NCBI RefSeq assembly: GCF_030818795.1
Contig: NZ_JAUTAY010000001.1
Location: forward strand, 3,038,001-3,102,000
Length of the DNA stretch: 64,000 nucleotides
Origin: Microbacterium sp. SORGH_AS_0862
GTDB taxonomy: Bacteria; Actinomycetota; Actinomycetes; Actinomycetales; Microbacteriaceae
Direction of reading: 5' to 3'
The position numbers and the translations under genes are program-made. Each line of letters opens with the position of its first letter. Position 1 is the first letter of the stretch. Of this stretch, positions 1 to 64,000 are shown in pieces. The notes under the pieces are model-generated. The model saw only the letters and a program-made list of their open reading frames with translations, did no database searches and was not told the DNA's origin.

Positions 1-305
1 GCACCGAAGCTGTTCTCGGCGTCGACCGTTCCGGTTACTGTCCACGTTCCTGATCCCGTGGCTTCGGAGTTGAACTTCGCCGTCGATGGCGCCTTTAGTT
101 GCGATTCGATCTGCGCCTCGCATTGTGCGATCGCCTCGAACTTGTTGTTCATCGTGTAGCCGTCGCCCCCTGAACCGATGCTCGCAAGACCCCAAATGAC
201 AGCGCTGAAGAGTGCGACGAGCCCCAGACATCCGAAACAGCCCCATGCCGCACTGTTCTGCTTCTTCTTTGGCGGCTTCCCCCCGAACACCCCCGGGCGA
301 TCCAT
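1..305 (-). CDS. Membrane-anchored protein of the mobile element (3' end cut by window edge)
   Basis: The reading frame starts at the ATG at 305-303 and stays open to the window edge, giving 101 visible residues. A Lys-rich N-terminus (PPKKKQ, residues 11-16) precedes one membrane segment at about residues 19-43. The part beyond it would be outside the cell and contains 'QCEAQIESQLKAPSTAKF' and 'WTVTGTVDAENSFG'. That arrangement resembles short single-pass proteins common in actinobacterial phages and plasmids, whose C-terminal half is a small beta-rich domain. No enzyme motif is visible. It lies downstream of the DprA/ComF pair on the same strand but 277 bp away, so co-transcription is uncertain. 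Confidence 0.6.
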   Translation of the reverse strand, partial: MDRPGVFGGKPPKKKQNSAAWGCFGCLGLVALFSAVIWGLASIGSGGDGYTMNNKFEAIAQCEAQIESQLKAPSTAKFNSEATGSGTWTVTGTVDAENSFG

Positions 306-582
306 GCTCGGGTGATAGACACTGCTCCCCATGCCGGTGACTCTAGCCCTCGACACCGCCGCCATCTACGCTGCAAGCCAGCTAGAGACGCAGGAGAAAC
401 ACCGCGGGTATGCTCAGCGCCATGAGTGCAAGACGCCGCATTCCGGGGGCGGCCACCGAGCTTGCGTTCGAGTCGCTCAGTCTTGCGATTCTGGGGCTGA
501 GTCGAGCCATCGCAGTCATCAGCTAGCGAATGTAGTCCGCAGCAGCGCAGGGTGTCCATGAATCATAGGCACGCGCCACGAA
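306..582. other. Intergenic stretch with a 20-bp-period direct repeat
   Basis: I see no convincing gene in these 277 bases; the open frames here have no ribosome site and no family-like sequence. Near the right end are two near-identical 18-bp copies, GAATCATAGGCACGCGCC at 560-577 and GAATCATGGGCACGCGCC at 580-597, differing at one base. The second copy runs into the end of the ComF-like gene. Their role is unknown. Confidence 0.6.
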
Positions 583-1359
583 TCATGGGCACGCGCCCCC
601 TGTCACCGGGCATCGTTCGCCGTCCCACGGCTGCCTCGGATGCTTCTGGAGCAGCTCGGCGGTGGGCGCCCATCCGAGATTGAGGACTCTTGCCACTACC
701 AGGATCGTCACGAATCTCGCGCCCGCATCTCGGACGACCGCGGCCACGCTCTGCGACTTTGCCCCTGTAGTGAATGTGTCGTCGAAGACGACGACATGTC
801 TGCCAGTCAGATCGACCGGCGGTCGTAGCTCAAGCGAACCGGTATCAATTACTCGCTCGCGGGCATTGGCTGTCCGCTCGATGCGCAGTTCGTTCCAGTG
901 CCGAGGCGCAAATCTCGCAAGCGCTGCAAGCGGGTGCCCGTCTGGTCGACTGCCTGGGATCCCCGAGGGGACCAACACAATATGGTCAACTGGCCCACCG
1001 ACCGCCTCCACACACTGCACGTGTCTGTAGAAGAAGTGCCACGTGAGTGCTGACAGTCGGTAGAGAGGCTCTGCCTGGACGTCCTTCGGCCAGCCGTCTT
1101 TGTAATTACGAATGTCCTGTCGAAACTGAGCGTTCACTTCACAGGCGTAACTGAGGGGGACAACGAGGTTCGCGACGCGCCACTCGCCGGCGACTCCTCG
1201 GAGTTCTCTGCAGCTGTTGCACACTGGGTTAGCTGGAAGATCGCGCGACCCAGTACAGACTACGCACGCATCCGGATGTCGGATTGGGTTGAAGGCAAGC
1301 TGCGGCAGGATGCGGTTTACGTGTTGCATCCGTCGCTCGTCCTGCCTTCGATCGCTCAT
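583..1359 (-). CDS. ComF-like phosphoribosyltransferase
   Basis: This 258-residue protein has a four-cysteine zinc motif near its N-terminus (Cys32, 35, 47, 50 in a CxxC-x11-CxxC pattern) and a type-I phosphoribosyltransferase PRPP loop, VVVFDDTFTTGA, at about residues 189-200. This is the ComF layout. ComF is best known from DNA uptake, but its substrate is not established. The ATG at 1359 overlaps the stop of the upstream dprA-like gene (ATGA), so the two are probably translationally coupled; an ATG at 1374 is a weaker alternative. It lies in phage-like DNA, away from any competence operon, and is probably accessory cargo. Confidence 0.8.
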   Translation of the reverse strand: MSDRRQDERRMQHVNRILPQLAFNPIRHPDACVVCTGSRDLPANPVCNSCRELRGVAGEWRVANLVVPLSYACEVNAQFRQDIRNYKDGWPKDVQAEPLYRLSALTWHFFYRHVQCVEAVGGPVDHIVLVPSGIPGSRPDGHPLAALARFAPRHWNELRIERTANARERVIDTGSLELRPPVDLTGRHVVVFDDTFTTGAKSQSVAAVVRDAGARFVTILVVARVLNLGWAPTAELLQKHPRQPWDGERCPVTGGACP

Positions 1360-2246
1360 GCCCGAGTAAGCCACCTGGCTGCGTGCTGGGCGCGGCTGAG
1401 GATCTCTCGAACCGCCTGCTGAGCCTCTGTGGCACTGTTGACGACGGTGACGTCGTAGCCGCCCCCTGCGTAGGTCGCACCCCAGGTGGTATCTCGGACG
1501 ACCTGGGAGGTGAGCACAAGCGGGCGCGCATGTTTAATGGCGGCATTTGCCTGGATTCGAGTACCAGACTTCTCGGACGCCTCAGCGATGACCGTGATCG
1601 AGCTGTACGCGCTCATGGTGATGTTTCGCTGCGGAAACGTCTGTCGATTCGGGCGTGCCTCAGGGCGGAACTGAGAGATCACAAGACCTGTCTCGGCAAT
1701 CTGGTCTTGAAGCGCTCGATGCTCTGAGGGGTAAACGTGGCGGAGCCCGTTCCCCAGAACGGCCACAGTGCGTCCACCCGCGGCAAGCGCCGCACGATGG
1801 GCAGAACCGTCCACGCCGCGAGCAAGCCCCGAAACTACCGTGATGGTGTCCTCCGAAAGAAGGCTGGCGAGCTCAGAAGCGAACTTCAGGCCGGTGTCCG
1901 AAACTTCTCGGCTCCCAACGATCGCCGCCGAGAGGCGGTCGCTGCGAACTTCTCCGCGCGCGTAGATCGCGAGCGGGTAGTCGAACACACTGCGCATCTG
2001 TGTCGGGTAGTTGTCGTCGAATGGGGTCAGGACGATAATTCCCTCCGCCTCCCACACCTCGAGCTCTCTCGCCGCAGCATCGAGCGCCTCAGTCACGTCG
2101 ACTTCGAGCAGCGTGCCCTCGGCCGGATGCTGGAGCACGTCCGAAGGTAGTTCACCCTCCGCAAACCGTCGGCGGAGATCCGCAGGTGATAGCCCCCGAC
2201 CAGTGGGCGGGTAGAGGAGAGCCAGCAGTGCGACGTTCTCGCGCAT
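1356..2246 (-). CDS. DprA/Smf-like Rossmann (SLOG) protein
   Basis: The 296-residue product has the DprA core: a GSR motif at residues 111-113, then SGLARGVDGSAHRAAL at 139-154 and a segment with FPQRN and SGTRIQA, matching the nucleotide- and ssDNA-binding fold of DprA. It is shorter than typical chromosomal actinobacterial DprA. The start at 2246 has AGGGGA at a good distance; an ATG two codons earlier would sit on top of that site. It follows the stop of the 246-residue gene by two bases and overlaps the ComF-like gene, forming one tight operon. Canonical DprA loads RecA on incoming DNA; in a mobile element the role could instead be DNA protection or defence. Confidence 0.85.
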   Translation of the reverse strand: MRENVALLALLYPPTGRGLSPADLRRRFAEGELPSDVLQHPAEGTLLEVDVTEALDAAARELEVWEAEGIIVLTPFDDNYPTQMRSVFDYPLAIYARGEVRSDRLSAAIVGSREVSDTGLKFASELASLLSEDTITVVSGLARGVDGSAHRAALAAGGRTVAVLGNGLRHVYPSEHRALQDQIAETGLVISQFRPEARPNRQTFPQRNITMSAYSSITVIAEASEKSGTRIQANAAIKHARPLVLTSQVVRDTTWGATYAGGGYDVTVVNSATEAQQAVREILSRAQHAARWLTRA

Positions 2247-2248
2247 GA

Positions 2249-2989
2249 TCATTCCCCTGACTCGCCGTTGGCCCGGCGCACATTGGTGGCTGGATGAGCA
2301 ACATTCGCACATACATACGACACGCTCTGTGTGCTCGCCGTAAGAACCACGTGAACCTGCGCCTGACCTTGTTCGATTGTATCCGCGCGACCCGCCGCCG
2401 CGCCGTTATCCGAGATCTCGGCGAGTGGAACGAGATCGCGGGTATGTCTCTCCGTCGCCCCGGCAACGTCGCTGATCTCGGTAAGTACGACGTCCGCGAC
2501 CGCGTCACCGAATCCGACCTCGAGGGTCATGGTCTCCATTGGCCGCGCCTTCGCTCGGGCGATACGCTCGCCCCAGCCGGCCGGGTCGGGTACATCGGAG
2601 GCCTCCTTGGGAGGGGGAGCGGCTTTCTCCGGAAGATCCCGCACGCTGCATTCTTCACTCGGCAGGGCGGTAGTGGCGGGGATCTGGATCAGTAAGCTGT
2701 CGGTCGTAATGCCGAGCGCCCAGCCCACTTGTGCCTCGGGGGATTCGGGGTGGGGTGGGTTCGCGCGCTGTGCTTCGCCGTAGAGGAAGCTGTCAGCGTC
2801 GATGACGATTCGGGTGGGTGTCGTCGGAGTCGTTTCCGTGCTGGTGTGGAGGTAGCTGCCCTCTCTGATCGCGAGATGCGCGTAGTCGACACCGAGCACC
2901 AGAACTTCGGAGTCCGGATCCGCGTCGGTGGCGAGTCGCGCTGTGACGGTGCGGGTGCCGAACAGGGCCTCGAGGTCGGTGATGTGCAT
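2249..2989 (-). CDS. Unknown 246-residue element protein upstream of dprA-like gene
   Basis: I do not recognise a family. The N-terminal half (ITDLEALFGTRTVTARLATDADPDSEVLVLGVDYAHLAIRE) looks like a compact mixed alpha/beta domain; the middle (about residues 110-145) is rich in Pro, Glu and Lys and probably disordered; the C-terminal part (about 150-235) has beta-like strands. No signal peptide or membrane segment is evident. Its stop is two bases before the dprA-like start, so it is co-transcribed with the dprA/comF-like pair and may be a partner. It follows the fibre-like gene by 12 bp, so it could equally belong to a phage structural or lysogeny set. Confidence 0.6.
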   Translation of the reverse strand: MHITDLEALFGTRTVTARLATDADPDSEVLVLGVDYAHLAIREGSYLHTSTETTPTTPTRIVIDADSFLYGEAQRANPPHPESPEAQVGWALGITTDSLLIQIPATTALPSEECSVRDLPEKAAPPPKEASDVPDPAGWGERIARAKARPMETMTLEVGFGDAVADVVLTEISDVAGATERHTRDLVPLAEISDNGAAAGRADTIEQGQAQVHVVLTASTQSVSYVCANVAHPATNVRRANGESGE

Positions 2990-3001
2990 GATGGTCTCCG
3001 T

Positions 3002-3583
3002 TCACCGGACGACGGACAGATAGCCCGCGCTGCTGATATGGACGTTTGGCTGGGCTCCCGCGGGCGCGTCGGGGAGCAAGAAGATGCGCACCCCGGAGCT
3101 CCCTGTTGCGATGGCCGCACCTGAGCCGGGATCGATTACAACTCCGTTGTCACCGCCACGGATCTCGGATGCACCTAGACCGATCGCTGCGATGCCCGCC
3201 GTGTTGGCCCCGAGTCGGATGGGCGTCGCGCCGGCGATCACGATCTCCCCGCCTTCGGAGACAGTGAAATTGCCGGTGAGCGTCGTGTTGCCGTCGATCC
3301 CGAAAGTGCCCGTGATCGTCGTGGGACCGGAGATCTCCGTGTTGCCCGACACGATCAGCGTTCCCGTGATCGTCAACTGCCCGTCCACGGTCTCTTCACC
3401 GGACACGATCAGCGTGCCCGACACTCGCGCGGAACCCTCCACGATCAGACCCTCAGCTGAGGCGACACGCAGCGCCCCACGCGTGATGGACGTGAACCCG
3501 ACCGGTGCGGTGGTCTCGAGCGTCTTGAGCCGGTCGAAGATCTCCCCGAAGACGTCCTCGTAGTCGCCAGGAACTCGTCTCAT
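3002..3583 (-). CDS. Beta-repeat fibre-like (tail-fibre-like) protein
   Basis: The 193-residue product has a short helical N-terminus (about residues 1-25, EDVFGEIFDRLKTLE), then a long run of short beta repeats between about 45 and 115, with units such as GTLIVSG, GQLTITG, GPTTITG and GNTTLTG. A Gly/Ala-rich region and a C-terminal 'NVHISSAGYLSVVR' follow. This is typical of trimeric phage tail fibres or spikes. No baseplate or tail-tube genes are nearby, so it is an orphan in this window. The start overlaps the stop of the upstream small gene by 4 bp. Confidence 0.65.
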   Translation of the reverse strand: MRRVPGDYEDVFGEIFDRLKTLETTAPVGFTSITRGALRVASAEGLIVEGSARVSGTLIVSGEETVDGQLTITGTLIVSGNTEISGPTTITGTFGIDGNTTLTGNFTVSEGGEIVIAGATPIRLGANTAGIAAIGLGASEIRGGDNGVVIDPGSGAAIATGSSGVRIFLLPDAPAGAQPNVHISSAGYLSVVR

Positions 3584-3801
3584 GGTCGTTCTCCGTTCTC
3601 GCTGCCCTGCAGCGCCGCGGCGAGGCGATGGCGTCCCTCGTAGAAGCGGGTCTCCAAACGAACGAGACCACGTCGCTGCAGGGAGTGCGCCGCACGGCGG
3701 CCGTTCGCTCCCGCGTCGCCGACCAGCACGATCGAACCTGCCGGATAAAGCGCGAGCTCATCCACGATCAGACGTTGAACGGCCCCCAGACCCCGGGACA
3801 T
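3580..3801 (-). CDS. Small winged-helix-like protein
   Basis: The ATG at 3801 gives 73 residues; longer upstream frames cross a probable terminator and are not used. The sequence 'GAVQRLIVDELALYPAGSIVLV' followed by 'RRAAHSLQRRGLVRLETRFYEGR' fits a small winged-helix domain in which a helix pair is followed by a basic wing. It overlaps the fibre-like gene by 4 bp and begins a transcription unit downstream of the hairpin at 3833-3867. It is probably a regulator, but the family is not identified. Confidence 0.5.
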   Translation of the reverse strand: MSRGLGAVQRLIVDELALYPAGSIVLVGDAGANGRRAAHSLQRRGLVRLETRFYEGRHRLAAALQGSENGERP

Positions 3802-3832
3802 GGCGCCTCCTAAGTGACGCAGGGCGGTGTGG

Positions 3833-3867
3833 AAAAAATGCCGGGGAGAGAAGACGGCTAGCCCCGG
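3833..3867 (-). terminator. Probable rho-independent terminator on the minus strand
   Basis: Read on the minus strand, CCGGGG (3867-3862) and CCCCGG (3846-3841) form a stem with a 15-base loop, followed two bases later by six T residues (3838-3833). It lies between the stop at 3933 and the start at 3801 and would separate the early-gene transcript from the fibre/dprA/comF transcript. Confidence 0.5.
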
Positions 3868-3932
3868 AGACCCGCTGAGCGGGCGGCAGGGGTGTCCCTC
3901 CCCACCCCTCTGGGCTGTAACCGTGATGCCGC

Positions 3933-4211
3933 TCATCGGAGCACCGCCGCGTTGCGTCGGGTTGGGCTCCAGTCGGGTTCCGTGCCGGCGATCATCGCCG
4001 TGTATGCCTCCTGGAAGTCGCCGCTGATGCTGACTTGGGTGGCGTCGGTGGCGATGATGACGGTGTCTGTCGTGATCGGGAAGACGTCGCCTTTCCGCAT
4101 CGCTTTACGCAGTCCTGCGACGAGCTTCTGTGCTTCGGCCTCGGAGAGCTCGAGCGTGTGTTCGTTGATCCGCAATGTGGCGTGGCTGTTGTCGGTGGGC
4201 ATGGGGCTCAC
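3933..4211 (-). CDS. Small unknown element protein
   Basis: The 92-residue product has an N-terminal segment 'ATLRINEHTLELSEAEAQKLVAGLRKAM' (strand, then helix) and a C-terminal segment with 'TTDTVIIATDATQVSISG' of beta character. It resembles small phage proteins but no family is recognised. The GTG at 4211 overlaps the upstream stop by 4 bp; an ATG at 4202 is an equally acceptable start. It is the last gene before the probable terminator at 3833-3867. Confidence 0.5.
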   Translation of the reverse strand: MSPMPTDNSHATLRINEHTLELSEAEAQKLVAGLRKAMRKGDVFPITTDTVIIATDATQVSISGDFQEAYTAMIAGTEPDWSPTRRNAAVLR

Positions 4212-4630
4212 CAGCTCGGTCCCGACCCGAAGATGGAACCGATCGCTCGGTGCTGCCGCTCCCGCGTGGGGCGGCGGGCGGCCGGTTTGGCAGAGCCGAA
4301 CAGCTCACTCATACGACGGGCCTGCATAACGAGCATCTCCTCGTCCTTGCCGGTGAGGAGGATGTCGCGGTCCTCGGGGGTGATGCCGAAGTCGTTCGCG
4401 ATGCGGATGCGTGCCGTCTCCAGCCGCTCAGCGTCCAGAAGGCTCTGCAGCTCTGCGATGCGCGCTTCAGCGTCGGATGCGGCCGTGCTCTCGAGAAGGT
4501 CGACGGTGTCCTCGGGCGTGTGGTCGGTTCGCGCTGCGACCGCCTTTGCCACGAGAGTCGGTGTCGGTCGATCCGCGTCTGAACTGTTGGTTTCGATGGT
4601 CACGGGCTGTCCTTGCGCGTCGGTGTTCAT
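4208..4630 (-). CDS. Scaffold-like coiled-coil protein
   Basis: The 140-residue acidic protein has a long helix around residues 50-75 (DAEARIAELQSLLDAERLE), then 'ANDFGITPEDRDILLTGKDEEML' and a basic C-terminal tail (about 115-135). This layout resembles small phage head-scaffolding proteins: an acidic N-terminus, a coiled coil and a basic tail that docks on capsid protein. No capsid gene is visible in the window, so the assignment rests on layout alone. It overlaps both neighbours by 4 bp. Confidence 0.5.
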   Translation of the reverse strand: MNTDAQGQPVTIETNSSDADRPTPTLVAKAVAARTDHTPEDTVDLLESTAASDAEARIAELQSLLDAERLETARIRIANDFGITPEDRDILLTGKDEEMLVMQARRMSELFGSAKPAARRPTRERQHRAIGSIFGSGPSW

Positions 4631-5166
4631 GGCTGAAGGGTGAGGTAGCGCATCGTTCGCTCGAGGCTGGCTTCGCTGAACTCGTTGAGCTGCTTGAGTT
4701 CTTGGACGACGACGCGAAGTTCGGGCTTCGCTGCGGTGAACGTGTCGATGACAGAGCCCCAGTGGTTGGTGAGTGCCTTGTCGAAGATGGCGTGTGCGAG
4801 AACCATGTCGCTTTGGCGAAGCGCACGTTCCAATACGCTCACGGCTTCGTCGGCCTTCAGGCGCGCGGCGCGATCTTGGGCGTCGCGGTACGAGATGATC
4901 TCCGATGCGGCGGGGCGCCCTGGCGCCTCGATCTGAGCTTTGCGTCGTGAGATCGCGGCGTCGACGAGTCGCTGTTCCTCCGCGCGGAGCTTGCTGAGCG
5001 CTGCCTTGGTCGCTTCGAACTCCTGGGTTTTGAGGTCGCGCTTGCCCGAGTCGCTTAGTGACGTGTCGGCGTCGATCTCGCGGAGGGCTCGGGCATAGCC
5101 TTCCTGGTGGTTCTTGGCCTGGTCGCGGAGATCCTCGATCTCGCTCTCGATTGTTTCGAGTCCCAT
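4627..5166 (-). CDS. Coiled-coil element protein of unknown function
   Basis: The 179-residue product is almost entirely helical. Residues 1-80 are rich in Glu, Lys, Arg, Ala and Leu with heptad-like spacing, followed by 'AASEIISYRDAQDRAARLKADEAVSVLERALRQSD' in pieces and a C-terminal helix. No catalytic motif is seen. It lies between the HTH gene at 5183 and the scaffold-like gene, with 16 bp and a 4-bp overlap respectively. A structural or replication-accessory role is possible but not shown. Confidence 0.55.
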   Translation of the reverse strand: MGLETIESEIEDLRDQAKNHQEGYARALREIDADTSLSDSGKRDLKTQEFEATKAALSKLRAEEQRLVDAAISRRKAQIEAPGRPAASEIISYRDAQDRAARLKADEAVSVLERALRQSDMVLAHAIFDKALTNHWGSVIDTFTAAKPELRVVVQELKQLNEFSEASLERTMRYLTLQP

Positions 5167-5182
5167 GTGGGTCTCCCTTCTT

Positions 5183-5557
5183 CTAGTTGCGGGCGATGTA
5201 TGTCATGGCTTCTTCGGCGGGAACGAGCCACGCTCCGCCGGCCTTGGTGGCAGGAAGTGTGTTGCTCTCGATGTCGAGTCGCACTGTGCGTTCCGCTCTC
5301 CCGGTGGCCTTGGCGAGTTGCTTGACCGTCCAGTGACTACGTTCCTCCGATGCCGCAGATTGCCGCGGCTCGTTGCCGGCTCCGGCAGTGCGCAGTTCGA
5401 GCAGTCCGACTTCGTAGATCTGCACGAGCAGGTGGTACAGACGCGAGTCGCCGGAGCGGTGTTTAAGGCGAAGCTCGTTCAGGCGTGCTGCTTGCCAGAG
5501 CATTCGTGCGTCGCCGGCCGTGAGCACGATCACGGGTTCTCTGGGGATATAGGTCAT
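5183..5557 (-). CDS. HTH protein, excisionase-like C-terminus
   Basis: In this 124-residue protein the last 50 residues form a MerR/excisionase-type DNA-binding helix-turn-helix: 'WTVKQLAKATGRAERTVR' followed by a short wing ending in 'AWLVPAEEAMTYI'. The N-terminal part (1-70) is helical, with no recognised domain. A role as recombination directionality factor or early regulator is plausible because the element encodes a serine integrase, but there is no direct proof. The start overlaps the stop of the 53-residue gene by 4 bp. Confidence 0.6.
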   Translation of the reverse strand: MTYIPREPVIVLTAGDARMLWQAARLNELRLKHRSGDSRLYHLLVQIYEVGLLELRTAGAGNEPRQSAASEERSHWTVKQLAKATGRAERTVRLDIESNTLPATKAGGAWLVPAEEAMTYIARN

Positions 5558-5715
5558 CGTTCGAGCCCCCTGCGTGGCTCCGTGATGTCCACGGGTCGAT
5601 CTGTGCGGAGAGAGTCGTAGTAGTCCCTGCAGAGTTCAGCGAACCGCTGCGGGTTATCCCACGCGTCGACCATGTCTGCGACGTTGTGGGGCTTGGGAGC
5701 TGGGCGCTTCTCCAT
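5554..5715 (-). CDS. 53-residue element protein
   Basis: The small frame begins at the ATG at 5715, which overlaps the stop of the replication-type gene, and ends with a 4-bp overlap on the next start. The product is hydrophilic with a central 'NPQRFAELCRDYYDSLRTDRP' helix. Two-sided overlap in a tight operon is the main reason to accept it. No family is recognised. Confidence 0.5.
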   Translation of the reverse strand: MEKRPAPKPHNVADMVDAWDNPQRFAELCRDYYDSLRTDRPVDITEPRRGLER

Positions 5716-6584
5716 CAGAACGGCCTTCCGTCCTCGAAGATCTCGCCGCGAGCGCGGTACTCGCACCGTGTGCATGTTCCGTCGGGCAGCAGGCGATGTG
5801 TGCCGACCTCGCAGTGGCCGGCGGTCTTCGCAGCCGCGTCCAGCGCGTCCATGTTCGCCATGAGCGCGACGACCGCACGGCCGGCAGCGACAGTTCGTTG
5901 GGCGCGATGCATCGGTGTGAGCCGGGATGCGGGGAGATCGTCGGTCCATCGCTCTCCGTTCAGCCAGGAGCTGAGGTGTGGGACGAACTGTGCGTCTGTG
6001 GCCGTGCGTGCGTAGGCGATGCCGAAGCGCGTGACGTCGGCTTCAAGATCCGCCAGGGGTCGGCTCTTGGCCGCTCTGGTGAAAGCAGCGAACGCAGCCT
6101 TCCGCTGTACCTTCCTTGGCCAGTGCTTCCATGCTCGATCGAATGCATCCGCACAAGAGACTGAGTGATCTTCTGAGTGATCTATCTGAGTGATCTCTTC
6201 TGCACCGTCACTCTGACGGTTAGGTTGCGGCGCTGTGACGGTTAGGTCGGTGCTGTCGTCCTTGTAGGAGCTCTGCCTAGTAGGCGCTGTGCCTTCTAGG
6301 TGCTGTGACGTGTAGGCGCGGTTCACGACGATGAGATCCGATGTCCGGTAGCCGCCTTGGCCGGCACGACGACGTCGCTCGATGACCCCGAGCTCCTCGA
6401 GTCCGGACAACGCGCGCATGACCGTCGATACGGATGCGCCGATCATCGATGCGATGGTCTGCTGGCCTACAAAGGTCTCGTGGGTCTTGTCATCAGTGCG
6501 GTGACACACGGCCGCGAGGACTACCTTCTGCATCTGCGGAATGCCCTCGATCGAGTAGGCGAAGTCAGCGTCCTTGAAGCCCAC
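5715..6584 (-). CDS. HTH replication-initiation-type protein
   Basis: From the GTG at 6584 (GGGAGG eight bases upstream) the product has 289 residues. A winged-helix domain occupies about residues 20-85 ('TIASMIGASVSTVMRALSGLEELGVIERRR'), as in phage and plasmid replication proteins of the RepA/DnaD-like type. A polar linker follows, then a helical region (about 150-215) with 'AFDRAWKHWPRKVQRKAAFAAF' and 'FVPHLSSWLNGERW', and a C-terminal four-residue metal-like cluster (C, H, C and C in HCEVGTH and CTRCEY). The longer frame from 6629 lacks a ribosome site. It probably recruits host replication proteins to the element. Confidence 0.7.
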   Translation of the reverse strand: MGFKDADFAYSIEGIPQMQKVVLAAVCHRTDDKTHETFVGQQTIASMIGASVSTVMRALSGLEELGVIERRRRAGQGGYRTSDLIVVNRAYTSQHLEGTAPTRQSSYKDDSTDLTVTAPQPNRQSDGAEEITQIDHSEDHSVSCADAFDRAWKHWPRKVQRKAAFAAFTRAAKSRPLADLEADVTRFGIAYARTATDAQFVPHLSSWLNGERWTDDLPASRLTPMHRAQRTVAAGRAVVALMANMDALDAAAKTAGHCEVGTHRLLPDGTCTRCEYRARGEIFEDGRPF

Positions 6585-6689
6585 GCCAATCACCTCCCGC
6601 GGGGGTGAGAACGATAGAATTGGTGTCAAGAACCCGCCTGCCAGCAGAGTTCGTGAGAGCCGCCCCCAGGGGGCGGTTTTCTGTTTCGG

Positions 6690-6896
6690 TCACTGAGTCG
6701 CACCTCCGGCGAGGAGCGCGATCAGTCGTTCATGCTGTTGGGCCGTCAGCGGTGGCGCGGCAGCGACCGTCTTTTGGATGTAGGACTCGAGCTTGGCAGC
6801 GGCGAGATCGCGCGCAGCCGTGGCGATTCGTTCCTCGTCGCCGATCTTGACGGCGTGGCCGAGGCGACCGCGGGCGGAAACAACGGGGCTAGACAA
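6690..6896 (-). CDS. Small conserved element protein (TTG start)
   Basis: The 68-residue product contains 'RGRLGHAVKIGDEERIATAA', then 'AAKLESYIQKTVAAAPPLTAQQ' and a short C-terminal helix. This layout is common among tiny proteins next to replication genes in actinobacterial integrated elements and prophages. The start is a TTG at 6896 preceded by GGGAGG at 6908-6903. That ribosome site lies in the 3' arm of an inverted repeat (6901-6940), which could control translation. The function is unknown. Confidence 0.65.
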   Translation of the reverse strand: MSSPVVSARGRLGHAVKIGDEERIATAARDLAAAKLESYIQKTVAAAPPLTAQQHERLIALLAGGATQ

Positions 6897-6900
6897 AGGA

Positions 6901-6940
6901 AGCCTCCCGGGCAGGGGAAGTATCCCTCTGCTGGGAGGCT
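6901..6940 (-). promoter_or_regulatory. Inverted repeat covering the ribosome site of the small gene
   Basis: On the minus strand AGCCTCCC (6940-6933) can pair with GGGAGGCT (6908-6901) across a 24-base loop. The second arm contains the Shine-Dalgarno sequence of the TTG-started gene at 6896. It may be a translational switch, or a terminator for the gene ending at 6983, since TTCCTTTG follows. Confidence 0.45.
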
Positions 6941-6982
6941 CAATCTGCTGGGATGACCGGCCAGCTCCGGGTCTTGCGACAG

Positions 6983-7393
6983 TTACAGCTTAACGCGCAA
7001 CTCGGACATCCGGAGGGTATGTATGTCAGCGCGTCGGGCTTCGTCGAGCAACGCCTCAAGTTTGCGCCAGCGTGCTGTGATCCTCTGCCGGCAGGACGGG
7101 TACGCGCAGGCGATCGCATACCTGAAGTCACTCACCGCCGGATTGGCGGGTGATTGGATCTCCGCTGCATCGGCGAACGCGATGTCCTGTCGGTGCATTG
7201 CGGATCGGCGTGCTCGCTTTGCCGTCGGCGACTCTAGGACAGAAGCGTCCGAGTGGGCGGCGGAAATTGCCCAGTGTGGGCTGTCCTCGCCGTCGACACC
7301 ACCGACGAGAGTGGCCAGCGCGACGACGGGCGATCTCAGCGTGCCGTGCGTCGTGATGTGTTGACAGCGGATCTTGATCCGATAAGTATCCAT
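6983..7393 (-). CDS. Unknown element protein, 136 residues
   Basis: The ATG at 7393 follows GGAGAG at a suitable distance. The N-terminal half is beta-like ('YRIKIRCQHITTHGT'), the C-terminal half helical and basic, with 'CAYPSCRQRITARWRKLEALLDEARR'. A Cys/His-rich patch suggests a possible metal site, but no family is recognised. It stands alone between the tRNA and the small TTG-started gene. Confidence 0.55.
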   Translation of the reverse strand: MDTYRIKIRCQHITTHGTLRSPVVALATLVGGVDGEDSPHWAISAAHSDASVLESPTAKRARRSAMHRQDIAFADAAEIQSPANPAVSDFRYAIACAYPSCRQRITARWRKLEALLDEARRADIHTLRMSELRVKL

Positions 7394-7416
7394 TGGTTCT
7401 CTCCATCTCAACTATG

Positions 7417-7489
7417 TCCCGGCGGCTGGATTCGAACCAGCGGCCTTCAGGTTAGAAATCTGTCGCTCTATCCACCGAGCTACGCCGGG
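7417..7489 (-). tRNA. tRNA-Arg (anticodon TCT), element-borne
   Basis: The minus strand folds as a 73-nt tRNA. The acceptor arms are CCCGGCG (7489-7483) and CGCCGGG (7424-7418). The D stem is GCTC/GAGC, and the T arm is GCTGG-TTCGAAT-CCAGC. The anticodon loop is TTTCTAA, giving TCT, which reads the rare Arg codon AGA. The anticodon stem is weak, with mismatches at its outer and inner pairs, and CCA is not encoded. Both traits fit a phage-carried tRNA rather than a host housekeeping copy. Confidence 0.8.
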
Positions 7490-7499
7490 GTAGTGCCCC

Positions 7500-7735
7500 T
7501 TCATCTGAAGCGCGGGGTGTCAGCAATCCTTAGCCCCCTCGATCAAGATGGAGTCGGCATTGCCGACATCATCGACTCGCGCGCCGCAGGAATCGTGCTC
7601 CGCGCGATCGCCGAGTGAAGCCCGGTCTCGTTGATGACGGACATGTCCTGGACGCCGCCGGGGGTATGCAGAACGTGCATACCCTTGTCGTCGAGTTCCC
7701 ACCGGGATCCGCACCGTCCGTAGATTCGGGGAAGA
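7500..7735. other. Gene-poor stretch with a strong dyad
   Basis: No open frame here has a ribosome site and family-like sequence. At 7662-7684 there is a perfect 9-bp inverted repeat, GGGTATGCA-GAACG-TGCATACCC, suitable as a repressor operator or small hairpin. The rest is unremarkable. Confidence 0.55.
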
Positions 7736-7768
7736 GGCAGGGGTACTCACTGAGCGAGTACCCCTGCC
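7736..7768 (-). terminator. Hairpin at the end of the lysogeny-side operon
   Basis: GGCAGGGGTACTC (7736-7748) and GAGTACCCCTGCC (7756-7768) form a perfect 13-bp stem with a 7-base loop, eight bases past the stop of the gene ending at 7776. There is no long T run, so termination efficiency is uncertain. Confidence 0.6.
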
Positions 7769-7775
7769 CGTCTGG

Positions 7776-8276
7776 TCATTCTTCAGCGTTTCGTGCGATT
7801 CCGAGGAGGCGGTCGACCTCTTCCCATTCGTCCTGGCCGATCGCGCGAGCAACGGCGAACACATCGCCAACGGCCCACCGGGTCTGACCGCTGAGGAGGT
7901 TTCCGACTCTCGAGACCTCGAGCCCGAACTCGGCGGCCGCTTCCTTGAAAGTCCATCCACGGTCAGTGATGAGTGTGCGAACCTCGAGGGACAGAGCGTC
8001 GTCGCTGAGACGTGAGCGGGTCGGCTTGTTCAAGATCCGCACCGCTGCTGCAGCCTCCTCGATGGCCTTGGCGACTTGGTCTTGCGTGTGTGCGGATGGG
8101 TTGGTCGGGTCGGTTTTCACGTTCAGGTGCCAGACGCGTTCGCCGACGGTGCGGTCGACGGTTGCTCTGACCCATCTGTTGCTGAAGTCGTACCGCTCGA
8201 TGTTCGCGCCGGCTGAATCGATGCGCCCTGGAGGTCGCTCAAGGAGATCGATGACCCGTGTGTTCGTGGTGTACAT
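7776..8276 (-). CDS. HTH regulator of the element (possible repressor)
   Basis: The 166-residue protein has an XRE-like helix-turn-helix near its C-terminus, about residues 105-150 ('GWTFKEAAAEFGLEVSRV' then 'LLSGQTRWAVGDVFAVARAIG'). The N-terminal half, with 'RWVRATVDRTVGERVWHLNVKTD', has strand character. Its ATG overlaps the upstream stop by one base (TGATG), and it is followed by a 13-bp-stem hairpin, so it is the last gene of the operon starting near 9314. A role as lysogeny repressor or early regulator is inferred from the HTH and position. Confidence 0.6.
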   Translation of the reverse strand: MYTTNTRVIDLLERPPGRIDSAGANIERYDFSNRWVRATVDRTVGERVWHLNVKTDPTNPSAHTQDQVAKAIEEAAAAVRILNKPTRSRLSDDALSLEVRTLITDRGWTFKEAAAEFGLEVSRVGNLLSGQTRWAVGDVFAVARAIGQDEWEEVDRLLGIARNAEE

Positions 8277-8617
8277 CAGCCCTCCACTTCCGCGAGTTGC
8301 TCGGTGACGGAGTGGTGTCGGCGAAGCGCGGGGGTGTGGTCGCGTACGAACTTGTCGTAGCGTTCGCTGGCGAGCAGCCAGACCTTCGCGATGCTCTGGA
8401 AGGTGTTGGTGGCCTCCCCGGGTTCGATCCAGACTTCGTCGATGCCCGTGGTGGTGTGGATACCGGGTCGCCCATCCTCGAGGGTGAGGGTGAACTCCTG
8501 CTTCGCATCCTCCACGCGGATCGTGACGTGCTGCTCGTGCGATTCCTGGGGCGTGAACTCGTCCTCGTGGTCAGCGTCGCACCAGTCGTATACGGGGCAG
8601 TTGATGTGCGCCATCAT
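8276..8617 (-). CDS. Unknown element protein, 113 residues
   Basis: The start overlaps the upstream stop (ATGA at 8617-8614). The N-terminus has 'HINCPVYDWCDADHEDEF' with paired Cys and His residues, suggesting a small zinc site. A beta-rich middle ('VTIRVEDAKQEFTLTLEDG') and a C-terminal helix follow. It resembles small phage proteins but no named family is identified. Confidence 0.55.
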   Translation of the reverse strand: MMAHINCPVYDWCDADHEDEFTPQESHEQHVTIRVEDAKQEFTLTLEDGRPGIHTTTGIDEVWIEPGEATNTFQSIAKVWLLASERYDKFVRDHTPALRRHHSVTEQLAEVEG

Positions 8618-8952
8618 GCAGCCCCGGCCATGCTGCGGTCGCGCGCGATGAGGTCGACGCGGCCGGCTCGGTAACATGCCTTCTCTACGGAGGCCGGCTT
8701 GAGCTTGAGCGCTGCCGCAGCGTCAGTGATTCGCTGGCCCATCTCGAGCATGAACTCGAGTTCTTCCACGACGTGCGTAGAAGGCTGCCGGCGCTTCGGG
8801 CGGGGGAGTGACGCGACGTACCGACGCGCCGTCTCTTCGTCGCCGAATGTGATCGTGGGGAGATAGCCCAGCGCCTTGAAACGCGGTTCGGTGTGCACCA
8901 CCACCCGCTTCGTGCCGTTGCGCTGTTTCGAAGGCTTGATGCTGACCATCAC
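8614..8952 (-). CDS. Small HTH-containing element protein
   Basis: The 112-residue product is basic at its N-terminus ('SIKPSKQRNGTKRVVVH'). A C-terminal helix-turn-helix-like segment, 'GQRITDAAAALKLKPASVEK', is followed by 'ACYRAGRVDLI'. It overlaps both neighbours; the start is either GTG at 8952 (GTGA overlap) or ATG at 8949. It probably binds DNA, with unknown targets. Confidence 0.5.
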   Translation of the reverse strand: MMVSIKPSKQRNGTKRVVVHTEPRFKALGYLPTITFGDEETARRYVASLPRPKRRQPSTHVVEELEFMLEMGQRITDAAAALKLKPASVEKACYRAGRVDLIARDRSMAGAA

Positions 8953-9314
8953 CGAGCCTCCTCGGTGTGGGCTTCGAGTGCTTCAGCGGCGGCGATGAAC
9001 TCGCGGGCGAACTCGCGCAGCTCAACCGCGGTGACGGCCGTCTCGTTCGCCATGAAGTAGAGATAGACGCTGCCGCCATCCGCATGACGCACGCTGCCGT
9101 CTCGCCACACATATGCAGCGCCGAGTTCCACGGAACCGAACTTGGCGTCGTACCCGAGGCCGACTTTGCCGTCTTGGGTCTCCTCCGCGATCGATGCCTC
9201 CGTTGCCCACCCGGGAGCCGCGTCGATTGCCTCTCGGTGTGTCTGAAACCACGCGAGATCGTAAGGATCCTCGACGTGAAGTCCGGCGCGGACAGTAGTG
9301 TTCATTTCGGTCAT
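8949..9314 (-). CDS. Unknown element protein, 121 residues
   Basis: The start ATG at 9314 has TTAGGAG upstream. The sequence is acidic. A beta-rich middle ('GKVGLGYDAKFGSVELGAAYVW' in part, then 'GSVYLYF') precedes a C-terminal amphipathic helix ('VELREFAREFIAAAEALEA'). It is the first gene of a four-gene overlapping operon that ends with the HTH regulator at 7776. No family is recognised. Confidence 0.55.
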   Translation of the reverse strand: MTEMNTTVRAGLHVEDPYDLAWFQTHREAIDAAPGWATEASIAEETQDGKVGLGYDAKFGSVELGAAYVWRDGSVRHADGGSVYLYFMANETAVTAVELREFAREFIAAAEALEAHTEEAR

Positions 9315-9399
9315 CAGGACTCCTAAGTTCTTGACCTCGCCCTCGTTCGAGTTGCAGCTCGAGCGGGGGCATCTTCATGACGGCGGCTGCCGCCAAGCT

Positions 9400-10797
9400 C
9401 TATGTGCCCGTCTTCCAGTCGATGACGATCTGGTCAGGGTCGAATCTCTTACCGGGGCCGCTCGGGAGAATCGTCACGGTCATCAGTAGCTCGACTGCCT
9501 CGCGCTTCGCCCCGAGGGGGATCTGCTTCCACCGTTCAGCTGCCTGTGGCCCGGCGAGTTCGGTGAGCACGGTTCTCGGCTTTGAGGCCTCGCGCCGGCG
9601 TTCGGCGTCGCGACGCTGATCCCTGAGCCGTGCGGTGATCCGCTTCAACTGGTTCGCGTCGATTTCATCCGCAGCGAACTGGTCAGCGACGACATCGAGT
9701 TTCGCTTCGATCCCAGCGATCTCCTGCCGGCATGCGTCCGCGACCTTCGAATCGCCAGCGCTGAACAGTTCGGCCGCGTCAGACGCGCTCAACCGTGCCA
9801 CGATGACGCCCTCAACTACCTGGTCGACGAGCTCTTGCTGTCTCCGAACCCGGAAGCAGTTCGAGCACTGATACGCCGCCGGCTGGCGCTTGGTGGCGCC
9901 CGTGCTGGGGTTCTCTACGTATCGACCAACAGTGCGCCGCATTCTGCCTCCGCAGCGCCCACACAGGGCTAGCCCCGAGAGAAGGTACTTGGGCGTCGGG
10001 CCGTCGTGGTTGTCCCGACGAGAGGGATCCGTGAGCAGCGCGACCAACTGCGCGTGCGTGTCCTCGTCGATGATCGGCTCAGTGGTCGCCTTACCGATGA
10101 CCTTCCCCCTGTGCACCCGTAGGCCGGCGTTCGAAGGACGCATGAGGATCTGACGCAGGATCGTCGTGTTCCACTGGTCAGACTTGGGTCCGGGTTCGCC
10201 ACGCTTGTTGAGGTCCGTCACGACCGAGCGGAGCGACTCTCGCGCCAGGACTCGGCGGGCGCACTCGCGGACGATGTTGGCTTGGAAGTCGTTCGGCACG
10301 TCGCGCCCATCGACGCGTACATACCCATAGGGCGGATATCCGTGCGGTTCGCCCTTCTCCGCCTTTTCCTGAAACTTCCGCTTTAGTCGGCGAGCCTGGT
10401 TCTCCACTTCGAGGCGAGCGAACACGCCCATCTGCCGCGCCATCGCTCGGCCTTCTGGGGTCTCGAGATCGATAGTGCCGCTGACGTTCGCCAGAGTGAG
10501 TCCGTGACGGTCGGCGAGATCGATGATGTCCTCGAGCTCGCGCGGCGTGCGGGTGAGGCGATCGACGGCCCACACCACCACTGCCTCAAGGTGCCCCGAT
10601 CGGATGTCGCGCACCATTCGCTCATAGGCGGGTCGCGACTTCGAACGAGTGGCGCTGACGTCGTTGTCGGAGTAGACCTGCACCACTTCCCATCCGCGGG
10701 TGGCGGCGACTCGTTCGCAGTCTTCTCGTTGTCGGGTGACACCCAGCTCGGTGCCCTCCGTGTCCTTTGAGATTCGGACGTAGATTCCTGCGCGCAT
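9400..10797 (-). CDS. Large serine integrase (site-specific recombinase)
   Basis: The 465-residue protein has an N-terminal resolvase domain (about 1-150) with the catalytic-serine motif YVRISKD (Ser10) and the 'VVVWAVDRLTR' segment. A recombinase domain follows (about 165-260, with 'GYPPYGYVRVDG'). A zinc ribbon (about 280-325) has Cys pairs in 'CGRCGG' and 'CSNC', and a coiled-coil region at about 340-410 precedes a conserved 'WKQIPLGAKREAVELLM' tail. Enzymes of this class join attP and attB and, with a directionality factor, excise the element. The gene reads away from the adjacent att-like dyad. A TATAAC box lies so close to the ATG that its mRNA would be nearly leaderless. Confidence 0.95.
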   Translation of the reverse strand: MRAGIYVRISKDTEGTELGVTRQREDCERVAATRGWEVVQVYSDNDVSATRSKSRPAYERMVRDIRSGHLEAVVVWAVDRLTRTPRELEDIIDLADRHGLTLANVSGTIDLETPEGRAMARQMGVFARLEVENQARRLKRKFQEKAEKGEPHGYPPYGYVRVDGRDVPNDFQANIVRECARRVLARESLRSVVTDLNKRGEPGPKSDQWNTTILRQILMRPSNAGLRVHRGKVIGKATTEPIIDEDTHAQLVALLTDPSRRDNHDGPTPKYLLSGLALCGRCGGRMRRTVGRYVENPSTGATKRQPAAYQCSNCFRVRRQQELVDQVVEGVIVARLSASDAAELFSAGDSKVADACRQEIAGIEAKLDVVADQFAADEIDANQLKRITARLRDQRRDAERRREASKPRTVLTELAGPQAAERWKQIPLGAKREAVELLMTVTILPSGPGKRFDPDQIVIDWKTGT

Positions 10798-10823
10798 GCA
10801 GTGAGGTTATAACCAACCTCTGA
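10798..10823. promoter_or_regulatory. Candidate right attachment site overlapping the integrase -10 box
   Basis: Between the integrase ATG and the resumed tadC frame lies GAGGTTATAACCAACCTC (10803-10820), with outer arms GAGGTT/AACCTC and an inner perfect palindrome GGTTATAACC (10805-10814). Such dyads are typical of serine-integrase half-sites. On the minus strand TATAAC within it could be the integrase -10 element. The matching left site is outside the window. Confidence 0.55.
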
Positions 10824-10909
10824 CACCGCTCGTCTTCCTCATCCTGCCGCTCAGCGTGCTGATCGCTGTGTTCCCCGGCATCGTCCTGCTGCGGCTGGGG
10901 TTGTCATGA
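10805..10909 (+). pseudogene. 3' remnant of a tadC-like (type II secretion F family) gene
   Basis: The frame from 10805 to the stop at 10907-10909 encodes about 34 residues, with 'LTPLVFLILPLSVLIAVFPG' followed by 'IVLLRLGLS'. This is the hydrophobic C-terminus typical of TadC/GspF-family pilus assembly proteins. It directly precedes a Tad pilin-like gene and TadE/TadG-like genes on the same strand, where tadC is expected. The upstream part of the gene is replaced by the element's integrase end. Whether the disrupted protein is still functional with an element-supplied C-terminus cannot be judged here. Confidence 0.6.
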
Positions 10910-10947
10910 TCCCGGCGCGGCCCCTCGTGCTCGTGAAGGAGGGCACC

Positions 10948-11142
10948 ATGTTCGACCGTTCACCCATACGTCGCCTCCGCACCGCGTGGGGCAACCTCCT
11001 CGCCGACGAACGCGGCGACGTTCCCGGCTGGGTCCTGATCACACTGATGACCGCCGGGCTCGTCGTCGTGATCTGGGCGCTCGCCGGCCCCGCGCTCGCC
11101 GATCTGTTCACCCAGGCGATCGACCGCGTCAGCGGGTTCTGA
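10948..11142 (+). CDS. Small Flp-pilin-like membrane protein of the Tad locus
   Basis: The ATG at 10948 follows AAGGAGGG closely and gives 64 residues; an upstream start at 10906 overlaps the tadC remnant and is less likely. A charged N-terminus ('RLRTAWGNLLADERGD') precedes one hydrophobic segment at about residues 28-48 ('WVLITLMTAGLVVVIWALAG'). This matches the size and layout of Flp pilin-type proteins, although the classic G/XXXXEY processing motif is not evident. It lies 38 bp after the tadC remnant and 3 bp before the TadE gene. Confidence 0.6.
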   Translation: MFDRSPIRRLRTAWGNLLADERGDVPGWVLITLMTAGLVVVIWALAGPALADLFTQAIDRVSGF

Positions 11143-11145
11143 GCG

Positions 11146-11541
11146 ATGGCCGACCGGCATCCGCTGCTCGACGACGAAGGGTCCGCCCCGGTCGAGTTCG
11201 TGCTGGTCGGTGCCGTCCTGACCTTTCTGACCCTCGCCGTGCTGCAGCTCGGCTTCGCCGTTTACATCCGCAACGTCGTCCACGATGCAGCGGTCGAGGG
11301 GGCGTATCACGCCGCACTCGCCGACACGAGCCTCGCGGATGGGGTCGCGCGCACCGAACGCGTCGTCTCTCGGGTGGTAGGGGATGCGTATCCTGTCGAG
11401 GTCCAGGCTGCGGAGACTCAGCGCTTCGGCTATCCGGCCACCGAGGTCACAGTGCGGGCGACGCTGCCGGTCGCCGGCCTGTGGGGTGTGCCCGAGGCGT
11501 TGGAGGTGACCGCTCATGCGCCGAACGAGAGCTTCGACTGA
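11146..11541 (+). CDS. TadE-family pseudopilin
   Basis: The 131-residue product has the TadE signature: a short polar N-terminus with 'DDEGSAPVEFVLV', one membrane segment (about 16-38) and a periplasmic-type domain starting 'AVYIRNVVHDAAVEGAYHAAL'. TadE-like proteins are prepilin-peptidase substrates needed for Flp pilus assembly. It overlaps the next gene by 26 bp in another frame. Confidence 0.75.
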   Translation: MADRHPLLDDEGSAPVEFVLVGAVLTFLTLAVLQLGFAVYIRNVVHDAAVEGAYHAALADTSLADGVARTERVVSRVVGDAYPVEVQAAETQRFGYPATEVTVRATLPVAGLWGVPEALEVTAHAPNESFD

Positions 11542-11992
11542 GCCTGTGTCGGTGGTCGCCGACGACGAGGGCAATGCATCGCTCGAGTTCATCGTGGCGG
11601 GCCTCATCCTCCTCGCGCCGCTCGTCTACCTGATCGTCGCGCTCGGTGCGATCCAGTCGCAGGCGCTCGGAGTGGAGGCGGCGGCCCGCCATGTCGCGCG
11701 CGCTGTCTCGACCGCGGCGAACACGGAGGATGCGGCCGCCCGCGCCGACCTGGTGCTGGCGGCCGTCGCGGAGGAGTACGGCATCGATCCGGATGCGGTC
11801 GTGTTGCGCTGGGAGTGCGCGCCCGCCGGCGTGGAGTGCCCGTCCGCGGGCGCGACGCTGCTTCTGAGCGTCAGCACGGACGTACCCCTTCCCCTCGTGC
11901 CGCCGGTGCTTGGCCTCGACCAGGTTGCATCCGTTCCGGTCGAGGCGAGCGCCGCGCAGAAGGTGTCCCGACTCTGGGGGGCGACGCCATGA
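11516..11992 (+). CDS. Second TadE-like protein
   Basis: In this 158-residue product 'DDEGNASLEFIVAGLILLAP' marks a TadE-type N-terminus, and one membrane segment spans about residues 22-44. The exported domain contains a Cys pair (in WECAPAGVEC). A GTG at 11546 is an alternative start that removes the overlap. It ends in an ATGA overlap with the TadG-like gene, so the four Tad genes form one operon. Confidence 0.7.
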   Translation: MRRTRASTEPVSVVADDEGNASLEFIVAGLILLAPLVYLIVALGAIQSQALGVEAAARHVARAVSTAANTEDAAARADLVLAAVAEEYGIDPDAVVLRWECAPAGVECPSAGATLLLSVSTDVPLPLVPPVLGLDQVASVPVEASAAQKVSRLWGATP

Positions 11993-12402
11993 AGCGCACC
12001 GCGCTCGACGACCAGGGCAGCATCCTGCCCCTCGTGATCGGTTATGCCGTGCTCGCGCTCGCCGCGATCTTCGTGTGCGTGTCAGCGACGAGCCTGTATC
12101 TCGCGCAGAAGCGCCTGGACGGCGTCGCGGATGCGGCTGCTCTCGCCGGTGCGGACGGTTTCACGCTGTCGGTGGTCGACGGCTCACCGCGTGCCGAGCT
12201 GAGTGCGGACGGCGTGCGGGAGCAGGCGGAGGCCCTGGTGACGTTCTCGGGCGATGCGACGCTCGTGTCGGCGACGACGCCCGACGGCGTCTCGGCGCAG
12301 GTCACGGTGGCGGGTGTCTGGCATCCGCCCCTCGTGTCGATGTTCGTCCCCGAGGGTGTCGCACTTGAAGCGACCGCCACCAGCAGGACGGCGTTGCGGT
12401 AG
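11989..12402 (+). CDS. TadG-related pilus assembly protein
   Basis: The start is the ATG at 11989, which overlaps the previous stop by 4 bp. The 137-residue product opens with 'ALDDQGSILPLVIGYAVLAL', one membrane helix, then 'SLYLAQKRLDGVADAAALAGAD', the typical TadG-like start of the Von-Willebrand/Flp-associated family. It is short and lacks a complete VWA domain. It ends the visible Tad operon. Confidence 0.7.
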   Translation: MKRTALDDQGSILPLVIGYAVLALAAIFVCVSATSLYLAQKRLDGVADAAALAGADGFTLSVVDGSPRAELSADGVREQAEALVTFSGDATLVSATTPDGVSAQVTVAGVWHPPLVSMFVPEGVALEATATSRTALR

Positions 12403-12409
12403 TGCGGGA

Positions 12410-12931
12410 TCAGACCGCGTCAGGGGAGGTGAGTGCGGCGACCATGCCGGGCTCGAGCCATGCCGGGCGGTGCTCGTCCGGGATCATCGGCGCCACGAAC
12501 CGGACACGATCCGGAGCCCAGCCCGGTGTGACAACGCTGCCGATCAGCGCGTAGCCCTGCGGATCGATGAGTCGGAGCGCCTTCGTGGTGCCGGCGGGGC
12601 ACACCACCATCGGCTGCTCACCCGCATCCACATCCGTGCCGAGCACGTGCCGTTCGATGGTTCCCGCGTCCGTGGCCAGGAGGTAGTCGACCGGTCCGCC
12701 CTCGATGAGCACGTGGATATCGTCGGATGCGAGCCGGTGCCAGTAGTTGACGGGGCGCTCGGCGTCGAGCAGATAGAAGATCGAGTTGTGTGCCGCGAGT
12801 GTGTCCTGGCCCACGGTGACCGGGAGTTCGGAGCGGGAGCGCGGCGCCCACCATCCGGACTCGACGGGGAGTGGCTCGAGCTGCAGCGCGCCTCGCCAGT
12901 ACTCGGCGCGGGAGGAGGCGTCGGACGTCAT
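12410..12931 (-). CDS. Cupin-domain protein (DUF985-like)
   Basis: The 173-residue protein from ATG 12931 has the DUF985-type cupin order: 'YWRGALQLEPLPVESGWW', a central 'HNSIFYLLDAERPVNYWHRLASDDI' and 'VVCPAGTTKALRLIDP' with a late 'LIGSVVTPGW'. The family folds as a small RmlC-like barrel of uncertain substrate. The gene overlaps the start of the upstream membrane-protein gene by 4 bp and converges on the Tad operon, with only 7 bp between stops. Confidence 0.75.
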   Translation of the reverse strand: MTSDASSRAEYWRGALQLEPLPVESGWWAPRSRSELPVTVGQDTLAAHNSIFYLLDAERPVNYWHRLASDDIHVLIEGGPVDYLLATDAGTIERHVLGTDVDAGEQPMVVCPAGTTKALRLIDPQGYALIGSVVTPGWAPDRVRFVAPMIPDEHRPAWLEPGMVAALTSPDAV

Positions 12932-13269
12932 CCCTCGAGGATGGCAGATGCCCGAGCGGCACGGATCGCCGCCGCCAGTGACACGACGATGGTCGCGATG
13001 AACACGACCACCACGATGACGGCGAACACGACGGCTGCCACGCCGCTGAGCAGGAGCGCGCCCGCGCTCGCCGCGGCGCTCGCGGCGAAGCCGGCCCACG
13101 CCCACTGCGCCGCCGCGCGGTGCGCAGCGGTCCAGGCGGCGGGCGAACGCAGCGTGGACCGGGTGCGGATGCCGGCGAGTCTGTTCTTGCCCAGCACGCC
13201 ACTCGCGGCGAGCTGGGTGAGCACGGCCGAGACGAGGAGCAGAGCGGGGAACACGATCACGCCTGTCAT
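12928..13269 (-). CDS. SdpI-family-like membrane protein
   Basis: The 113-residue product has three predicted membrane segments (about 4-22, 55-75 and 78-105). Between the first two is the SdpI-type motif 'KNRLAGIRTRSTLRSPAAW'. SdpI proteins give immunity to a secreted toxin in Bacillus; in actinomycetes short homologues are widespread and mostly unstudied. It overlaps the cupin gene by 4 bp and is divergent from the GntR gene. Confidence 0.65.
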   Translation of the reverse strand: MTGVIVFPALLLVSAVLTQLAASGVLGKNRLAGIRTRSTLRSPAAWTAAHRAAAQWAWAGFAASAAASAGALLLSGVAAVVFAVIVVVVFIATIVVSLAAAIRAARASAILEG

Positions 13270-13308
13270 GCCCTCAGCCTAGCCAATTGTTCTACTAACA
13301 TTGCAAAC

Positions 13309-13656
13309 ATGTTGTTCCGCGTCGATCATGCCTCCTCGCTGTCGCTCTCCGACCAGATCGCCTTGCAGGTGCGGGCAGGCATCGTGTCGGGTGCGCTGGC
13401 GCCGGGGGAGCGCCTTCCGGCTGCGCGCGACCTGGCGACCGCGCTGCGCGTGAACATGCACACGGTCCTCCGTGCCTACGCGCGGCTGCGCGACGAAGGC
13501 ATCATCGAGATGCGTCAGGGCCGCGGCGCGTGGGTGCGTCCGGAGGCGAACCCGACGCTCGTGCGGATCACCGCGCTTGCCGGGCAGCTGGCCGCCGAGG
13601 CGCGCAAGATCGGACTGAGCCCGCAGGAGATCCTGCGGCTCGTGGAGTCATCGTGA
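13309..13656 (+). CDS. GntR-family regulator (YtrA type)
   Basis: The 115-residue product consists mainly of a GntR winged helix (about 10-77: 'SDQIALQVRAGIVSGALAPG', 'LPAARDLATALRVNMHTVLR', 'GIIEMRQGRGAWV') with a short helical tail, the size of YtrA-subfamily regulators. These usually control a co-transcribed membrane protein or ABC transporter. Here the stop overlaps the GTG of a DUF1648 membrane protein, the likely target. The start ATG lies within AT-rich 'TAACATTGCAAACATG'. Confidence 0.85.
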   Translation: MLFRVDHASSLSLSDQIALQVRAGIVSGALAPGERLPAARDLATALRVNMHTVLRAYARLRDEGIIEMRQGRGAWVRPEANPTLVRITALAGQLAAEARKIGLSPQEILRLVESS

Positions 13657-14621
13657 GCGCGCGGCTTCGCTGGACGCTCGCACTGACCACGCTCGCGCTG
13701 CCCGCGCTGGCGATCGCCGGCACGGCGCTCCTGTGGCGCGATGCGCTTCCGGACCGCATCGCCACGCACTGGTCCGATCTCGGGGCGGCCGACGGCGCTG
13801 CCCCCACCATCGCCGTGTTCGTCATCGTCTTCGGAGTCGCTGCGGCGGCGGCGATCACGGGAACGGTGCTCGTCACCGCTTCCCGGCTGACCGCACGCAC
13901 CACGCAGGTGAGCATGTTCTGGCTCGCCGTGCCCGCCGCTCTCGCGGCGGCGTGCTGGCTCGTGCCCGCGTGGCTGACACTGCGCGCGGGATCGGCTGAG
14001 GACGCCGTGCTCGGCGTCTGGATCATCCCGCTGCTGCTCTGCATCCTGTACGGGTTCGTTCCCTACGCCTTGGCGCCGCGGACGGGAGCGACCGAGGAGC
14101 TGGGCGCGCAGACGATGCCTCTCGCGCCGAGCGAGGTCGGCGCATGGAGCCACACCTTCACGGCGAACATCTTCGTCTACGCCACGATCGTCGTCGCGGC
14201 GATCGCCGTCGTCGTCATCGTCCCGCTCGCGGCCTCGGGATCGCTCGGCTCTGCATGGCTCGCACCGGTCATCCTGCTCGTCGCCACTGTGGTGCTCGCC
14301 TCCTTCATCCGCATCCGCGTGAGCGCGGACTGGCGCGGCCTGCGCGTCGTGTCGCTTCTGCTGCGCATTCCGCTGAAGCGCATCCCGCTGGACCGCATCC
14401 GTCGCGCCGAAGCCGCACAGCTGAACCCCGGCGAGTGGGGAGGATGGGGCTACCGCATCATGCCGGGGCGCTCTGCGCTCGTGCTGCGCAGCGGTCCGGG
14501 GCTCATCATCACGAGCGTGGACGGCACGCAGTTCGCGATCAGTCTCGCGGATGCCGCCAACCCCGCCCGCCTGCTCAACACCCTGCGCGGGCAGGAGAGC
14601 GCAGCAGCTTCGCCAGTCTGA
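13653..14621 (+). CDS. DUF1648-domain membrane protein
   Basis: The GTG at 13653 overlaps the GntR stop (GTGA). The 322-residue protein has an N-terminal membrane helix, then the DUF1648 motif 'LPDRIATHWSDLGAADG', four or five further membrane segments up to about residue 215, and a C-terminal soluble domain (about 220-310) with 'DWRGLRVVSLLLRIPLKRIP'. Coupling with a YtrA-type regulator suggests a cell-envelope stress or antibiotic-sensing module; that role is inferred. Confidence 0.75.
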   Translation: MSARLRWTLALTTLALPALAIAGTALLWRDALPDRIATHWSDLGAADGAAPTIAVFVIVFGVAAAAAITGTVLVTASRLTARTTQVSMFWLAVPAALAAACWLVPAWLTLRAGSAEDAVLGVWIIPLLLCILYGFVPYALAPRTGATEELGAQTMPLAPSEVGAWSHTFTANIFVYATIVVAAIAVVVIVPLAASGSLGSAWLAPVILLVATVVLASFIRIRVSADWRGLRVVSLLLRIPLKRIPLDRIRRAEAAQLNPGEWGGWGYRIMPGRSALVLRSGPGLIITSVDGTQFAISLADAANPARLLNTLRGQESAAASPV

Positions 14622-14644
14622 GGCCATTTGTTTGCGGGTGTCGC

Positions 14645-15175
14645 TCAGGAGTTCAGTGACACGAACGTCGACCAGGCGAAGAGAGCCGACGACGCGTAGT
14701 AGCTGGCCACCATGCTCCACGAGAGCAGCCCCTGCCTCAGCGGATACACGATACGAAGGCCGTCCCACGTGCCCGTGAGGAACTGCAGCACTGCGGGGAT
14801 CCATCCGACATACCACCAGAATCCGAAGACGGCCGTTGCGCCGTCCAGAGTCATTGAGGCGATCGCTGCGCCTGACGCCAGCACCGTGCTGACGAAGGTG
14901 AGGCCGAGCCCCGAGGCCGCGTTGCTCTCCAGGTCGTCGGGGAGGTGACGAGGAGCGATCACCCGGGCGGTCAAGCGTCGATCTTCGATCTGGATGATCA
15001 ACAGGTAGCCGACCCAGCCCGCAACCAGACTCAGGCCGATGAGGAGAAACGGGAGCACGGAGCGACGATACTGATTCCAACGCCGCGATGCCGCGCGCAC
15101 ACCTTCATCCCGAAGCGCTCGCAGAGTGCGACCAGGGCTGCACGTTCCACGCTGCCCTCCTCGAACCGTCCCCAC
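14645..15175 (-). CDS. Unknown membrane protein
   Basis: The 176-residue product has a basic N-terminus (about 1-38) and four hydrophobic segments (about 40-62, 90-112, 116-136 and 150-172). No family is recognised. The start at 15175 is the longest option; an ATG is absent for some distance downstream, so the N-terminus is uncertain. It converges on the DUF1648 gene. Confidence 0.5.
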   Translation of the reverse strand: MGTVRGGQRGTCSPGRTLRALRDEGVRAASRRWNQYRRSVLPFLLIGLSLVAGWVGYLLIIQIEDRRLTARVIAPRHLPDDLESNAASGLGLTFVSTVLASGAAIASMTLDGATAVFGFWWYVGWIPAVLQFLTGTWDGLRIVYPLRQGLLSWSMVASYYASSALFAWSTFVSLNS

Positions 15176-15312
15176 GCGTTGCGCGGCGCCGCCGGTCAGC
15201 TGTTGTTCGCGCGGTCACTGTAAGCGGCAAGGATGACGCGCGCGTGAGGAGTTGGCCGGCCCAGAACGGCGTGACCCTCGCGGGAAGAAAGCCCCGGAGG
15301 GCCCCGTCCCGG

Positions 15313-16845
15313 TCACCGTCGGCGGAGGAGAAGTACCGCGTCGTCGATGGTGGTGGCGGTGCCGTCGGGTGCCGTGACGGGGCGTGGGCGGATCTCGGCG
15401 ACGACGGTCTCCCACATGGCCGCATCCAGCGCGAGTGCGGCGAGCTCTTCGTGCAGGGCGGGGAACACCGTGTGCTGCGCATCGGCGTGCGACCACGGCG
15501 GGACGGACGCGTGCGACACCACGAGCAGGTGTCCGCCCGACGCGACGCGGGATGCGGCGGCGCGCAGGATCTCGAGGCGGTCCAGCGTCACGGGGGAGTG
15601 CAGGAAGGATGCGGTCACGAGATCGAAGGAGCCCTCCGGCATCCCGTCCGGAAGCTCCGCCCGCACGAAGCGCGCGCGCTCGTCGAGGTCGGCGCTCGCC
15701 GCCGCCGCGGTGGCCCGCGCGATGGCCGTGGCGCTGATGTCCACTCCCGTGACCTTCCAGCCCTGCTCCGCGAGCCACAGGGCGTCGCCTCCCTCGCCGC
15801 AGCCGAGATCGAGCGCCGTGCCCGGCGGCAGGGATGCCGCCACATCGGCGACCGTGCGATTGACGCGGCCCGACCACATCCGCTCGTCTCCCGCGTACCG
15901 ACCTTCCCAGTACGCGGCAGGTGCCGCCGCCCGGTCGAGATCCTCCTCGACGAGCGCAGCATTGACAGCCGCCCCGACGAAGGATGCGGTCCCCATCGAC
16001 AGCGGCACGTTGGCGCTCGGGTCGATGACGTTGCCGGCGGCCCAGACGCGCGGGTGGCTCGTGCGCCCGACACGGTCGACCTGGATCGTGGCACCGAGCG
16101 GACCCTCCGAACGCACGAGGTCGAGACCGTCGAGGAAGCCGTCCTGCGGAACCGGGCGACCCGCGGTGAAGATCGCCGACACGGCGACCTCGCGCCCGTC
16201 CGCCGTGCGCACGGCGTCGATCCGGTCACCCTCACCGCGCACCTCGACCACCGGAGAGCTCACCAGCCGCACTCCGCGGGCGAGCAGCCGGTGACGGAGC
16301 CCGGGATCGAGCTCGCCGAGCCCCGCGGTGAAGACCACGACGTCGTCGCCCCACTGCGTGAGCAGCTGCGCCTGGTGTGCACCGAGCGGCGACGTCGTCA
16401 GCACGCCGATGGTCTCACCGCGCACCTCCCAGCCGTGGCAGTAGGGGCAGTGGAGCACCGTCCGCCCCCACCTCTCGGCGAGACCGGGGATGTCGGGGAG
16501 CTCGTCGCTCAGTCCTGTCGCGACGATGAGCGCGCGAGTGCGGTGCGTGGTGCCGTCGGCGAGCGTCACGGTGACGCCGTCCTCGTCGTCCGCCTCGACA
16601 CGCGAGACAGATCCGTCGACGAAGCGGCCGCCGTATGCCTCGACCTCGGCACGGCCGCGGGAGCGCAGCTCACCCGGCGCCAGCCCCTCGTGCCCGAGTA
16701 CACCGTGCATGTGGTCGGCGAAGCGGTTACGGCCGGAGCCGGCGTCGACGACCGTGACGGCGCGACGGGCGCGCACGAGCATGAGGGCTGCGGACAGGCC
16801 GGCGGGACCGGCGCCGATGACGAGGACGTCCGTGGAGTTCTGCAT
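15313..16845 (-). CDS. Fused FAD/NAD(P) oxidoreductase (TrxB-like) and SAM methyltransferase
   Basis: Two enzymes share one 510-residue chain. Residues 1-300 form a thioredoxin-reductase-like flavoprotein: an FAD-binding GxGxxG (VIGAGPAGLSAA) at the start, a redox CPYC pair (in HCPYCHGWEV) and a late 'VWAAGNVIDP' FAD motif. Residues 310-510 form a class-I SAM methyltransferase with 'ALDLGCGEGGDALWLAEQGW' and 'VTGVDIS'. The fusion is known in other actinomycetes, but its substrate is not established. ATG 16845 is chosen because upstream frame runs into the divergent regulator. That neighbour, an XRE-cupin protein 28 bp away, is its likely repressor. Confidence 0.85.
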   Translation of the reverse strand: MQNSTDVLVIGAGPAGLSAALMLVRARRAVTVVDAGSGRNRFADHMHGVLGHEGLAPGELRSRGRAEVEAYGGRFVDGSVSRVEADDEDGVTVTLADGTTHRTRALIVATGLSDELPDIPGLAERWGRTVLHCPYCHGWEVRGETIGVLTTSPLGAHQAQLLTQWGDDVVVFTAGLGELDPGLRHRLLARGVRLVSSPVVEVRGEGDRIDAVRTADGREVAVSAIFTAGRPVPQDGFLDGLDLVRSEGPLGATIQVDRVGRTSHPRVWAAGNVIDPSANVPLSMGTASFVGAAVNAALVEEDLDRAAAPAAYWEGRYAGDERMWSGRVNRTVADVAASLPPGTALDLGCGEGGDALWLAEQGWKVTGVDISATAIARATAAAASADLDERARFVRAELPDGMPEGSFDLVTASFLHSPVTLDRLEILRAAASRVASGGHLLVVSHASVPPWSHADAQHTVFPALHEELAALALDAAMWETVVAEIRPRPVTAPDGTATTIDDAVLLLRRR

Positions 16846-16903
16846 GAGCCCATCACACGGGTACTCTGCGAATATGGCAAGCGAGTTTGCAGAAACGGCA
16901 AGC
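16846..16903. promoter_or_regulatory. Divergent promoter region with paired GGCAAGC repeats
   Basis: The two starts are only 28 bp apart. GGCAAGC occurs at 16876-16882 and 16897-16903, spaced by 21 bp (two helical turns), and TTGC-N7-GCAA overlaps the second copy. These lie at and just inside the regulator start and are candidate autoregulatory XRE sites. Confidence 0.35.
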
Positions 16904-17464
16904 AACTCGATCCGTACAGAACTCGACGACCTCGGGATGCGGCTGCGGACCGTCCGTCGCGCCAAGGGCTGGACGCTCGACGACCTCGCCGCGCGCGCGG
17001 GACTCTCCTCGAGCACGCTCTCACGGCTCGAGTCGGGCAAGCGCCAGGCGAGCCTCGAACTGCTGCTGCCGCTGGTGCGCGAGCTCGGCATCCGCATCGA
17101 CGATCTGTTGCAGCCGCGGGATCAGGATCCCCGGGTGCGGCGCACCCTCATCCATCGCGAGGGGCACCTCGTCCTTCCGCTCGCGCCGGAGGGCTCGCCG
17201 ACGAACGCATACAAGATCACGTACCTCCCCGGCCCCGAGCCCGAGCAGCGGGTGCACGACGGGTTCGCCTGGTTCTACGTGCTCTCCGGGCGGCTGCGAC
17301 TTCGTCTGGGGGAGCAGGACCTCGTGCTCGTGCGCGGGGAGGCGGCCGAGTTCGATACGCGCACACCGCACGCGATGTCCGCCGCGGGCGGTAAGCCCGT
17401 GCAGGTCATCAGCATCTTCCACGGTGACGGCGACCGCATCCACACGCACTCCGAGTCCGTGTGA
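16874..17464 (+). CDS. XRE-family regulator with C-terminal cupin domain
   Basis: The 196-residue product has an N-terminal XRE helix-turn-helix (about 20-75: 'LRTVRRAKGWTLDDLAARAG', 'SSSTLSRLESGKRQASLELL') and a cupin barrel at about 105-185 ('HDGFAWFYVLSGRLRLRLGE', 'AAEFDTRTPHAM'). Such regulators bind a small ligand in the cupin and usually control a neighbouring gene. The divergent oxidoreductase-methyltransferase gene is the obvious candidate. Confidence 0.85.
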   Translation: MASEFAETASNSIRTELDDLGMRLRTVRRAKGWTLDDLAARAGLSSSTLSRLESGKRQASLELLLPLVRELGIRIDDLLQPRDQDPRVRRTLIHREGHLVLPLAPEGSPTNAYKITYLPGPEPEQRVHDGFAWFYVLSGRLRLRLGEQDLVLVRGEAAEFDTRTPHAMSAAGGKPVQVISIFHGDGDRIHTHSESV

Positions 17465-17477
17465 CCCGCGCGCGCGT

Positions 17478-18302
17478 TCAGTGCTCGCTGAGTGCGGACT
17501 CCTGGGGCACGGTGGCTTCGGCGAGCCGGGGGGACCCGCCGATGAACCAGTACACGAGGCCCACGAGCACGGCGCCGCCGAACAGGTTGCCGAGTCCGAC
17601 CCACAGCAGGTTCGTGCCGAAGTGCCCCCACGTGGCACCCGGCATGCCGGTGGCGAGGCCGATCGTGTAGGTCGTCATGTTCGCGACGACGTGCTCGAAG
17701 CCCGAGGTGATGAAAGCGAGGATCGCGCAGAAGATGACCGCGATCTTCACGCCGTCCGAGCTGAGCCGGGCGCACATCCAGATGGCCAGGCAGACGAGCA
17801 GGTTGCACAGCGCGCCGCGGACGAACAGTTCCACGGGTCCCTCGTGCGCCTTCGCCGCGAGCATGTCCGCGAGCATCGTTCCGGCCGCGGCGTTGCTGTG
17901 CAGCACACCCGACGTCGCCACGAGCACGCCGAAGACGATCGAGCCCACGAGGTTGGCTCCGAAGGTGGCGAACAGTGCGCCGACCGCCGGGCCCGGACGT
18001 ATGGCGCGCAGGTACGTGCCCTGTGCGAGGGTCATCATCGATGACGTCACGAGTTCCCCGCCCGCGAACACGACGAGCGTGAGCGCCACGCCGAACACGA
18101 GCCCGCTGACGAACTTGCCCCATCCACTACCGGCGGCCGTGAGCGGCCCCGCAGCGCTGACCATGAGCACCACCCCGACGCCGATGTAGGCGCCGGCCAT
18201 CATCCCCGACGCGAGGAAGCGTCCGGGGTGGCGCAGGCCGTGCACCTTGTGCTCCGCCGCCGGTGCCTGCACGTCGACGAGCGCGCGTTCGATAGTCAGC
18301 AT
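17478..18302 (-). CDS. Formate/nitrite transporter family protein
   Basis: The 274-residue protein has six membrane segments and the FNT signatures: 'GGELVTSSMMTLAQG', 'FVRGALCNLLVCLAIWM' and 'SGFEHVVANMTTYTIGL', with the conserved pore histidine in FEH. These channels move formate, nitrite or related monovalent anions across the inner membrane as pentamers. The substrate cannot be told from sequence, and no nitrite reductase or formate enzyme lies nearby. A short cytosolic N-terminus (1-28) precedes the first helix. Confidence 0.9.
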   Translation of the reverse strand: MLTIERALVDVQAPAAEHKVHGLRHPGRFLASGMMAGAYIGVGVVLMVSAAGPLTAAGSGWGKFVSGLVFGVALTLVVFAGGELVTSSMMTLAQGTYLRAIRPGPAVGALFATFGANLVGSIVFGVLVATSGVLHSNAAAGTMLADMLAAKAHEGPVELFVRGALCNLLVCLAIWMCARLSSDGVKIAVIFCAILAFITSGFEHVVANMTTYTIGLATGMPGATWGHFGTNLLWVGLGNLFGGAVLVGLVYWFIGGSPRLAEATVPQESALSEH

Positions 18303-18401
18303 GTCCGATCGGGCGCGAATGGTGGGCGCGTCCGCCTCCTGCGTCGATCGTCCTCCGGATGCGGGTGCGAGCCGCGCCCGGTCAGCCGTGCATAAACCGG
18401 A

Positions 18402-19643
18402 TCAGAATCCGAGTGCTGCGAGGAACGCGTTGCGGAAGGTCCCGGCCGGATCCAACCGCTCCCGCAGCGCGACCGCGTCGTCGAAGCGCGGGTAGCGCGC
18501 GCGGATGTCGGCCGCCGCCATCGTGAACACCTTGCCCCAGTGGGGGCGGGCTGCATACGGGGCCAGAGCGTCTTCGATGCGGGGGAGCAGGGCGCGCACA
18601 GCGTCTTCGTCACGCCGCCAGGTGAAGTGCAACCCGATCGAGTAGCGACCGTACGCGCCGCTGAGCCACAGGTCGTCGGCGGCGATGGTGCGCACTTCGT
18701 TCACGAGGAGGAGCGGGACGAGCTGCGGCGACAGCTCGCGTAGCGCCCTGATGGCAGCGGGGGCGTCACGGCGGTCGACGAAGTACTCGCTCTGCAGCTC
18801 GTCACCCTGCGACGGTGTGAACCCGAGACGGAAGTGCGGCAGGCGCTCGAGCCACGGGCCCGCGACCCCGCCCTGAACGGTGCAGTTCTCGGCGGAGACT
18901 CCCGGCAGCGGATGGCGGGCTGTGGATGCGGGCGCAGCCCCCAGCACGGACGCGGGTGCGGGAGCCTCTCCCACGCGAGCCTTGAGCCAGAGCTGATCGG
19001 CGACGTCGGGATCCGTCCAGGTGCTGAACAGGCTCACGCTGTGGCCGAGCGAGGTCACCGCCGCCAGATCGGCCAGCGCCGCATCCCACGGCACGCGCTC
19101 GTAGACGGTCTGGGCGATGTCGTAGGTCGGCTGGACGTCGAGCTCCACGTCCAGCACGACGCCGAGCGCCCCGAGCGAGACCACGACGCCCGGGAACTCC
19201 GCGTCGCCGCGACGGAACCATCGGATGGTGCCGTCGGCGAGCAGGATTTCGACGCCCGCGACGGAGCCCGCGAGCGACCGATTGTGGTCGCCGGACCCGT
19301 GCGTTCCGGTCGCGATGGCGCCGGCGACCGAGAAGTGCGGCAGGGACGCCAGATTCCCGAGAGCCCAGCCCTCGGCCTGCAGACGCTCGGCCACGTCGCC
19401 GTAGCGCAGACCGCCGGACACGCGCGCGATGCGGGTCGACGGATCGATCTCGACCCGTGCCGGCAGCGCCGCCGTCGACAGCAGGATGCCGGGGGTGTCG
19501 GCGATCGCCGAGAACGAGTGCCGGGTGCCGAGGGCACGCACGGCGTCCGCATCCCGCACCGCGCGGGCCGCCTCCTCCCGGGTGGTCGGCGAGACGAGCT
19601 CACCCGCATATGTGAGGTTGCCGGCCCAGTTGTGCAGCGTCAT
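18402..19643 (-). CDS. aldO: Alditol oxidase (FAD-linked)
   Basis: The 413-residue protein matches Streptomyces AldO along its length. It has a VAO-type FAD domain (1-190) with GTRHSF, whose His42 is the expected site of covalent FAD attachment, and 'SVAGAIATGTHGSG'. The C-terminal oxidase domain holds 'AENCTVQGGVAGPWLERLPH', 'ELQSEYF', 'NEVRTIAADDLWLS' and 'ARPHWGKVF'. AldO oxidises sugar alcohols such as xylitol and sorbitol at C1 with O2, making H2O2. Its ATG overlaps the MFS transporter stop by one base (TGATG), so the transporter may bring in or export a polyol. Confidence 0.9.
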   Translation of the reverse strand: MTLHNWAGNLTYAGELVSPTTREEAARAVRDADAVRALGTRHSFSAIADTPGILLSTAALPARVEIDPSTRIARVSGGLRYGDVAERLQAEGWALGNLASLPHFSVAGAIATGTHGSGDHNRSLAGSVAGVEILLADGTIRWFRRGDAEFPGVVVSLGALGVVLDVELDVQPTYDIAQTVYERVPWDAALADLAAVTSLGHSVSLFSTWTDPDVADQLWLKARVGEAPAPASVLGAAPASTARHPLPGVSAENCTVQGGVAGPWLERLPHFRLGFTPSQGDELQSEYFVDRRDAPAAIRALRELSPQLVPLLLVNEVRTIAADDLWLSGAYGRYSIGLHFTWRRDEDAVRALLPRIEDALAPYAARPHWGKVFTMAAADIRARYPRFDDAVALRERLDPAGTFRNAFLAALGF

Positions 19644-20914
19644 CAGCGCTCCTCGCGTCGTCGCGGTACGAAACGGGGCACCCATCGGATGAAGGCCGCC
19701 GCTCCCAGCAATCCCACCACGCCCATCGCACCGGTCGCCACCGAGAGCGACGTGATGGCCGTGAGGGCGGTGAGCAGAAGCGGAGCGACGGCACCGCCCG
19801 CATCCGTGAGGGTGCGCCACGAGCCGAGGAATGCGGCGGGCTCGCTCTTCGGCGCCACGTCCGCGCCCAGCGTGAGCAGGATGCCGCTGGAGAGGCCGTT
19901 TCCGACGCCGAGCACGGCGGCGAACATCGCGAACCACATGTTCGCGGAGGTCAGGTCGTGCGTGAGGGACAGCGCGAGGAAACCGGTGCCCATGAGGATC
20001 ATGGCGGGAAGGGCCGCCCAGAGCCGGCCGAAGCGATCCATGACCTGACCGCTCGCGTAGAAGAGCGCGAAGTCGATCGCCCCGGAGACGCCGACGACGA
20101 GCGCGATGGTGGGAGCGTCGAGACCCAGGGAGAGCCCCCACAGCGGCAGCACGACCTGACGCGCGGACCGGACGGCCGAGAGGGATGCTGCGGCGACACC
20201 GAGGCGGGACAGCACGCGCCGGTGCTGCCACATCGTGCGGAACACGCCCGCGCGCTCGTCGACAGGGATCGAGCCGGTGACGGGCTCGCCGCTGTCGTCT
20301 TCGGACGCGGGCGCCCGGTCGGGAGTCTCGGCGGTCTTTTCCGGGTCGGGTCCCAGCAGCACCAGGAGAACGGTGGCGACGAGGCAGACGATGAAGAACC
20401 AGACCGCCGACAGTTCGTCACCGACGGCGAACAGGAGGCCCGCCGCGATGAAAGGGCCGACGAACGTGCCGAAGCGGAACGAGCCGCCGAGCAGCGAGAG
20501 GGCGCGCGCCCGGAACGCGATCGGGACGCGTGTCGTCATGAACGAATGGCGGGCGAGGCCGAACGCGGCCGCGCAGAAGCCGATCACGAACACGGCGACG
20601 GCGAGGATGGCCGTGTTCGGTGAGAGCAGCATCGTCACGGAGCCGGCGATCGCGAGGACGCCCCCGATCGCCATCGTGAGGCGCTCGCCGAGCCGCGCCA
20701 CGGACCAGCCCGCCGGGATGTTGCCGCAGAGCTGTCCCACGACGAGGAAGGAGGCGATGAACGCAGCCTCCGCGACATCCGCTCCGCGCTCTGCGGCGAG
20801 GATCGGGACGAGGGGGATCACGGCCCCTTCGCCGAGGGCGAAGAGGATCGTGGGGCCGTAGATCATCGGCGCGAACCGCCAGAGCAGAGAGCTGACGCGG
20901 TCGGACACGTGCAT
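19643..20914 (-). CDS. MFS transporter
   Basis: The 423-residue protein has twelve predicted membrane segments with a charged loop at about 190-235 (rich in Glu, Asp and Pro) between the two six-helix halves. Motif-A-like '[11 protein letters not shown]' follows helix 2. It is co-transcribed with alditol oxidase, suggesting polyol transport, although its sequence also resembles drug exporters. The start at 20914 is divergent from prfB with only 20 bp between, so the promoters overlap. Confidence 0.85.
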
Positions 20915-20918
20915 CCAC

Positions 20919-20934
20919 GATACTCTGGAGTGCC
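20919..20934 (+). promoter_or_regulatory. Leaderless prfB promoter (-10 box)
   Basis: TACTCT at 20921-20926 lies nine bases before the prfB ATG, placing the transcription start at or next to the first codon. There is no Shine-Dalgarno sequence at a proper distance. The promoter sits almost entirely within the 5' coding region of the divergent MFS gene. Confidence 0.5.
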
Positions 20935-22044
20935 ATGCTCGAATTCGATCCGTCTGCCGACATCCAGGCCCTCCGCTCCACCTTCAGCGACATCAAAGCC
21001 GTCGTCGACGTCGACGCCCTCCGGGCAGAGATCGATCGGCTCTCCGAGGAGGCCGGCGCTCCCGACCTCTGGGACGACGTCGAGAAGGCGCAGAAGGTCA
21101 CCAGCGCCCTCAGCCACCGCCAGGCTCAGCTCAAGCGCGTCACCGAGGTCGAGCAGCGTCTCGACGACCTCGATGTGCTCGTCGAGCTCGCCAACGAGAT
21201 GGACGACGAGGACTCCGCGGAGGAGGCGCGTCGCGAGATCGCCGAGCTCGAGGACGTCGTCGGTCAGCTCGAGGTGCAGACCCTCCTCGACGGCGAGTAC
21301 GACTCCCGTTCGGCGGTCGTCACCATCCGCTCCGGCGCGGGCGGCGACGACGCCACCGACTTCGCCGAGATGCTCATGCGCATGTACCTGCGCTGGGCCG
21401 AGCGTCACAAGTACCCCGTCAAGGTCATGGACACGTCCTACGCCGAGGGGGCGGGCATCAAGTCCGCGACCTTCGAGGTCGACGCCCCCTACGCCTACGG
21501 AACCCTCTCCGTCGAGGCCGGCACACATCGCCTCGCCCGCATCAGCCCGTTCGGCTCCGCCGACAAGCGGCAGACGAGCTTCGCCGCCGTCGAGGTCATC
21601 CCCGTCATGGAAGAGGCGCAGGAGGTCGAGGTCCCCGAGAACGACATCCGCGTCGACGTCTTCCGCTCGTCGGGGCCGGGTGGCCAGTCGGTCAACACGA
21701 CCGACTCGGCGGTGCGCATCACGCACATCCCCACCGGCATCGTCGTCTCGATGCAGAACGAGAAGTCCCAGATCCAGAACCGCGCCGCGGCCATGCGCGT
21801 GCTGCAGACGCGCCTCATGCTGCTGCAGCGCGAGGAAGAGGCCGCGAAGAAGAAAGAGCTCGCCGGCACCATCACCGCGAGCTGGGGAGACCAGATGCGC
21901 TCCTACTTCCTCTACGGTCAGCAGCTGGTGAAGGACCTGCGCACCGGACACGAGGTGGGCAACCCCGCCACGGTGTTCGACGGCGACCTCGACGGCTTCA
22001 TCGCAGCCGGCATCCGCTGGCGCAAGCGCAAAGACGAGGACTGA
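20935..22044 (+). CDS. prfB: Peptide chain release factor 2
   Basis: The 369-residue protein has the RF2 layout: an N-terminal helical domain, the SPF tripeptide (in [13 protein letters not shown]) that reads UGA and UAA stop codons, and the catalytic GGQ at residues 249-251 (in [15 protein letters not shown]) that triggers peptide release. The frame is continuous, so the programmed +1 frameshift used by E. coli and many other bacteria is absent. It begins the conserved prfB-ftsE-ftsX-smpB-ssrA block. Confidence 0.97.
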
Positions 22045-22104
22045 TCCGGCGCGCCGGGTGTCGTGGCGGGCATCCGTAGGAAGCGCGCTTAGGCTGTCAC
22101 AGCC

Positions 22105-23124
22105 ATGATCCGGTTCGAGAACGTCACCAAGCGGTATCGCGGCACCTCCCGACCTGCGCTGCAGAGCGTGGACTTCGAGGTGCAACGCGGAGAGTTCGTC
22201 TTTCTTGTGGGGGCGTCCGGCTCCGGCAAGTCATCTTGTCTGCGCCTCATCCTGCGCGAGGACTCGCCCAGCGAGGGCCGTGTGGTCGTGCTCGGTCGAG
22301 ACCTGCGCTCGGTGCCCAACCGCAAGGTTCCCTACTTCCGCCGTCAGATCGGCGCCGTGTTCCAGGACTTCCGGCTTCTGCCGACCAAGACGGTCTTCCA
22401 GAACGTCGCGTTCACGCTGCAGGTGATCGGATCGTCCCGCGGGTTCATCCAGCAGGCGGTGCCCGAGGCGCTCGCGCTCGTCGGTCTCGACGGCAAGGAG
22501 AAGCGCCTGCCGCACGAGCTGTCCGGCGGTGAGCAGCAGCGCGTCGCGATCGCCCGCGCACTTGTCAATCGTCCGCAGATCCTCCTCGCCGACGAGCCCA
22601 CCGGAAACCTCGACCCCGCGACGTCGGTCGACATCATGCAGCTGCTCGCGCGCATCAACGCCGGAGGCACCACGGTCGTCATGGCGACGCACGAGGCGGG
22701 CTTCGTCGATCAGATGCAGCGCCGCGTCATCGAGCTGCGCAGCGGTGAGATGGTGCGCGACGAGCGCCACGGCGGGTACGGCGACACCTCCGCCATCCCG
22801 CGCCTCGCGCCCGAGGTGGAGAAGGGGGCGGCAGCTGTCGCCGCTCTCACCGCGGTGCTCGACGTGCACCGCGAGATCTCCGAGACCGGTCAGATCGCAC
22901 CATTGACGCTGGATGCGGCCGTCGCCGCCACCGAGCAGGCGGCCCGCGCCGAACCGGCTCATGCGGCGGCGGTGGCCGAGACGGAAGCGGCAGAAGCGCT
23001 GGCGGCTCGTCTGGCCGAGGAGGAGCGCGCGAAGCGCCCCGAAGCCGACCTGCCCGCAGAACTGGGGCTCGCCGACCGCCTGGGCCTCGGTGCGTCCGAC
23101 GACGAGGTGGGACCCACGCGATGA
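22105..23124 (+). CDS. ftsE: Cell-division ABC ATPase FtsE with long C-terminal tail
   Basis: Residues 1-228 are a normal FtsE ATPase: Walker A GASGSGKS (36-43), Q-loop '[11 protein letters not shown]', signature LSGGEQQR (about 139-146) and Walker B '[12 protein letters not shown]'. FtsE pairs with FtsX to drive peptidoglycan hydrolases at the septum. The product has 339 residues, about 110 more than usual; the extra tail is rich in Ala, Glu and Arg, includes '[20 protein letters not shown]', and is probably helical or disordered. A TAGGCT -10 box at 22090-22095 implies a nearly leaderless mRNA. The stop overlaps ftsX by 4 bp. Confidence 0.95.
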
Positions 23125-24035
23125 GATTCGGACTGATCATGGGGGAGGCCCTCAGCGGCCTCCGCCGGAACGCATCGATGGTGATCTCCGTCGTGCTCGT
23201 GACCTTCGTGTCGCTGACCTTCGTGGGTGCGGCCGTGCTCATGCAGATGCAGATCGGCAAGATGAAGGACTTCTGGGTGGATCGTGCCCAGGTCGCCGTC
23301 TACATGTGCACCAGCGTCTCCACCGCGAGCACCTGCTCGGACGGCGTCGCCACGCAGGCGGAGATCGACCAGGTCACCGCGGAGCTCAACGGTCCGGCCC
23401 TGTCGCCGCTCATCAAGGAATTCACGTTCGAGACGAACGAGCAGGTGTACGAAAAGGCGATCCAGCAGCTGGGCGCCGAATACGAGAACATCGTCACGCC
23501 CGACCAGTTCAACGCGACGTTCTCGATCAACCTCGTCGACCAATCGCAGTCGGATGTGATCGCCGAGGCGTTCGGCGGCAGCAAGGGCGTCGAAGAGGTC
23601 AAAGACCAGATGCAGTACCTGGAGCCGCTGTTCTCGGCCCTGACGATCGCGACGTACATCGCCGTCGGGATCGCGGGTCTCATGCTGGTGGCCGCCGTGC
23701 TGCTGATCGCGACCACCATCCGGCTGTCGGCGTTCGCGAGACGCAAAGAGCTGGGGATCATGCGTCTGGTGGGCGCCTCGAACAGGTTCATCCAGACACC
23801 GTTCATCCTCGAGGGCGTCTTCGCCGCGCTGATCGGTTCGGCGCTCGCGAGCGTCGGAGTCTGGGCGACGGTGGAGTTCGGTATCAACGGGTACCTGCGT
23901 CAACGCATCGGATTCGTCACCACCTGGGTGGGGTACTCCGATCTCGCCCTGGTGATCCCGGTCATCGTGGTGATCGGCGTGCTGCTGGCGGCGCTGTCCG
24001 CTGGGTTCGCCATACGCCGGTGGTTGCGCGCCTGA
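23121..24035 (+). CDS. ftsX: Cell-division permease-like protein FtsX
   Basis: The 304-residue protein has four membrane segments (about 20-42, 172-195, 220-245 and 268-292) with the large extracellular loop (about 45-170) that contacts cell-wall hydrolase partners such as RipC. 'AFARRKELGIMRLVGASNRF' is the characteristic cytosolic segment after helix 2. The extracellular loop has a Cys pair (CTSVSTASTC). It overlaps ftsE by 4 bp. Confidence 0.96.
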   Translation: MRFGLIMGEALSGLRRNASMVISVVLVTFVSLTFVGAAVLMQMQIGKMKDFWVDRAQVAVYMCTSVSTASTCSDGVATQAEIDQVTAELNGPALSPLIKEFTFETNEQVYEKAIQQLGAEYENIVTPDQFNATFSINLVDQSQSDVIAEAFGGSKGVEEVKDQMQYLEPLFSALTIATYIAVGIAGLMLVAAVLLIATTIRLSAFARRKELGIMRLVGASNRFIQTPFILEGVFAALIGSALASVGVWATVEFGINGYLRQRIGFVTTWVGYSDLALVIPVIVVIGVLLAALSAGFAIRRWLRA

Positions 24036-24104
24036 TACGAGGGGCGCTGGGCTTGCTAGACTGACGGGCTGCCGCGCGCCGTGCGGCCGCACGAAGGAGA
24101 GAGC

Positions 24105-24581
24105 ATGCCCAGGGAACGCGGAGAGAAGGTCGTCGCGACCAACCGCCGCGCGCGCCACGACTACACCGTCGAGAAGACGTACGAGGCCGGCCTCGTGCTC
24201 ACCGGCACCGAGGTGAAGTCGTTGCGTCAGGGGCGCGCCAACCTGACCGACGGCTACGCCTACATCCAGGGCGGCGAGGCCTTTCTCGACGCCGTCCACA
24301 TCCCCGAGTACTCGCAGGGGCACTGGACCAATCACGCCGCCAAGCGCACGCGCAAGCTCCTGCTGCACAAGGAGGAGATCGTGAAGCTGTCGCACGCCGT
24401 CTCCGCCGGCGGCTACACGCTCGTACCGCTGCGCCTGTACTTCTCCGACGGACGCGCGAAGATCGAACTCGGCGTCGCGAAGGGCAAGCGGGAGTACGAC
24501 AAGCGTCAGACCCTGCGAGAACGACAGGACACTCGCGAGGCCGAGCGCGCGATGCGCCTGCGCAACCGCGTCGGGGAGTGA
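24105..24581 (+). CDS. smpB: SsrA-binding protein SmpB
   Basis: The 158-residue product has the SmpB beta-barrel with '[20 protein letters not shown]' and '[18 protein letters not shown]', the '[15 protein letters not shown]' segment and a basic C-terminal tail (about 130-158) that inserts in the ribosomal mRNA channel. SmpB carries tmRNA to stalled ribosomes. The ATG at 24105 follows GAAGGAGAGAG. Its partner ssrA lies 2 kb downstream, beyond a kinase remnant and two unrelated genes. Confidence 0.97.
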
Positions 24582-24626
24582 TCGAACGATGGGTCCGCGC
24601 CGCACGCACGTAGGCGGCGTCGCCCG

Positions 24627-24987
24627 ATGACCCGTCCGAACCTCCTCGTCACGAACCTGTTGACCAACGCGATCAAGTTCTCGCCCGAGCAGGGGGCGAT
24701 CCGTGTGACGGCGGGGCCCATCGGCCACGCCGCGCTCCTCGAGATCGAAGACCACGGGCCCGGCATCAGCGAACAGGACAGGGCCCGCGTCTTCGAACGG
24801 TTCTATCGCAGCCCGCAGCCCGCAAGCCGTAAGCGACGGCGTTCCGGGCTCGGGGATCGGTCTGTCGGTGGCTCAGGCGCTGGCGGGCGCGATGGGCGGC
24901 GCGATCGTGCTGTCGGAGGGGGAGGGAGGCGGAACCCTTGCCGCCCTCCGACTCCCGCTCTCGGAAGAGCCTCTCAGCGAGCGCTGA
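24627..24987 (+). pseudogene. Histidine-kinase C-terminal remnant with frameshift
   Basis: Only the ATP-binding end of a sensor kinase remains: the N box 'NLLTNAIKFSPEQG', then the G1 region 'EDHGPGISEQDRARVFERFY'. The G2 region 'GVPGSGIGLSVAQALAG' and the end 'GGGTLAALRLPLSEE' are in the next frame. The frames switch at a 7-bp tandem duplication, CGCAGCC at 24807-24813 and again at 24814-24820; removing one copy restores the usual 'YRSPQAVSDGVPGSG' reading. Sensor, HAMP and phosphoacceptor domains are missing, so this is a decayed fragment. Its end overlaps the SIMPL gene by 14 bp. Confidence 0.85.
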
Positions 24988-25621
24988 ACCGGGCCTCGAC
25001 TCCGACTGAGACGACGACCTCGTCCGGGCGCACCACGACGGCGCCGTCCGCAGCCGCAGACTTCATCATCATCGGTCCCGCCGTCGCCGAGTCGGATGAC
25101 AGGAGCCCCGCGTCCGCGACCTCGATCGCGCTCACGTGGTGCAGGCCGAGGGATGCGGCGTACGAGCGCGCACGGGCGACCGCATCCTCCACCGCGGCAC
25201 GCGCGACCCGATCACGCGCTTCACGATCGGTGCCCTCGCGCAGTCGCCAATCGATGCCGTCCAACTGGACGGCGGGATCTGCGGTGGCGGTGTCGATCCA
25301 CGCGGACAAGGCGTCCGCGTCGTCGAACACGGCGCGGAACTCCAGTGAGGCGTGGTGTACGGGGTCGAGGCGGCTGCCGTCGGCTCCCCACGGGCGATCC
25401 GTGAAGACGTGAGCGCGGGAGCTGGTCCAGGACACGAGGCCGCCCGAGCCCTCTTGTGCGTCGAGCTGGTCGCGCAGCCGCTGACCGGATGCGGCAAGCC
25501 GGGCCATCGCCTCGCCGCGGTCGGGATGCTCGACACGCACGCCGACCCGGGCGACGCCCTCTTCGGCGGGGATGCGGTCCTCATGGGATCCGCGGACCGT
25601 GATCGTGACGTCCTCGCTCAT
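24974..25621 (-). CDS. SIMPL (DUF541) domain protein
   Basis: The 215-residue product begins 'MSEDVTITVRGSHEDRIPAE' and shows the SIMPL/YggE pattern of a beta-strand start, a central 'YAASLGLHHVSAIEVADAG' and a late 'VVVRPDEVVVSVGVEARF'. YggE-like proteins are linked to oxidative-stress protection, but their biochemical role is unclear. There is no signal peptide, so it is probably cytoplasmic, unlike E. coli YggE. A longer upstream frame exists but would overlap the siderophore-interacting gene. Confidence 0.8.
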   Translation of the reverse strand: MSEDVTITVRGSHEDRIPAEEGVARVGVRVEHPDRGEAMARLAASGQRLRDQLDAQEGSGGLVSWTSSRAHVFTDRPWGADGSRLDPVHHASLEFRAVFDDADALSAWIDTATADPAVQLDGIDWRLREGTDREARDRVARAAVEDAVARARSYAASLGLHHVSAIEVADAGLLSSDSATAGPMMMKSAAADGAVVVRPDEVVVSVGVEARFSAR

Positions 25622-25641
25622 GCCGGACAGCCTACGAAGGT

Positions 25642-26457
25642 TCAGTCGGGAAAGATCTGGCCGACGGGGAGTCGCTTCTCGGCTTGGAAGGTGTCTTCGC
25701 TGCGCCCGTACGCCCAATAGGCGGACAGGGAGAGGTCGCGGCGGTCGACGCCGCGTTCCGCGAAGACCGCCCGCAGCCTCTTCATCGCCTCCCGCTCTCC
25801 ATGGGCGAAGACCTGGACGCGACCCGAAGGCCAGGTCGTATTCAGGACGGCGTCGACCAGAAGCGAACCGGGGGAGTCGTGATCCTCGTCGACCCAAATG
25901 ACGTCCACGGTGTCGGGCAATGGGATGCGGTGGGCCGCTGACCGCGTCTCGACGATGGCCGTGGCATGTGCGCCTTCAGGCAGGACTTCCACCGCGGCGG
26001 CGATCGCCGGGAGGGCCGACTCGTCGCCGACGAGGAACACGTGGTCGGCCGCGGGGTCGGGGCGGAATCCGCCGCCGGGTCCCGCGAAGGTGAGGAGGTC
26101 GCCGGGTCGGGCCGCGGCCGCCCATCGCCCCGCGACGCCTGTGTCGCCGTGGGTGACCACATCGATGTCGAGTGTGCGCGCCACGTGGTCCACGCTGCGC
26201 ACCGTGTAGGTGCGGACGCTCGGCAACTGTTCGAAGGGGATGCGCTCACGCAGCTCCGCCATGTCGAACGGCGGCACGAGGTCGCTGCCTGTCGGTGGGA
26301 TGTGGAGCTTCACATACTTGTCGGTCTCGTCGCGGTCGATGAATGCGTCGAATCCACCTCCGCCGAGGGTCACACGCACCATCCCCGGAGTCAGCAGCAC
26401 GGTGCGGATGACCTCGAGCGTCACCTGCGGACGGGGAGGGCGGCGGGGAGCGGTCAT
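25642..26457 (-). CDS. Siderophore-interacting protein (ViuB/SIP family)
   Basis: The 271-residue protein has a flavin-binding barrel (about 1-120) with the 'RTYTVRSVD' FAD motif and 'GDTGVAGRWAAAARPGD', then a NAD(P)-binding domain with 'FLVGDESALPAIAAAVEVLP' and the late 'SAYWAYGRSEDTFQAEKR'. SIP proteins reduce ferric siderophores in the cytoplasm to free iron. No siderophore transporter is adjacent. It lies 20 bp upstream of the SIMPL gene and is probably co-transcribed with it. Confidence 0.92.
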   Translation of the reverse strand: MTAPRRPPRPQVTLEVIRTVLLTPGMVRVTLGGGGFDAFIDRDETDKYVKLHIPPTGSDLVPPFDMAELRERIPFEQLPSVRTYTVRSVDHVARTLDIDVVTHGDTGVAGRWAAAARPGDLLTFAGPGGGFRPDPAADHVFLVGDESALPAIAAAVEVLPEGAHATAIVETRSAAHRIPLPDTVDVIWVDEDHDSPGSLLVDAVLNTTWPSGRVQVFAHGEREAMKRLRAVFAERGVDRRDLSLSAYWAYGRSEDTFQAEKRLPVGQIFPD

Positions 26458-26524
26458 CCTTCGATGCTATCCACGGCGGTGCAGCCGAGGGCCCGAGGGA
26501 ATGGCGACAGGACCGCATCCGTTG

Positions 26525-26530
26525 TAGTCT
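26525..26530 (+). promoter_or_regulatory. Probable ssrA -10 box
   Basis: TAGTCT lies 75 bp upstream of the mature tmRNA 5' end, in the gap between the divergent siderophore-interacting gene and ssrA. The implied precursor carries a leader of about 68 nt to be removed by RNase P. A good -35 box is not obvious. Confidence 0.4.
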
Positions 26531-26604
26531 GTGATGCTCCCGGGTTCCACCCGTGAGGTGACAACTCCACAGAGCGACAATGGTTCCTTCACCGAAGGGT
26601 TCAC

Positions 26605-26974
26605 GGGGATGATCGGTTTCGACATCGCCTGCGAATCGCCGAGAAGCGGGCCGAGGATGCAGGGTTATCTCGTAAACGCTCCCTGTAAACCAATAAGTGC
26701 CGAATCCAAGCGCACTGACTTCGCCCTCGCTGCCTAAGCGAGCCCGATAGTCCGTCAGACCGTGTGTGATCCCGCCACGGACCCTGGCGTCATCTAGGGA
26801 TCTTGCTACGTACCGGCGTCTGGACGGTGCGTGGGACTCTTCCCAGGCTGGGTTCGTCGACTTATGTGTCTGTGCTAAAAGTCGGAGCCGAGCAGAACGT
26901 CTCCACAGACTGCGCCCGGAGAAGCCGCCGTATCACAGCGATGGACGGGGGTTCGATTCCCCCCATCTCCACCA
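26605..26974 (+). ncRNA. ssrA: Transfer-messenger RNA (ssrA)
   Basis: The tRNA-like ends pair as GGGGATG (26605-26611) with CATCTCC (26964-26970), followed by A and an encoded CCA; the T arm GGGGG-TTCGATT-CCCCC is intact. The tag frame resumes at GCC 26699 and reads AESKRTDFALAA, then TAA (26735-26737), close to the tags of Microbacteriaceae. With SmpB it frees stalled ribosomes and marks the unfinished protein for proteolysis by its C-terminal ALAA. Length is 370 nt. A 9-bp-stem terminator follows at 26998-27025. Confidence 0.97.
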
Positions 26975-26997
26975 ACCGTTGTTGCTCACGCGAGTTC

Positions 26998-27025
26998 GAG
27001 AGGCCGTCCTTCGGGGCGGCCTCTC
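26998..27025 (+). terminator. ssrA terminator
   Basis: GAGAGGCCG and CGGCCTCTC form a 9-bp stem with a 10-base loop, followed by TTCGTTCTCC. It lies 23 bp after the tmRNA CCA end. Confidence 0.75.
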
Positions 27026-27071
27026 TTCGTTCTCCTCGTCTATCGCAGTGAAGATGCGGGGCAAGTCCTTG

Positions 27072-27089
27072 ACCTCAAGCGCTTGAGGT
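27072..27089 (+). promoter_or_regulatory. MerR-type operator in the promoter spacer
   Basis: ACCTCAAGCGCTTGAGGT is a perfect 18-bp palindrome that overlaps a TTGACC -35 box (27069-27074). It closely resembles the SoxR/MerR-family operator pattern, in which the regulator untwists an overlong spacer. It lies 16 bp upstream of the MerR ATG and is the likely autoregulatory site for the MerR-SDR operon. Confidence 0.75.
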
Positions 27090-27105
27090 GTGGTCCCATG
27101 CCTGC

Positions 27106-27546
27106 ATGAGCACAATGACGATGCAAGAAGCGTCGCGTCGGACCGGACTCAGCGGACCCACTCTCCGGTACTACGAGGAGGTCGGGTTGATCGGTTCGAT
27201 CGCGCGTGACGACAGCAGCGGCCACCGCCGCTACACAGAGCACGACGTCGACGACCTCCAGGCGCTCGCATGTCTCAGAGCGATGGGCGTCGGGATCGAA
27301 GACATGCGCACCTACCAGAGCAACCGTGCGCGCGGCGCGGTCGCTGCGACAGAGCAGCGGGATCTCCTCCTCAGGCACGCCGTCAGGATCGAGGCCGAGA
27401 TGGAGACGCTGAAGGTGCATCTCGAGTATCTCCGCGCCAAGGCATCTCTTTGGGACGCGCGAGCGATCGGTGACGCCGATGACGAGATGCGAGCGAACTC
27501 GCGTGTGCAACAGGTGCTCCCGAAGCTTGCGGCGTCGCTGCGATGA
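27106..27546 (+). CDS. MerR-family regulator
   Basis: From ATG 27106 the 146-residue product has an N-terminal MerR winged helix ('MQEASRRTGLSGPTLRYYEE', 'SSGHRRYTEHDVDDLQALAC') and a dimerising coiled coil (about 85-125). There is no cysteine cluster for metal binding, so it is probably a small-molecule sensor of the YyaN/AdhR type. The stop overlaps the ATG of the SDR gene by 4 bp, and a palindromic operator lies just upstream, so both genes are under its control. Confidence 0.9.
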   Translation: MSTMTMQEASRRTGLSGPTLRYYEEVGLIGSIARDDSSGHRRYTEHDVDDLQALACLRAMGVGIEDMRTYQSNRARGAVAATEQRDLLLRHAVRIEAEMETLKVHLEYLRAKASLWDARAIGDADDEMRANSRVQQVLPKLAASLR

Positions 27547-28504
27547 GCACGGTGCTCGTGACCGGCGGCTCCGGCTATCTGGGCGCACGGCTGATATCCG
27601 ACCTGCTGGTCTCGGGTGTCAGTGTGCGCGCGACGGTCCGCTCACTGGATGCAGAGACCGAGCTGCGAGCGGCCGTGCGCCGCGGCGGCGCGGACGACGC
27701 CGGGCTCGAGCTGACTGTGGCATCCCTGACCGAGAACGCGGGCTGGTCGGACGCGGTGTCGGGCGTCGATGGCGTCTATCACCTCGCTTCCCCGATGATC
27801 CAGACGGATGATGCCGACGAGGTCGTGCGACCCGCGTGGGATGGGGCGCTTCGCGTTCTCCGGGCTGCGCGCGACGAGGGTGTGCGTCGGGTCGTGTTGA
27901 CATCGTCGTTTGCTGCCGTGGGCTACTCGCCGAAGCCCGTCCGTGACTTCACCGAGCAAGACTGGACGGATCCCCACACCCCGGGCTGCCCGCCTACCCA
28001 CTCTCGAAGGTGGTTGCGGAGCGCGCGGCCTGGGATTTCATCGAGCGAGAGGCCGCAGCGACCGAACTCGTGGTGCTCAATCCGACCTGGATCGCCGGTC
28101 CGACACTGACGGCGAAGGCGCGATCCTTCCTGCAGGTGTTCACCGCCATGCTCGGCGGACACATGGCGTTCACGCCTCGCCAGCGCTTCGGCATCGCCGA
28201 CGTCCGCGACGTGGCCGATGCCCATCGAGCGGCCATGGTCGAGCCGGGCGCCGCGGGCAAGCGCCACCTGGTCCTCGCCGACGGGCCGACGACGACCTTC
28301 CTCGAGGTCGCCGAGACGCTCCGCGACAGCCTCGGACGTGCTGCCGCACTCGTCCCGACGCGCGAAGCAGCCGGGGAGGAGCTGCCGCCGCTGGTGATCC
28401 ACAACGAGCTGGCCAAAGCAGAACTGGGTCTGCGTCCGCGGCCGGTGCGAGACACCATCGTGGAGACCGCCCGAAGCCTTCAGGAGCTCGGAATGCTCGA
28501 CTGA
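27543..28504 (+). pseudogene. NAD-dependent epimerase/SDR, frameshifted
   Basis: An extended-SDR reductase of about 320 residues is split in two frames. The first (27543 onward) holds the NAD motif 'VLVTGGSGYLGARLISDLL' and 'GVYHLASPM' up to 'DPHTPG'. The second holds 'AYPLSKVVAERAAWDFI', with the catalytic YxxxK, and the rest to 28504. The switch is at GGG 27983-27985; one extra G there would restore 'TPGLPAYPLSK'. This may be a real 1-nt deletion or a sequencing error. The family includes dihydroflavonol-reductase-like and aldehyde reductases. It is co-transcribed with the MerR gene. Confidence 0.85.
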
Positions 28505-28566
28505 CGGGTGTCTTAGGGTGGAAGAGACCGCGCCGCTGGGGAGATGCGGTCTGACTGGAGAGATTC

Positions 28567-29529
28567 ATGCCGTCAGCGACAAAGAACGTCGGGATCATTC
28601 TGCCTCGCGACCTGCCTGTCCCGGAGGTCCTGGACTTCGCTCGGAGCGCCGAGGATGCAGGCTTCGACGAGGTCTGGGTCGTGGAGGATCTCGGCTACCG
28701 CGGCGGGATCGCGCAGGCGGCATCGGTGCTCGCGGTCACGTCCCACGTGACGGTCGGGGTGGGGATCCTGCCCGCCGCCGTGCGGAACGTCGCCTTCGCG
28801 GCGATGGAGATCGCGACGCTCGCGCAGTTGTACCCGGGACGCGTCGTCGTCGGCATCGGTCACGGGATGCCGGGCTGGCTGACGTCGGTCGGTGCGTGGC
28901 CCCAGAAGCCGCTGACGTTCCTCCGCGAGTACGTCGTCGCCCTCCGGACGCTCCTGGAGGGTGCGGAGGGGCCGAAGCGCGGCACGTACGTCGATGTAGA
29001 AGGACTGCGTCTGAGTGAGGTCCCGGAGATTCTTCCGCCCCTCGTGCTCGGCGTTCGCGGGCCGAAGTCGCTCGCGGCGGTCGGTGAGATCGCGGATGGT
29101 GTGGTGCTCGCCGAACCCGCTGCGCCTGAGTACATCGCTCACGCCCTGGCGCAGATCGGCGACGTCGAAGCCCGCGTGATCACATACGATCTGGCGGTCG
29201 TTGCGGATACGACGGATGCGGCGCAGGCGATCGTCCGGCCGGCTCTGGCCGTCCTGGCCGAGAGCGACTGGCGGCCCCACCTTCTCCCTCTGCCGTACGC
29301 GGAAGAGCTTCTGCAGCGCGCGGCGGAACTTCCCGTCGATACCTTCACCCAGACCATTCCTGCGGAGTGGGTGGCGGAGCTCACCCTGTCGGGCACGGTC
29401 GACGAGGTGCGCGCGGGCATCCGGCGGCGTCACGATGCCGGTGCGACCACCGTCGTCTTCATCCCGGTGGGGGAGGATCCGAGCGCGGCGATTCAGGCTC
29501 TCGCCGAAGCTCTTCCCGTGCGGAGCTGA
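28567..29529 (+). CDS. LLM-class flavin-dependent oxidoreductase
   Basis: The 320-residue protein has the luciferase-like barrel start 'VGIILPRDLPVPEVLDFARS', then 'DEVWVVEDLGYRGG', 'VTVGVGILPAAVRN', 'GRVVVGIGHGMPGWL' and 'LVLGVRGPKSLAAVGEIADG'. Members use F420 or FMN to reduce or oxidise varied substrates, and many actinobacterial ones use F420. The substrate is not deducible. A GAGAGA ribosome site lies just upstream of ATG 28567, and the desaturase gene converges on it. Confidence 0.85.
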   Translation: MPSATKNVGIILPRDLPVPEVLDFARSAEDAGFDEVWVVEDLGYRGGIAQAASVLAVTSHVTVGVGILPAAVRNVAFAAMEIATLAQLYPGRVVVGIGHGMPGWLTSVGAWPQKPLTFLREYVVALRTLLEGAEGPKRGTYVDVEGLRLSEVPEILPPLVLGVRGPKSLAAVGEIADGVVLAEPAAPEYIAHALAQIGDVEARVITYDLAVVADTTDAAQAIVRPALAVLAESDWRPHLLPLPYAEELLQRAAELPVDTFTQTIPAEWVAELTLSGTVDEVRAGIRRRHDAGATTVVFIPVGEDPSAAIQALAEALPVRS

Positions 29530-29556
29530 CGCCGGGGCGCCCGGACTCGGCAGGCC

Positions 29557-30675
29557 TCACACTCGCCGGTACTGGGCCGTCACGGGGCAGTCGAACGGGT
29601 CGCCGGCCGCGAGGCCGACGCGGTTGAGGTACTCGATGACGATCGCGTACGAACGCAGGAGCGACGTCTCCGTATAGGGCACATCGTTCGCGCTGCAGAA
29701 GTCCCGCACGATCTCGCGGGTCTTCGCCAGGTGCGGGCGCGCCATGCTCGGGAAGAGATGGTGTTCGACCTGGTAATTGAGTCCGCCCATGAGGGCGGTG
29801 GCCCACCATCCGCCGCGGATGTTGCGCGACGTACGAACCTGCTTCGAGAAGAAGTCGAGTTTCGCGTCCGGATCGATCACGGGCATGCCCTTGTGGTTCG
29901 GTGCGAACGACGCACCCATGTACACGCCGAAGACGGCGAACATGACGCCCAGGAAGGCGAAGGCCATCCCCACGGGGAGCACCAGGAAGACAGCAGCCAA
30001 GATGATCGCAAAACGTCCACCGATCAGGGCGAGCTCAGTGCCGCGACCCTTGATCGGTCCACGCGACAGCAGATGCTTCACGCTCAGGAAATGCAGGTTC
30101 AACCCCTCGAGCGTCAGCAGCGGGAAGAAGAACCACCCTTGTTTGCGCGTGATGACGCGGCGGAGACCGCGCGCTGCGGCCGCATCCACATCGAGGAAAG
30201 AGATCGTGTCGACCTCGATGTCGGGGTCTTTGCCGACGCGGTTCGGGTTCGCGTGGTGACGGCTGTGCTTGGAGTCCCACCACGAGTAGCTGGTGCCGAC
30301 GATGCCGATGAGGACGCGGGCGAGCCGGTCGTTGGCGGGACCCGTCGTCAGGATCTGGCGGTGTGCTGCCTCGTGGCCGAGGAAGGCCACCTGGGTGAAG
30401 ATCACGCCGAGGGCCGCTGCGATCAGCAGCTGGAACCAGCTGTCGCCCAAGAGGATGAAGCCGGCGACGGCCCCACCGAAGGCGAGGGCGAGTGCGACGC
30501 CGACGAGGGCGTAGAACCAGGCGGCGCGCCGCAGAAGTCCGGTCTCTCGCACCACCTCCGAAACCTGGCTGTATGCCCGGGTGATCGGCGGGAAGTCTTC
30601 TTTTCGGGCGTAGGTCTGGCGAACCGGACCGAGAGTAGCGAGGGGGGATGCGAGCGTGGCGGAGATGAGGGACAT
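29557..30675 (-). CDS. Membrane fatty-acid desaturase
   Basis: From ATG 30675 the product has 372 residues and carries the three histidine boxes of acyl-lipid desaturases: HEAAH, HSRHH and QVEHH, which bind the di-iron centre. Hydrophobic pairs at about 55-100 and 200-250 anchor it in the membrane. It introduces a double bond into membrane fatty acids and so raises fluidity in the cold. Its position next to a cold-shock gene, although divergent, fits that role. An in-frame start at 30834 would add a tail with no support. Confidence 0.92.
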   Translation of the reverse strand: MSLISATLASPLATLGPVRQTYARKEDFPPITRAYSQVSEVVRETGLLRRAAWFYALVGVALALAFGGAVAGFILLGDSWFQLLIAAALGVIFTQVAFLGHEAAHRQILTTGPANDRLARVLIGIVGTSYSWWDSKHSRHHANPNRVGKDPDIEVDTISFLDVDAAAARGLRRVITRKQGWFFFPLLTLEGLNLHFLSVKHLLSRGPIKGRGTELALIGGRFAIILAAVFLVLPVGMAFAFLGVMFAVFGVYMGASFAPNHKGMPVIDPDAKLDFFSKQVRTSRNIRGGWWATALMGGLNYQVEHHLFPSMARPHLAKTREIVRDFCSANDVPYTETSLLRSYAIVIEYLNRVGLAAGDPFDCPVTAQYRRV

Positions 30676-31305
30676 CCGTCCTTTGTGGCGGCCGCCGTGG
30701 GCCGTCGATTCGAGCCCTCGACGAATGCCGAAGCCTGGGGCCCACGCTAATCGCGGCCGCATGCCGCACGCTGTATGTAGCCGGTGCATCGTCTGCAGAT
30801 GCGCACAATCGAGGCGGATGCTAGACTGAAGCAACCCCGCAACCGGGGCAGCAGGTGAGTAACAGATGTCGGCTCATGGAAGAGCGACGTTCTTCTCTAC
30901 CGAAGCAACCGCACCTCGGGTGCCTCTGATCCTTCTCGTGTGCAGCGTCCGCGAGTCCTGAAAGTTCTTGTGTTTATCCCCATCCCCACCGGTCCTGAGA
31001 CCGCGACGGCGCCTGTGTGGCGCCAGGCCGACGACGCCGTTTTCGTGGCGACCATCGCCGGCGAGTACGCCGGCTTCGTGGAGTCCATCGACGACGTCCA
31101 TGTCGCGCACAGCGCGCTCGGTGAGTGCGTCGGTGTCTTCGCGGAGCAGGAGGACGCTTTCGTCGCCGTGGTAGCGGCACGGACGTTTTCCGCATACGCT
31201 CGCGAACACGCGGACAAGTTCCGCGTCCCACATCGTCCGTTCCGTAGACATAGGAACGGCACACCCGGTCGCCCCGGCGGCCAAAACAACAGAAGGAAAG
31301 ACACG
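30676..31305 (+). promoter_or_regulatory. Long leader of the cold-shock gene, with possible small ORFs
   Basis: A TAGACT -10 box near 30822 suggests a leader of about 470 nt before the csp ATG. It holds short hairpins (ACCCCG-CAA-CCGGGG near 30835; GCACC-TCG-GGTGC near 30911) and a 31-codon frame at 30866-30961 after a GCAGGTGAG site. A longer frame from GTG 30940 runs without a stop into csp. Long structured leaders are known to control csp mRNA stability and translation in the cold. Confidence 0.5.
30940..31305 (+). CDS. Possible small protein in frame with the cold-shock gene
   Basis: The frame has no stop between GTG 30940 and the csp start 122 codons later. From about 31012 to 31174 the codons show strong GC at third positions and read like a protein ('[20 protein letters not shown]', then '[20 protein letters not shown]'). 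The last 40 codons before csp look like non-coding leader (basic, low codon bias). It could be a separate small gene that lost its stop, a fused N-terminal domain of the csp product, or chance. The start codon is uncertain. Confidence 0.35.
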
Positions 31306-31509
31306 ATGGCCACTGGCACCGTGAAATGGTTCAACTCCGAGAAGGGCTACGGCTTCATCGCTCCCGATGACGGCTCCGCCGATCTCTTCGCACACTTCAG
31401 CGCGATCGCTGGCAACGGCTTCAAGGAGCTCCGCGAAGACCAGAAGGTCGAGTTCGACGCCGAGCAGGGCCCCAAGGGCATGCAGGCCGCGAACATCCGG
31501 GCACTCTGA
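31306..31509 (+). CDS. Cold-shock protein (CspA family)
   Basis: The 67-residue product is a complete cold-shock domain with RNA-binding motifs RNP1 'KGYGFI' and RNP2-like 'DLFAHF' after 'GTVKWFNSE'. It binds single-stranded RNA and DNA and melts RNA structure. The ATG at 31306 follows AGAAGGAAAG. A strong terminator lies 16 bp after the stop. The long leader upstream suggests post-transcriptional cold control. Confidence 0.96.
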
Positions 31510-31524
31510 CGACTCGTCGTCTCA

Positions 31525-31557
31525 GAAGGCCCCCGCAGCACGGCTGTGGGGGCCTTC
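31525..31557 (+). terminator. csp terminator
   Basis: GAAGGCCCCC and GGGGGCCTTC form a 10-bp stem around a GC-rich loop, extended by a partly paired GCAG/CTGT. It follows the csp stop by 16 bp. Confidence 0.75.
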
Positions 31558-31652
31558 GTCGTGGGATCGGGTGGCTCGGATTCGTGAGAACATGTGCTTC
31601 GGGGTCCGCCCGATGACGCACGATGTGCATGATGATGCGCGGGAGGAAGGCC

Positions 31653-31997
31653 ATGCCGTTTCGAAGCCTTGAGATGCTCGAGTCCTGGCTCGTCGAGTTC
31701 CGTGAACTCGGATATCCGATCGCAGGCACGGTGAAGGTCATCCCTCAGGACAGTGAGTTCGGCAGCGATACCGGCCTCGTCGGTGTTCGTCTGATGAATG
31801 CGCAGACGGTCACCTACATCCAACCGGACGAGACGGGCTCCACGACGTGGGTCGTCACCTTCGAAGCGCGCGACACGGAGCTTCAGCTGGATGCGGCCGG
31901 TGCCTTCCGTCTCTCCATGGAACTCGCCATGGTCTCGGCCCTGTGCACGTTCCTTCAAACGAAGTCGAAGGCGTACCTGGCGAACCTCGCTGTGTGA
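31653..31997 (+). CDS. Unknown conserved-looking protein, 114 residues
   Basis: ATG 31653 follows GGGAGGAAGG. The product has a helical N-terminus ('RSLEMLESWLVEFRELGYPI'), a beta-rich middle with 'TGLVGVRLMNAQTVTYIQPD' and 'TTWVVTFEARDTELQLD', and a C-terminal helix. No family is recognised and no signal peptide is present. It converges on the MarR gene with a 1-bp gap. Confidence 0.6.
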   Translation: MPFRSLEMLESWLVEFRELGYPIAGTVKVIPQDSEFGSDTGLVGVRLMNAQTVTYIQPDETGSTTWVVTFEARDTELQLDAAGAFRLSMELAMVSALCTFLQTKSKAYLANLAV

Positions 31998-31998
31998 C

Positions 31999-32448
31999 TC
32001 ATGCGCTCTGCGCGACGCTCTCTTCGGTGAGATGGGTCAGCAGGGCGGCGAGTTCGTCGGAGCGCGCGCCGAGGTTCGCCTCCACCGCCCGCTCGAAACG
32101 ACGGTCGAACGCGGTCAGGGCGGACCAGGGCTCGGCCGTCAGATCCACTGTGGCGGTGATGTGGTTGCCGCGCCGGTCCTCGGCATCCGAGTCTCGACGG
32201 GCAAGTCCGCGCTCGACGAGGCGATCGACGAGGGACGTGACACCGGCCGATGTGATGCCGAGATAGTCCCGCAGAGCGGAGGGGCGAACACCGGGGTTGT
32301 CGACGACGAAAAGAAGTGCGCGAGCGTCGACTTCGCTGATGCGAAGCTCTTTGCGCGCGGCGACGAGCGCGTCGTTCCGGGCAGCCGAGTAGGCGTTCAG
32401 GGCGCGCGAGAGTTTCGAGGTCGAGGCGGCTTCGCTGGACATCCGCAT
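31999..32448 (-). CDS. MarR-family regulator
   Basis: The 149-residue product has a typical MarR winged helix: 'VDARALLFVVDNPGVRPSAL', 'YLGITSAGVTSLVDRLVERG', then the DxRG-type wing 'DAEDRRGNHITATV'. Flanking helices form the dimer. The 200-bp region upstream is unusually AT-rich around 32500-32560, with several TTAG/CTAA elements, and probably holds its promoter and operator. Its target may be the divergent small genes beyond. Confidence 0.85.
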   Translation of the reverse strand: MRMSSEAASTSKLSRALNAYSAARNDALVAARKELRISEVDARALLFVVDNPGVRPSALRDYLGITSAGVTSLVDRLVERGLARRDSDAEDRRGNHITATVDLTAEPWSALTAFDRRFERAVEANLGARSDELAALLTHLTEESVAQSA

Positions 32449-32647
32449 AGTCCTCCGTCGGTCGGGTAGTACCGCTGGACAGCTTAGCCAGGCCTCCAGG
32501 TTTATTTAGCCATGTAACTAATATGAGGGATATCTCATATAGGTAGCTAAAATCGCGAACTACCTGATAGCGTCATCTGCAGAACGACATGGAGGCCGCG
32601 GGCCGGGCGAAAGTCCGGATCGTCGCAGATTTCGGCTTGGGGGAGAC
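32449..32647. promoter_or_regulatory. AT-rich divergent regulatory region
   Basis: The segment around 32505-32565 is far more AT-rich than its surroundings and includes TTTATTTAGCCATG and TATGAGGGATATCTCATA (near 32522-32539), the latter an almost perfect dyad. It separates the MarR gene from a plus-strand operon, so it is a good candidate for MarR binding and horizontally acquired promoter DNA. Confidence 0.45.
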
Positions 32648-32815
32648 ATGGCTGTTGCATCATCCGCGTGGGCTTCCGAAGCCTCGCGCAGACGCTCGAC
32701 ATTCGTGCCGCCTCCTCGCGGGGGGTTGCGTTCGGCATCGCAGGTCGCGTTCGTCGCCTCGTGCGTGGTCGCCGCCTCCGCATCCGTCGCGCTGGGTGCG
32801 CTCGCGCTCGTCTGA
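32648..32815 (+). CDS. 55-residue single-pass membrane peptide
   Basis: ATG 32648 is preceded by GGGGGAG. The product has a Ser/Arg-rich N-terminus ending in 'PPPRGGLRSAS' and one hydrophobic segment at about residues 32-55 ('VAFVASCVVAASASVALGAL'), then the stop. It ends 26 bp before the next gene and may be co-transcribed. No family is recognised. The strong ribosome site and clean membrane segment are the only support. Confidence 0.45.
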   Translation: MAVASSAWASEASRRRSTFVPPPRGGLRSASQVAFVASCVVAASASVALGALALV

Positions 32816-32841
32816 CATACCGACTCAGGGGAAGGGACACC

Positions 32842-33192
32842 ATGGGAAAGCTGTACTACGGGGCTGACACGGACGCCGTCGTCATCCCCGACCGCCTGTT
32901 GAGCCACATCAAGGTCGTGGCGGCGACCAAGCTTCGCCGCAACGAGTCGTTCACGTTCTCCTGGGTGCACGCACCGGGCGAGCCCGCGGGGCGCTCCACG
33001 CTCTGGCTTCAGCCCTCGATTCCGATGCGGTTCGTCTTCGACTCCGTCGAGCCCGAACAGCTCGACCCATCGATGCTGCGCACTCTCGCCGACCAGGCCG
33101 CGTCGAGCGCAGGCATGCACGTCGATCTGACGAAGGACGACTTCGGGATCCAGAAGAACACCACCGAGCGCAAGCTCGCCTCGGTCGCCTGA
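32842..33192 (+). CDS. DUF7882-like protein, copy 1
   Basis: The 116-residue product opens 'MGKLYYGADTDAVVIPDRLL', then 'HIKVVAATKLRRNESFTFSW' and 'RSTLWLQPSIPMRFVFDSVE'. It is paralogous to the protein at 35421 (shared MG-LxYG start, KLRRxE-F and SLWxxPxxPLxF segments). Homologues are common in Microbacteriaceae, sometimes mis-labelled as ATP-dependent DNA ligase; no ligase motif is present. AGGGGAAGGG precedes the ATG, and a strong terminator follows. Confidence 0.7.
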   Translation: MGKLYYGADTDAVVIPDRLLSHIKVVAATKLRRNESFTFSWVHAPGEPAGRSTLWLQPSIPMRFVFDSVEPEQLDPSMLRTLADQAASSAGMHVDLTKDDFGIQKNTTERKLASVA

Positions 33193-33204
33193 TCCGACAC
33201 CTCG

Positions 33205-33243
33205 CGAAGCCCCGAACCGCCGTCGCTGCGGTTCGGGGCTTCG
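33205..33243 (+). terminator. Terminator after DUF7882-like copy 1
   Basis: CGAAGCCCCGAACCGC and GCGGTTCGGGGCTTCG form a 16-bp perfect stem with a short loop, 12 bp past the stop at 33192. There is no T run, as is usual in high-GC actinomycetes. Confidence 0.8.
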
Positions 33244-33397
33244 CTGTTCCTGTCTGTTCCTCGGGCGCGCGATAGCCGACGGCATGCGTCGGGACAACCC
33301 CCCTCCGGCCTGCTCCCATGAAGAGTTTCGTGGCCTCCGCGCGCCGCACCGGCTATCCGGCCATCCCCCTGAGCAGGCGCGCGGTGAGGAGACGGAC

Positions 33398-34279
33398 ATG
33401 TACTTTCACCGACAGGAGCTGCAGCACGCGGCCACGCCCGAGAAGGCCGATGCGGTCTACGCTCGCAAGCTCCAGGAGGTCCTGGGCGGCCAGTACGGAG
33501 AGATCACCGTCGCGCTGCAGTATCAGTTCCAGGCGTGGAACATGCACATCCCTGGCAAGTACCGCGACCTCGTCTTCGGTATCGGAGCCGAGGAGATGGG
33601 GCACGTGGAGATGCTCGCGATCATGATCGCGCAACTGCTGGAGAAGGCGCCGCTCGGCATCACGGAGGATGCGGTGCAGAACGACCCCGCCATCGCTGCC
33701 GTGATCGGCGGGACCGACATCCAGCAGGGCATTGTGGCCGGAGCCGGTGCGCGGCCGGTCGACAGCATGGGCAACCCGTGGATGGGCAGCTACATCACGG
33801 CGAGCGGAAATCTGCTCGCCGACTTCCAGGCGAATGCCAACGCGGAGATGCAGGGGCGGCTGCAGGTCGCCCGGCTATATCACCAGACCGATGATCACGG
33901 GGTCCGCGACCTCCTCGCGTTCCTCCTCGCGCGAGACACGATGCACCAGAACCAGTGGCTCGCCGCGGCCGCGGAGCTCCAGGCGGAGGGAGTGGAGGAG
34001 CTGCCTGTGCCGAGCAACTTCCCCCTCGAGAAGGAGGATCGCGATGTGTCGTATCGCTACATCAACTTCTCCGACGGCTCTCAGGCTGCCGAGGGGTCGT
34101 GGGCGAGTGGGCCGACACCCGACGGCAAGGGCGAGTTCACCTACCTCGCCGAGCCGGAGCCGGGCGTGCCGATGCCGCCGCCCACGCACCCGGACGCGCG
34201 CTTCTACGGAACGACGGAGCTGCCGAACGCCGTCGAGAAGATCGCCGGCCGCGCCCAGGACGCGCTCAACATGGAGTGA
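33398..34279 (+). CDS. Manganese catalase
   Basis: The 293-residue protein has the ferritin-like four-helix bundle of non-haem catalases, with metal-site segments 'GGQYGEITVALQYQFQ', 'GAEEMGHVEMLAIMI', 'NANAEMQGRLQVARLYH' and 'ARDTMHQNQWLAA'. It splits H2O2 to water and oxygen with a di-manganese centre. The C-terminal 'LPVPSNFPLEKEDRDVSYRY' arm wraps a neighbour subunit in the known hexamers. GAGGAGACGG precedes ATG 33398. The SDR gene lies 115 bp downstream, probably in the same stress regulon. Confidence 0.95.
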   Translation: MYFHRQELQHAATPEKADAVYARKLQEVLGGQYGEITVALQYQFQAWNMHIPGKYRDLVFGIGAEEMGHVEMLAIMIAQLLEKAPLGITEDAVQNDPAIAAVIGGTDIQQGIVAGAGARPVDSMGNPWMGSYITASGNLLADFQANANAEMQGRLQVARLYHQTDDHGVRDLLAFLLARDTMHQNQWLAAAAELQAEGVEELPVPSNFPLEKEDRDVSYRYINFSDGSQAAEGSWASGPTPDGKGEFTYLAEPEPGVPMPPPTHPDARFYGTTELPNAVEKIAGRAQDALNME

Positions 34280-34394
34280 CGCCCGGGGCTCGCGCGATTC
34301 GGCGGTCACCCCGTCGGATGTCAAGGCCCTCGGTGTCGCCGACAGTCTCGCGCAGCATAGCCCGCAGGTATCCGACCACGACGAGAGGACGATC

Positions 34395-35277
34395 ATGAAC
34401 ACGGCCGCCGACCCGCGTGAGGGTGAAGGAGCCGAGGGATTCCCCGGGCAGGAGCAGTCGCAGCCCGGCAAGACCGCGCCGATGGATCCGCAGCCGGACC
34501 ACGGCGAACAGAGCTATCGCGGAGCCGGCCGGCTGAGCGGGCGTCGCGCGCTCATCACAGGTGGTGACTCCGGTATCGGGCGAGCGGTGGCGATCGCCTT
34601 CGCGCGCGAGGGCGCCGACGTCGCGATAGGCCATCTGCCGGAGGAAGCCGACGACGCCGCTGAGACGGTGCGATGGATCGAGGACGCCGGACGGCGCGGC
34701 CTCGCCCTCGCCGCTGACATCCGCGACACGGACGCGGCCACGCGGATGGTGGAGCAGGCGCATGAGCAGCTGGGAGGTCTCGATCTGCTGGTGCTGAACG
34801 CCGGCTACCAGCGCGATCGAGAGAGCATCGAGACGATCCCGCTCGACGACGTGAAGCGCGTCTTCGACACCAACCTCGTCGGTCTGATCGCCGGTGCGCG
34901 CGCTGCGGTGCCCCATTTGCAGGAAGGCGCCTCGATCATCGTCACGAGCTCGGTGCAGGCGTTCTCGCCCTCGCCGTCGCTGATCGACTACGCCATGACG
35001 AAGGCGGCGCAGGTCGCCTTCGTGAAGGCCCTGGCCGAGGAGCTCGGGGCCCCGCGGGATCCGGGTCAACGCCGTCGCGCCGGGACCGGTGTGGACGCCG
35101 CTCATCCCCGGCACCGGGTGGGACGAGGAGCGTATCGAGACGTTCGGCAGCGACACACCCCTGGGTCGCGCCGGCCAGCCCGCCGAGCTCGCCGGAGCAT
35201 ATGTGTACCTCGCCTCGGATGCGGCGCGCTATGTCAGTGCTGCCGTTCTTCCGGTCACGGGGGGCAAACCCCTCTGA
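34395..35277 (+). pseudogene. SDR oxidoreductase (YhdF/GsiB-neighbour type), frameshifted
   Basis: An SDR of about 294 residues is read in two frames. The first holds an N-terminal tail ('PGQEQSQPGKTAPMDPQPDH', typical of this stress-linked group), the NAD motif 'ALITGGDSGIGRAVAIAFAR', 'LVLNAGYQ' and the catalytic 'YAMTKAA'. After 'ALAEELG' the second frame gives 'IRVNAVAPGPVWTPLIPGTG' and the C-terminal 'YLASDAARYVSAAVLPVTGG'. The switch is one extra G in GGGG 35046-35049. It could be a sequencing error. The position after the Mn catalase fits oxidative or desiccation stress. Confidence 0.88.
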
Positions 35278-35288
35278 ACCTCCACGAC

Positions 35289-35348
35289 CGGTGCCGGTCG
35301 TTCGTCTGCGGAGCCTTACCTGCGCATCGCGGACGACGACCGGCACCG
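35289..35348 (+). terminator. Inverted repeat after the SDR gene
   Basis: CGGTGCCGGTCGT (35289-35301) is the exact inverse of ACGACCGGCACCG (35336-35348), with a 34-base loop; the first arm can also fold on itself as ACGACCGG-TG-CCGGTCGT. It is probably a terminator between the SDR gene and the next. Confidence 0.5.
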
Positions 35349-35420
35349 TTGCGTTCGGGCGACCGATCATCGGATCAGGGTCGTGACCGAGCGGCCCGCG
35401 GGCAGGAGTGCGGAAGCAGC

Positions 35421-35729
35421 ATGGGACGACTCTGGTACGGGCGCGAGGAGTACTTCGTGGTCGAGGACGATCTGATCGCGCACCTGCGCGTCGTCACGAT
35501 GAACAAGCTTCGTCGTGGCGAGGCTTTCATGCTGACCGTGCCCACCGCCGATGGAACGGGCGGACGACGGAGCCTGTGGATGTCTCCGGCGGTGCCGCTG
35601 TCGTTCACCTACTCTCGTCGGGGCACCGTCCAGATCAGGCGGGAGCTCGTCGAAGCGCTGATGGATGAGGCCAACAGCCCCGACGGGCTCGACGTGCAGC
35701 ACCTGATGACGGGACACACCCCCTCGTAG
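35421..35729 (+). CDS. DUF7882-like protein, copy 2
   Basis: The 102-residue product begins 'MGRLWYGREEYFVVEDDLIA', followed by 'HLRVVTMNKLRRGEAFMLTV' and 'RRSLWMSPAVPLSFTYSRRG'. It is a diverged paralogue of the protein at 32842, lacking that protein's C-terminal 15 residues. The two copies flank the manganese catalase and SDR. Function is unknown; the conserved pattern of strands suggests a small beta-rich domain. Confidence 0.7.
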   Translation: MGRLWYGREEYFVVEDDLIAHLRVVTMNKLRRGEAFMLTVPTADGTGGRRSLWMSPAVPLSFTYSRRGTVQIRRELVEALMDEANSPDGLDVQHLMTGHTPS

Positions 35730-35788
35730 ATGTCGGGTCGCGGGTGCCGTGAGAGCATGTCGACGTCGCAGAACCGAAGGAGCTCGCC

Positions 35789-36049
35789 ATGCCCGACCCG
35801 CGCCGCCGCCCTCTCGGCACCGGAGCGCTGACGCTGGAGCCCGCCGAGGCCCCGGAGCGCTGGCTGCTCACGGGGACCGACGAAGGCTGCCCCGAGGCGA
35901 ACTGGGGCCACTGGGTGCGTCTGGCGCAGCGGATCCTCGAGGTCGACGCCCTGTCGCGCGAGCGGGAGGGACGCGGCGACGCTTGGGACGAAGGCTTCGC
36001 CGCCGGTCACGCTGCGCAGAGTGACGACGCCGCGAACCCCTACCGGTGA
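35789..36049 (+). CDS. Small unknown protein, 86 residues
   Basis: ATG 35789 follows AAGGAGCTCGCC. The product has 'APERWLLTGTDEGCPEANWG' with a Trp-rich middle, and ends 'AWDEGFAAGHAAQSDDAANP' plus YR. The WDEGF-x-AG and C-terminal NPY(R) pattern is frequent in short actinobacterial and phage proteins of unknown role. Its last 10 bases overlap the convergent beta-lactamase-like gene. Confidence 0.5.
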   Translation: MPDPRRRPLGTGALTLEPAEAPERWLLTGTDEGCPEANWGHWVRLAQRILEVDALSREREGRGDAWDEGFAAGHAAQSDDAANPYR

Positions 36050-36927
36050 CCGCCCTCCTCGGCCGCGAGACGCAACGCATCCGCACCGAGGCCGAACACC
36101 TCGCGCTGCACACCAGCGACCGCCGCGGGGTCCTCGTCTCGTAGCTGGATCACCACGGTGACGCGCTCACCCTTCGCTGTCTCGCCCGCCCAGGATGCGG
36201 CGAGGACCCCTGGTGCGGAGCCGCCTTTGAACCCCAGGTAGGGGAGAAGTGCGCGGTCGAGATCCGCGCCGACCCCGGGGTTCTTCGAGAGGATGGCGCG
36301 CACGGTGTCGTCGCCCGTACTGAGCAGCACCTCATGCACGGCGGCCACGGTCGCGGGGCTCGCGAACCAGTCGACGCCGTTGTTCCAGACCGGGCTGGAG
36401 ACATCGGCCGCATCCACCGACAGCGGAGCGGCGTCGATGTCCTCGAGGAGTCGTCTCCGCTCCGCCTCGTCGGCGTCACGCCACCGGGTCGACTGCGCCG
36501 AGTCGCCCCAGCCGAGAGTGAAGAAGTCCTTCGTCGTCAGCCACGGCGCATTGCCCTCGCCGCCGACGCTGGCGAATGCGGCCTCGACACGCTCTCGTCC
36601 GAGTCGCCGGATGAGCAGGTCGGTCGCGGTGTTGTCGCTGATCGCGATCATCTCCTGGGCTGCTTCGAGGACGGAGACCTCGGTGCCGCTGGGCTCATCC
36701 TGAAGGCGTCCGGAGGGCAGGCTCCGATCCGGGTCGGTCAGCACGAGCGTCTCATCCCACGCCAGCTCCGACGAACGAACCGCCTCGGCGGTCGCGAGAA
36801 GCACGAACAGCTTGAACACGGAACCGAGAGGAGCAGCATCCTCCGCACGGCGTTCGACGAGTTCCTCATCGCCGCGAGTGATCAGAACCCCGACCTCGCC
36901 CGGCAACTGGTTGAGGCGATCAGCCAC
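36040..36927 (-). CDS. Class-A beta-lactamase-like serine hydrolase (C-terminal half of a split gene)
   Basis: The 295-residue frame has all three active-site elements of the class-A fold: SVFK (SxxK, about residues 36-39), SDN (about 97-99) and KGG (about 237-239). The upstream frame at 36952 is in the same reading frame, separated by TGA 36954-36952 and eight codons. The family to which both belong (LpqF/ORF12-like) normally has an N-terminal cystatin-like domain fused to this one. As it stands the hydrolase, if started at GTG 36927, would lack a signal peptide and remain in the cytoplasm. Confidence 0.8.
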   Translation of the reverse strand: MADRLNQLPGEVGVLITRGDEELVERRAEDAAPLGSVFKLFVLLATAEAVRSSELAWDETLVLTDPDRSLPSGRLQDEPSGTEVSVLEAAQEMIAISDNTATDLLIRRLGRERVEAAFASVGGEGNAPWLTTKDFFTLGWGDSAQSTRWRDADEAERRRLLEDIDAAPLSVDAADVSSPVWNNGVDWFASPATVAAVHEVLLSTGDDTVRAILSKNPGVGADLDRALLPYLGFKGGSAPGVLAASWAGETAKGERVTVVIQLRDEDPAAVAGVQREVFGLGADALRLAAEEGGHR

Positions 36928-36951
36928 CTCGTCGAGCGAGGACGATGCTCT

Positions 36952-37398
36952 TCATGGCTCGGACGCCGGGCCGAGGAGGAAGGCGACGATCTTGTCATCG
37001 TCGTTGAGGGCGACGGTCATGTCGAACGCTTCACCGATCGTGCCTTTGATCGTCGTCACGGCGGAGCGTTCGTCTCCCCGGTAGGCCGTGACGGTGAAGG
37101 GGGCGGCGGGCCGGATCTGCGTATTGAGCAGGTCGGCGACCTCGGCTGCGGACACCTCGGCCGTGAAGGCGGCGTCGAGGTGCGGCTCCCACTCGGCTGC
37201 TGTGGTGTCCTCCTCGGCGCCGAGCACGTCGACGATCCACGAGGTCTTCGCACCCACGGGGGTGTCGGGGACCTCCACGGACGAGGGTGTCGTCGCCGCG
37301 GAGTCGGGTGCCTCTGCGGCGGGCGCGCATGCCGTCAGGGCGAGCGCCGCGGCAGCGACGAGAGCGAGGGACGAGTACGGGCTCAGCCGGCGGGGCAT
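36952..37398 (-). CDS. Lipoprotein N-terminal domain of the split beta-lactamase-like gene
   Basis: The 148-residue product begins with a lipoprotein signal ('LVAAAALALTACAPA', lipid-anchored Cys at about residue 24). A cystatin-like domain follows (about 55-148) with 'AAFTAEVSAAEVADLLNTQI' and 'AYRGDERSAVTTIKGTIGEA'. In LpqF/ORF12-type proteins this domain precedes the hydrolase domain in one chain. Here it stops at TGA 36954-36952 in the expected linker; a CGA to TGA change would explain it. Alone it would be a secreted lipoprotein without enzyme. Confidence 0.8.
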   Translation of the reverse strand: MPRRLSPYSSLALVAAAALALTACAPAAEAPDSAATTPSSVEVPDTPVGAKTSWIVDVLGAEEDTTAAEWEPHLDAAFTAEVSAAEVADLLNTQIRPAAPFTVTAYRGDERSAVTTIKGTIGEAFDMTVALNDDDKIVAFLLGPASEP

Positions 37399-37487
37399 GG
37401 CGGGGTCCTTTCGTGGGGGATCCCATCCACGCTATGCACGGTGCAGTTCGAGCGCCTCCGCCTGGCGGGGGAGTTCTCGCGCGCCCG

Positions 37488-38057
37488 TCAGGAGCCGGGG
37501 CGCTCGATCAGCAGCAGGCCCTGCTTGGTGTCGGCGAGTGTCATCCAGCCGTCTCCGAACTGGTACGTCATGCCGTAGCCGTCCGCATCCGGGTTGAGGA
37601 CGTTCGCTTTGTTCTCGGTGATGTACTCGTCGTCGACGCTCGTCCAGCCGCTTGCGAGCAGTTCGCTCCGGGCTGTCTGGGCTTCGGTGTCGCTCACGGG
37701 CGCCCACCCGAACACCTGGACGTGATCGCTGGCGACCGAGTAGTCGCCCCACACGCATTGAATGCCCTCCGGGAACGTCAGGCTGCCGACGCGGAACACG
37801 TCCTCTTTCGCGGTCCACTTCGCCTTCGCGAAGTCCGCGATCACGTCGTCGGGCAGGATCGATTCGCAGGTCGGCTTGCCGATCGTACCGGGGGTGGGCT
37901 CGCTGGTGGCGACGGGGGTCGGCGTGGAGGCGTCCGGCGCCGACGCAGGTGTGGACGCGGCGGGCTCCGGAGCGGCCGGGCTCGAGCATGCGGCGAGCGA
38001 GAGCGCGCCGGCGACGAGCAGGGCGGCGCAGAGCGAGGAGCGGATGCGGCGGGTCAT
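37488..38057 (-). CDS. Putative lipoprotein of unknown function
   Basis: The 189-residue product has a lipobox ('AALLVAGALSLAACSSPAA'), a Pro/Thr/Ser-rich linker (about 27-58) and a folded C-terminal domain with 'CESILPDDVIADFAKAKWTA' and 'CVWGDYS', whose Cys pair could form a disulfide. This pattern resembles actinobacterial DUF3558-like lipoproteins. It overlaps the start-side of nothing upstream but is 4 bp into the HisN stop, so both are probably co-transcribed. Confidence 0.7.
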   Translation of the reverse strand: MTRRIRSSLCAALLVAGALSLAACSSPAAPEPAASTPASAPDASTPTPVATSEPTPGTIGKPTCESILPDDVIADFAKAKWTAKEDVFRVGSLTFPEGIQCVWGDYSVASDHVQVFGWAPVSDTEAQTARSELLASGWTSVDDEYITENKANVLNPDADGYGMTYQFGDGWMTLADTKQGLLLIERPGS

Positions 38058-38887
38058 GCCGTGGCCTCCGAATCGGTAGCGCGGGCGAAGAACTCGAGGA
38101 AGGACTGGTGGAGCGTGCCGTTGGTGGCGAGCACGGACCGGGTCGAGAGCGAGTCGGTGCCATCGAAAGCCGTCATCCGCCCGCCCGCTTCGGTGATGAT
38201 CGGTCCGAGGGCGGCGATGTCGTACTCTTTGACATCGAACTCGGCGACCATCTCGAGTCGACCCTCCGCAAGGAGCATGTAGGGCCACGCGTCGCCGTAT
38301 CCGCGGTCGCGCCAGACGGCGCGCGAGAGCCGGATCAGGCCGTCGAGGTGACCCGCATCATCCCACTGCGCGATGCTTTGGAAGCTGACGCTGGAGCGGT
38401 CGAGGCTGTTCACGTCGGAGACGGCGAGTCGGCGCGGCTGGGCAGGGCCGTTCGTCCACGCGCCCTCACCCTCCGCGGCCCACCACCGGCGTCCGATCGA
38501 GGGCTGGCTGACCACGCCCACGCGGGGCACGCCGTCGACGGCGAGAGCGATGAGCGTCGCCCAGATCGGGATGCCCTTCAGATAGTTGTGGGTGCCGTCG
38601 ATCGGGTCGATGATCCACTGGCGTGCGCTGGCGCCGACCGATCCGAACTCCTCGCCCAGCACCGCGTCATCCGGTCGTTCCGCGGAGAGGGTCGCGCGAA
38701 TCGCCTTCTCGGTCGCGATGTCGGCCTCGGTCACGTAAGACGCATCGGGCTTGACCTCGATGCTGAGGTCAGCGGCATCGAAGCGCGACATCGCGACGGC
38801 ATCCGCCGCATCCGCCATTCGGAGGGCGAGCGCGAGGTCGTCGGAGAAGCTGCCCGCGAGTGCGCCGGAGGACGAAGTGGGGGACAT
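38054..38887 (-). CDS. hisN: Histidinol-phosphatase, inositol-monophosphatase type
   Basis: The 277-residue protein has the IMPase metal motifs: GEEFG (about residue 70), 'WIIDPIDGTHNYLKG' (about 83-97) and the late 'YGDAWPYMLLAEGRLEMVAE'. The sequence is closest to actinobacterial HisN, which dephosphorylates histidinol phosphate in histidine synthesis, rather than to true inositol phosphatases. ATG 38887 is the first start after the 5' gap to tRNA-Lys. No his gene is adjacent. Confidence 0.85.
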   Translation of the reverse strand: MSPTSSSGALAGSFSDDLALALRMADAADAVAMSRFDAADLSIEVKPDASYVTEADIATEKAIRATLSAERPDDAVLGEEFGSVGASARQWIIDPIDGTHNYLKGIPIWATLIALAVDGVPRVGVVSQPSIGRRWWAAEGEGAWTNGPAQPRRLAVSDVNSLDRSSVSFQSIAQWDDAGHLDGLIRLSRAVWRDRGYGDAWPYMLLAEGRLEMVAEFDVKEYDIAALGPIITEAGGRMTAFDGTDSLSTRSVLATNGTLHQSFLEFFARATDSEATA

Positions 38888-38920
38888 GATCGCCAGCCTA
38901 CCGGGCCGGCCCCGCCTCGA

Positions 38921-38950
38921 TTGGCGCTCCGCTTCGTCGGGTGATAGCGT
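38921..38950 (+). promoter_or_regulatory. Probable tRNA-Lys promoter
   Basis: TTGGCG (38921-38926) and TAGCGT (38945-38950) are spaced by 18 bp and lie about 42 bp before the tRNA. It is the only good candidate in the gap. Confidence 0.45.
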
Positions 38951-38991
38951 TGTCCCTCGGTTCGGAAAGTGAGTTTCTCGCTCTGAATCAC

Positions 38992-39064
38992 GCACCTCTA
39001 GCTCAATCGGCAGAGCAACTGACTCTTAATCAGTGGGTTCAGGGTTCAAGTCCCTGGGGGTGCA
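38992..39064 (+). tRNA. tRNA-Lys (anticodon CTT)
   Basis: The 73-nt sequence folds fully: acceptor GCACCTC/GGGGTGC, D arm with GCTC/GAGC, anticodon arm ACTGA-CTCTTAA-TCAGT, and T arm CAGGG-TTCAAGT-CCCTG. The anticodon CTT reads AAG. The discriminator is A and CCA is not encoded. Confidence 0.97.
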
Positions 39065-39145
39065 CGGATTGCCTCGACAGATCTCGCCATCTGCCGGGGC
39101 TTTCTGTTTTTCGGAGCGTGAGAGTCGGCTTCGCCGGATGATCGC

Positions 39146-40366
39146 CTAGAGACCTCGTCCGGCGCGCGCCACGCGGCGGGGGAGGGCGTCCGAGCGCGCA
39201 CGATCGCGCGCGCGAGCCAGAGCGCCGCGAATGACGACGTCGCCGCCGAGACTCGAGCGAAGCAGAGTCGGCGCCGGCAGGTGGATCTGGGTTGCGAGCG
39301 TCGTCTGGGCGGCGTCCAGCACCGGCTGGATGCCGTCTGCGATCGCTCCGCACACGATGACCTTTTCGGGATCGAACATGTTGCCCAGCACTCCGACGAT
39401 GCGCGCCAGGATGTGCCCGACGGCATCGGTCACCTCTCGCGCCAGGAGGTCGCCGGTCGCTGCGAGCTCGAGCACGTCGCGGCCACGCACAGTGGCAGGG
39501 TCCATGGCGGCGAGGCCCTCGGCGCTGCTGCCCTCGCCCGCAGCCCGAGTCATCACCTCGCGCGCCAGCCTCTCGAGGGACGGCCCGAGTCCGAATGCGG
39601 AATCGACATCGCGGATGAAGTCGAAGGCGAACATCTCGCCCACGCCGCCGTGCGCGCCGTGCAGGAGATGACCGTCGACGACGACTCCGGCACCGAGCCG
39701 TTCACCCGCGAGCAGTGCGACGTAGTCCCTGCTCCCGATGGCTTCGCCTTCGCTGCCCTCGGCTGCGGCCGCCAGCTGGGCGTCGTTCTTCACTTCAACG
39801 ACATCCGCCTCGTCGCGGAGAGCCTCGATGAGTCCCGGATTGGTGCGCTCCCAGAAGCCCTCGGGGTGTGGCGGTGACTGCCCCTGCAGCGTCACCGGAG
39901 CGGCGACGCCCACGCACAGGGCCAGAACGTCGTCGCGTTCCACGCCGGCCTCGGCGAGTGTGTGGCGCAGGTGGGCGATGACGGTCTCGCGGCGTTCTTC
40001 GACGCTCTGCGTGGGCGACAGCGGGATCTGTCGCCGCAGCAGTGTCTCGCCCGAGAGATTCGCTACGGCGGCGGTGAGATGGGTGTCGCCGGCATCGAGG
40101 GCGGCTACTGTCCCGGCATCCGGCCGAAGCGAGAACCGCCGAGCCGGACGACCGGCTCGGTACTCGCCGGCATCCCGTGCATTGGGTAACTCGTGCAGTA
40201 CGCCCGCGGCGATGAGCGTGTCGATCGCCTCGATCGCCGTCGAGCGGGTGAGGGATGCGGCGTGCATTGCCTCGGTGGCGGTGAAGACCCCCGCGCTCCA
40301 CGCGTAGTCGAGAACGGCGTCCAGGCTGGCTCGCCCGGTGCCCGCCTCGAAGACCGACTGATTCAC
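39146..40366 (-). CDS. ROK-family transcriptional regulator
   Basis: The 406-residue protein has an N-terminal winged helix (about 10-75: 'TATEAMHAASLTRSTAIEAI') and a ROK sugar-kinase-like domain with 'VAALDAGDTHLTAAVANLSG' (phosphate loop) and 'LAGERLGAGVVVDGHLLHGA'. The usual CxCGxxGCxE zinc motif is absent; the segment is 'GAHGGVGEMFAFDF' instead. ROK regulators sense sugars and repress neighbouring uptake genes. It is divergent from the ABC/GH13 sugar operon 116 bp away, its likely target. Confidence 0.88.
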   Translation of the reverse strand: MNQSVFEAGTGRASLDAVLDYAWSAGVFTATEAMHAASLTRSTAIEAIDTLIAAGVLHELPNARDAGEYRAGRPARRFSLRPDAGTVAALDAGDTHLTAAVANLSGETLLRRQIPLSPTQSVEERRETVIAHLRHTLAEAGVERDDVLALCVGVAAPVTLQGQSPPHPEGFWERTNPGLIEALRDEADVVEVKNDAQLAAAAEGSEGEAIGSRDYVALLAGERLGAGVVVDGHLLHGAHGGVGEMFAFDFIRDVDSAFGLGPSLERLAREVMTRAAGEGSSAEGLAAMDPATVRGRDVLELAATGDLLAREVTDAVGHILARIVGVLGNMFDPEKVIVCGAIADGIQPVLDAAQTTLATQIHLPAPTLLRSSLGGDVVIRGALARARDRARSDALPRRVARAGRGL

Positions 40367-40399
40367 TCTTGACCTTTCCGCGGATGTCCTGACAGAGTA

Positions 40400-40445
40400 T
40401 TGCCGATCAGTTGATTCGGTGACTAAATCTAATCATCGGCTGATC
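40400..40445 (+). promoter_or_regulatory. Divergent regulatory region of the sugar locus
   Basis: GATCAGTTGATT (40405-40416) and AATCATCGGCTGATC (40431-40445) are inverted to each other, with conserved GATCAG/CTGATC ends, and frame an AT-rich GACTAAATCT. They resemble a ROK-type operator. TTGCCG (40400-40405) and CTAAAT (40423-40428), 17 bp apart, could be the operon promoter. Confidence 0.5.
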
Positions 40446-40482
40446 AGATCGGGCGGCTCTGCCGCTGGACGGAAGGACGAAG

Positions 40483-41793
40483 GTGTCTGTGAGAACCGCA
40501 CGATCACGAGCGCTCCGGGCCGCGGCCGCCGGAATTGTGCTTGCCTTGGCGGGAACCTTTCTCGCCGGCTGCAGCAGCGACGGCCGCGAGACGATCCGGT
40601 TCACGTTCAGCAAGCGGGAAGCGCTCGACTTCATGAACGGCGTCGTCGAGGCGTACAACGCCTCCCAGGATCGCGTCCGCGTCGAGATGGACACATCGGG
40701 GGTGGACGTCGTCTCGGCGAGCTTCGTTCGGGGCAATCCGCCTGACATCATGCTCGCCAACTACAACTACGAGACCGCGCGGTTCGTGCAGCGGTGCGCG
40801 CTGACCGACCTGAGCGGCACCACCGCCGCCTCCACCACACGGGACGACCTGCAGACGCTCATGGACCAGTACGGCTCCTGCTCCGGGCGCGTCAGCGCGC
40901 TGCCCTACTCGGTGATGGCGGCGTCGGTCATCTACAACAAGGAGCTGTTCGCACAGGCGGGCGTCACCGTCCCCACCACCTGGGACGAACTCTTGGCCGC
41001 GTGCGAAAAGCTCGAGGCGGCCGGCATCACGCCGTTCTACGCCACGTTCAAGGATGACTGGACGGTGGGTCAGGGTTGGTACGACTATGCCGTCGGCGGG
41101 TCGGTCGACGTCGTCGACTTCTTCAACCGACTCGCCGCCGAGGGCGACGGGGTCGGGCCGGACTCGGCAACCTCGTTCGAGAGGGACTTCGCTCAGCCGC
41201 TCGAGAAGATGACCCAGCTGACGTCTCAGTTCGTGAACCCGGATGCCGCCAGCCGTGGCTACGGCGATGGCAATCGCGCCTTCGCGAAGGGCGAGGCCGC
41301 GATGTATCTGCAGGGGCCGTGGGCCTTCAGCGAGATCGCGAAGACCGCACCGGATCTGGAACTCGGCACATTCCCCCTGCCGATGACCGACGACCCGTCC
41401 GATCGTCGGGTACGCGTCAACATGGACTTGGCGGCGATGATCCCTGAGGGGTCACGCCATCAGGAGGCGGCGCGAGACTTCCTGGAGTACCTCTACGAAC
41501 CCGAGACGATCGAGGCGTACAACGCTTCACAGCTCGGATTCACCCCCATCACGGATGCGCCGATGCCGGATGATCCGCGCATCGCCGGCATGATTCCCTT
41601 CTACACGGCCGGCGAGGTCTATCAGGGGCCGTCCGTGCTCGTGCCGAAGACGATTCCGATCTTCAACTATGCGCAGGCCGTCGTGCTGGGGGCGAGCCCG
41701 CAAGCCACCTTGCGAACGATGGACGCCGACTGGGCGCGCCTCGCTTTCCGCGCGCCCGCACCCACGACCGAGACGGAGGAGTCCGGGCAATGA
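40483..41793 (+). CDS. Sugar ABC transporter substrate-binding lipoprotein
   Basis: The 436-residue protein has a lipoprotein signal (lipobox LAGC, Cys at about residue 29) and the family-1 solute-binding layout: 'TIRFTFSKREALDFMNGVVE', 'YSVMAASVIYNKELFAQAGV', 'PTTWDELLAACEKLEAAGIT' and 'FAKGEAAMYLQGPWAFSEIA'. It captures a sugar outside the cell for the two permeases downstream. No ATP-binding gene is in the operon, so a shared MsiK/UgpC-type ATPase elsewhere is expected. The stop overlaps the next gene by 4 bp. Confidence 0.93.
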   Translation: MSVRTARSRALRAAAAGIVLALAGTFLAGCSSDGRETIRFTFSKREALDFMNGVVEAYNASQDRVRVEMDTSGVDVVSASFVRGNPPDIMLANYNYETARFVQRCALTDLSGTTAASTTRDDLQTLMDQYGSCSGRVSALPYSVMAASVIYNKELFAQAGVTVPTTWDELLAACEKLEAAGITPFYATFKDDWTVGQGWYDYAVGGSVDVVDFFNRLAAEGDGVGPDSATSFERDFAQPLEKMTQLTSQFVNPDAASRGYGDGNRAFAKGEAAMYLQGPWAFSEIAKTAPDLELGTFPLPMTDDPSDRRVRVNMDLAAMIPEGSRHQEAARDFLEYLYEPETIEAYNASQLGFTPITDAPMPDDPRIAGMIPFYTAGEVYQGPSVLVPKTIPIFNYAQAVVLGASPQATLRTMDADWARLAFRAPAPTTETEESGQ

Positions 41794-42698
41794 CCACATC
41801 GACGATCGTCACCGGCGGTGACCGCAGGGCGCGGCGGAGCACCCGCCGCGTCGAGCCGATCTACTACCTCTTCCTCCTCCCCAGCCTGGTGCTGTTCACT
41901 CTCGCGATCACCGTGCCGGGTGTCGTCGGCATCTTCTTCAGCTTCACGGACTCGATCGGCATCGGCGAGTGGCGCTTCACCGGACTCACCAACTACATCG
42001 CGATGTTCAGCGATCCGGCGATCCTGCAGAGCTACGTGTTCACGATCGGGTTCTCGATCGCCACGGTCATCGTCGTCAACGTGGCGGCATTCCTGCTCGC
42101 CGTCGGACTGACCGCCCGCATCCGCCTGAAGACCGCTCTGCGCACAGTCTTCGTGATCCCGATGGTCATCTCGGGCATCATCATCGCCTACGTCTTCAAC
42201 TTCCTCTTCTCCAACTCTCTGCCTGCGCTCGGCGAAGCGGTCGGCATCCCCGCGCTCTCCACGAGCCTCCTCGCGAATCCCGATCTCGCATGGATCGCGA
42301 TCGTGATCGTGACGGCCTGGCAGGCGATTCCGGGCACACTGCTCATCTACATCGCCGGCCTGCTGGCGGTTCCCGGTGACGTGTACGAGGCTGCCTCGCT
42401 GGACGGCGCCTCCAAGCGTCAGCAGCTCGTGCGGATCACTCTGCCTCTCGTGGCCGGTTACGTCGTGATCAACGTGATTCTCGGCTTCAAGGGCTTCCTG
42501 AACGCCTACGACATCATCGTGGGCTTGACCAACGGCGGACCCGGCACCGCCACCCGCAGCGTCGCGATGACGATCATCGCGGGGTTCAACGGCGGCGACT
42601 ACGCGTATCAGATGGCGAACGCGACCATCTTCTTCGTCGTCGCCATCCTCATCTCCCTGCTCCAGCTGTCGCTGACTCGCGGAAGGAACGCCTTCTGA
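41790..42698 (+). CDS. Sugar ABC transporter permease, MalF type
   Basis: The 302-residue protein has six membrane segments and the EAA loop 'YEAASLDGASKRQQLVRITL' that contacts the ATPase. The sequence 'IYYLFLLPSLVLFTLAITVP' at the start is typical of CUT1 sugar permeases. It overlaps the binding-protein gene by 4 bp and the second permease by one base. Confidence 0.94.
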   Translation: MTTSTIVTGGDRRARRSTRRVEPIYYLFLLPSLVLFTLAITVPGVVGIFFSFTDSIGIGEWRFTGLTNYIAMFSDPAILQSYVFTIGFSIATVIVVNVAAFLLAVGLTARIRLKTALRTVFVIPMVISGIIIAYVFNFLFSNSLPALGEAVGIPALSTSLLANPDLAWIAIVIVTAWQAIPGTLLIYIAGLLAVPGDVYEAASLDGASKRQQLVRITLPLVAGYVVINVILGFKGFLNAYDIIVGLTNGGPGTATRSVAMTIIAGFNGGDYAYQMANATIFFVVAILISLLQLSLTRGRNAF

Positions 42699-43600
42699 TG
42701 TCCACGCAACCCGCCCTCGTCTCCGAGGATGCCGCAGCCTTCGCGCCGGATCGTGTCCGCAAGAACGCGCCGGTGCGCGGCGAACGCGTCAGTTGGTCGA
42801 CGACGATCATTCTGGTCCTCTGCGCCGTCACCGTCCTGCTGCCGCTCTATGTCACCATCTCGATGTCTTTGAAGACGACCGCCCAGGCCGTCGACGGCGA
42901 TGCGTTCTCGCTTCCCGCGCCCTTCAGCCTCGAAGGCTTCATCCAGGCATGGAACCTCACAAAGTTCCCGGTGGGCGCCGGGATCTCGCTCCTAGTGACG
43001 GCAGGCACCGTGGTGGCGACGATCCTGCTCGCCGCGTTCGCGTCGTACGCGATCGTCCGCAACTGGGATCGCAGGCTGTTCCGGTACTCGTTCTTCTACC
43101 TGCTGGCCGCGATGTTCATCCCGTTCCCCGTGGTCGCTCTGCCGCAGATCCAGCTCACGGGCCGCGTCGGCCTCGACAATCCGTTCGGTGTGATCATCCT
43201 GGCGACGATGTTCCAGCTGAGCTTCAGCGTGCTGCTGTTCACCGCTTTCCTGCGCTCGATTCCGCTGGAACTCGAAGAGAGTGCGCGTATCGACGGTGCG
43301 ACGACATGGCAGACCTTCTGGAAGCTGATCTTTCCGCTGCTCGCGCCGATGAGCGCAACGGTCGGCATCTTCGCGTTCCTCTACGCGTGGAACGACTTCA
43401 TGATGCCGTCGTTGATCATCTCCGACCCCGCGCTGCAGACCCTGCCGGTGCGTCAGAACCTCTTCCAGACGCAATTCAGCAACAACTACAACGTGTCGTT
43501 CGCCTCTTACCTCATGGCGATGGCGCCCGCGATCCTCGCCTACCTCTTCACCCAGCGATGGGTTATGGAGGGCGTGACGCAGGGTGCTGTCAAGGGCTGA
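42698..43600 (+). CDS. Sugar ABC transporter permease, MalG type
   Basis: The 300-residue protein has six membrane segments and the EAA loop 'LEESARIDGATTWQTFWKLI'. A polar N-terminus (1-30) precedes helix 1. It pairs with the upstream permease. A 44-bp gap with GAAAGG separates it from the GH13 gene. Confidence 0.94.
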   Translation: MSTQPALVSEDAAAFAPDRVRKNAPVRGERVSWSTTIILVLCAVTVLLPLYVTISMSLKTTAQAVDGDAFSLPAPFSLEGFIQAWNLTKFPVGAGISLLVTAGTVVATILLAAFASYAIVRNWDRRLFRYSFFYLLAAMFIPFPVVALPQIQLTGRVGLDNPFGVIILATMFQLSFSVLLFTAFLRSIPLELEESARIDGATTWQTFWKLIFPLLAPMSATVGIFAFLYAWNDFMMPSLIISDPALQTLPVRQNLFQTQFSNNYNVSFASYLMAMAPAILAYLFTQRWVMEGVTQGAVKG

Positions 43601-43644
43601 TCGTCCGCTTCACCGCTCGACCACCGAATCGCGAAAGGTCCCGC

Positions 43645-45339
43645 ATGTCTGCCGTACTGTCCGCCTCCGACCATGGCGAGCTCACCCGATCGAACGACCG
43701 CGACTGGTGGCGCCAGGCCGTCGTCTATCAGGTCTACCCCCGCAGCTTCGCCGACGCCGACGGCGACGGGATCGGCGACCTTCGAGGCATCCTGTCCAGA
43801 GCCGACTATCTGGCCGCGCTCGGAGTGGATGCCGTGTGGCTGAGTCCCTTCTACCCCTCCGAGTTGGCAGACGGGGGATACGACGTGGCGGATTACCGTG
43901 ACGTCGACCCCCGTCTGGGCACCCTGGCCGACTTCGACGAGCTGGTCGCTGCGCTGCACGAGCGCGGCATCCGCATCGTCGTGGACATCGTGCCCAATCA
44001 CACGTCCGACAAGCACGAGTGGTTTCAGGAGGCCTTGGCGTCCGGCCGCGGCTCCGCCGCCCGAGAGCGCTACATCTTCCGCGAGGGCACGGGACCCGAC
44101 GGCTCTGAGCCGCCCACGGACTGGACGGCCGCCTTCGGGGGGTCGGCGTGGGAGCGCGTCGCCGACGGACAGTGGTACCTGCACAGCTTCGCGATCGAAC
44201 AGCCCGACCTCGACTGGAACCATCCGGAGGTGCGCGAGGACTTCCTCAGGACGCTGCGGTTCTGGTCGGACCGAGGTGTCGACGGCTTCCGTATCGACGT
44301 CGCCCACATGCTGACGAAGGATCTCCGCGACCCGCTCCCTTCGGCCGCAGAGCTCGCCGCGATGCCGATCGACGGCACACATCCGTTGCTCGACCGCGAC
44401 GACGTACACGAGATCTACGCCGAATGGCGTCGACTGTTCGACTCGTACGATCCGCCCCGGACAGCCGTCGCCGAAGCGTGGGTCGCGACCGACCGCGTGC
44501 CGAAGTACGCGAGCCCCGAGAGCCTGGGGCAGTCGTTCAACTTCGACCTGCTGCGAGCGGGGTTCGATGCTGCACAGTTCCGCGAGATTGTCACGGACAA
44601 CATGTCCTTGGCAGCCCGATCGGGTTCTTCGAGCACGTGGGTGCTGTCGAACCACGATGTGTTCCGTCACGCGACCCGTTACGCGTTGCCGCTGATCGAG
44701 GAGACCGACGAATCGGTGCCGAACAGGCACGGCGGCGGCTGGCTCGAGGCCGGTGCCGACGAGACCGTCATCGACCGCGCCGGCGGCGTACGCCGTGCGC
44801 GGGCCGCGTCGATGTTCCTGCTGGGGCTGCCCGGATCGGCGTATCTCTACCAGGGGGAGGAGCTGGGTCTGCACGAGGTCGCAGAGATTCCTGCGAACCA
44901 GCGTCAGGACCCGACCTTCTTCCGCACACACCAGGCGCAGTACGGACGTGACGGATGCCGCGTGCCGCTGCCCTGGACGCGTAGCGGTTCCTCGTTCGGC
45001 TTCGGTGCGGGCGGTGCGCACCTCCCGCAGCCCTCGTGGTTCGCGGACTCCTCGGTCCAAGCGGAAGAGGAGGACCCGTCATCCACGCTCTCGCTCTATC
45101 GTCGCGCGATCGCGCTGCGTCACGAGCTCGTCGCGGACGAGGATCTGGAGTGGGTCGAGACCGGCCGGGACGACGTCCTCCACTTCCGTCGCCCCAACGG
45201 CTGGGAGATCGTGACGGTCTTCGGGCCGATGCCCTTCGGGCTCGCTCCGGACTCGGCTCGACGCGTCGTGTTGTCCAGCGCGGCGATCGACGGGCACCTC
45301 GTGCCGGGCGAGACGACGGTGTGGCTCGCGGGCGGGTGA
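43645..45339 (+). CDS. GH13 alpha-glucosidase
   Basis: The 564-residue protein opens 'WWRQAVVYQVYPRSFADADG', the GH13 oligo-1,6-glucosidase/alpha-glucosidase start, then 'VDIVPNHTSDKHEWF'. The catalytic nucleophile Asp is in 'DGFRIDVAHM' (about residue 217), the acid Glu in 'VAEAW' (about 277) and the third Asp in 'SNHDVFRH' (about 338). No signal peptide is present, so it acts in the cytoplasm on an imported alpha-glucoside such as maltose, isomaltose or trehalulose-like sugars. It is the last gene of the ROK-controlled operon. Confidence 0.94.
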   Translation: MSAVLSASDHGELTRSNDRDWWRQAVVYQVYPRSFADADGDGIGDLRGILSRADYLAALGVDAVWLSPFYPSELADGGYDVADYRDVDPRLGTLADFDELVAALHERGIRIVVDIVPNHTSDKHEWFQEALASGRGSAARERYIFREGTGPDGSEPPTDWTAAFGGSAWERVADGQWYLHSFAIEQPDLDWNHPEVREDFLRTLRFWSDRGVDGFRIDVAHMLTKDLRDPLPSAAELAAMPIDGTHPLLDRDDVHEIYAEWRRLFDSYDPPRTAVAEAWVATDRVPKYASPESLGQSFNFDLLRAGFDAAQFREIVTDNMSLAARSGSSSTWVLSNHDVFRHATRYALPLIEETDESVPNRHGGGWLEAGADETVIDRAGGVRRARAASMFLLGLPGSAYLYQGEELGLHEVAEIPANQRQDPTFFRTHQAQYGRDGCRVPLPWTRSGSSFGFGAGGAHLPQPSWFADSSVQAEEEDPSSTLSLYRRAIALRHELVADEDLEWVETGRDDVLHFRRPNGWEIVTVFGPMPFGLAPDSARRVVLSSAAIDGHLVPGETTVWLAGG

Positions 45340-45386
45340 GGACGACCGACCGATGCTCGTGACCGCCGCGCCGATAGTGTCGGGGG

Positions 45387-45977
45387 ATGCGCTCCTCCTC
45401 TCACGTCTTAGCCGTCGCGGTGCTCATTGCATCGTTCGGCCTGACGGCCTGCTCCGCCCCTTCGTCCGACGTCACGGCAAGTCCTATTGCGAGCTCGGCT
45501 GCTCCGGCTGAACCGACGTTCGCTGTGGGGGCGGTCGTCGATGCGGCGACCGCGCAGGAGATCGGCATGGCTGGCAGTCAGCGCGCGTATCCCATGGCCG
45601 ACGGCAGCTTCGTCGTCGTCGACCGGGGAGAGCCGTTGCCGGAGGCGGTGCAGGCGGACATCGACGCGAAGGCCGTCGCGTTCTCCGAGGCATGGGGCAG
45701 CGACGCGCAGTCGGCCGCGACGTCGGCCTCGCTGCGGGCCCGGGAGAAGGTCATGGCGGACGCGTCGGGGGGCACGGGCAAGCGCCCCATCCTCATCTTG
45801 AAGATGACCGCCTACGAGACTGCGGAGGCCGAGATGCCGACGACGTTCTGGATGGTCAACGGGGCCGGCCCCGCGCCGGACGCCGTCCGGCGCTCACGCG
45901 AGGAGATGACCGCCATCGTGAACGAGTGGCTCGCCCAACAGGACGACCCGGACCTTTACGTCGTCATCCACGGCTGA
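45387..45977 (+). CDS. Putative lipoprotein of unknown function
   Basis: The 196-residue product has a lipobox ('ASFGLTACSAPSS', Cys at about 22), a Ser/Ala/Pro-rich linker, and a folded region with 'YPMADGSFVVVDRGEPLPEA' and 'PTTFWMVNGAGPAPDAVRRS'. No family is recognised. It follows the GH13 gene by 47 bp but probably has its own promoter, with a TAGTGT box near 45376. Confidence 0.65.
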   Translation: MRSSSHVLAVAVLIASFGLTACSAPSSDVTASPIASSAAPAEPTFAVGAVVDAATAQEIGMAGSQRAYPMADGSFVVVDRGEPLPEAVQADIDAKAVAFSEAWGSDAQSAATSASLRAREKVMADASGGTGKRPILILKMTAYETAEAEMPTTFWMVNGAGPAPDAVRRSREEMTAIVNEWLAQQDDPDLYVVIHG

Positions 45978-46018
45978 GGATCCGCGGGCGCTGCCTAGCT
46001 GGGGTGCTCCGAAAGAGT

Positions 46019-46585
46019 TCACGTCGAGGGGCGATCGAGGGGGCCGAAGAGTGCCTGCCAGAGCCACTGCGTCGCAACCTCGATCGAGGGCAGCGGGTCG
46101 CGAGCGAGCCAGGCGGTGATGACGCCGAGGGCGCTGCCGGTCACGCTCGCCGCGACGACGTCCACCGGGAGTCCGTCGAACACCGACGGCGCTCCCTGGC
46201 GCACCGCGTCGCCCACGATGCCTTGGACGCGCGCGCGCAACTGCGCCGCGACGGCGAGCGAACCGTGCTCGCCGAGCACGAGTCGGTAGAGGTCGGCGTT
46301 GTCGGCGATGTGTCGCAGATACGTCGTGAGCTCGGCGGGCGGCTGGCTGATGTCGCGCGGGTCCACGGAACGGATGATCCGGCTCGATACGTCGTCGACG
46401 GCCGACTCCAGCGCGTCGGCGAGAAGCTGGTCCTTGTCGGCGTAGTGCTGGTAGAAGCTGCTGCGATTCACCGCCGCCTCGGCCGCGATGTCGGCCACGG
46501 TGATCGCGTCGAGCGGACGCTCGCGGGCGAGATCCAGCAGTGCGTTCTGCAGACTCGCTCTCGTGCGCGCCACGCGGGGATCCAT
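46019..46585 (-). CDS. TetR-family regulator
   Basis: The 188-residue product has the N-terminal TetR helix-turn-helix ('RERPLDAITVADIAAEAAVN', 'RSSFYQHYADKDQLLADALE') and a variable ligand-binding domain with 'GALGVITAWLARDPLPSIEV', a TetR_C_33-like end. It is divergent from the MMPL transporter gene, with an inverted repeat between, and is its likely repressor. Confidence 0.9.
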   Translation of the reverse strand: MDPRVARTRASLQNALLDLARERPLDAITVADIAAEAAVNRSSFYQHYADKDQLLADALESAVDDVSSRIIRSVDPRDISQPPAELTTYLRHIADNADLYRLVLGEHGSLAVAAQLRARVQGIVGDAVRQGAPSVFDGLPVDVVAASVTGSALGVITAWLARDPLPSIEVATQWLWQALFGPLDRPST

Positions 46586-46630
46586 CCCGCCATCTTGTCA
46601 GAGCGACGGCTCGCTGCTGAGAGTTCTCCC

Positions 46631-46656
46631 ACACGTGATGGTTTTGCAACACGTGT
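46631..46656. promoter_or_regulatory. Inverted repeat between tetR and mmpL genes
   Basis: ACACGTG (46631-46637) and CACGTGT (46650-46656) form a perfect inverted pair with a 12-bp spacer, centred between the two divergent starts. Spacing and position fit a TetR operator. Confidence 0.6.
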
Positions 46657-46719
46657 CGGATATCCTCGACGAGGCTCGATGGTGCGCCGCATCCCACCCA
46701 CCCCTCGGAAAGGCACGTC

Positions 46720-49167
46720 GTGGCCCAACTCCTCTACCGGCTGGGGCGCTTCTCGGCGCGCCGCGCCTGGATCGTCCTCGTCGCCTGGGTGATCGCCCTG
46801 GGCATCGCGGCCGGCTCGTTCGTCGCTTTCGGCGGCACACTCGCCACCTCGTTCAGCATCCCCGGCACCGAGACGGAGCGTGTCAACGACCGGCTCGCCG
46901 ACGCTCTGCCCGACCTCACCGGGGCCAGCGCCCCCGTCGTGTTCCAGACCGACGGTCAGCCGTTCACCGACGAGCAGAAGGCCGACATCTCCTCGCTGCT
47001 GAAAGACGTCGCCGGCATCGACGGCGTCGCAGGCACGGTCGACCCGTTCCAGACGGAGGCGCAGCGCGCCGACCAGGCCTCACAGCTGGCGTCCGGCGCT
47101 GATCAGCTCGCCCAAGGCGAGAGCCAGTTGGATGCGGCGAAGCAGCAGCTCGACGCGGGCCAGACGCAGTTGGACGCCGCGATCGCCCAGGCGCAGGCGG
47201 CGGGCGTCTACGCCCAGGCCGAAGCGCAGTTCGCGGCCCAACAGGCGCAGATCACCGCGGGTCGGGAGCAGATCGACGCGTCACGCGCTCAGCTCGAAGC
47301 GCAGAAGCCGCAGCTCGAGGCGGGTCAGGAGCTGCTCGACGCCGCATCCGACATCCGCACGGTCTCGACCGACGGTGCCACGGCTCTCGGCAATGTGTCC
47401 TTCACGAAGGACATGTTCTCGTTGCCGCAGGAGACCAAGACGGCGGTCGCCGACCGCCTCAAGAGCGCTGACATCCCCGGCGTCAGCATCGACTACTCCT
47501 CGACGATCGCCCAGTCGACCGACGGCCTCATCGGAGTCGGCGAGCTCGTCGGTGTGCTCATCGCGGCGCTGGTGCTCGCCTTCATGATGCGGGCGCTGCT
47601 GCCCGCCATCACACCCCTCATCGGCTCGCTCATCGGTGTCGGTGTCGGCGTCGCCGGATCCCTCGCGTTCTCCGACGTCGTGGACATGGCGTCCGTGACG
47701 CCCATCCTCGGTGTCATGCTGGGCCTCGCCGTCGGCATCGACTACTCGCTGTTCATCGTGAACCGTCACCGCAAGCAGGTGCTCGAGGGCATGGAGATCG
47801 GCGAGTCGATCGGTCTCGCCAACGGAACGGCCGGCAACGCCGTCGTCTTCGCAGGCACGACGGTCATCATCGCCCTCATCGCCCTACTCGTCACCGGTGT
47901 GCCGTTCCTGGGTGTGATGGGCGTCGTGGGCGCGGCGTGCGTGTTCGTCGCCGTCCTCGTGGCGATCACGGTCACGCCCGCCCTGCTCGGGCTCATGAAG
48001 CTGCGGGTGCTGCGCCGCGGGCTGCGCGCGAAGGTCGGGCACCCCGATCATGCGCCGGCCGAGCTGCGGCCCATGCGCACCGGTCGTGTGGTGGCCGCAG
48101 GCGCGGCGGCGATCATCGCCCTGCTCGTCATCGCGATCCCCGCCCTGTCGATGCGCCTCGGGCTGCCCGATGGGTCCTCGGAGGCCACCGACACGACCCA
48201 GTACCGCGCCTACACGGCGGCGACCGAGGCTTTCGGCGCCGGTGTCAACGGCCCGCTGCTCGTCGTCGCCGAGACCCCGCAGCCGGTGGCGGAGGCCGAC
48301 CGTGTCACGACGCAGGCAGATGTCGCCCGTACGCTCATGGCGCAGGACGACGTGGATGCGGTTGCACCGATCGCCGTTTCGGACGACGGCCGAACCTTCG
48401 CGTTCCAGGTGGTTCCGCAGGACGGGCCCGCCAGCGAGTCGACAGAGACGCTCGTGCACGACCTTCGCGCCCTCTCGCCGCTGGACGGTGACATCGAACT
48501 CGGTGTCGCGGGCCAGGCCTCGGCAAACATCGACGTGTCGCAGAAGCTGGCCGACGCGCTGCCCGTTTACCTCGCCGTGGTCGTGGGCCTCTCGCTCGTC
48601 ATCATGGTCCTGGTGTTCCGGTCGATCCTCGTGCCCATCATCGCGACCGCCGGCTACGTGCTGTCCCTGTTCGCCGCGCTCGGCGCCGTCACCGCGATCT
48701 ACCAGTGGGGCTGGCTGAGCGATGTCTTCGGCGTGCACGATCCCGGCCCGGTGCTGAGCTTCGGACCGATCATCCTGATGGGCGTGCTCTTCGGCCTCGC
48801 GATGGACTATCAGCTCTTCCTCGTCTCGGGCATGCGCGAGGCGTACGTCCACGGTGCGCCGGCGCGCGCCGCCGTCGTCGCCGGCCTGCGCGGAGGGCGC
48901 GCGGTGGTCACAGCCGCGGCGATCATCATGATCTCCGTCTTCGGCGGCTTCGTCTTCAGCCACCTGGCGATGGTGCGGCCGATCGGCTTCGGGATGGCGA
49001 TCGGTGTGCTCTTCGATGCATTCGTCGTGCGCATGGTGATCGTCCCGGCGCTCATGCATCTGTTCGGGCGCGCGGCGTGGTGGCTGCCGCGCTGGCTCGA
49101 CCGCATCCTGCCCGATGTGGACGTCGAGGGCGCGGCGCTCGAACGCGCTCACCCCGTGCAGCACTGA
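46720..49167 (+). CDS. MMPL-family RND-type transporter
   Basis: The 815-residue protein has the MMPL layout: helix 1, a first extracellular domain, six helices (about 275-450), a second extracellular domain and six more helices to the C-terminus. The first domain holds an unusual coiled stretch of QLDA/QLEA-type heptads (about residues 125-210, 'ESQLDAAKQQLDAGQTQLDA'). GTG 46720 follows GGAAAGG. These transporters export lipids or drugs in actinomycetes. TetR divergence suggests inducible efflux. A bidirectional terminator follows. Confidence 0.92.
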   Translation: MAQLLYRLGRFSARRAWIVLVAWVIALGIAAGSFVAFGGTLATSFSIPGTETERVNDRLADALPDLTGASAPVVFQTDGQPFTDEQKADISSLLKDVAGIDGVAGTVDPFQTEAQRADQASQLASGADQLAQGESQLDAAKQQLDAGQTQLDAAIAQAQAAGVYAQAEAQFAAQQAQITAGREQIDASRAQLEAQKPQLEAGQELLDAASDIRTVSTDGATALGNVSFTKDMFSLPQETKTAVADRLKSADIPGVSIDYSSTIAQSTDGLIGVGELVGVLIAALVLAFMMRALLPAITPLIGSLIGVGVGVAGSLAFSDVVDMASVTPILGVMLGLAVGIDYSLFIVNRHRKQVLEGMEIGESIGLANGTAGNAVVFAGTTVIIALIALLVTGVPFLGVMGVVGAACVFVAVLVAITVTPALLGLMKLRVLRRGLRAKVGHPDHAPAELRPMRTGRVVAAGAAAIIALLVIAIPALSMRLGLPDGSSEATDTTQYRAYTAATEAFGAGVNGPLLVVAETPQPVAEADRVTTQADVARTLMAQDDVDAVAPIAVSDDGRTFAFQVVPQDGPASESTETLVHDLRALSPLDGDIELGVAGQASANIDVSQKLADALPVYLAVVVGLSLVIMVLVFRSILVPIIATAGYVLSLFAALGAVTAIYQWGWLSDVFGVHDPGPVLSFGPIILMGVLFGLAMDYQLFLVSGMREAYVHGAPARAAVVAGLRGGRAVVTAAAIIMISVFGGFVFSHLAMVRPIGFGMAIGVLFDAFVVRMVIVPALMHLFGRAAWWLPRWLDRILPDVDVEGAALERAHPVQH

Positions 49168-49181
49168 CCTTGCGCGACGCC

Positions 49182-49221
49182 GAAGAAGGGGTGACCACCG
49201 TCTGGTGGGCACCCCTTCTTC
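49182..49221. terminator. Bidirectional terminator between mmpL and MFS genes
   Basis: GAAGAAGGGGTG (49182-49193) and CACCCCTTCTTC (49210-49221) form a perfect 12-bp stem with a 16-base loop, between two convergent genes. T- or A-rich flanks are short on both sides. Confidence 0.8.
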
Positions 49222-49233
49222 CGTGTGCTCGTA

Positions 49234-50457
49234 TCAGGTCGCGTCGCCGACGAGGACGGCGACGCCCTCTTCGGCCGCATCCGCCGGCCGCTGATCGATG
49301 CGACGCAGTGCGCGGCGGCCGAGCGCGATCGTCAGCGCCGCGATCACGATCGATGCGGCGGCCACGAGGTACGGCACGGTCGCGTTCGAGGCGTGCCACA
49401 GCCATGCGGCGAGCGGGGGAGCGGCCGCTCCGCCGAGGAAGCGGACCGCCGAATAGGCCGACGATGCGACGGCGCGGGGAAGGTCCGTGGCCTCCATGAC
49501 CGCTTCGGTCAGCACGGTGTTCATGACGCCGAGAAGCAGGCCCCCCACGATGATGCAGGTCACCAGCGCGGCGGAGTTCGCCACGAGGATGCCGCCGACG
49601 ACGAGATCGATGGCAAGCAGCGGCAGGACGACCAGCATGACGCCCGACCGGGTGAATCGGCGCAGCAGCAGCGGGGCGACCCACACGCTCGTGACGGCCA
49701 GTGCGACGCCCCACCCGAAGAAGGTGAAGCCGATGCCCATCGCGCCGAATCCGAGCGGGAAGGGCGAGAACGCCAACAGGGTGAAGAAGCCGATGTTGTA
49801 GAACAGGGCTGCCACCGCGAGCACCGCGAGAGCGGGTTTGCCGAGCGCGCGGAACGGAGCTGAGAGCGGCACGGGCGTGCGCGTCTCCTTCGGGCCGCGC
49901 AGAAGCACGGCGACGGCGATGAAGGCGATCGCCATCAGCACGACGACGCCGAAGAACGGTCCGCGCCAACTGACCTCACCGAGCAGGCCTCCCAGGAGTG
50001 GGCCGACCGCGATGCCGACACCCAGGGCGGCCTCGTACAACACGATCGCCGCGGAACTGCCGCCGCTGGCGGCCCCCACGATCGTCGCGAGCGCCGTGGA
50101 GATGAACAGGGCGTTGCCCAGACCCCACCCGGCGCGGAAGCCGATGATGGCGTCGACACTGCCCGACAGCGCGCTGAAGAGCGAGAAGACCACGATGAGG
50201 GCGAGGCCCGCCAGCAGGGTCGCCTTCGCGCCGATGCGGCTCGAGATCCAGCTCGTGACCAGCATCGCGAGGCCCGTCACGAGCAGGTAGCTCGTGAAGA
50301 GGAGTTCGGTCTCAACGGGAGTAGCCTCGAGCGATTCGGCGATCGCCGGAAGGATCGGGTCGACGAGGCCGATGCCCATGAATGCCACGACGCACGCGAA
50401 CGCGACGGCCCATACCTGTGCGGGCTGACGCCAGACGGAGGTGGTCGCCCCGTTCAT
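49234..50457 (-). CDS. MFS drug-exporter-like transporter
   Basis: The 407-residue protein has twelve membrane segments with 'FMGIGLVDPILPAIAESLEA' in helix 1 and 'WISSRIGAKATLLAGLALIV' as motif A, as in the DHA1 drug:H+ antiporter group. The start ATG at 50457 overlaps the MarR stop by 4 bp, so regulator and pump are one operon. A longer upstream frame is the shadow of the MarR gene. Confidence 0.9.
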   Translation of the reverse strand: MNGATTSVWRQPAQVWAVAFACVVAFMGIGLVDPILPAIAESLEATPVETELLFTSYLLVTGLAMLVTSWISSRIGAKATLLAGLALIVVFSLFSALSGSVDAIIGFRAGWGLGNALFISTALATIVGAASGGSSAAIVLYEAALGVGIAVGPLLGGLLGEVSWRGPFFGVVVLMAIAFIAVAVLLRGPKETRTPVPLSAPFRALGKPALAVLAVAALFYNIGFFTLLAFSPFPLGFGAMGIGFTFFGWGVALAVTSVWVAPLLLRRFTRSGVMLVVLPLLAIDLVVGGILVANSAALVTCIIVGGLLLGVMNTVLTEAVMEATDLPRAVASSAYSAVRFLGGAAAPPLAAWLWHASNATVPYLVAAASIVIAALTIALGRRALRRIDQRPADAAEEGVAVLVGDAT

Positions 50458-50888
50458 CGTGCCGCCCCCGCGAAAGCGTCCGTGCGCGACATCAGGATGC
50501 GGGATGCGTGCTCGAGGGCGGACCACTCCGCGTCGTCGAGGTCTGTGAACAGCGGCTCGAGCGCCTCGCCGAGCTGCGTGCGCCACGCATCCATCGCCTC
50601 CGACCCTGCGGGCGTGATCGAGACGAGCGTCACGCGCGAGTCCTCCGCATCGCGCTCGCGGTCCACGAGGTGGAGGTCGGCGAGCTGGCCGACCAGACGC
50701 GTCATGCCGGGCTGCGTGGTGCGGCTCAGCCGTGCGAGGTCGCCCACGCGCTGCGGGCCTTCCTTCTGCAGGATGCTGAGCGCGCGCCACTGGGCGGCGG
50801 GCGCATCGTTCTGTGTCGTGACGGCGGCGACGCGGGTAAGCGCGTGTGCGGCGACGACGATCCTTTCGATGGCTTCGGCTTTTCGCAT
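50454..50888 (-). CDS. MarR-family regulator of the MFS pump
   Basis: The 144-residue product has the MarR winged helix: 'AAQWRALSILQKEGPQRVGD', 'SRTTQPGMTRLVGQLADLHL' and the wing 'RDAEDSRVTLVSITPAG'. It overlaps the MFS gene by 4 bp and has a perfect inverted repeat eight bases upstream of its ATG, the expected autoregulatory site. Ligand binding would release repression of the pump. Confidence 0.9.
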   Translation of the reverse strand: MRKAEAIERIVVAAHALTRVAAVTTQNDAPAAQWRALSILQKEGPQRVGDLARLSRTTQPGMTRLVGQLADLHLVDRERDAEDSRVTLVSITPAGSEAMDAWRTQLGEALEPLFTDLDDAEWSALEHASRILMSRTDAFAGAAR

Positions 50889-50895
50889 GCTATAA

Positions 50896-50916
50896 GTATA
50901 TACCTCAGATATATAC
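50896..50916. promoter_or_regulatory. MarR operator
   Basis: GTATATA (50896-50902) and TATATAC (50910-50916) are a perfect inverted repeat with a 7-bp spacer. The AT-rich arms stand out in this GC-rich sequence and overlap a likely -10 region of the marR-MFS operon; they also lie 67 bp from the divergent thiolase start. Confidence 0.7.
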
Positions 50917-50982
50917 ATGACGCGGATGCGGCCATCGCGGTGCGCAGGAGCGGCGCCGCCGTGGGCGCCGTACGCTGGGACG

Positions 50983-52167
50983 ATGACTTCCGACGATATC
51001 GTGATCGTTGCTGCCGCCCGCACGCCGCAGGGGAGACTGAAGGGGCAGCTCTCTTCGATTCCTGCCCCTCAGCTCGGTGGGATCGCCATCCGCGGCGCCC
51101 TGGCGCAGGGACAGATCCCCGCATCCGCCGTCGACGCTGTCCTCGTCGGTCAGGTGCTCCCGGCCGGTACGGGGCAGAACCCGGCCAGGCAGGCAGCGAT
51201 CGCTGCAGGGCTCGGCTGGGACGTGCACGCCGCGGGCGTCAACAAGGTCTGCCTGTCCGGACTCACCGCCGTCATCGACGCCGCCCGGATGATCCGCGTG
51301 GGCGATGCATCGGTCGTGGTCGCCGCGGGGATGGAATCGATGAGCCGTGCGCCGCACCTGCTGACCGGCTCGCGCGACGGATACGCGTACGGCAGCGTCG
51401 AGGTGCTCGACCACATGGCCTACGACGGCCTCACCGACGCGTTCGACCGCGTGAGCATGGGCGAGTCGACCGAGCGTCGCAACGCCGACTACGAGGTCAC
51501 GCGTGCCGAGCAGGATGCGGTCGCCGCCCGGTCGCACCAGCGCGCCGCCGCCGCGGCGGAGGCCGGACTTTTCGACGCCGAGATCGTGCCCGTCGAGGTT
51601 CCGCAGCGCCGGGGTGAGCCCATCGTCATCACTCACGACGAGGGCATCCGCGCCGACACCTCCGAGGAGGTGCTCGCAAAGTTGCGTCCCGCCTTCGCCG
51701 AGGGCGGGACCATCACCGCGGGCAATTCGTCGCAGATCTCCGACGGCGCATCAGCCGTCGTGCTCACCACGCGCAGCCACGCCGATGCGCAGGGGTGGAA
51801 GGTGCTTGCGGCGCTCGGCGCGAGCGGCCAGGTCGCCGGGCCCGACAACTCGCTGCACGCGCAGCCGGCCCGCGCCATCGCTCAGGCGCTCGAACGGCAG
51901 GGACTCGCCGCTTCCGATCTGGATCTCGTCGAGATCAACGAGGCCTTCGCCGCCGTCGTCGTCCGCTCGCAGCGCGAGCTCGGGATCTCCGACGAGGTCG
52001 TGAACCCGCAGGGCGGCGGCATCGCCCTGGGGCACCCGATCGGCGCGTCGGGCAATCGTCTGGTCGTCCACGCCGTGCACGAACTCGTGCGCCGTGAATC
52101 CGGTACCGCAGCGGTCGCGCTGTGCGGCGGCGGCGGTCAGGGCGACGCGCTCATCCTCGTGCGCTGA
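50983..52167 (+). CDS. Acetyl-CoA acetyltransferase (thiolase)
   Basis: The 394-residue protein has the thiolase catalytic residues: nucleophile Cys90 (in NKVCLSGL), His351 (in GIALGHPIGASG) and Cys381 (in ALCGGGGQG). The start 'IVIVAAARTPQGRLKGQLSS' is typical of biosynthetic thiolases. It makes or splits acetoacetyl-CoA in fatty-acid or ketone-body metabolism. The ATG at 50983 follows GGGACG; an in-frame extension to 50917 runs into the marR operator and is not used. Confidence 0.93.
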   Translation: MTSDDIVIVAAARTPQGRLKGQLSSIPAPQLGGIAIRGALAQGQIPASAVDAVLVGQVLPAGTGQNPARQAAIAAGLGWDVHAAGVNKVCLSGLTAVIDAARMIRVGDASVVVAAGMESMSRAPHLLTGSRDGYAYGSVEVLDHMAYDGLTDAFDRVSMGESTERRNADYEVTRAEQDAVAARSHQRAAAAAEAGLFDAEIVPVEVPQRRGEPIVITHDEGIRADTSEEVLAKLRPAFAEGGTITAGNSSQISDGASAVVLTTRSHADAQGWKVLAALGASGQVAGPDNSLHAQPARAIAQALERQGLAASDLDLVEINEAFAAVVVRSQRELGISDEVVNPQGGGIALGHPIGASGNRLVVHAVHELVRRESGTAAVALCGGGGQGDALILVR

Positions 52168-52187
52168 CGACCGCGCGGCCGATGGCG

Positions 52188-52445
52188 TCAGCGGCGCAGA
52201 CGCTTGCGGAGCAGCTTCGTCTCTTCGCCCGAGACGGGGGAGTCGCCGGCGGCCACGTGCCCGCGCTTGGCGCGGAAGGTGTCGACGATCGCGCCGATGG
52301 CGAGGGCGAGCGTGATGCCCCAGCTGACCCATGCCAGCGCCGTCCGCCAGGTGAAGGGCTCCTCGTTGTTGCGCAGCCCTCGAAAGAGGGTCGCGCCCCC
52401 GAGCAGGGCGCTGAACAGACCGGAACCGAAGAGGTAGGAGCGCAT
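52188..52445 (-). CDS. Small membrane protein, 85 residues
   Basis: The product has two membrane segments (about 6-22 and 37-57) and a basic C-terminal tail ending 'KLLRKRLRR'. No family is recognised. It lies between the thiolase and otsA and is divergent from otsA. Confidence 0.6.
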   Translation of the reverse strand: MRSYLFGSGLFSALLGGATLFRGLRNNEEPFTWRTALAWVSWGITLALAIGAIVDTFRAKRGHVAAGDSPVSGEETKLLRKRLRR

Positions 52446-52521
52446 GGGCCCACGCTATCGCGGGAGGATACCCCCTCGCTCGGGGCTTGCGCGAACCCCT
52501 GGAGGCCCTGCACGCCGCTGT

Positions 52522-52527
52522 TAGCCT
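52522..52527 (+). promoter_or_regulatory. Probable otsA -10 box
   Basis: TAGCCT places transcription near 52534, after the first in-frame GTG (52530) and before the GTG at 52560. This supports the downstream start for otsA. Confidence 0.45.
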
Positions 52528-52559
52528 GAGTGGCATCCCGAGAGACCAGGAGTGCTCGC

Positions 52560-53966
52560 GTGCCGCAAGCAGAGTTCGTCGTCGTCGCCAATCGCCTTCC
52601 CGTCGACCGAGACGCCGACGGCGGATGGCGTCGCAGCCCCGGCGGGCTGGTCACGGCGCTCGAGCCCGTGATGCGCAAGAGCGACGGCGCCTGGGTCGGG
52701 TGGGCCGGAAAGCCCGACCTCGAGCTCGAGCCGTTCGACGCCGAGGGCACCCACCTCGTGCCGATCACTCTCAGCGCCGAAGAGGTCGAGCTGTACTACG
52801 AGGGATTCTCGAACGACACGATCTGGCCGCTCTACCACGACGTGATCGCCGCTCCCCGGTACCGCCGCGAGTGGTGGAACGCGTATGTCGCCGTCAACCG
52901 CCGGTTCGCCGAGGCGGCTGCGGAGGTCGCGGCCGTGGGCGGCACGGTGTGGGTGCAGGACTACCAGCTGCAGCTCGTGCCGCAGTTCCTCCGCGAGCAG
53001 CGACCCGACCTCACGATCGGTTACTTCCATCACATTCCGTTCCCCGCATACGGCCTGTTCTCGCAGCTGCCGTGGCGCCGTCAGGTGCTTGAAGGGCTGC
53101 TCGGTGCCGACGTCATCGGCTTCCAGCGGGTGGCGGATGCGGGCAACTTCGCCCGCGCGGTGCGTCGCCAGCTGCGCTACGAGACGAAGTCGACGGGGAT
53201 CAAGGTCCCGCAGGCCGACGGCTCCGTGCGCATGGCGCTCGCCAAGGCGTTCCCGATCTCGATCGACGTGGCCTCCTACGTCGAGCTGGCCGAGCGGCCG
53301 GAGATCCAGGCGCGCGCCCGCGAGATCCGCGAAGAGCTCGGCAATCCGCGCCACATCCTGCTCGGCGTCGACCGGCTCGACTACACGAAGGGCATCCGCC
53401 ACCGGATGAAGGCCTTCGGAGAGCTGCTGCAGGACGAGCGGCTCTCCGTCGAGGACGTCACCCTCGTGCAGGTCGCGAGCCCGAGTCGCGAGCGCGTGGA
53501 GACCTACCAGCAGCTGCGCGACGAGATCGAGCTCACCGTGGGGCGCATCAACGGCGACTACGACACCATGGGCCACACCGCCATCCGCTACCTCCACCAG
53601 GCGTTCCCCAAGGAAGAGATGGTGGCCCTGTACCTGGCCGCCGACGTCATGCTCGTCACGGCGCTGCGCGACGGCATGAACCTCGTCGCCAAGGAGTACG
53701 TCGCGAGCCGCATCGACAACCGCGGCGCGCTCGTGCTGAGCGAGTTCGCCGGCGCGGCCGACGAACTCGGCAGCTCGCTTCTCGTGAACCCCCACGACAT
53801 CCAGGGCCTCAAGGACACGATCGTCCGGGCGATCGAGATGACGCCGGGTGAGCAGGGGCGCCGGATGCGGGCGCTTCGCCGGCGTGTGCGCGAGCACGAC
53901 GTCGAGGACTGGTCGCGGGAGTTCCTCGCCGCTCTCGCGGGGATCCGGGGGAGCGGCACGGTATGA
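52560..53966 (+). CDS. otsA: Trehalose-6-phosphate synthase
   Basis: The 468-residue GT20 enzyme opens 'QAEFVVVANRLPVDRDADGG' and contains 'GGTVWVQDYQLQLVPQFLRE', 'IGYFHHIPFPAYGLFSQLPW', 'VDRLDYTKGIRHRMKAFGEL' and 'VTALRDGMNLVAKEYVASR', which bind UDP-glucose and glucose-6-phosphate. It makes trehalose-6-phosphate, dephosphorylated by OtsB encoded next. GTG 52560 with AGGAG upstream is preferred over 52530. Trehalose protects against osmotic and desiccation stress. Confidence 0.96.
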   Translation: MPQAEFVVVANRLPVDRDADGGWRRSPGGLVTALEPVMRKSDGAWVGWAGKPDLELEPFDAEGTHLVPITLSAEEVELYYEGFSNDTIWPLYHDVIAAPRYRREWWNAYVAVNRRFAEAAAEVAAVGGTVWVQDYQLQLVPQFLREQRPDLTIGYFHHIPFPAYGLFSQLPWRRQVLEGLLGADVIGFQRVADAGNFARAVRRQLRYETKSTGIKVPQADGSVRMALAKAFPISIDVASYVELAERPEIQARAREIREELGNPRHILLGVDRLDYTKGIRHRMKAFGELLQDERLSVEDVTLVQVASPSRERVETYQQLRDEIELTVGRINGDYDTMGHTAIRYLHQAFPKEEMVALYLAADVMLVTALRDGMNLVAKEYVASRIDNRGALVLSEFAGAADELGSSLLVNPHDIQGLKDTIVRAIEMTPGEQGRRMRALRRRVREHDVEDWSREFLAALAGIRGSGTV

Positions 53967-54727
53967 CCGACCTGGAGAGCCTCGCGCGCACCCCGCGCCT
54001 TCTCGTCGCGCTCGACTTCGACGGCACGCTCTCGCCTCTCGTGGACGAGCCGATGTCGGCGCGGATGATCCCTGCGGCGCGGCGTGCGCTGGACGCCCTC
54101 GCCGCGCTGCCCGCCACCGACGTGGCGCTCGTGTCGGGACGGTCGCTGGCCGATCTCCGTGTGATCAGCGAGCACGCCGACGACTCGCTCTTCCACCTTG
54201 CGGGCTCCCACGGTGCCGAGACCTGGGACCCCGGTGCGCGAACGGGACAGGACGACGCCGACGATCTCGTTGATCGGGAGCTCCTGGCCGAGCTCGTGGC
54301 GGCGGTCGAGCGGATCGTCGCGTCTGTCGACGGGGCGTGGGTGGAGCCGAAGGCCTTCGGGCTCGGCCTGCACACGCGCCTCGCCCGCCCGGATGCGGCG
54401 CAGGAGGCCCAGCGCGAGGTCGACGCCCTCCTCGCCGAGCGGGCACCGAACTGGCGGCGGCGCACCGGCCGCGACATCCTCGAGTTCGCGTTCCGGCACG
54501 AGGGCAAGGACCAAGCGGTCGCGGCGCTGCGAGAGCGGCTCGGTGCGACGGCTGTGCTGTTCGCGGGCGACGATGTGACCGATGAGGACGCGCTGCGTTC
54601 GCTCGGAGAGGGCGACCTCGGCGTGCACGTCGGGACGGGCGACAGCGCCGCATCCGTGTCCGTCGAAGACCCCGCAGCACTGGCCGCGCTCCTCGACCGG
54701 CTGGCCGGGCTGCGGGCTCAGCGTTGA
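53963..54727 (+). CDS. otsB: Trehalose-6-phosphate phosphatase
   Basis: The 254-residue HAD-fold enzyme has the nucleophile motif 'VALDFDGTLSPLVDEP', the second motif 'VALVSGR' and the metal site 'FAGDDVTDEDALRSLGEGDL'. It completes trehalose synthesis. Its ATG overlaps the otsA stop by 4 bp. Confidence 0.94.
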   Translation: MTDLESLARTPRLLVALDFDGTLSPLVDEPMSARMIPAARRALDALAALPATDVALVSGRSLADLRVISEHADDSLFHLAGSHGAETWDPGARTGQDDADDLVDRELLAELVAAVERIVASVDGAWVEPKAFGLGLHTRLARPDAAQEAQREVDALLAERAPNWRRRTGRDILEFAFRHEGKDQAVAALRERLGATAVLFAGDDVTDEDALRSLGEGDLGVHVGTGDSAASVSVEDPAALAALLDRLAGLRAQR

Positions 54728-54761
54728 CGGCTCGGCGACCGAGACAGGTGCCCGGCCGCAA

Positions 54762-54774
54762 TAGACTGCACGGG
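54762..54774 (+). promoter_or_regulatory. Leaderless ilvD promoter
   Basis: TAGACT (54762-54767) ends six bases before the ilvD GTG at 54774, so transcription should begin at the start codon. There is no Shine-Dalgarno site, and no clear attenuator or leader peptide. Confidence 0.55.
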
Positions 54775-56480
54775 TGAGCCACCCCGACGAAGCGATCGAC
54801 ATCAAGCCGCGCAGCCGAGCTGTGACGGACGGCATTGAAGCCACCACCTCCCGAGGCATGCTGCGTGCCGTCGGCATGGGAGACGAGGACTGGGACAAGC
54901 CCCAGATCGGCATCGCCTCCAGCTGGAACGAGATCACCCCCTGCAACCTCAGCCTCGATCGGCTCGCGCAGGGTGCCAAAGAGGGCGTGCACGCCGGCGG
55001 CGGCTACCCGCTGCAGTTCGGCACGATCTCCGTCTCCGACGGCATCTCCATGGGACACGAGGGCATGCACTTCTCGCTCGTGAGCCGCGAGGTCATCGCC
55101 GACTCCGTCGAGACGGTGATGATGGCCGAGCGCCTCGACGGCAGCGTGCTGCTGGCCGGCTGCGATAAGTCCATCCCCGGCATGCTCATGGCCTCGGCCC
55201 GCCTCGACCTGTCGAGCGTCTTCCTCTACGCGGGGTCGATCGCGCCCGGCTGGGTCAAGCTCAGCGACGGCACGGAGAAGGACGTCACCATCATCGACTC
55301 GTTCGAGGCCGTAGGCGCATGCCTCGCGGGGAAGATGAGCGAGGCCGACCTCAAGCGCATCGAGTGCGCGATCGCCCCGGGCGAGGGCGCCTGCGGCGGC
55401 ATGTACACCGCCAACACCATGGCCTCCGTCGCAGAGGCGCTCGGGCTCAGCCTTCCCGGCAGCGCGGCGCCGCCCTCCGCCGACCGCCGCCGCGACTACT
55501 TCGCGCACCGCTCGGGCGAGGCCGTCGTCAACCTGCTCAAGCTCGGTATCACGACGCGCGACATCCTCACCAAGGAGGCGTTCGAGAACGCGATCGCCCT
55601 GGCCATGGCGCTCGGCGGCTCCACCAACGTCGTCCTGCACCTGCTGGCGATCGCCCGCGAGGCCGACGTCGAGCTCTCGCTCCACGACTTCAACCGCATC
55701 GGCGACAAGGTGCCCCACGTCGCCGACATGAAGCCGTTCGGTCAGTACGTCATGAACGACGTCGACCGCCACGGCGGCATCCCGGTCATCATGAAGGCGA
55801 TGCTGGATGAGGGGCTGCTTCACGGCGACGCCCTCACCGTCACCGGCAAGACGCTCGCCGAGAACCTGCGCGAGCTCGATCCGGACCCCATCGACGGCAC
55901 CGTGATCCACACCTTCGACAACCCGATCCACGCCACCGGCGGCATCACGATCCTGCACGGCTCGCTGGCGCCGGAAGGGGCGGTCGTCAAGACGGCCGGC
56001 TTCGACGCCGCCGTGTTCGAGGGCCCCGCCCGCGTGTTCGAGCGCGAGCGTGCCGCGATGGACGCGCTGGAGGCGGGGGAGATCCACGCCGGCGATGTCG
56101 TCGTCATCCGGTACGAGGGGCCCAAGGGCGGCCCGGGCATGCGCGAGATGCTCGCGGTGACCGCCGCCATCAAGGGCGCCGGCCTCGGAAAAGATGTACT
56201 ACTCTTGACGGACGGACGATTCTCGGGCGGCACAACCGGCCTGTGCATCGGCCACGTAGCACCGGAAGCGGTGGACGCAGGTCCTATCGCTTTCGTGCGC
56301 GATGGTGATCTGATACGGGTCGATATCGCGGCTCGCTCTCTCGACCTACTCGTCGATGAGGCCGAGCTGAGCTCCCGCCGCTCTGGCTGGGAGCCGCTTC
56401 CCCCGCGCTATACCCGTGGCGTCCTGGCCAAGTACTCGAAGCTCGTGCGTTCGGCTGCCGAAGGCGCCGTCACCGGGTGA
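54774..56480 (+). CDS. ilvD: Dihydroxy-acid dehydratase
   Basis: The 568-residue enzyme converts dihydroxy-isovalerate and dihydroxy-methylvalerate to the 2-oxo acids of valine and isoleucine synthesis. Iron-sulfur ligands are in '[12 protein letters not shown]' and '[13 protein letters not shown]', with '[12 protein letters not shown]' and '[20 protein letters not shown]' near the end. The last 230 bases (about 56190-56420) have clearly lower GC at third codon positions than the rest, with codons such as GTA, CTA and ATA. The gene leads the ilvD-ilvB-ilvN-ilvC cluster. Confidence 0.97.
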
Positions 56481-56523
56481 CTTCGCCTCCGACATCCCGT
56501 CATCCACACCCGAGGTAGTTCCC

Positions 56524-58326
56524 ATGTCCTCAGACATCTCTGCGGCCATTCCCCGGCCGCCCGCCCGTGCGCAGTCCGCACCCGTGATCACGGGAGCGGA
56601 GGCCGTCGTCCGCTCGCTCGAACTCGTCGGCGTCACCGACGTGTTCGGGCTGCCGGGTGGCGCGATCATGCCCGTCTACGACCCGCTCATGGACGATGAG
56701 GCCGTGCGCCACATCCTCGTGCGCCACGAGCAGGGCGCCGGCCACGCGGCCGAGGGGTACGCCGCCGCATCCGGTCGTACCGGAGTCGCCATCGCGACGT
56801 CGGGCCCCGGTGCGACGAACCTCGTCACCGCGATCGCGGACGCCTACATGGACTCCGTCCCGCTCGTGTGCATCACCGGTCAGGTCTTCTCGACGCTGAT
56901 GGGCACCGACGCGTTCCAGGAAGCCGACATCGTGGGCATCACGATGCCGATCACGAAGCACTCGTTCCTGGTGAAGACAGCCGAAGAGATCCCCGGCGCG
57001 ATCGCGGCCGCTTTCGAGATCGCCAGCACCGGCCGCCCCGGGCCCGTGCTCGTGGACATCACGAAGGACGCCCAGCAGGCCACGGCGCCGTTCATCTGGC
57101 CGCCCAAGGTCGAGCTGCCCGGCTACCGCCCGGTGACGAAGGCCCACGGCAAGCAGATCCAGGCCGCGGCCCAGCTGCTGTCCGAGGCCCGCAAGCCGGT
57201 CTTGTACGTCGGTGGCGGTGTGATCCGCTCGCACTCCTCGGACGAGCTGCGCGTGCTGGCCGAGGCGACCGGCGCGCCGGTCGTGACGACCCTCATGGCC
57301 CGGGGCGCCTTCCCCGACTCGCACCCGCAGAACCTCGGGATGCCCGGCATGCACGGCACGGTGCCCGCGGTGCTCGCGCTGCAGGAGGCCGACCTCATCG
57401 TGGCGCTCGGCGCCCGCTTCGACGACCGCGTCACGGGCAAGGCCTCGCTGTTCGCCCCCGGCGCCAAGGTCGTGCACGTCGACATCGACCCCGCGGAGAT
57501 CTCGAAGATCCGCTTCGCCGATGTGCCGATCGTGGGAGATCTGAAGGAGGTGCTCGTCGACCTGGACGCCGCATTCCGCCAGACCATCGGCGAGCAGCAG
57601 CCGGACATCACCGAGTGGTGGAGCTACCTGGACGGCCTCCGCGACGAGTTCCCGCTGGGCTACGCACCCACGACCGACGGTCTGCTCTCGCCGCAGCAGG
57701 TGATCTCGCGCATCGGCGAGCTGAGCGGTCCCGAGGCGATCTACGCCGCCGGTGTCGGCCAGCACCAGATGTGGGCCGCCCAGTTCATCAAGTACGAGCG
57801 TCCCAACTCGTGGCTCAACTCCGGCGGCGCCGGCACCATGGGCTACGGGGTCCCTGCCGCGATGGGCGCGAAGGTTGCAGAGCCCGACCGTGTGGTGTGG
57901 GCGATCGACGGCGACGGCTGCTTCCAGATGACCAATCAGGAGCTCGCCACCTGCGTGATCAACGAGATCCCGATCAAGGTCGCGATCATCAACAACTCGT
58001 CGCTGGGCATGGTGCGCCAGTGGCAGACGCTGTTCTTCGACGGCCGCCACTCGAACACCGACCTCAACACCGGACACGGCACCGCCCGCATCCCGGACTT
58101 CGTGAAGCTCGCCGACGCGTACGGCTGCCTGGCGATCCGCGTGGAGCGCGAAGACGAGATCGACGCCGCCATCCAGCTCGCCCTCGAGACGAACGATCGC
58201 CCCGTCGTGATCGACTTCGTCGTGTCCGCCGACGCGATGGTGTGGCCCATGGTCCCGCAGGGAGTGAGCAACAGCTTCGTGCAGTACGCCCGCGACCACG
58301 CACCCGAGTTCGACAAGGAGGACTGA
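56524..58326 (+). CDS. ilvB: Acetolactate synthase large subunit
   Basis: The 600-residue ThDP enzyme has an N-terminal pyrimidine-binding domain with the catalytic Glu (in [15 protein letters not shown]), a central domain and the ThDP/Mg motif '[20 protein letters not shown]' with '[11 protein letters not shown]'. It joins two pyruvates, or pyruvate and 2-oxobutyrate, in the first common step to branched-chain amino acids. ATG 56524 is 43 bp after ilvD, with a weak GAGGTAG site. The small subunit gene follows after 1 bp. Confidence 0.97.
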
Positions 58327-58327
58327 C

Positions 58328-58837
58328 ATGACTTCACACGTGCTGAGCCTCCTCGTCGAGGACAAGCCGGGTCTGCTGACCCGCGTGGCGGGCCTTTTCG
58401 CCCGCCGCGGCTTCAACATCGAGTCGCTCGCCGTGGGCGTGACCGAGGTGCCGGGTCTCTCGCGCATCACGGTCGTCGTCGACGTCGACCAGCTCCCGCT
58501 CGAGCAGGTGACCAAGCAGCTGAACAAGCTGATCAACGTCATCAAGATCGTCGAACTGGATGCGGCCGCGTCCGTACAGCGCCAGCATGTGCTGGTGAAG
58601 GTGCGCGCAGACAACGCGAGCCGCTCCAACGTGCTCGAGGTCGTGAACCTGTTCCGCGGTTCCGTCGTCGACTACGCGCCCGACGCGCTCGTGGTCGAGA
58701 TCACCGGCGACAAGGGCAAGGTGGATGCGTTCCTGCGCGCCCTCGAGCCCTTCGGTGTCAAGGAGATGGCGCAGTCCGGGCTGCTCGCGATCGGTCGCGG
58801 CGGCAAGAGCATCACCGAGCGCGTCCTGCGCGGATAA
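58328..58837 (+). CDS. ilvN: Acetolactate synthase regulatory small subunit
   Basis: The 169-residue protein has an N-terminal ACT domain ('HVLSLLVEDKPGLLTRVAGL', 'GFNIESLAVGVTEVPGLSRI') that binds valine for feedback inhibition, and the conserved C-terminal domain with 'VDAFLRALEPFGVKEMAQSG'. It begins one base after the ilvB stop. Confidence 0.97.
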   Translation: MTSHVLSLLVEDKPGLLTRVAGLFARRGFNIESLAVGVTEVPGLSRITVVVDVDQLPLEQVTKQLNKLINVIKIVELDAAASVQRQHVLVKVRADNASRSNVLEVVNLFRGSVVDYAPDALVVEITGDKGKVDAFLRALEPFGVKEMAQSGLLAIGRGGKSITERVLRG

Positions 58838-59950
<1,113 letters not shown>

Positions 59951-60001
59951 TCCGCGCCTGAGCGCCTGAACACCTCGCCGTGCACCACGCGGCGGACCTG
60001 G

Positions 60002-60047
60002 CCCGGCCACCGCATCCCGAACACAGGATGCGGTGGCCGGGTCTTTT
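60002..60047 (+). terminator. Terminator of the ilv operon
   Basis: CCCGGCCACCGCATCC (60002-60017) and GGATGCGGTGGCCGGG (60026-60041) form a perfect 16-bp stem with an 8-base loop, followed by TCTTTT. Confidence 0.92.
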
Positions 60048-60065
60048 CCATGGGACCTTGGGCCC

Positions 60066-60094
60066 TGGGTAGTGGTCTGACCAATTCGTAACCT
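60066..60094 (+). promoter_or_regulatory. adhE promoter with a GntR/FadR-type operator
   Basis: TGGTCTGACCA (60073-60083), followed by ATT, matches the TGGTnnnACCA core recognised by FadR-subfamily GntR regulators. It lies between TGGGTA (60066-60071) and TAACCT (60089-60094), which are 17 bp apart, so a bound repressor would block the promoter. The regulator is not in the window. Confidence 0.5.
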
Positions 60095-60141
60095 GGTCCC
60101 ATGACGCGCGGCGAATGACCGCGCAGAGTGGGAGTGTTCCG

Positions 60142-62833
60142 ATGTCTGTCGTCATCGATGCCCTCGTCGACCGGGCCCAAGAAGCTCTGGCCGCGTACGC
60201 ATCCTTCACCCAGGAGCAGATCGACCAGATCGTCCGCAAGGCGTCGGTCGCTGCGCTCAGCCACCACGCCGACCTCGCCGTGCTCGCCGTCGAAGAGACG
60301 CGCCGAGGCACCTTCGAGGACAAAGCCGTGAAGAACATGTTCGCGTGCGAACACGTCACGAACTCGATCATCAACCAGCGCACGGTCGGCGTGATCTCGA
60401 CCGACGAGCTCACCGGCATCACCGAGATCGCCGACCCGGTCGGCGTCGTGTGCGCCCTCACGCCGGTCACGAACCCGACATCCACGACGATCTTCAAGTC
60501 GCTCATCGCGCTGAAGACCCGCAACCCCATCGTCTTCGGGTTCCACCCGTCCGCTCAGCGCTCGTCCGTGGCCGCCGCGACGGTCGTGCGTGATGCGGCC
60601 GTGGCTGCCGGCGCCCCCGCCGACTGCATCCAGTGGATCGAGGAGCCGTCGATGGAGGCGTCGGGCGAGCTCATGAACCACCCCGGCGTCGCGCTCATCC
60701 TCGCCACCGGCGGCAACGCCATGGTGCGAGCGGCGTACTCCTGCGGCAAGCCCGCCCTCGGCGTCGGCGCCGGCAACGTGCCCGCCTTCATCGAGCGCAC
60801 GGCGAAGGTCGGTCGCGCGGTCAACGACATCGTGATCTCGAAGTCGTTCGACAACGGCATGGTCTGCGCGTCGGAGCAGGCCGTCATCCTCGAGGCGCCG
60901 ATCGCGAAGGAGGCCCTCGCGGAGTTCGCTCGCCTGCATGCCTACATGGCGACGCCGGCCGAGAAGCGCCTGCTGGAAGAGTTCATCTTCGGCGTGGCCG
61001 CCGACAGCGCCAACTGCGCCGACGCGAAGCTCAACGCATCCGTCGTCGGACAGTCGCCGGCCTGGATCGCACAGCAGGCCGGCTTCGAGGTCCCCGCGGA
61101 CACGTCGATCATCCTCGCCGAGGTCTCCGGCGTCGGACCGCACGAGCCTCTGACGCGCGAGAAGCTCGCGCCCGTGCTGGCCGTGCTGCACGCCCGCAAC
61201 CCCCAGGAGGGCATCGACCTCGCCGAGCAGATGGTCGCCTTCGACGGGCTCGGCCACTCCGGCGCGATCCACAGCAACGATCCCGCGGTCATCGCCGACT
61301 TCGCCGACCGCGTGAAGGCCGTGCGCATCATCGAGAACGCCCCGTCGGCCCTCGGCGGCATCGGCGACATCTACAACGCGTTCATGCCGTCGCTGACCCT
61401 CGGCTGCGGCTCCTACGGTCACAACTCGGTCTCGAACAACGTCTCGGCGGTGAATCTGTTGAACATCAAGCGCGTCGGTCGGCGCAACAACAACCTGCAG
61501 TGGTTCAAGATCCCCGCGAAGACGTACTTCGAGCCGAACGCGCTGCGGGTACCTGATCGACATGAAGCACATCGACCGGGTCACGATCGTCACCGACGCC
61601 ACGATGACCAAGATGGGCTTCGTCGACCGGGTCGTCGACATCCTGCACCGCCGGGCGACGCCCGTGCACCTGCAGATCATCGACCGGGTGCTGCCCGAGC
61701 CCACCGTGGCGAGCGTTCAGGCCGGAGCCGCGCAGATGCGTGAGTTCCAGCCCGACACGATCATCGCGCTCGGCGGCGGTTCGCCCATGGATGCGGCGAA
61801 GGTCATGTGGCTTCTGTACGAGAACCCCGACGTGCAGTTCTCCGACATGCGGGAGAAGTTCTTCGATGTGCGCAAGCGCGCCTTCAAGTTCCCCGAGCTG
61901 GGGGCCAAGGCCAAGCTCGTGTGCGTGCCGACCACGTCGGGCACCGGAAGCGAGATGACGCCGTTCGCGGTGATCACCGACGAGACCACGGGCATGAAGT
62001 ACCCGCTCGCGGACTACGCGCTCACCCCGTCGGTCGCCATCATCGACCCGACGCTGACCGCGGCGCTGCCGGCCTTCCTCGTGGCGGATGCGGGCTTCGA
62101 CGCCCTCACCCACGCGACCGAGGCGTACGTGTCCGTCTACGCGAACGACTACACCGACGGACTCGCGCTGCACGCGATCAAGCTGATCTTCGAGAACATC
62201 GTGCGTTCCACGCAGGCACCCGCGGGGTCCAAGGACGCCGCCGATCTGCAGGCTCGCGAGAAGATGCACAATGCCGCATCCATCGCCGGCATGGCGTTCG
62301 GCAACGCGTTCCTCGGGATCGTGCACGCCATGGCACACGTGACCGGTTCGAAGTTCCACCTCGTGCACGGCCGCACCAACGCGATCTACCTGCCGCACGC
62401 GATCCGCTACAACGGCCGCGTTCCCAGCAAGGTCACGAGCTGGCCGAAGTACGAGCGCTACATCGCGCCGGAGCGCTACCAGGAGATCGCCAAGCACCTG
62501 GGCCTGAAGGCGGACACCCCGGAGCAGGGCGTCGAGAGCTACGCCCGCGCCGTCGAGAAGCTGCGCGACGCCGTCGGCATCGAGCGCTCGTTCCAGGCGC
62601 AGGGTGTTGCGGAGGGCGACTTCATCGGCCGCCTCGACGAGCTGGCCATGGCCGCCTACGGGGACCAGTGCGCTCCGGCCAACCCACGTCTGCCGCTGCT
62701 CGCGGACATGCGCACCCTCATGGAGGCGGCCTACTACGGCACCTCGTTCGACGAAGTGCGCGCTGCCCGTGCGCACGCCGAAGCTGCGGCGGATGCGGCG
62801 ACTGAGCCCGCCCGTCCGACGCAGGACGCCTGA
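60142..62833 (+). pseudogene. adhE: Bifunctional aldehyde-alcohol dehydrogenase AdhE, frameshifted
   Basis: A full AdhE of about 896 residues is present but split by one extra G in GGG 61547-61549. The N-terminal half (60142 to the shift) is the acetaldehyde dehydrogenase, with 'GNVPAFIERTAKVGRA' and catalytic Cys in 'NGMVCASEQAVI'. The second frame is the iron alcohol dehydrogenase, with 'IALGGGSPMDAAKVMW', 'TTSGTGSEMTPFAVI' and the metal-binding 'HAMAHVTGSKFHLVHGRTNA'. Removing one G gives 'NALRYLIDMKHIDR' across the junction. The enzyme reduces acetyl-CoA to ethanol in low oxygen. The shift may be a sequencing error, as the rest is well conserved. Confidence 0.93.
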
Positions 62834-62852
62834 ATCCCCTTCTCGGCGTCCG

Positions 62853-62881
62853 GGCCCCGGGATCCTCGTGATCCCGGGGCC
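62853..62881 (+). terminator. adhE terminator
   Basis: GGCCCCGGGATC (62853-62864) and GATCCCGGGGCC (62870-62881) form a perfect 12-bp stem with a 5-base loop, 20 bp after the adhE stop, followed by TTCG. Confidence 0.85.
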
Positions 62882-62910
62882 TTCGCCGTGCCAGGAGGTA
62901 GGGTCGAGGC

Positions 62911-63390
62911 ATGGTTTCGCGCGACGACGACGCTCTCAGCTGGGACGGTGACGACGACCCGACGCTCGCCCCGCAGGTGGCGCCCCGCCGGGCCCCGTCC
63001 GTCCCGGAGACGGCGCCGAAAGATGCTCCCGCGAGCCGGGCGAGCGTGGAGACGGATGCGGCACCCGCATCCGTCTCCGACGACGCCGAGTCCGCGCCGA
63101 TGAGCAATGCCGCGCTCGTGACGCTCGGCGTGTTCGGCGGGATCTATCTGCTGCTCGCCGTCGGGTGGTTCATCGGCGGGTCGCGCCTGCAGTTCGTCGC
63201 GCAGCTGTTCATCAATCCCGCAGCTCACATCGCGGCGTGGATCCTGGCGATCGCGGCCCCCGCGGTCTGGTTCACGACCACGATGGTGCTGACCCGCTCC
63301 CGGCCCATGTGGCTGCGGATCGTGGCGCTGGTCGTCGGCGCGGTGGTGCTGCTGCCCTGGCCGTTCCTCATGACGGGAGTCGGAGCATGA
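62911..63390 (+). CDS. Membrane protein with disordered N-terminus
   Basis: The 159-residue product has an acidic, Pro/Ala-rich N-terminal half (1-65) and three membrane segments (about 68-90, 102-122 and 133-155). Homologues in Microbacterium are sometimes labelled DNA polymerase III gamma/tau because of the low-complexity region, but no ATPase motif is present. CAGGAGG precedes ATG 62911. It overlaps the next membrane-protein gene by 4 bp. Confidence 0.7.
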   Translation: MVSRDDDALSWDGDDDPTLAPQVAPRRAPSVPETAPKDAPASRASVETDAAPASVSDDAESAPMSNAALVTLGVFGGIYLLLAVGWFIGGSRLQFVAQLFINPAAHIAAWILAIAAPAVWFTTTMVLTRSRPMWLRIVALVVGAVVLLPWPFLMTGVGA

Positions 63391-63731
63391 GCGCCACGAC
63401 GCCCGCGCGCCGCGTCGCGTTGCCGGTCTGGCTGATCGTCACGATCGCCGGCTTCGCCGCCCTCTTCTTCGCGTTCGCGCTCTGGACGGCGCTCGGATTC
63501 CTGTTCCAGCAGGCCGGGGGAGACGCCGGCCTGACCGGGTACGGCTGGTTCGTGCTGCTGCTGCCCGTGCTGTTCCCGATCCTCGTGTTCGCCGGCTGCT
63601 TCGCCCTCGGCTGGCGGCGCAAGGCGGGGCCCTTCGCGCTTGTGCTCCTGCTCGGCCTGTGCCTGGTCACCGTCTTCTGGCTCGACATCTTCGCCTACGC
63701 GTCGGTCACCCCCGCGCTCTACAACGCCTGA
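63387..63731 (+). CDS. Three-helix membrane protein
   Basis: The 114-residue product has three hydrophobic segments (about 12-38, 50-72 and 78-104). Its ATG overlaps the upstream stop by 4 bp, so the two small membrane proteins are probably partners. No family is recognised. It ends upstream of serA. Confidence 0.7.
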   Translation: MSATTPARRVALPVWLIVTIAGFAALFFAFALWTALGFLFQQAGGDAGLTGYGWFVLLLPVLFPILVFAGCFALGWRRKAGPFALVLLLGLCLVTVFWLDIFAYASVTPALYNA

Positions 63732-63785
63732 GATCCGAAGGCCCAACGTCCCGTCACACGGTCGGGGACACCGCGACCGGGGCAG

Positions 63786-63791
63786 TAGGCT
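63786..63791 (+). promoter_or_regulatory. Probable serA -10 box
   Basis: TAGGCT lies about 95 bp before the serA GTG. The leader it implies includes AAAGGAC as the ribosome site. A -35 box is not evident. Confidence 0.4.
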
Positions 63792-63887
63792 GACAAGTGC
63801 GCGGCCGGCCAGTCCGCGACGCGCTTCCACCCGCCTCGCGCCGTCGTGCTCTGCACGCGGTCCCGCATGTGTCAAAGGACATCCGCT

Positions 63888-64000
63888 GTGACCAAGCCCG
63901 TCGTCCTCATCGCTGAAGAGCTCTCTCCCGCCACGATCGACGCCCTCGGGCCCGATTTCGACGTGCGCCACGTCGACGGAGCGGATCGCTCCGCACTGCT
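63888..64000 (+). CDS. serA: D-3-phosphoglycerate dehydrogenase, 5' end
   Basis: Only the first 37 codons are in the window, from GTG 63888. They read 'TKPVVLIAEELSPATIDALG' then 'FDVRHVDGADRSAL', the start of actinobacterial SerA, which opens serine synthesis from 3-phosphoglycerate. AAAGGAC precedes the start. Downstream of ilvC and adhE, serA is in the order commonly seen in Microbacteriaceae. Confidence 0.85.
   Translation, partial: MTKPVVLIAEELSPATIDALGPDFDVRHVDGADRSAL

Follow-up and report, generated by a model that had tools for sequence, protein, structure and literature searches.

Three packed genes

The window is a stretch of 64,000 nucleotides from Microbacterium sp. SORGH_AS_0862. 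Its minus strand carries three tightly packed ORFs: one of 246 codons, one for a DprA-like protein, and one for a phosphoribosyltransferase (PRTase) with a zinc ribbon (Table 1). From the ORF positions and translations, we confirmed the coordinates and spacing given in the initial annotation: there is a 2-bp gap between the stop codon of the 246-codon ORF and the ATG at 2246 of the DprA-like gene, and the ATG at 1359 of the PRTase gene overlaps the DprA stop by 4 bp (ATGA). An alternative ATG for DprA, at 2252, overlaps the stop codon of the 246-codon ORF. ATG 2246 has AGGGG 7 bases on its 5' side and, judging from the sequence, is most likely the start. A scan for promoters and terminators placed none before the DprA-PRTase pair (2 promoter-like sites vs. 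0.6 expected, and 1 terminator-like site vs. 1.1 expected).

Table 1. Features at the locus, numbered from the first base of the window.
Feature	Position	Strand	Evidence
ShosT-like PRTase, proposed toxin, 258 aa	583..1359	-	zinc ribbon, PRPP loop, C-terminal Cys motif
ShosA-like DprA, proposed antitoxin, 296 aa (298 from ATG 2252)	1356..2246	-	PADLOC, Pfam, Foldseek, tree
246-codon ORF, judged outside the system	2249..2989	-	chimeric matches; missing from other pairs
Tail-fibre-like backbone protein, 193 aa	3002..3583	-	weak PHROG hits including a tail fiber family (E 0.0035)
Head-scaffolding-like protein	4208..4630	-	PHROG 233, 1.8e-9
HTH protein, perhaps an excisionase	5183..5557	-	Pfam HTH_17 1.4e-4 (below cut-off), PHROG excisionase 3e-3
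Element replication initiation protein (Rep)	5715..6629	-	PHROG 270, 1.6e-31; 74% in sister element
Element serine integrase	9400..10797	-	Pfam Resolvase/Recombinase, PHROG integrase 2.9e-105; 96% in sister element
Detached 3' end of tadC, 28 codons + stop, right junction	10823..10909	+	beside serine integrase

The pair belongs to the ShosTA family

By sequence and by fold, the DprA-like protein and the PRTase are members of the ShosTA family. The first is a DprA/SLOG-type protein that matches PADLOC's ShosA (2.7e-63), Pfam's DNA_processg_A (8.7e-57), and PADLOC's PsyrA (4.6e-36). ShosA (8zva) is the top-ranked Foldseek hit for its structure model, and the best match by VIA-align is the DprA 3maj. 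The second protein matches PADLOC's ShosT (4.7e-6). The best folds for its structure model are ShosT and ComF, with ComF 7p0h tying with ShosT. In both translations the motifs are intact, as had been claimed: GSR and SGLARGVDGSAH, which bind nucleotides, in DprA, and the PRPP loop (VVVFDDTFTTGA), FDDTFTTGA, and two CxxC pairs in the PRTase. The CxxC pairs form an N-terminal zinc ribbon, by sequence motif (C32xxC35 and C47xxC50), and there is a C-terminal motif, CPVTGGACP.

The PRTase model aligns to residues 149–414 of ShosT only and lacks the N-terminal HAD-like region found in the E. coli-type toxin. We did not treat this region as defining ShosTA because PADLOC's ShosT profile has 237 positions. 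PsyrTA/RqlHI systems have a PRTase fused to a RecQ-like helicase, which this 258-residue protein is not; PADLOC's PsyrT matches it over 43 residues (E 0.068).

We found 19 matches to the PRTase at E ≤ 1e-3 among 5.8 billion proteins, counting the window's own, and the nearest named homologs are from Microbacterium. The family matches and homolog counts indicate that both genes are more than chance ORFs.

The pair recurs across the actinobacteria

We built a profile (A1) from 15 PRTases and scored it against 131 loci. There were 39 rows above 60 bits, or 32 distinct places after merging repeats of one locus. DprA is directly upstream on the same strand in 25 of these 32 places, including L055, where the PRTase is in two frames. 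Together with the 4-bp overlap, this recurrent pairing points to two adjacent genes in one predicted operon. DprA is downstream in two places (L050, L057), two are cut by the record start (L061, L109), and no DprA was found in the other three (L044, L054, and L068, which lies at a contig end). The 38 weaker rows held no pair except two ShosTA-type phage pairs (L093, L102). Two CxxC motifs are present in 28/32 PRTases and the C-terminal Cys motif in 19/32, with some of the remainder being cut. All named hosts of these PRTases are actinobacteria, and the carriers are Gordonia phages, plasmids, and genomes. The adjacency that the initial annotation had pointed to is thus a recurrent one.

Phage records with a DprA match numbered 36, and the PRTase adjoins DprA in six of the seven that we examined. 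The seventh, from an Acinetobacter phage, has no PRTase beside DprA. The PRTase of phage P2_4C9 is annotated as hypothetical, and its match to PF00156 (1.1e-4) is below the cut-off. Of 11 plasmid records we examined six: five contain the pair, and the sixth is truncated where the record begins. The pairing in Gordonia phages Bosnia and Vasanti does not count as independent evidence, as both came from the DprA search and contribute to A1. A DprA search of viral contigs yielded one locus (L003), without a PRTase of the window's family. Within the window's genus, 4 of 198 genomes (its own included) have a strong match to the PRTase (E 1e-36 or better), and all four are paired. The scan of genome contigs used one peptide pattern and is therefore no census.

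We compared the flanks of the 25 pairs over up to 2.5 kb (585 bp downstream for the window and 3 bp for L038), or 1.5 kb for loci from the genome search, and found no third gene common to more than three of them. Third genes are shared among three Micromonospora and between L040 and L046, and a transposase-like match is common to L040 and L108. Two backbone-type genes of the window's element have relatives upstream of a pair, in L099 (tail-like, 38%) and in L039 (Agromyces, 36%).

In Mycolicibacterium plasmid pMYP1-18.1 (L044, 5878-6624), the ORF upstream of the unpaired PRTase looks by eye like an AAA-type ATPase. In a Mycolicibacterium chubuense plasmid (L105, 1646-3968), a gene annotated as SIR2 family is directly upstream of the pair, and the two could possibly form a defence cluster.

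The 246-codon ORF

The 246-residue protein had been proposed as a partner in the module, but we detected it in none of the other 24 pairs whose flanks we compared. It matches no family in Pfam, PHROGs, PADLOC, or NCBIfam (E ≤ 0.1), and it has one homolog at E ≤ 1e-3 among the 5.8 billion proteins (P0023, over 59 residues). Residues 1–104 match a free-standing 108-residue backbone gene (58%) in a sister element from genome G211 (locus L095), where it adjoins the tail-like gene; that element lacks the DprA-PRTase pair. Residues 115–173 match part of P0023, which has a weak likeness to a tail assembly chaperone (PHROG 344, E 0.028). The part of P0023 that follows has its match on the opposite strand, at 2420-2512 of the window (31 residues, 58%, E 7e-7), so a short stretch of the ORF seems to be inverted. 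The rest of the ORF consists of this inverted stretch and sequence without a match. At another G211 locus (L094), the same P0023-like fragment ends at nearly the same point. A P0023 search of viral contigs gave four candidates, none of which was confirmed. The seemingly inverted stretch lies at ~2411-2480 and is flanked by the inverted repeats CCGAGATC and GATCTCGG.

We rejected the protein as a component of the system: it is missing from the other pairs and its first 104 residues match a backbone gene of an element that lacks the pair. Its chimeric sequence suggests that the ORF is most likely a fusion relic of element backbone genes at the cargo junction, that is, a by-product of rearrangement. 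The initial annotation had itself held that a distinct system would be unlikely if this gene never co-occurred or if relatives of the pair were only the ordinary competence genes. As the gene is absent from the other pairs and looks like a relic, a three-gene module falls by that reasoning, while a two-gene module stands.

A mobile element in tadC

The pair occupies a slot for variable cargo in an element of ~15.5 kb, which encodes a serine integrase and interrupts tadC. The element's left junction falls outside the window, near base 15,350 of locus L006 (genome base ~3,033,350). Because the left half of tadC ends ~4.65 kb to the left of the window, the element is ~15.5 kb long. The pair is therefore internal, ~5 kb from the left end of the element, and not at its cargo end as the initial annotation had it. 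We compared the tadC ends of 11 relatives, of which L070, L076, L078, and L080 were left out; among the seven readable ones, tadC is intact in six and split in one (G002), and it is split in the window's genome.

The sister element of G211 lies at the same tadC site and is ~11.2 kb. The two elements are similar in the left 1 kb (89%), in the integrase (96% of amino acids), in Rep (74%), and in three small genes (79–91%), and the sister has no match to the DprA-PRTase pair. In the sister, a SHOCT-domain gene occupies the slot behind the 108-residue gene, and a gene weakly matching NYN lies further left. The tail-fibre-like protein has relatives in L094, L095, L096, and L099, and the pair of G059 likewise lies behind a relative of this gene.

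More broadly, we found related integrases (E ≤ 1e-60) in 30 other genomes of the genus, out of 366 genomes. In the closest five of these 30, including G211, the integrase is always between the two halves of tadC, with the opposite orientation in G002 and G186. The tadC elements of the six genomes (the window's own and the five; window/L006, L095, and L135-L138) are 7.7–15.5 kb and have the same split point and differing gene content. Among the ORFs that we chose to examine, there is a major-capsid-like gene in G002 and G143 and a tape-measure-like gene in G368; G186 has an ORF similar to the capsid-like gene.

The window's element has integrase, Rep, scaffold-like, and tail-like genes. Among the matches listed for the 29 ORFs of the window and the sister element (25 of 27 PHROG families), there was no terminase, portal, or capsid, and we found no support for a full prophage inside the element. 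By their gene content, the tadC elements look like satellite-type elements.

The window's element also contains a tRNA-Arg (tct) gene at 7416-7489, which we did not find in the sister or the four other tadC elements. We considered this tRNA as the attachment site and rejected it: there is no repeat of at least 14 bases in 104 kb (the best is 11), and the junctions are in tadC. In the left part of the element, a 393-codon ORF (L006, 18798-19979) matches nothing in Pfam, PHROGs, or PADLOC (E ≤ 0.1) and is possibly further cargo.

Proposed function and alternatives

The pair is quite likely a mobile toxin-antitoxin or abortive-infection module of the ShosTA family, carried as cargo by the tadC element. 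For the pair in the window, we infer toxicity, neutralisation, a trigger, and an antiphage effect by analogy with characterized relatives. A cloned ShosTA-type DprA-PRTase pair from the P2 hotspot is reported to protect against T7 and lambda, and DprA homologs are reported to act as antitoxins (PMC9122126). A review (PMC12593503) describes ShosT as having both PRTase and pyrophosphatase activity and as disturbing purine metabolism, ShosA as a DNA-binding protein, and T7 Gp0.7 as the trigger. In the related RqlHI system, RqlI is described as binding and restraining the genotoxic PRTase domain of RqlH (PMC4670107).

In the corresponding model, the first gene would encode a DprA-like antitoxin that binds DNA and, like RqlI with RqlH, probably also binds the PRTase itself. 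The second gene, whose start overlaps the first by 4 bases, would encode a PRPP-using PRTase toxin. In the uninfected cell, the antitoxin would hold the toxin harmless. Upon infection, some phage activity, such as an attack on host transcription, might free the toxin; alternatively, single-stranded DNA or replication intermediates might draw the antitoxin off. The freed toxin would disturb the nucleotide pool or the DNA, and the cell would stop before the phage matures. As cargo of the tadC element, the pair would protect both element and host against other phages.

The HAD-like region of P2-type toxins may be the pyrophosphatase. If so, killing by the window's toxin must come from its PRTase part. 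However, the PRTase domain of RqlH alone was reported to be insufficient to inhibit growth (PMC4670107), a caution that killing could need more than the PRTase domain by itself.

The pair might instead serve chiefly to stabilise the element against loss, with any antiphage action a side effect. Its toxin-antitoxin layout and its carriage on plasmids would fit such an addiction module, as ShosTA in actinobacteria tends to be plasmid-encoded (PMC10482375). But the cloned P2-hotspot pair gave phage resistance, and the sister element has been kept at the same tadC site without the pair. We consider this explanation unlikely.

It is much less probable still that the element carries a second competence set, with DprA loading RecA on single-stranded DNA and the ComF-like protein aiding uptake. 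The resemblance to DprA and ComF, including the structural matches to 3maj and 7p0h, would fit. However, the pair is distinct from the competence genes of the chromosome: a second DprA lies at 3,194,104 and a ComF-like gene at 601,910, and the window's DprA belongs to another clade. In a tree of 49 DprAs, it groups with cassettes from Agromyces and from a viral contig (support 100/97). Constraining it to group with 17 chromosomal DprAs was rejected (p-AU 5.95e-5), whereas a single clade of 24 cassette DprAs and L129 was not (p-AU 0.52). (L117, a 21-residue fragment, was dropped from the DprA trees, and L093, L124, L105, L103, and L126 were also dropped from the tree of 49 because of long branches.) Also, the PRTase scores 23.2 bits against the ComF family, far below the cut-off of 233.55, though the host's own ComF-like gene is below it as well (66.8). 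Finally, carriage of the pair is patchy and on phages and plasmids.

L129 (genome G010; 1291-2190 and 2268-2888) has a cassette-type DprA beside a convergent Fic-domain gene. This DprA adjoins the window's clade in the tree, and there is no PRTase of the window's family nearby.

Least probable by far is a three-gene module with the 246-residue protein as sensor or regulator: the tight packing, with 2 bp to DprA, would fit, but not its absence from other pairs or its piecemeal matches, one to a gene that is free-standing in an element without the pair and the other to P0023, whose continuation matches the opposite strand.

The ShosTA reading thus retains part of the initial annotation's proposal of a distinct defence-type module. 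The pair is indeed mobile and apart from the competence genes, but it is a member of a known family and not a new system. In these sequence, structure, and gene-neighbourhood comparisons we saw no sign of the anti-restriction or DNA-protection roles that the initial annotation had also suggested.

Novelty and implications

ShosTA from actinobacteria has already been published: one paper includes it among prophage-encoded systems (PMC10023795), and another reports that it tends to be carried by plasmids (PMC10482375). At the level of literature listings, we found no description of a compact zinc-ribbon toxin or of the tadC elements, and the text of PMC9862828 does not mention tad, pilus, serine, satellite, DprA, or integration site.

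What appeared to be a competence operon is explained as a known defence module, and its third gene is most likely a by-product. There are now 25 pairs of the actinobacterial type available for testing. The compact toxin would help to test which region of ShosT killing requires, and the tadC elements provide a defined slot in which to find further cargo. With low confidence, we speculate that these pairs form a separate actinobacterial branch of ShosTA, in which a zinc ribbon replaces the HAD-like domain and the toxin would have to kill solely through PRPP transfer, the acceptor perhaps being nucleic acid that the ribbon holds. In Microbacterium, they would be one interchangeable cargo in a family of small satellite-like elements inserted in tadC. 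Because tadC serves pilus assembly, a single insertion might then take away a phage receptor and at the same time add a suicide module.

Comparison with known systems

The competence proteins DprA and ComF share folds and motifs with the window's pair, but in this genome they are at separate chromosomal loci and their DprA is in a separate clade. PsyrTA/RqlHI likewise combines a DprA-like antitoxin with a toxic PRTase domain, but there the PRTase domain is joined to a RecQ-like helicase and the toxin gene precedes the antitoxin gene (PMC4670107); in the window the PRTase stands alone and comes second.

The ShosTA of E. coli APEC O1 (8zva-8zvd) and the pair of P2-like phages are closer, with both folds, carriage by phages, and the same order of DprA then PRTase (in P2_4C9). 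The E. coli/P2-type ShosT is 424–432 residues, while the window's toxin is 258 residues and lacks the HAD-like N-terminal region (which is itself weak in the P2_4C9 toxin: PF00702 2.9e-4, below the cut-off). Conversely, the toxins of P2_4C9, Riah, and Mana lack the CxxC-CxxC ribbon of the window's toxin.

The pairs from Gordonia phages Bosnia and Vasanti and from actinobacterial plasmids agree with the window's in gene order, zinc ribbon, and PRPP loop, and most of the Gordonia phage and plasmid pairs, but not all, have the C-terminal Cys motif. Unlike the window, Bosnia and Vasanti have small HTH-annotated genes upstream of the pair. Each is a full phage, with the pair adjoining the integrase in Bosnia and a minor tail gene in Vasanti.
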